Source: a virus. From it: a stretch of DNA of 25,254 nt. Positions within the stretch are counted from its first letter, which is position 1; each line of letters opens with the position of its first letter. Of this stretch, positions 1 to 25,254 are shown one piece after another. Location of the stretch: positions 1 through 25,254 of the IMG/VR virus record IMGVR_UViG_3300042884_000644; one strand, 5' to 3'. The position numbers and the translations under genes were made by a program. The notes beneath the pieces are model-generated. The model was not told the origin of the DNA. It did no database searches and saw nothing but the letters and a program-made list of their open reading frames with translations.

Positions 1-336
1 ATTGAAAACGTATTTAATGATAATTATACCGAGGTAAAACAAGAGGTTATTGATTTTATTAACGAAGGTGGGGTTACATTAATACTTTGTGATGGTGGTA
101 GTAAAATACACGAATTTAAACTATTATCTAATTACATGAAAATTGGTGATTTTATTATGGCTCACGATTACTCAGAAGACAGTGAGACTTTTAAAAATAA
201 TGTGTACATGAAAATTTGGAATTGGCACGAAATATCTGATAATGATATTCAAGAAGCATGTGATAAAAACAATCTCTTCACATATAATAAAGAAACCTTC
301 AACAATATTGCATGGGTTTGTAAAATCAAAAAATAA
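1..336 (+). CDS. SAM-dependent methyltransferase-like protein, C-terminal part (5' end outside window)
   Basis: The reading frame is open from the first base to the TAA at 334-336, so the gene starts upstream of the window; the ATG at 136 is internal. The visible 111 residues include an ILCDGGSK segment (about residues 28-35 of the fragment) and GDFIMAHDY (about 48-56). This pairing is typical of the C-terminal half of class I SAM-dependent methyltransferases of the cephalosporin-hydroxylase-like or Methyltransf_24-like type, where it forms the late strands of the Rossmann-like fold. The SAM-binding N-terminal half is not visible, so the substrate cannot be named. The next gene, a glycosyltransferase fusion, begins 2 nt after the stop, suggesting co-translation and a shared role in modifying sugars or a small surface molecule. 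A degenerate, non-catalytic relative remains possible. Confidence 0.6.
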   Translation: MENVFNDNYTEVKQEVIDFINEGGVTLILCDGGSKIHEFKLLSNYMKIGDFIMAHDYSEDSETFKNNVYMKIWNWHEISDNDIQEACDKNNLFTYNKETFNNIAWVCKIKK

Positions 337-338
337 TT

Positions 339-2009
339 ATGTCAATAACTTTAGTAACAGGACTTTGGAATATTAAAAGGGACCAACTAAATCAAGGATG
401 GTCAAGGTCTTTTGACCACTACCTTCAAAAATTAGAAGAATTACTGAAGGTTGAAACTAATCTTATTATTTTTGGTGAAGAAGAAATACGAGAGTTTGTT
501 GAGAGTAGAAGAAGTGGTAATAATACTCAGTTCATTTCTAGAGATACTGAATGGTTTAAAAATACTGTTCCATACGATAAGATACAAGAAATCAGAAATA
601 ATCCTGATTGGTATAATCAATCAGGATGGTTAAAGGAGTCCACTCAAGGTTCTTTAGAAATGTATAACCCATTGGTTATGTCTAAAGTATTTTTGTTAAA
701 TGATGCCAAAATAATGGATAAATTTAACTCAACACATCTTTTTTGGATTGATGCAGGACTAACTAACACTGTTCATCCTGGTTATTTTACTCACGATAAA
801 ATACAAGATAAACTACCTAAATTATTTAATAAATTTGGTTTTATTGCATTTCCTTATGATGCAAATTCTGAAATTCATGGATTTAGTTATCCTAAAATTA
901 ACGAATACGCTAAAAATGATGTTAAGTTAGTTTGTAGAGGTGGATTGTTTGGTGGTAGAAAAGATGCCATTGGTGATATAAATGGTTTGTATTACGATTT
1001 ACTACACACAACCATTAATGATGGTTATATGGGTACTGAAGAATCTTTATTTAGTATTTTACTCTATAGACACCCTGATTTAATTGAATATGCTGAAATA
1101 GAATATAACGGTCTTATTAGTAAATTTTGTGAGGATTTAAAAAATGATACTGTTGATGTTAAAACTAAATCACCTGTTAATACTAATTTAAAGTTAGAAT
1201 TAACTAACACCGCATTATACGTTATCACATTTAATAGTCCAAAACAATTTGAGACTTTAATAACATCCATGATTGATTATGACACAGACTTTTTGGACAA
1301 ACCTAAAAAGTTTTTATTGGATAACTCATCAGATTTATCAACTACCGAAAAATACTTGGAACTTTGTAAAGAATATGGATTTGAACATATTAAGAAAGAT
1401 AATTTAGGTATTTGTGGTGGGAGACAATTTATTGCAGAACATTCTGAAGAAAATGGTTTTGATTTTCATTTTTTCTTTGAGGATGATATGTTTTTCTATA
1501 ATGGAAAAGAAACTGTTTGTAAAAATGGTTTTAACCGATATATAAAAAATCTCTATAGAAAAGTCTTAGACATAACAAAACAAGAAGGTTTTGATTTTGT
1601 TAAAATGAACTATACCGAATTTTACGGTGACAATGGAACCCAATGGTCTTGGTATAACGTACCTCAATCTGTTAGAGAACTGTTTTGGCCTGAAAAATCT
1701 ACATTACCTGTTAGAGGATTAGACCCAAATGCACCAAAAACCAAATATGAAAAAATTATATCTTATGAAGGTATTCCATATACTTCAGGTGAAATCTATT
1801 ATTGTAATTGGCCACAGGTTGTAACTCGTGAAGGTAATAAGAAAATGTTTTTAAATACCACATGGGCGCACCCATTTGAACAAACTTGGATGAGTCACAT
1901 TTATCAAGAAACTAAAAATGGAAATATTAAACCCGGTTTGTTGTTAACGACACCTACAGAACACAATAGATTTGAATTTTACGAAGGACATTTGAGAAAA
2001 GAGAGTTAA
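339..2009 (+). CDS. HtrL/YibB-domain and GT-A glycosyltransferase fusion protein
   Basis: A 556-residue protein with two parts. Residues about 1-265 resemble the HtrL/YibB family (known mainly from enterobacterial LPS loci): ITLVTGLWNI at the N-terminus, GWSRSFDHYL near 20-29, YNPLVMSKVFLLNDA at 109-123 and LFWIDAGLTNT at 134-144. Residues about 290-556 look like a family-2-type GT-A glycosyltransferase: ALYVITFNSP near 292-301, DNLGICGGRQ near 354-363, and an acidic EDDM at 381-384 in the place of the metal- and nucleotide-sugar-binding DXD motif. There is no signal peptide or membrane segment, so it should act in the cytoplasm. It follows the methyltransferase-like gene by 2 nt. A role in glycosylating a virion protein, phage DNA or a host surface glycan is inference; donor and acceptor are unknown. 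Confidence 0.72.
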   Translation: MSITLVTGLWNIKRDQLNQGWSRSFDHYLQKLEELLKVETNLIIFGEEEIREFVESRRSGNNTQFISRDTEWFKNTVPYDKIQEIRNNPDWYNQSGWLKESTQGSLEMYNPLVMSKVFLLNDAKIMDKFNSTHLFWIDAGLTNTVHPGYFTHDKIQDKLPKLFNKFGFIAFPYDANSEIHGFSYPKINEYAKNDVKLVCRGGLFGGRKDAIGDINGLYYDLLHTTINDGYMGTEESLFSILLYRHPDLIEYAEIEYNGLISKFCEDLKNDTVDVKTKSPVNTNLKLELTNTALYVITFNSPKQFETLITSMIDYDTDFLDKPKKFLLDNSSDLSTTEKYLELCKEYGFEHIKKDNLGICGGRQFIAEHSEENGFDFHFFFEDDMFFYNGKETVCKNGFNRYIKNLYRKVLDITKQEGFDFVKMNYTEFYGDNGTQWSWYNVPQSVRELFWPEKSTLPVRGLDPNAPKTKYEKIISYEGIPYTSGEIYYCNWPQVVTREGNKKMFLNTTWAHPFEQTWMSHIYQETKNGNIKPGLLLTTPTEHNRFEFYEGHLRKES

Positions 2010-2011
2010 TT

Positions 2012-2028
2012 GGTATTTATATAATACC
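2012..2028 (+). repeat. inverted repeat around the start signal of the 2030 gene
   Basis: GGTATT (2012-2017) and AATACC (2023-2028) form a perfect 6-bp inverted repeat with a 5-nt centre, and it contains the TATTTATA motif. It ends 1 nt before the start codon at 2030, so as RNA it could occlude the start. As DNA it could be a dyad recognised by a protein. Confidence 0.5.
2014..2021 (+). promoter_or_regulatory. TATTTATA start-signal motif, gene 2030
   Basis: TATTTATA lies 8 nt before the ATG at 2030. It is one of 13 copies of TATTTAT(N) placed just before start codons in this window, always in this orientation. It is a candidate phage late promoter element (the reverse complement resembles the T4 late promoter core TATAAATA) or a translational signal. 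Confidence 0.5.
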
Positions 2029-2029
2029 A

Positions 2030-2410
2030 ATGGAATTCTTTATAAAGAAAAATGCGACCTTACCTGTTTTGTTGATGCAGGTTGTTAAAGATGGTAGAAG
2101 CGAATACCAACAATTTATGGATTTGCTTACGACATCAACAATTGCGTTTTCAATGATTGATACCACAACAGGTATGTATAAAATTGCGTCTCAACCGGCA
2201 TATATTGTTGAGAAGACCCTTTTGAATCCGCAAGCTTCTCCTGAGTATTACATTTACTATAAGTTTACCACAAGAGATACTAACACACCTGGTAGATATA
2301 CCGGTGAATTCATGTTAAGAACTGATGAAGGTAATTTGATTTTACCAATCAGAGAAGAACTCTTTATCAACATACAAGACTCATTTATTTCTACCAACCC
2401 TTGTTGTTAA
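2030..2410 (+). CDS. small beta-rich protein, possibly a virion component
   Basis: 126 residues with no catalytic motif that I recognise. The N-terminus (MEFFIKKNATLPVLLMQVV) and the alternating hydrophobic pattern suggest a single beta-sandwich. The sequence pattern (ligand-free beta strands, an 'S.iDt.tG' turn near 43-48, and an 'RYTGEFMLRTDEGNLILPI' stretch near 89-107) is loosely like the N-terminal domain of phage baseplate upper proteins (BppU-like), but I cannot establish that. The start is supported by a TATTTATA motif 8 nt upstream; no Shine-Dalgarno is visible. It lies between the glycosyltransferase fusion and the DNA polymerase, so context does not settle its role. The C-terminus ends in adjacent cysteines (NPCC). 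Confidence 0.65.
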   Translation: MEFFIKKNATLPVLLMQVVKDGRSEYQQFMDLLTTSTIAFSMIDTTTGMYKIASQPAYIVEKTLLNPQASPEYYIYYKFTTRDTNTPGRYTGEFMLRTDEGNLILPIREELFINIQDSFISTNPCC

Positions 2411-2427
2411 TCTGATTTTATTTTTTA

Positions 2428-2435
2428 TATTTATG
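2428..2435 (+). promoter_or_regulatory. TATTTATG start-signal motif, DNA polymerase
   Basis: TATTTATG lies 62 nt before the polymerase ATG, the longest spacing of the 13 copies. It is followed by a structured leader and the one clear Shine-Dalgarno sequence in the window. If it is a promoter, the mRNA has a real 5' untranslated region here, unlike most of the other genes. Confidence 0.4.
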
Positions 2436-2440
2436 TTTGA

Positions 2441-2497
2441 ATGAGAAGGTAAACTCCGCTTAATACGGAAGATAATGAACCACTCGGAAAGGAACAT
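2441..2497 (+). promoter_or_regulatory. DNA polymerase leader: mini-ORF, small hairpin and Shine-Dalgarno
   Basis: The leader holds a 3-codon mini-ORF (ATG AGA AGG TAA, 2441-2452), then TCCG (2455-2458), which can pair with CGGA at 2466-2469 across a 7-nt loop or with a second CGGA at 2485-2488. The second copy runs into the Shine-Dalgarno GGAAAGGAAC (2486-2495) just before ATG 2498. Two mutually exclusive pairings, one masking the ribosome site, recall the translational autoregulation known for T4 gp43. That this leader works the same way is inference. Confidence 0.4.
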
Positions 2498-5296
2498 ATG
2501 ATATCAACAGAAGAAATCAAAACATTTTTGGAGGGCAATGACCCTGAAGAATTTATCGTGGCTGTGGAGTATGATTATACTACAGATGCCATTTACAAAA
2601 TCAAAGAAATTCCCGAAAAAGGAAAAGCAATTGTTAAAGACAATTTTATTGCTTTTGCATGGGTGGGAGACCTAAAAGACGCAAATTTTTATCAAGGTTC
2701 AAGAGGACTTCAAAAAGAAGGAATGACAAAACATGGTATTGTCATTGACAAATTAAGAACCGACGGACACCAAAGGTTAGAAAGAGGGTTAACATATATG
2801 GTTAAATGTCTTAAAGGGTACAGACACTTAATTCAATTTTTTAGGGATGGAGGATTAGACCCGTGGGGTGAAAAGGCCAAAGACCGAATATTAATTCTTC
2901 CTCCTGTAGAACAATTTCTTATTCAGAAAGAAAAAAGATTGTTCAAAGGATATGAGGAATACAACAACTTAACACGATTTGTATATGACTTAGAGACGAC
3001 CTCGTTAGAACCCAAAGACGGTCGTATTTTCATGATAGGAATGAAAACAAACAAAGGGTTCAAAAAAGTAATTGAGTGTGCCACAGAAGAACAAGAACGT
3101 GCTGGACTCATAGAGTTTTTTCAAACAATAGATTATATCAAACCAAGTATTATCGGTGGGTACAATTCAGCAAACTTTGACTGGTATTGGATTTTTGAGA
3201 GATGTAAAGCACTTGGATTGGACATTAAGAAGATAAGTAGAACACTTAACCCTGAAAGGGTTATAACCCAATCAGAACAGTTACTTAAACTTGCCAACGA
3301 AGTAGAAAGATACAATCAAGTTGGGATGTGGGGATATAACATCATTGATATTATCCACGCAGTTCGTAGAGCCCAAGCGATTAACTCTAACATTAAATCG
3401 GCGGGTTTGAAATATATTACCACATATTTGGATGCAAAATCTGAAGACCGAGTTTACATTGACCACACAGAAATTGGGTCTATGTATAGCAATAACGAAG
3501 AATTTTGGTTAAACATTAAAAATGGTAAATACAAAAAAGTTGGTGTAGACCCAAAAATTGATTCTGCCTGTTCTAAACATGAAGACACATATATCAAGAC
3601 TACAGGTAGTGATATTGTGGAAAGGTATCTTGATGATGACTTAGAAGAAACTCTTATTGTAGATGAAGAATTTAACCAAGGTTCTTTCCTTCTAGCGTCG
3701 TTAGTTCCCACAACTTATGAGCGTGTAAGTACGATGGGTACGGCAACTTTGTGGAAAATGATTATGTTGGCTTGGTCCTATAAACATGGACTTGCCATTC
3801 CTGAAAAAGAACAGAAGACACCATTTGTCGGAGGTCTTTCTCGTTTGATTAAAGTTGGATTCTCAAGGTCAGTATTAAAACTTGACTTTAGTTCTCTATA
3901 CCCTTCAATTCAGTTGGTTCATGATGTATTTCCTGATTGCGATATTACAGGTGCGATGAAAGGGTTTTTAGGATTCTTCAGAAATTCTCGTATCATGTAT
4001 AAACAACTTGCCGAGGAGTATGAAAAGTCAGACCCAAAAAAGTCAAAATCATATGACCGTAAACAGTTACCAATTAAGATTTTTATTAACTCAATGTTTG
4101 GAGCGTTGTCCGCTCCTCAAGTATTCCATTGGGGTGATATGTATATGGGAGAACAAATTACGTGTACAGGAAGACAATATCTTCGTCAGATGATTAAGTT
4201 TTTTATGAACCGTGGATATCAACCATTGGTAATGGACACGGACGGTGTGAACTTTTCAGCGCCAGATGATGCGGAAACTCGTAAATATATTGGTCGTGGT
4301 AACAATTGGAAAGTTAAAGAGGGTAAAGAATACACGGGAGCGGCTGCAGACATTGCGGAATATAACGATATCTTCATGAGAGGTGAAATGGCGTTGGATA
4401 ATGATGGTGTGTGGCCCGCATGTATTAACTTAGCTCGTAAAAACTACGCTTTGATTACCGAGAAAGGTAAAATTAAATTAACGGGTAATACCATCAAGTC
4501 AAAGAAATTACCGGGTTATATTGAGGAATTTATTGATAAGGGTATCAAGATGTTGTTGGATGGTGATGGTAAAGGGTTTATAGAATACTATTATGAGTAT
4601 CTACAAAAGATTTACGATAAACAAATCCCGTTGGCTAAAATTGCTCAAAAGGCTAAGGTTAAACAAAGTATACCTGACTACAAACTTAAGTGTAAACAAA
4701 CCACAAAGGCAGGAGCATTGATGTCTCGTCAAGCACATATGGAACTTGCAATAAAACACAATATGAATGTAAGTTTGGGTGATGTAATTCTATATGTTAA
4801 TAACGGAACTAAAGCATCTCATGGTGATGTCCAAAAAGTAAACAAACTAAAAAGTGGATGGAGAGAGGACGACCTACAGAACTATTTTGATAACTACGGT
4901 ACCTACCCCACCGATAATATGGATTCAATGGTTAGAATTAACTGTTACATATTAAATCCTACAGATTTGGAAAACAATCCTAACATGACAGGAGAATACA
5001 ATGTTCCAAGAGCGGTTAGTACATTTAACAAAAGAATAGAACCGTTCTTAGTGGTATTCAAACAAGAAGTAAGGGATGCGTTGATTGTTGATGACCCATT
5101 AGAAAGGGGTTTATTCACCACAGAACAATGTGAACTTATCAATGGTATGCCATTAGATGAAGGTGGTCAAGATGACCTACAGAAAGACGTTTTAGATATC
5201 ACCAAGGAAGAACTAGAGTATTGGGAAAAAAGAAAATTATCTCCAAATTACATATATGATAGTGCAGAATCCAATTGGGAGTCGTATATTTGTTGA
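2498..5296 (+). CDS. DNA polymerase, family B, T4 gp43-like
   Basis: 932 residues, close to the 898 of T4 gp43. It is the replicative polymerase with 3'-5' proofreading. The exonuclease domain shows FVYDLETTS (161-169; D164, E166) and GGYNSANFDWYW (220-231; D228), plus a likely third site around 377-381. The polymerase domain shows motif A LKLDFSSLYPS (460-470), motif B with K527 and NSMFG (531-535), and motif C VMDTDGVNF (578-586; D580, D582). Motif C reads DTDG rather than the common DTDS. The ATG at 2498 is preceded by GGAAAGGAAC, a good Shine-Dalgarno and the only clear one in the window. Unlike its neighbours it has a 62-nt leader after the upstream motif. Its usual sliding clamp, clamp loader and helicase partners are not in the window. 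Confidence 0.97.
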   Translation: MISTEEIKTFLEGNDPEEFIVAVEYDYTTDAIYKIKEIPEKGKAIVKDNFIAFAWVGDLKDANFYQGSRGLQKEGMTKHGIVIDKLRTDGHQRLERGLTYMVKCLKGYRHLIQFFRDGGLDPWGEKAKDRILILPPVEQFLIQKEKRLFKGYEEYNNLTRFVYDLETTSLEPKDGRIFMIGMKTNKGFKKVIECATEEQERAGLIEFFQTIDYIKPSIIGGYNSANFDWYWIFERCKALGLDIKKISRTLNPERVITQSEQLLKLANEVERYNQVGMWGYNIIDIIHAVRRAQAINSNIKSAGLKYITTYLDAKSEDRVYIDHTEIGSMYSNNEEFWLNIKNGKYKKVGVDPKIDSACSKHEDTYIKTTGSDIVERYLDDDLEETLIVDEEFNQGSFLLASLVPTTYERVSTMGTATLWKMIMLAWSYKHGLAIPEKEQKTPFVGGLSRLIKVGFSRSVLKLDFSSLYPSIQLVHDVFPDCDITGAMKGFLGFFRNSRIMYKQLAEEYEKSDPKKSKSYDRKQLPIKIFINSMFGALSAPQVFHWGDMYMGEQITCTGRQYLRQMIKFFMNRGYQPLVMDTDGVNFSAPDDAETRKYIGRGNNWKVKEGKEYTGAAADIAEYNDIFMRGEMALDNDGVWPACINLARKNYALITEKGKIKLTGNTIKSKKLPGYIEEFIDKGIKMLLDGDGKGFIEYYYEYLQKIYDKQIPLAKIAQKAKVKQSIPDYKLKCKQTTKAGALMSRQAHMELAIKHNMNVSLGDVILYVNNGTKASHGDVQKVNKLKSGWREDDLQNYFDNYGTYPTDNMDSMVRINCYILNPTDLENNPNMTGEYNVPRAVSTFNKRIEPFLVVFKQEVRDALIVDDPLERGLFTTEQCELINGMPLDEGGQDDLQKDVLDITKEELEYWEKRKLSPNYIYDSAESNWESYIC

Positions 5297-5304
5297 TATT
5301 TATC
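5297..5304 (+). promoter_or_regulatory. TATTTATC start-signal motif, gene 5309
   Basis: TATTTATC lies 4 nt before ATG 5309 and sits within the dyad TTGATA-TT-TATCAA (5293-5306). If it is a promoter with normal geometry, transcription would start at or inside the ATG and the mRNA would be leaderless. Confidence 0.45.
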
Positions 5305-5308
5305 AAGT

Positions 5309-5599
5309 ATGAGACTTAAAGATTTATGTGATGTTAAGACCGACTTCCCTGATGCGGATTTTTGGATTACAAGAAAAGGCGATATTGATTCTGTAGGTAA
5401 ACCTACAAAAGAATTTGACCCTGAAAAAATAGGTATTAAAGTAGTTAGGACCGATTTATTGTTACCTGATTACTTATACTATGTGTTTGAGTTTTTGGTT
5501 ATAAATGGTAGTTTTGCCTCTATGTCTAGTGGTACTACTAAACTAAAAAACATCACAGTTGATGATGTTAAAAACCTACGTGTAGGTCAAAAAGATTAA
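5309..5599 (+). CDS. HsdS-like mini-protein (half of a type I restriction specificity domain)
   Basis: 96 residues. The N-terminal part has KTDFPDADFWITRKG (about 10-24), followed by an IGIKVVRTD strand and then LLPDYLYYVFEFL (51-63) and SGTTKLKNITVDDVKNLRV (74-92). The order 'vvR.d.l.pdYLyy.l...G.....s.GTT...i....l..l.i' is the recognisable core of the target-recognition domain of HsdS, the specificity subunit of type I restriction-modification enzymes. A full HsdS has two such domains and is about 400 residues; only about half of one is present and there is no HsdM or HsdR nearby, so this cannot be a working restriction system. A DNA-binding, anti-restriction or methyltransferase-partner role is inference. 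The stop overlaps the stop of the opposing gene. Confidence 0.5.
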   Translation: MRLKDLCDVKTDFPDADFWITRKGDIDSVGKPTKEFDPEKIGIKVVRTDLLLPDYLYYVFEFLVINGSFASMSSGTTKLKNITVDDVKNLRVGQKD

Positions 5600-5931
5600 T
5601 CAAATTTGATTCCGTCGGAGGACATTATATACCAATTTCCTCCGGCGAATCTAAATTCAACACAAGAACCGTTAGATATTAATAACTCATCCCAAGATTC
5701 ATCTATTCTACCCTTATCAGGTATAATCAAAACATTAGTCAATGATTTGATTTTTACGTGGTCAGTTGTTGTGGAATCTAATTTTAATTTACAATTAGGT
5801 ATTTGTCTAATTATAATAACATCTTCTCCTTTTGTACTATAAAATTCGTCAGAAACAATTGCAACTGATGATGTGTTTACTTCAAAACCATTTATGATTT
5901 TTCTTGTTGGTACTGTTCTAATTATTGCCAT
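5596..5931 (-). CDS. small beta-rich protein, probable virion component
   Basis: 111 residues starting at the ATG whose complement is 5929-5931, 1 nt after the stop of the gp13-like gene, so the two are probably translated together. The sequence is a run of short beta strands (VIIIRQ, CKLKLDS, HVKIKSL, NVLIIP) ending in CVEFRFAGGNWYIMSSDGIKFD-type residues (about 90-111). This 'g..v.f...gg.Wyi.ssdG' ending is common in phage capsid- or fibre-associated beta proteins. It may be a decoration or fibre piece attached near the neck. There is no catalytic motif. Its end overlaps by 4 nt the end of the convergent gene at 5309. Confidence 0.6.
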   Translation of the reverse strand: MAIIRTVPTRKIINGFEVNTSSVAIVSDEFYSTKGEDVIIIRQIPNCKLKLDSTTTDHVKIKSLTNVLIIPDKGRIDESWDELLISNGSCVEFRFAGGNWYIMSSDGIKFD

Positions 5932-5932
5932 A

Positions 5933-7045
5933 TTAAACGGTTGTGATTGGTTGTGGGAATGCTCTGTATTTTAATTGTTTGTTCAATGATTCGGCAATAT
6001 CTGCCTCTTTTTTCATTTGGTTCTCAGGACGTAATCTTTCTAATCTTTTCATTAATTCGTCTAAAAGAACCGCTTTTTCATCTTTGGCCTCTGTTGCCAA
6101 AGACGTGTAATCCATTTGTAATTCACTATCAGGAGTTTTTAAATTTCCTGAAAATTTACCTCTGACTCTAGCCAAAGTTTCTTTAGAGTACGCTGTGAAC
6201 CAACGTCTTACCCATTGTTTTGCGGGAACGTTAATGTCATCCCATGATAGACCATATAAAGGTATGTCTGAAGGTAATTTAACAATGTCAGGATTATCTT
6301 TTAAACATTGGTCACGGTCATCTTCACATGCATCGTAGTAGTAATACCAAACTCTACGTCTGTTTAATTCCATATTACCAAAATCAAATTTACCGCCAGG
6401 AACATTATATAACCAAACGGCCTTTTTACCACCCGGTAATGCCGTGATTTTATATGTTAAATCTCCACCAATCAATCTACTTTTAATATTTACGTCTTGT
6501 AAACGAGCCAACACATCATATCCTGAAAACATTGTGTATCCTCCACCACTTCCGACTTGAGAGAACCCGGCAGGTCCACCAACCCCATATCCACCAAAGG
6601 AACCAAAAGACCAAGGGTCAAACAACATACTATTTTGTTCTGCGGGTGTAAACCACAACAATTCGTTAATTTCACGACATGCGGGTATTTCATAAATCTG
6701 TTGGTTGGAAACCAAATCAAAATAATCTTTTTTCAATACCCAAGGACCGTCAGCCTGTAAACCAACTATCTTGGAATATGCGTAAGTGTATTGGGTTTCC
6801 CAATCTAATGTTCTTGTTACCAAAGCATTGGCTAAAGATTGTGTATCCAAGTCCAATCCATACAAGGATGTCCATTGAGATTCAATCAACCAATCAAGGA
6901 TGTATTGGGTATAATCATCAATTGCTAACTGAAGAAGAGAATCTAATTGTTCGTCTTCTAATTCAACACTTCTAAGTGGAGCACCTAACAGGTGTCTAAT
7001 ACGTGTGTAGAGTTGGGTTCTTTCTGGTTCTGGTATAACTGCCAT
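5933..7045 (-). CDS. neck protein, T4 gp13-like (head completion)
   Basis: 370 residues. The N-terminus, RTQLYTRIRHLLGAPLRSVE then LEDEQLDSLLQLAIDDY (about 9-46), is the helical opening seen in T4-type gp13 head-completion proteins, which have a 'lY..Vr..LGaP...veLtdeQ' pattern. The C-terminal part has WVRRWFTAYSKETLARVRGK (about 279-298) and a following FSGNLKTPDSEL stretch, also gp13-like. In the family this protein sits on the portal and, with gp14, seals the packaged head and accepts the tail. A Gly-rich stretch around residues 147-170 is probably a surface loop. T4 gp13 is about 309 residues, so this one is longer. It is on the minus strand, away from the gp14- and gp15-like genes on the plus strand. 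The start is 3 nt after a TATTTATT motif. Confidence 0.75.
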   Translation of the reverse strand: MAVIPEPERTQLYTRIRHLLGAPLRSVELEDEQLDSLLQLAIDDYTQYILDWLIESQWTSLYGLDLDTQSLANALVTRTLDWETQYTYAYSKIVGLQADGPWVLKKDYFDLVSNQQIYEIPACREINELLWFTPAEQNSMLFDPWSFGSFGGYGVGGPAGFSQVGSGGGYTMFSGYDVLARLQDVNIKSRLIGGDLTYKITALPGGKKAVWLYNVPGGKFDFGNMELNRRRVWYYYYDACEDDRDQCLKDNPDIVKLPSDIPLYGLSWDDINVPAKQWVRRWFTAYSKETLARVRGKFSGNLKTPDSELQMDYTSLATEAKDEKAVLLDELMKRLERLRPENQMKKEADIAESLNKQLKYRAFPQPITTV

Positions 7046-7048
7046 ACC

Positions 7049-7056
7049 AATAAATA
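7049..7056 (-). promoter_or_regulatory. TATTTATT start-signal motif, gp13-like gene
   Basis: Read on the minus strand this is TATTTATT, 3 nt before the ATG of the gp13-like gene. It overlaps the dyad ATAAATA-5 nt-TATTTAT (7050-7068), whose other arm covers the stop codon of the upstream SOD-nuclease gene. Confidence 0.45.
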
Positions 7057-7068
7057 TCTGGTATTTAT
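7050..7068. repeat. ATAAATA-N5-TATTTAT inverted repeat between two minus-strand genes
   Basis: ATAAATA (7050-7056) and TATTTAT (7062-7068) are perfect 7-nt arms. One arm is the start signal of the gp13-like gene. The other reads as the same motif in the plus direction and would face antisense into the SOD-nuclease gene. The same design with a 3-nt centre recurs at 10440-10456 and 18287-18303. Confidence 0.55.
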
Positions 7069-8609
7069 GATATTGTATAAAGTAACGATTCTATTGGGAA
7101 TATATACTTACCATCCCCCAATGTTACGTTTTTATTATCAAATACACGGATACCAACTTTTTCACTTTCAAATATCATCCAATCAGTTCTATACTTGTGA
7201 ATTTTTCCTGATGAATAAACTTCATAAGTTTCTTCTTTGGTTTTCAATTGTTTCCAAAAAGGTTTGATTTGAGCACTATGATTTACACCATCTTTGATAA
7301 ACTTGGCATCATTTCCTTTAAAATCTTCTTGTTTTCCATGTCCACCTGTGTGGTCAACATTTTCAGGACCCAATAAAATTCTCATCTTTTCTATAACACG
7401 AGCCTCTCTTCTTTCACCCGCACCATAAATAATATCAAGAATACCCATAATGTTTTTGAACAAATCACCATCCATATTAAAAATGTCTTTCTTGAAGTGG
7501 TTTATTGCTCTAAGGTAACGTTCAAATTCAGCGTTTTTAATCTCATCGTTATCTGCGGTTAAAAATGTAAAAGGTTCTCTACCCAATGAAACAACTTTCT
7601 TGTTTATTTCTTCGGCCAAGTAACAGAACACCGCAATATTTGTATTCCAGTTATTGATAAGGGACCTTTTGTTTTCATCACCTTCTAAACCATAAACCCC
7701 TGAACCATACTCTTTGTTCGCCGCTCTCATTAAAGAACCAAAGAATTGTTGAACGTGTTTGTCAATTTGTTTTCTGTACTCTCCGTAAAGGGTTTCGTTA
7801 GAATTTAAAAAGTTTTCATACTTTTTTGTTGTCTGTGCTGGACACATTGTTGGTTTCATATCCTCAAAAATAAGCGTTTTGGCTGACTCTTGCAATGGAA
7901 TCTTTAATCTACTTTTCAACGAGTTTTCCACAAAGTCCCAATTTACTACATTCCAAAAGTTCTTGATGTACTCATCTCTTTTGTTTCTATATCTCAGGTA
8001 GTAAGCGTGTTCCCACAAATCTAAACCAAGTAATGGATAACCCCCACCTTCAATAACATTCATTAAAGGATTGTCTTGATTTGAGGTTGACATAATTTTC
8101 AATTTCTCATCATCAGTTAAAATCAACCACACCCAACCTGAACCAAATCTTTCTTTGGCAACACCCTCAAATCTCTTTTTGAATAGGGGTAACGAACCAA
8201 AGTTTTTTGTAATGTGTTTCATGATTAAACCACGAGGAGACATTTTCTTTGGGGTCAACATGTTCCAAAATAATTGGTGGTTGTAGGCCCCACCCGCATT
8301 ATTTCTAACTGTCTTGTTGAACCTTTTGATTCCTTTAACAATTTTTTCCAAATCGTCAGGGGCATCTTTGTTTTCAAGTGCGGTGTTTAATTTATCAACA
8401 TAACCCTTGTAATGTTTGTTGTAATGAACATCCATTGTTTCGGGGTCAATAAATTTTTTTAAAGAATCATAACCGTATGGTAATTTTTCTATTTTGATTT
8501 TTCTGGCTTCGTTTACGGCTTTCTCGTTTCTTCTCTTCGTTTCCTTTACCGTCTCTTTCATTAGAATTTCTTCTTCTAATTCTTGAACTCTATTCACTAA
8601 ATTTTTCAT
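7065..8609 (-). CDS. superoxide dismutase (Mn-type) fused to a PD-(D/E)XK-like nuclease domain
   Basis: 514 residues. After a charged coiled-coil-like N-terminus (1-40), residues about 43-232 are a near-complete Fe/Mn superoxide dismutase: LPYGYDSL (43-50), VHYNKHYKGY (61-70), NNAGGAYNHQLFW (103-115), STSNQDNPL (174-182), LGLDLWEHAYYL (194-205), FWNVVNW (218-224). All four metal ligands are present (H62, H111, D197, H201). G107 and Q178 follow the Mn-type pattern. Residues about 250-390 are an unassigned helical region. Residues about 398-514 look like a PD-(D/E)XK nuclease core: RREARVIEKM helix, HTGGHG, EDFKGNDA (D434), AQIKPF (Q447, K449), then TDWMIF and GIRVF strands. Catalytic status of either half is untested. 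It sits 47 nt after the SNF2 helicase gene and its 3' end abuts the gp13-like gene. Separate SODs are about 200 residues. Confidence 0.82.
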   Translation of the reverse strand: MKNLVNRVQELEEEILMKETVKETKRRNEKAVNEARKIKIEKLPYGYDSLKKFIDPETMDVHYNKHYKGYVDKLNTALENKDAPDDLEKIVKGIKRFNKTVRNNAGGAYNHQLFWNMLTPKKMSPRGLIMKHITKNFGSLPLFKKRFEGVAKERFGSGWVWLILTDDEKLKIMSTSNQDNPLMNVIEGGGYPLLGLDLWEHAYYLRYRNKRDEYIKNFWNVVNWDFVENSLKSRLKIPLQESAKTLIFEDMKPTMCPAQTTKKYENFLNSNETLYGEYRKQIDKHVQQFFGSLMRAANKEYGSGVYGLEGDENKRSLINNWNTNIAVFCYLAEEINKKVVSLGREPFTFLTADNDEIKNAEFERYLRAINHFKKDIFNMDGDLFKNIMGILDIIYGAGERREARVIEKMRILLGPENVDHTGGHGKQEDFKGNDAKFIKDGVNHSAQIKPFWKQLKTKEETYEVYSSGKIHKYRTDWMIFESEKVGIRVFDNKNVTLGDGKYIFPIESLLYTIS

Positions 8610-8632
8610 TCTTGTCGTTCATTTAATATTAT

Positions 8633-8640
8633 TATAAATA
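8633..8640 (-). promoter_or_regulatory. TATTTATA start-signal motif, SOD-nuclease gene
   Basis: On the minus strand TATTTATA lies 23 nt before the ATG at 8609. It overlaps the hairpin at 8636-8657, so end of the helicase gene, hairpin and motif are packed into under 50 nt. Confidence 0.45.
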
Positions 8641-8657
8641 ACACGACTTTGTTATTT
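8636..8657 (-). repeat. hairpin between helicase and SOD-nuclease genes
   Basis: AAATAACA (8636-8643) and TGTTATTT (8650-8657) form a perfect 8-bp inverted repeat with a 6-nt loop, starting in the helicase stop codon. On the minus strand no long T-run follows, so it is a weak terminator candidate or an RNA processing or stability hairpin. Confidence 0.45.
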
Positions 8658-10417
8658 TACCTAAGGTTATTGATTCTATCAAGAATTTCTGAAGCAGTAG
8701 TCCCATTATCTTCGGTACTAATTCTGTCTCCCATAATGGTTTCAAAAATATTTTTCTTCTTCTGAAGTATGTCATAAACAATCCCTTCTATTGTGTTGTC
8801 AAATATTGGGTAATAAACCAACACGGAATTTTTTTGTCCAATACGATAAGCTCGGTCTTCAGCCTGAGAGTGGTCTGAAGGTAAAAATGATAAGTCATTC
8901 ATAATAACAACTTCACCCGCAGTTAATGTTAAACCAACACCTGCGGCTTTGATATTACCAACAAAAACTTTAATTTTTTCATTGTTTTGGAATTCATCAA
9001 CGGCAAGTTGTCTTTCTTTTTGAGAACAAGACCCATCAACACGAACCGCTTGTTTTCCAAACTTTTCCAAAATTAATTCCAACGAGTTTGTAAAATTGGT
9101 GAACACAATAATTTTTTTATCTTGTTCTAAAACACTTTCAATTAACTCAATCGTTGCGTTAATTTTTTCTTTGGCAATGACCTGACGAACTTTTACAAGT
9201 TTTGAGAATTGTAATGTTAATGAATCCGCCTCACCACTTTTATCGTACCAATCATAATATTCACCCATAAGTTCTTCATACTCTTTTGATTTTAATCTCA
9301 AGTAAACGGGTGTAATAATTTTTTCAGGTAAATCTAAAATATTTTCTTTTAATCTTCTTAATACTTGTCTTTGGGTTCTTTCTCTTAGTTCATCTAAGTT
9401 TGAGGCACCACTCACGTTCCAAATCCTTCTTTTACCCGCTTTGAATTGAAAACCATTACAATATCTCTTTACGTAAGCCATCCAATTTGATGCCACGGGA
9501 GATTGAATAAGGTTCAATAAGTTGAAGTAGTTGATAGGTCTTGATGTAATTGGTGTTCCTGTTAATAACCAAAGTCGGTCAACAATCTTTACAAAGTCGT
9601 TGATTAATTTTGTTCTTTGTGCTTGTGCGTTTTGTATGTAATGAGCTTCATCAATTATCACCAAATCAAATTTGGACTTTAAAATAATGGACTCATCTTT
9701 ATTGGCAACATCATGGAAGTTTTTTATGATGTCAAAATTTATGATAATAAAATCGGCGTCTTCCCATTTCTTTCCATCAATAATGGAAATACTTCTGTCA
9801 GTATAGTTTGAGATTTCTCTTTGCCAGTTAATTTTTAACGACGCAGGACAAATAACCAAAATTTTCTTGGAACCTGTTTCTAACGCCCCAACCACAGTTG
9901 CAGTTGTTTTTCCAAGACCCATATCATCAGCCAAAATAAATCTTCTGTTAACAACCAATCTTTTAACCGCTTCTTCTTGGTGAGACATTAACGGACGATG
10001 AGAGTACTTTGAAAAATCAATTTCAACATCTTTAATTGAGTTGTCCTTTAACATTGCCGCTTTTGGGACCCAAAAATCAAACACTTCTTGTCTTTCAAAA
10101 AACTTTCCCCAAATATGAAACGATACATCTTTTTCAACTAATAATTTTTCAACATAAACTTTTGTTGGGATTTCTATATATCCTTTATCATCGGCAATTT
10201 TCTGAGCAAAGTATTGGTCAAGGTCAACCCATTTCTTAGCAACCTTTGGTGTGTTTGGTGAATAATTTACAATGTATTCGGCCTGAGACCTTGTTGGGTA
10301 GAATTTCTTATTTATGTTGAATTTTTGTTGTAGTTTGAGAATATAATTGTTGGCACCCGAATAGGTTTCCAAAATATTCAGTGCTCTACTTTCTATGGTA
10401 GTTAATACATTACTCAT
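8657..10417 (-). CDS. SNF2-family DNA helicase/translocase
   Basis: 586 residues with both RecA-like lobes. Motif I DMGLGKTT (165-172), Ia VICPASLKINW (188-198), II IIDEAHY (254-260), III LLTGTPIT (284-291); then in lobe 2, KIIVFTNF (435-442), VDGSCSQKER (460-469), AAGVGLTLT (491-499) and motif VI QAEDRAYRIGQ (518-528). The QxxDRxxRIGQ ending is diagnostic of the SNF2/Rad54/SMARCAL1-like branch of SF2. It uses ATP to translocate on double-stranded DNA and in phages is usually tied to recombination, fork regression or repair, as UvsW is in T4. Residues 1-140 are a phage-specific N-terminal region that I cannot assign. It is the first gene of a minus-strand run with the SOD-nuclease fusion next. 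The start is supported by the motif 21 nt upstream. Confidence 0.93.
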   Translation of the reverse strand: MSNVLTTIESRALNILETYSGANNYILKLQQKFNINKKFYPTRSQAEYIVNYSPNTPKVAKKWVDLDQYFAQKIADDKGYIEIPTKVYVEKLLVEKDVSFHIWGKFFERQEVFDFWVPKAAMLKDNSIKDVEIDFSKYSHRPLMSHQEEAVKRLVVNRRFILADDMGLGKTTATVVGALETGSKKILVICPASLKINWQREISNYTDRSISIIDGKKWEDADFIIINFDIIKNFHDVANKDESIILKSKFDLVIIDEAHYIQNAQAQRTKLINDFVKIVDRLWLLTGTPITSRPINYFNLLNLIQSPVASNWMAYVKRYCNGFQFKAGKRRIWNVSGASNLDELRERTQRQVLRRLKENILDLPEKIITPVYLRLKSKEYEELMGEYYDWYDKSGEADSLTLQFSKLVKVRQVIAKEKINATIELIESVLEQDKKIIVFTNFTNSLELILEKFGKQAVRVDGSCSQKERQLAVDEFQNNEKIKVFVGNIKAAGVGLTLTAGEVVIMNDLSFLPSDHSQAEDRAYRIGQKNSVLVYYPIFDNTIEGIVYDILQKKKNIFETIMGDRISTEDNGTTASEILDRINNLR

Positions 10418-10438
10418 ACAATATTACAGAATAATAAT

Positions 10439-10446
10439 CATAAATA
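10439..10446 (-). promoter_or_regulatory. TATTTATG start-signal motif, SNF2 helicase
   Basis: On the minus strand TATTTATG is 21 nt before the helicase ATG. It is back-to-back with the plus-strand copy at 10450-10457, making a compact divergent control site. Confidence 0.5.
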
Positions 10447-10456
10447 AGGTATTTAT
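10440..10456. repeat. ATAAATA-AGG-TATTTAT divergent dyad
   Basis: Perfect 7-nt arms (10440-10446, 10450-10456) separated by AGG. Each arm is the start signal of one of two divergent genes, the helicase on the left and the 95-residue protein on the right. A single protein bound here could control both. Confidence 0.6.
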
Positions 10457-10457
10457 C
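10450..10457 (+). promoter_or_regulatory. TATTTATC start-signal motif, gene 10461
   Basis: TATTTATC is 3 nt before the ATG at 10461. This fixes the start of the 95-residue gene; the longer open frame from 10395 would run through the motif and the divergent control site. Confidence 0.5.
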
Positions 10458-10460
10458 AAT

Positions 10461-10748
10461 ATGAGTTATTTTAAGTCGGAAAAAGATGCTGAAAACGCCA
10501 TCAATAAATTTATGCCAATTATTTTGGGTAATTTAGGTAAGTTTTATTCTGTTAATATAACTTTAACTCCAACGGGAAGTGAAGACGAGTATTACGGTCA
10601 TTTAACATTTATAGTTAACGGTGATAGTTTCACTCAAAAACAATCCGATTCTCTTATGTCCTCAAGAGGTAATATATTAAAAAATATTAAAAAATATTTG
10701 GGAATTAAAATAATCATAAATCAAACATCAGTTACAACAGAAAAATAA
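10461..10748 (+). CDS. unknown 95-residue protein before the neck genes
   Basis: I do not recognise this family. The protein begins MSYFKSEKDAENAINKF and appears to be a small alpha/beta fold: helix (about 6-20), strands around YSVNITLTPTG (29-39) and YYGHLTFIVNG (44-54), then helices (about 57-81) and a short final strand. It has no signal peptide, membrane segment or cysteine. The frame stays open upstream to 10395 but I chose 10461: it follows the TATTTATC motif by 3 nt and starts after the divergent dyad. It is the first gene of the plus-strand tail block, and the gp14-like gene starts 1 nt after its stop, so a role in head-tail joining or its assembly is plausible but unproven. Confidence 0.7.
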   Translation: MSYFKSEKDAENAINKFMPIILGNLGKFYSVNITLTPTGSEDEYYGHLTFIVNGDSFTQKQSDSLMSSRGNILKNIKKYLGIKIIINQTSVTTEK

Positions 10749-10749
10749 C

Positions 10750-11265
10750 ATGACACAAAAATTAGTTCCAATAACAAGATTAGGTAAATTCTTTGGAGGA
10801 GAAGATTTTGACCTTGATGTATCAATGGGTAGAGAGTGGTTAGGTGGTGATATGAATTTCACGTTGGTTTTATACAAAGTAGACAGATACAAAACAAAAA
10901 CTGACGATGTTTATGGTGAGGCGTTAGAAGACGGAATTCAATTTTTGGCTCCTGTTCAATTCAAAGCATATGTTAAAATTGCACAACCTGAAAATAAATT
11001 TTTGGGAACCTCAAAAATTGCTCAGACTGAACCAGGTAATATGACATTCTCGGTTTACCAAAAAGATTTGAATGAGTTACAAATCACAATAGATTTTGGT
11101 GATTACATTGGATACTACGAAACTGAAAGTAGAGTTAGATACTATACCGTAGTTGATGATGGAAGGGTGGTGTCAGATTTGAAACACACTTATGGTGGAT
11201 ACAAACCATTCTATCAGACTTATGATTGTGCACCTGTGAATATGAATGAGTTTAGAGGATTGTAA
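10750..11265 (+). CDS. neck protein, probably T4 gp14-like
   Basis: 171 residues. Central features are DDVYGEALEDG (about 52-62), QFKAYVKI (70-77), then a stretch on interfaces and orientation, LNELQITIDFGDYIGYYETE (about 107-126), and YTVVDDGRVVSDLKHTYGG (about 131-149). The order 'vYGE....f..pv.fkAyv......f...g...i..gd.i.y' resembles the T4 gp14 neck family, which with gp13 forms the collar between portal and tail. At 171 residues it is shorter than T4 gp14 (256), so assignment rests partly on position directly before the gp15-like gene. Its start is coupled to the preceding gene by a 1-nt gap and no separate motif is seen, suggesting co-transcription from the 10450 signal. Confidence 0.6.
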   Translation: MTQKLVPITRLGKFFGGEDFDLDVSMGREWLGGDMNFTLVLYKVDRYKTKTDDVYGEALEDGIQFLAPVQFKAYVKIAQPENKFLGTSKIAQTEPGNMTFSVYQKDLNELQITIDFGDYIGYYETESRVRYYTVVDDGRVVSDLKHTYGGYKPFYQTYDCAPVNMNEFRGL

Positions 11266-11279
11266 TATATAAATTAAAC

Positions 11280-11287
11280 TATTTATA
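11280..11287 (+). promoter_or_regulatory. TATTTATA start-signal motif, gp15-like gene
   Basis: TATTTATA is 4 nt before the ATG at 11292. ATAAAT (11269-11274) and ATTTAT (11281-11286) make a 6-nt-arm dyad across it. Confidence 0.5.
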
Positions 11288-11291
11288 GAAA

Positions 11292-12332
11292 ATGGCATTA
11301 CCAAAGAAAATTGTTAAACCAACACTTCCTTTAAAGAATCAAAAAATTCTTTATGGTAGAAGAGAAGAACTTCTTAGTTATATTACTAAGGACGGAACTT
11401 ATTTACCAAAGTCGTTATTACATGATGACTTAGATAGGGGTATGTTGGATTTTGCAAAGAATACTTTGGAGATGACAACTGCGGGGTCTCGTGTTCCTGT
11501 TATTGACATTATTATTACATCACAGAACTGGTCTCAATTTACAGAGACTTGGAACTTCAGGGATTTAGATAGTAACGTTGATTTACCTTTTATTACCGTA
11601 ATCAGACAACCTGAGGTAAAGTATGGTTCAAATCCTTTGATTTATAATATTCCAAATAGAAAACAATTTCTTTTTGCTGTGGTTCCAACTTGGGACGGAA
11701 ACAGAAGAGGGGCGGATGTTTATACAATCCCCCAACCCATACCTGTTGACATTACTTACCAAGTTAAAATTATGTGTAACAGAATGAGAGAGTTAAATCA
11801 ATTTAACAAAATTGTTATGCAGAATTTTGCGTCTCGTCAAGCATATGCGTTTATTAAAGGACATTACATTCCAATTCTTTTAGATAGTGTGTCAGATGAA
11901 GATGTTATGGATTTGGAAAAAAGAAAATTTTATATCCAAACATATAATTTCACAATGTTGGGTATTTTAATTGATGAGGAAGAATTTGAAGTTAAACCAG
12001 CAATTTCACGTACTTTAACTTTGACTGAGGTTGGAACAAGGTCTTTAGGTCCCAAAAGAAAAACATTCCCTGAAAATCCAAATAAATTTGAGTTACCATA
12101 TAGATACACTTCTTCTCAAACATCAATAGAAAAAACTTTACCGTATAGAGTAAATTTAGTCAACACATCAGTAACAAATATTGATTCATACGATGTCTAT
12201 ATTAATGGTGATTTTTTTGGTTCTGATTTAACCAATTTAGAAATCAACTCTAACGATGTGTTGAGAGTTGATATTACAAAAACAAATGCAGGTCAAGAAT
12301 CTATTTTATCTTGGTTTGCAACCATTGTTTAA
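11292..12332 (+). CDS. tail terminator / sheath stabiliser, T4 gp15-like, with C-terminal extension
   Basis: 346 residues. Residues about 1-245 carry the gp15-like core: VPVIDIIITSQNWSQFTETW (about 68-87), the segment IPQPIPVDITYQVKIMCNRMRELN-type residues (about 145-170), ASRQAYAFIKGHYIPILLDS (about 184-203), and FYIQTYNFTMLGILIDEEEF (about 216-235). In T4 this protein caps the finished tube and sheath and joins the tail to the neck. T4 gp15 is 272 residues. The extra 80-90 residues here (about 262-346) are beta-rich with a 'VNLVNTSVTNIDSYDVYING' start, like an Ig-type surface domain. The gene follows gp14-like by 26 nt with its own motif. Its stop overlaps that of the opposing ribbon-helix-helix gene. 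Confidence 0.8.
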   Translation: MALPKKIVKPTLPLKNQKILYGRREELLSYITKDGTYLPKSLLHDDLDRGMLDFAKNTLEMTTAGSRVPVIDIIITSQNWSQFTETWNFRDLDSNVDLPFITVIRQPEVKYGSNPLIYNIPNRKQFLFAVVPTWDGNRRGADVYTIPQPIPVDITYQVKIMCNRMRELNQFNKIVMQNFASRQAYAFIKGHYIPILLDSVSDEDVMDLEKRKFYIQTYNFTMLGILIDEEEFEVKPAISRTLTLTEVGTRSLGPKRKTFPENPNKFELPYRYTSSQTSIEKTLPYRVNLVNTSVTNIDSYDVYINGDFFGSDLTNLEINSNDVLRVDITKTNAGQESILSWFATIV

Positions 12333-12493
12333 TCTTCACCATACAAATCTCTTTTTTCTTTACATTTTTCCATAATTAAAGTTTCAAGAAACTTATAGAT
12401 TTTTAATCCTTTTTTGTCACAATATCTTTTCAGCACATCGTGTGTCTCAACAGATATCTTTAAATTTTTTATCTTCTTGTGTGGTTTTTCCAT
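12329..12493 (-). CDS. small ribbon-helix-helix-like DNA-binding protein
   Basis: 54 residues from the ATG at 12493. The frame is open further upstream to 12601, but that would run through a terminator hairpin and the start signal, so I chose the inner start. After a lysine-rich N-terminus comes LKISVETHDVLKRYCDKKGL (about 9-28), a short strand then helix, then KIYKFLETLIMEKCKEKRD. This beta-helix-helix plan is that of CopG/Arc-type ribbon-helix-helix repressors that bind DNA as dimers. It lies antisense between the gp15-like and sheath genes, so it may control one of them or itself. Its TATTTATA signal is 36 nt upstream, with a terminator hairpin in between. Confidence 0.65.
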   Translation of the reverse strand: MEKPHKKIKNLKISVETHDVLKRYCDKKGLKIYKFLETLIMEKCKEKRDLYGED

Positions 12494-12500
12494 AAGGTAG

Positions 12501-12525
12501 AAAAAAGGCAGAAAATAATCTGCCC
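12501..12525 (-). terminator. intrinsic terminator / attenuator in leader of the ribbon-helix-helix gene
   Basis: On the minus strand GGCAG (12524-12520) pairs with CTGCC (12511-12507) over an 8-nt loop and is followed by six T (12506-12501). It lies between the TATTTATA signal and the ATG of the small gene, where a terminator would abort most transcripts. It could be an attenuator, or stop antisense transcripts from the sheath gene. Confidence 0.6.
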
Positions 12526-12529
12526 AATT

Positions 12530-12537
12530 TATAAATA
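12530..12537 (-). promoter_or_regulatory. TATTTATA start-signal motif, ribbon-helix-helix gene
   Basis: On the minus strand TATTTATA is 36 nt before the ATG at 12493, separated from it by the terminator hairpin. It is divergent to the sheath-gene copy at 12574-12581. Confidence 0.45.
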
Positions 12538-12573
12538 CATCTTTATAAGTAAAGTTTTTGTGTTTTTGGTGGA

Positions 12574-12581
12574 TATTTATA
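12574..12581 (+). promoter_or_regulatory. TATTTATA start-signal motif, tail sheath
   Basis: TATTTATA is 35 nt before the ATG at 12617. The leader between them is A-rich with no Shine-Dalgarno, similar to the leader of the tail tube gene. Confidence 0.5.
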
Positions 12582-12616
12582 CTATAAAATAAAATAGACA
12601 ATAAGAAAACAGAGTA

Positions 12617-15600
12617 ATGGCAACATCAAATAAAGTCTTCGTTTCACCGGGTGTGTACACTTCGGAAAGAGATTTAAGCTTCGTAGCACAAAGTGTGGGG
12701 GTTACCACACTAGGTATCGTTGGAGAAACAATCAAAGGTCCTGCCTTTGAACCAATCTTCATAACAAATTATGATGAGTTTCAAGCCTATTTTGGCGGGA
12801 CTCAACCAGAAAAATTTGTTGGAACACAAATACCAAAATACGAAGCGGCTTACATAGCAAAATCATATTTACAACAATCTAACCAATTATTTGTTACAAG
12901 AATTCTTGGTTTATCAGGTTATGATGCGGGTCCGTCTTGGTCAATAACTACTATTGCCAATGTAGACCCAGGTACAATTGGTTCTAACAATCCTGTGGCT
13001 ACCGCATGGTCTGTTCAGTATTCAGGAACAACAGGGTCATCATCAACTATTACATTTAACATAAACGGAACCACTCCGTTTCCAGCACCAATATTAAACC
13101 ACTTTGGAAGTTACACCACTTTTAATGGTGGTACATCAACTGTTAGTGGTGACATTCAAAATTTCATTTATACTATCGCAATAGATGCTATTGAAGGTTC
13201 AGGTACTTTGAGTCAGTCAATCGCATTTTACGGTAGTATTGATGACGATGATTACGATAACTTAATAGATGTTGACGGATATACACCACAGTCAAATGTA
13301 TTTGGTGTTAATGACGTTCAAATTGGATTAAACGATTTAGAAAGTGATACTAACGATTCTTGGTATTATGCAATGTTTGATAATTTGGGAAGTTGTAATT
13401 ATTCAGGTTCTTCATTCTTTAATGTTGTTCAAAACGTTACACCTATAGACCCAGGTTTAACAGGTTCTGAATTCTCAGGTGTTGTATCAGGTAGTTTGTA
13501 CACTTATTCAGGTGTATCATATTGTGATTATGACAACATGGTAGTTGCTACTTTGAGGTCAAGAGGTTTGGCAACATACGCAGGAACTAACACAGGTCCT
13601 AGTTATTATTGTACAGGTGCAACATTTGATTGTACTTCAGTACCAACATACGCTAATGTAAATAAGAATCCGTATTCAACATTTGCGGTAACAGGTTCAA
13701 CAATTGATAACACCACATTTAGTTTTGAAACATCTCTATCGGTTTCACAATCAAATTATTTAAGTAAAGTTTTTGGTAGAACTAACTTTGGTAAAGAACA
13801 AGCTGATGTTCCATTATTTTTGGAGGAAGCTTTCCCAACATTGTTAAACAATTCTTACAACCAAGGATATATTCGTGGATTAAATTGTAATTTTGTAGAA
13901 TTACCAAGTGCGAGAAGTAGTAGTTCAAGCTCTATAGCATATTACTTAGATAGATATAAGAGTGCTGAATCTCCATGGATTGTTTCTCAATTAGAAGGAA
14001 CTAAAGTAACAAAATTATTTAAGGCATTTACAATTTCTGATGGTGATTCATCAAACGTAGAAGTTAAAGTTTCTATTTTGAATATCTCTTTCAACAACTT
14101 AACATTTGATGTTGGTGTACGTAGTTATTCAGACACTGACTCAAACCCAGTTTATTTAGAAAGATTTGTTGGTTGTACTATGGACCCAGCATCCAACTCT
14201 TATGTTGGTAAACAAATTGGTAGTACTAACGGTGAATACGCTCTTCTTTCTAAATACATTATGTTAGAACTTAACGAAGAAGCACCTATCACATCGTTAC
14301 CATGTGGATTTGAAGGATATCACTTTAGATTATATAATAGTGTTACAAGTCCTTTCCCAACATATAAAACGGCTTACAATTACCCTAATGAAATTATCGC
14401 CAACCCTCCGTTTGGAGCGGCTTTTGGTGGTGATAATGCGGTATATAGTTCAGGTGACAAAATCAGACAAACTTTCTTAGGATTCTCCACAGCATTTGCT
14501 TACGGTTGGGACCCTGATTATTTTGCCTATAAAGGTATGAAAAATCCGGCAACTTTATGTCCTGGTACTGCAGAAGCGGAACCTTGGAATTATTTATCAA
14601 AAGGTTTCCACATGGATTCAGGAGCAACAGTTGTAACAATACCTGCAATTTATTCAACTTCAGGTACATCTATGTTTGATGTTGGTGCGGCTTCATTTCA
14701 ATCTGACCCAACAAATCCAAACGACCCATACTATACAATTCAATCACGTAAATTTACTTTCTTAGTACAAGGTGGATTTGATGGATGGGACATTTACACA
14801 AGAAAGAGAACAAACACTGATAGATTTATTATCGGTGGTTCAGGATGGGCTAATGGAGCGTGTGATATCTTAGGTAGATATCCTTCGGCTTCTGAAACAG
14901 GAATGTTCAAAAATATTGTAATTGAACAAGACGTAACTAACTGGTCAACAACTGACTATTACGCTTACTTGTTAGGTATTTACACATTTAACAATCCTGA
15001 ATCTGTAAACATTAACGTTCTCGTAACACCGGGTATTGATTATTTTAACAACTCTAATTTAGTTGAATCGGCAATTAGTATGGTTCAAGAAGATAGAGCG
15101 GATTCTTTATATATTTGTACAACTCCTGACGTAGATGTTAATTTACCAGTAGTAACTGTTGATGATATTATTTATCCAACACAAGCTGTTGATAATTTGG
15201 ACCAAACAGGTATTGATTCAAACTACACCGCAACTTACTATCCTTGGATTTTAGTTAGAGATACAGTTAACAATACTCAAATTTATATTCCACCAACAGG
15301 TGAAGTAACAAGAAACTTGGCATTAACTGACAACATAGCATTCCCTTGGTTCGCATCTGCGGGTTATACTAGAGGTTTGGTTAACTCTATTAAGGCAAGA
15401 TTGAAACTAACCCAACCACAAAGAGATACTTTGTATGAAGGTAGAATTAACCCAATTGCAACTTTCGCAGATGTTGGAACAGTAATTTGGGGTAACAAAA
15501 CACTTCAGGTTAAACAATCCGCTCTTGATAGAATCAACGTAAGAAGATTGTTGTTACAAACTCGTAAGTTGATTTCAGCGGTGGCTGCAAGATTGTTGTT

Positions 15601-23100: not shown

Positions 23101-25154
23101 ATGGTGATTTGACCGAAACACAAGATTTAACTGTAAGATGGTATGGTATTAAAGCCATGGCTTGTCGTGTGGTTAGAATTTCTGCGGTTAATGCTGAACC
23201 AATTGTTCAAGCACCTGTAGATGTAACTGCTGACCAAAACGCAGCTTTACAAGATAATGGTATTGTACCACAAGCTCAAAAACCACAAGCTCAAATTGAT
23301 TTGTTACAACAAGTTAAATCAGGTATCAGTAAAAAAATATTAAGATATTTGTTATCTGAGTGTGATTATTTTGAAGTGTTGAAAGAAAGTAATCCATTTG
23401 TTTTTGATTCAATTAAAGATAAGATTAAATATTTCTCACCAGCTTTTCATAGTACAACTCCTGAAGGATTAAATGCTAGATTAACATTCTTACAACAATG
23501 TACAAGACCCGGTGATACAATACCAACCATTGGCGCTAACGGAGCGAAGATTTATAACGATGCCATTAACACCGCATTTGGTGCACCACCGGTATTGGTT
23601 CTAAGAGTGGGGGATTTTTGGAACACTAAAGTTATTCCAACAGGATTAAGTATTAAGTATGAAAACTTTGACATGAACCCTGAAGGAATTGGTGTTCAAC
23701 CAATGATTGCCGATGTTACACTTAACTTTAACTTTATCGGAGGACACGGATTGAAAACTCCTATTGAAAGATTACAAAACGCTCTTTCATTTAATTTCTA
23801 TGCCAACACTGAAATCTATGATGAAAGGTCAACACCAACTGTTGATACTTCAGCATTAGACAAACAATTAGTCCAAGCCATTATTGACCAAACACCTGTT
23901 GTTGGAATCAACAATGTTTCTAATGTGAATCAAACGGATTTTGGTAAGACAATTGGTGATATTACAACAAGAATACAAACCGATACCGCTGAAACGGGAA
24001 CCACAAGTTATACCGTTTACATGGATAAATTAAAGGCTCAAACACAAGGATATTACAATTCGGTTATTTCATTTATGAGTGAAACGGTATCTGAATACAA
24101 TTGGGGTGTTTACCAAGCAACGGTTGCTTCTATGAATTATAATGAAGGTAAGATGTTGGCCTTTAATACAGAAATTAATAGTCCTTTGTTTGGAAAACCG
24201 GCTCAGTACCAACAAAATATTGACGAGGTGTTCACTTTATTTATTAAGGACATTGAGACAGGAAAACTCCCTTTTAGTGGTAGTGGAGCCGCTACCGGTG
24301 GACTCACATCAAGCAGGGACATATTTCAAAAGAATTACGTAACATATGTTAACGAATTGAAAAGTAATTTCCAAAGTAAGTTAACTGAAAGAATACAAAC
24401 CCTTACTTCTTTACAACAAGATTTGGGATATTTGATTGACTGTTCAAATTTAGTTGCGTCAGAAACTGACTCATACTTAATGACTACTGGACTCCCAAAA
24501 ATATTTAATTTATCGGGAACTACAATACAAACGGGTTCAACATCGGCATTAACCGCTAATACCTACGCCACTTTGATAAGTGATTTTACAACTATAGGTA
24601 ATTCCAACGCCCAATTTATAACTGACTTGTCAGGTAATTTTGCAAAAGTTTCAACAACAGACGCTACATTTTTTAGTGGTAACTCATTATACAATGTTAG
24701 ATATGTTGCTGGCGGAGGCTTCTCAACTATAGATATAGGAAACGAACAGGCATTTAACACCATTGAAAAAAAGAGAGAGTACTTTATAATGTGTCAAACC
24801 ATATTAAAAAACTTTGAAGACTTTAGAAAAAAAGTCTTGAATGGTATTGAAGGAAAAGACATTACGTTTACTAATGAGTTTTTGAATTTTTATTCAGGAA
24901 ATTCCACATCATTAAAAAATACTTATTCTAAAGAACAAATTGCAGCAAATACTATAATTACTGATTTTCAAAACAAATATGGTAATAAGTATCAAAAGTT
25001 CACACCATATCCTGATAATGTGAAAAGACCTTTCATATTTAGTACATTACCTGCGGCGACACAAACCCAAACCACTAACGCTAAAAATTTATATACAACG
25101 CAAAACATTGATAATAATCAAAAAGTTTATAACTTAAAGAAGAAGTTTAACTAA
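20193..25154 (+). CDS. 1653-residue baseplate/tail structural protein with an OmpA-like segment
   Basis: I do not recognise the whole protein; it has no single T4 counterpart. Three regions stand out. Around 610-735 is a beta-rich region with RKYMFSIENLAW, GRPEPIYTYANTKRTG and LSWKIIVDHPSVVN. Around 877-920, VTVTLQGSASAAASKDYN then LSERRIDSVLQYF looks like the peptidoglycan-binding OmpA/MotB C-terminal domain, though the usual binding Asp appears replaced (GSAS for G-TD). Around 1075-1220, YFSPAFHSTTPEGLNARLTF (1086-1105) and GVQPMIADVTLNFNFIGGHG match a contractile-tail structural pattern I have seen in large uncultured-phage baseplate proteins. The final 400 residues are helical. It follows the tape measure and its stop overlaps the next start (TAATG), so a hub or wedge role is likely. 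Confidence 0.65.
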   Translation: MAESPLSYISTYFLRETLLGRNLAPYSVPGVFSPRNDRAAGDLFLRNFSVRNSPDPLENEPFLTNAYKVNEFGPNGGYDKDISFITDTAPVAPNVGPYGPVPPFTEALLLYSKTYLKNQYIKNKFVPLNAGSNVYSVTDQTILTPGANYQPYWAPQSFVPSLYTPYNVLLQRDPVGDTGLLSEDSYMMQLAAQSLKENLQYRVDQNIANQTLGRVNILNGLKDPFNLAQILAGKRPVVARDWKITVGGGLLGNAADLLQRFTGTLIPVSPIPGDYFDEDMEQQNYGTAFSQLTAFRDGFVGKLLGRKTDRGKTPSELFLEYTGSGQKSQLQSNIDMNKYRPNYQITKGGNLFSRIVGAITSIFDTQAGSGNYYVGGTDSDPSTITSPPGQIPLNETGKEINAPVYGNDLLAKMYEGEDKDFRFGLAGKSYENAGGIQGGFTWVSPKYKKDAGNYVGPGGRVYDPNPSYPQIANTLTTTESTNYEFTPGSILYNTQKLIDSIPQGQARFSHVGNAIDQTAKVFNDGYREMTKGSQVIAYVGENGIEVGREYCRVFTKDSPYYTFGDLQKSEGITNYGRKFADSVLDNTFNLNIAPYKNPNSTNIIPDNNNGLGGYARKYMFSIENLAWRTSARPGYTVSDLPVCERGPNGGRVMWFAPYDLRFDEQSTPNFKDNDFIGRPEPIYTYANTKRTGTLSWKIIVDHPSVVNLLVNRVLANEGDRERVDSIINSFYAGCKKYDLYELARVYNTIPTSELYTYQQILNNPNVTTEEVSIISNNTNNETQTVTQPVESNLNKYQNLGFYFDNDQPDPKTRQVISSQPFQNLEATYMSQQPLYITENAKNGPVVQTAVSNFFTDVIDDNFKESQNLLKEIIDNVVNKNQRVTVTLQGSASAAASKDYNIPLSERRIDSVLQYFNTFTFQSGEQTLSMKELIDSGKIIVKALAYGESAQSVQFRSYNKNTTSENYNCTDGDLTETQDLTVRWYGIKAMACRVVRISAVNAEPIVQAPVDVTADQNAALQDNGIVPQAQKPQAQIDLLQQVKSGISKKILRYLLSECDYFEVLKESNPFVFDSIKDKIKYFSPAFHSTTPEGLNARLTFLQQCTRPGDTIPTIGANGAKIYNDAINTAFGAPPVLVLRVGDFWNTKVIPTGLSIKYENFDMNPEGIGVQPMIADVTLNFNFIGGHGLKTPIERLQNALSFNFYANTEIYDERSTPTVDTSALDKQLVQAIIDQTPVVGINNVSNVNQTDFGKTIGDITTRIQTDTAETGTTSYTVYMDKLKAQTQGYYNSVISFMSETVSEYNWGVYQATVASMNYNEGKMLAFNTEINSPLFGKPAQYQQNIDEVFTLFIKDIETGKLPFSGSGAATGGLTSSRDIFQKNYVTYVNELKSNFQSKLTERIQTLTSLQQDLGYLIDCSNLVASETDSYLMTTGLPKIFNLSGTTIQTGSTSALTANTYATLISDFTTIGNSNAQFITDLSGNFAKVSTTDATFFSGNSLYNVRYVAGGGFSTIDIGNEQAFNTIEKKREYFIMCQTILKNFEDFRKKVLNGIEGKDITFTNEFLNFYSGNSTSLKNTYSKEQIAANTIITDFQNKYGNKYQKFTPYPDNVKRPFIFSTLPAATQTQTTNAKNLYTTQNIDNNQKVYNLKKKFN
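23267..23295 (+). repeat. short in-frame repeat encoding a PQAQK linker
   Basis: A 14-nt unit ending CAAGCTCAAA occurs twice with a 15-nt period, coding the PQAQ-KPQAQ linker between the OmpA-like segment and the following domain. It is a coding feature, not an insertion. Confidence 0.4.
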
Positions 25155-25254
25155 TGGCACTACAATACTACAACAGATATCAAAACTTCTTAATCAACGG
25201 TAAACAAACCGTTGTTCCTTATGTCACGTTGCCCTCAAAAACTTCGGACCAAAG
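25154..25254 (+). CDS. baseplate protein, N-terminal fragment (runs off the window), possibly gp53-like
   Basis: The ATG at 25154 overlaps the preceding stop (TAATG), indicating translational coupling. Only about 33 residues are visible: MALQYYNRYQNFLINGKQTV then VPYVTLPSKTSDQ. This opening, aromatic residues followed by a 'p.v.lP.k..D' turn, is typical of short baseplate wedge proteins such as the T4 gp53 type, but too little is present to decide. Its place right after a large baseplate protein supports a baseplate role. Confidence 0.45.
   Translation, partial: MALQYYNRYQNFLINGKQTVVPYVTLPSKTSDQ

Follow-up and report, generated by a model that had tools for sequence, protein, structure and literature searches.

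The joining of a superoxide dismutase (SOD) to a nuclease in a single phage polypeptide, encoded beside a structural protein of the neck, raises the question of where such an enzyme acts and what the two halves do together. The window, i.e., the whole stretch of DNA analyzed (a virus record of 25,254 nucleotides, or 25.3 kb), contains the 514-residue SOD-nuclease gene on the minus strand (7065..8609; ATG start, stop codon at 7065-7067), as defined by the list of open reading frames and Pfam. Directly upstream and on the same strand, Pfam identifies the SNF2-family helicase (8657..10417, (-)) that the original prediction had placed there, and directly downstream, again on the same strand, lies a head-tail adaptor Ad2 or neck protein resembling T4 gp13 (5933..7045, (-)), followed by a small conserved gene that ends the run (5596..5931, (-)). 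The phage origin of the SOD-nuclease gene, also part of that prediction, is borne out; the window further encodes a contractile tail sheath (12617..15838, (+)), a tail tube (16833..17321, (+)) and a family B DNA polymerase. In the relatives' loci with enough flanking sequence, the order SNF2 helicase, SOD-nuclease, neck protein and small gene is conserved, apart from an insertion in a few of them, and the DNA polymerase lies on the strand opposite to the SNF2/SOD-nuclease/neck run. Two small window ORFs, 10395-10748 and 5309-5599 (+), have no clear family match, the former being kept in few relatives.

The SOD half (residues 39-231; 7917..8495, (-)) corresponds to a Fe/Mn superoxide dismutase of the Mn type, as marked by G106 and Q178. 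Profile searches recover both Pfam domains far over the curated cutoff, Sod_Fe_N at residues 39-118 (E 2.5e-21) and Sod_Fe_C at residues 126-229 (E 1.5e-38), and the closest solved structures are Mn-SODs (E about 1e-61). The metal ligands H62, H111, D197 and H201, three His and one Asp, and the Mn-type Gln, Q178, stand where they had first been read and are invariant in all 42 non-redundant relatives, as are H66, Y70, G106, N110, W115, W159, W199, E200 and Y204, with the Tyr/His/Gln/Trp second shell present. The dN/dS of this half, comparing the window with the relatives L005 and L006, is 0.02-0.06, far below 1. By its sequence, the SOD half looks catalytically intact, a complete Mn-type enzyme. 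It shares the full domain, with all ligands and the second shell, with bacterial and archaeal Fe/Mn SODs, being about 50% identical to those of Bacteroidota, but differs from them in its N-terminal helical extension, its C-terminal nuclease and its placement in a separate clade. The stand-alone SODs of Vibrio phage 2.275.O and Pseudomonas phage Callisto/PA5oct are likewise annotated as Fe/Mn SODs in phage genomes; nevertheless, they comprise only about 180-190 residues, are unfused, show 26-30% identity to the window SOD, and lie outside both the structural gene cluster and the fused clade.

A low-confidence linker (residues 236-251; 7857..7904, (-)) leads to the C-terminal half, which comprises (i) a helical middle domain (residues 252-380; 7470..7856, (-)) that is found with the nuclease in every SOD fusion and preserves the invariant residues R315, S316, N319, N322, T323 and N324, and (ii) a PD-(D/E)XK-like nuclease core (residues 381-514; 7068..7469, (-)) carrying E402, D434 and Q447-x-K449. 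Pfam, PHROGs, NCBIfam and PADLOC contain no family that convincingly names residues 252-514, the host-DNA degradation and counter-defence suggested at the outset being conjectural roles for this half. The AlphaFold2 model of this region is confident (pLDDT 92.7, pTM 0.87) and keeps the nuclease β-sheet core, the loss of which had been named in advance as grounds for giving up the assignment. The top Foldseek match in the PDB is the homing endonuclease I-Ssp6803I (E 0.002), and the best fold match by Z is the Holliday junction resolvase Hjc (Z 9.1, rmsd 3.4 over 104 residues), followed by the SPARDA, NhoI and DpnI nucleases, the leading matches all belonging to the PD-(D/E)XK superfamily. The α-β core fold is thus accompanied by the conserved E...D...[D/E/Q]-x-K residues of this superfamily: G398, E402, D434, Q447 and K449 are invariant in 42 of 42 non-redundant relatives, D434, Q447 and K449 standing where they had first been read and E402 being the helix Glu of the motif initially proposed. 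The model and the fold matches confirm residues 381-514 as a predicted PD-(D/E)XK core, with Hjc resolvases and I-Ssp6803I as its nearest counterparts. The dN/dS values of the middle and nuclease parts, 0.03-0.22 for the window against L005 and L006, are also far below 1, and the nuclease half looks catalytically intact, as predicted from its conserved residues. I-Ssp6803I and the SPARDA DREN nucleases share the fold, but lack the SOD and the middle domain and are 13-19% identical over the core. Gln-x-Lys is found in I-Ssp6803I as well. The Hjc-type resolvases have the core in common with the window nuclease, a similarity of fold only, without the extra helical domain and the SOD, and carry Glu-x-Lys where the window nuclease has Q447-x-K449.

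The pairing of the two halves is genuine, as first supposed, and old. A scan of IMG/VR disclosed 331 stretches encoding relatives, another, which used the C-terminal half as query, gave at least 568 matching stretches, and 161 IMG/VR relatives, all uncultured contigs, hold the SOD, the helical middle domain and the nuclease in one frame. These 161 come from many metagenomes, which rejects an assembly artifact and runs counter to the possibility, raised beforehand, that the halves are always separate genes. In a tree with Bacteroidota and other SODs, the fused SODs group together in a single clade (97/100 support); this distinct clade and the phage synteny also reject contamination with a bacterial SOD. 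As far as sequence comparison can establish, the fusion has a single origin and is universal in its clade. No SOD-only phage relative of the fused clade was seen among the IMG/VR ORFs examined, the SOD-only ORFs among those examined coming from bacterial and phage-collection comparison records. The phage-collection records OR845917, OR851122, OR850395 and similar, labeled as Escherichia, Salmonella or Staphylococcus phages, contain SODs 44-50% identical to the window SOD and have the appearance of pieces of bacterial host DNA. For the nuclease half, no bacterial homologue was found in genome contigs by pattern scan or in 395 Bacteroidota genomes, the latter a weak negative with no positive control, and tblastn found no match to the C-terminal half in cultured phages. 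A limited literature search retrieved no paper dealing with SODs of Far-T4 phages or with phage fusion proteins that include a SOD domain, and within that search the SOD-nuclease pairing was found described nowhere.

The capsid proteins of the longer relatives, the window itself containing no gp23, are nearest to those of Microcystis phage Mel-JY01, Flavobacterium phage immuto and Rhodothermus phage RM378. The carriers belong to a T4-related group of uncultured lake phages that is widespread and probably Far-T4-like, and their hosts may be freshwater Bacteroidota; the Far-T4 neighborhood around RM378 has been described (PMC4360716), and Far-T4 phages have been linked to Bacteroidetes (PMC7198788). 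The genomes of RM378, immuto and Mel-JY01 encode neither a SOD nor a full-length nuclease module, immuto giving one marginal module match (E 0.003).

Compared to the SOD, the nuclease is the changeable partner. In pairwise comparisons, the 42 non-redundant relatives share on average 73% identity in the SOD and 42% in the nuclease, and modules comprising the middle domain and the nuclease also occur outside the SOD context, either free or fused to a zinc-ribbon/L5 gp82 protein. One free module adjoins the SOD fusion in L053; another, L208:6104-7057 (+), is flanked by the prohead protease and scaffold genes, is confined to one lineage, a narrow contig group, begins MKITISE, and is missing from the same site in other relatives. 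The frame L240:2297-4915 (+), seen in five contigs, encodes 873 residues with two nuclease modules behind the SOD, both resembling free-standing modules more than the SOD-linked module of the sister L078. These sequences establish a constant SOD and a variable nuclease, swapped and duplicated behind the SOD in one lineage. A further protein of 480-505 residues, as in L026:4121-5623 (-), carries a copy of the nuclease module together with a zinc ribbon and an L5 gp82-like domain; it occupies the same gap in L027, L030, L040, L052, L059, L068 and L070, and in other phages this site holds just the gp82-like part.

The N-terminal extension (residues 1-34; 8508..8609, (-)), helical and variable, is proposed to be a capsid-targeting propeptide by analogy with the substrates of T4 gp21, the prohead protease that cuts after L/I-x-E (PMC9026906); in T4, short capsid-targeting propeptides carry proteins, including nucleases, into heads and then into hosts (PMC9026906). 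Of 42 relatives, 37 have [L/I]-x-E at the end of the extension and 40 have [L/I/V]-x-E, the middle residue varying; the motif is nevertheless short, and common descent links the sequences. The putative cut in the window would fall after E34 (V32-N33-E34|A35), with LEE at residues 11-13 as an alternative. This V-N-E boundary lies outside the strict L/I rule, the close relative L006 reads T-N-Q, and other LxE/IxE sites lie nearby; given the window and L006 boundaries, the case for head targeting stays at the level of a suggestion. Since [I/L/V]-x-E near N-termini shows only about a 2-fold excess proteome-wide, the boundary argument draws on conservation within the SOD-nuclease family. Among the relatives' 25 partial genomes, 7 encode Peptidase_S77, the gp21-type prohead protease, in a region that the window does not span, and the relatives' gp23-type capsid protein carries LINE|A near residue 61, like a gp21 site. 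The T4 internal head proteins IPI-III and Alt resemble most of the family in having an N-terminal helix ending at L/I-x-E and are processed by a protease of the type that the relatives encode; on the other hand, the SOD-nuclease extension is longer (about 34 versus 10 residues), the mature domains are different, and packaging is here proposed by analogy. The N-terminal helix could instead be an oligomerization element. The suggestion that the SOD fold serves as a virion or scaffold piece is accordingly sustained in part: the boundary, the gp21-type protease, the capsid site and the neck-gene operon point indirectly to a virion component, whereas the scaffold role gives way to that of a packaged enzyme.

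We favor, tentatively and at somewhat less than an even chance, a SOD-nuclease that is packaged in the head, undergoes processing in the prohead and reaches the next host together with the DNA. The protein comparisons establish the two domains, the intactness of their catalytic residues and a cleavage-like boundary; the route itself is argued from T4. The protein would be made late, together with the neck protein, and its N-terminal helix would bring it into the prohead, where the gp21-type protease would remove that helix by cleaving behind [L/I/V]-x-E, next to the SOD. Once matured, the enzyme would remain with the packaged DNA and enter the next host alongside it, the SOD there clearing superoxide around the phage DNA and the nuclease cutting a lineage-specific DNA target, which may be host DNA, a rival phage or a plasmid. 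It is possible, though doubtful, that the protein is a head-borne effector, in which a constant capsid-targeting tag and SOD deliver exchangeable nuclease cassettes with the genome, shield the incoming DNA from superoxide and cut competing DNA. A difficulty for this reading is that a nuclease packaged in active form would have to be controlled in order to spare the phage DNA.

The same evidence can be arranged around a late enzyme that stays in the cytoplasm unpackaged, with a Hjc-like nuclease serving recombination, debranching or packaging of phage DNA, a SOD protecting replicating DNA, and an N-terminal helix that only oligomerizes. The rank of Hjc among the fold matches, the position in the same gene run as the SNF2 helicase, and a search of 14 relatives in which no endonuclease VII or RuvC family exceeded the cutoff all fit this reading, which we nonetheless consider rather unlikely: the relative G003 does encode a RuvC-like protein (weak PHROG matches), swapping, duplication or far more variation than in the partner domain is not expected of a resolvase, and the [L/I]-x-E boundary is left unexplained. 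The Foldseek match to I-Ssp6803I, together with the sporadic module copies between structural genes and in the zinc-ribbon/L5 gp82 fusion, directs attention to a homing-type mobile endonuclease as the source of the module, inserted into a phage's SOD gene at its 3' end; on this view the fusion persists as a selfish or domesticated nuclease, with the SOD as the useful half. Sporadic presence, the mark of a homing gene, characterizes the free paralogues, but the SOD-fused module is found in every SOD-bearing relative of the clade, all 161, with a single origin, invariant catalytic residues and low dN/dS, and such a history is unlikely to explain the protein; in addition, origin and present use are separate questions.

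Improbable, in our judgment, is a function residing in the SOD itself, as an antioxidant keeping the host alive during infection or grazing, with the nuclease half as a DNA tether of little catalysis. The SOD is indeed the most conserved half, and the SOD genes known from freshwater phages have been interpreted as aids against oxidative stress (PMC6802176); nevertheless, a mere tether would not need nuclease catalytic residues invariant in 42 of 42 relatives. The locking of the SOD to a nuclease across a large clade, beside structural genes, makes a part in the virion or in DNA handling more likely. The usual interpretation of phage SODs is that of metabolic helpers. The SOD-nuclease makes it possible to ask directly whether antioxidant enzymes travel in phage heads, and the family displays a design with a constant carrier and a variable nuclease. 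Apart from this gene, recurrent N-termini such as MKKVIRLTESDLVRIVKRVI occur on different proteins (L214:8576-9040, L218:11489-12172 and L218:17438-17908 (+)), possibly another targeting signal.
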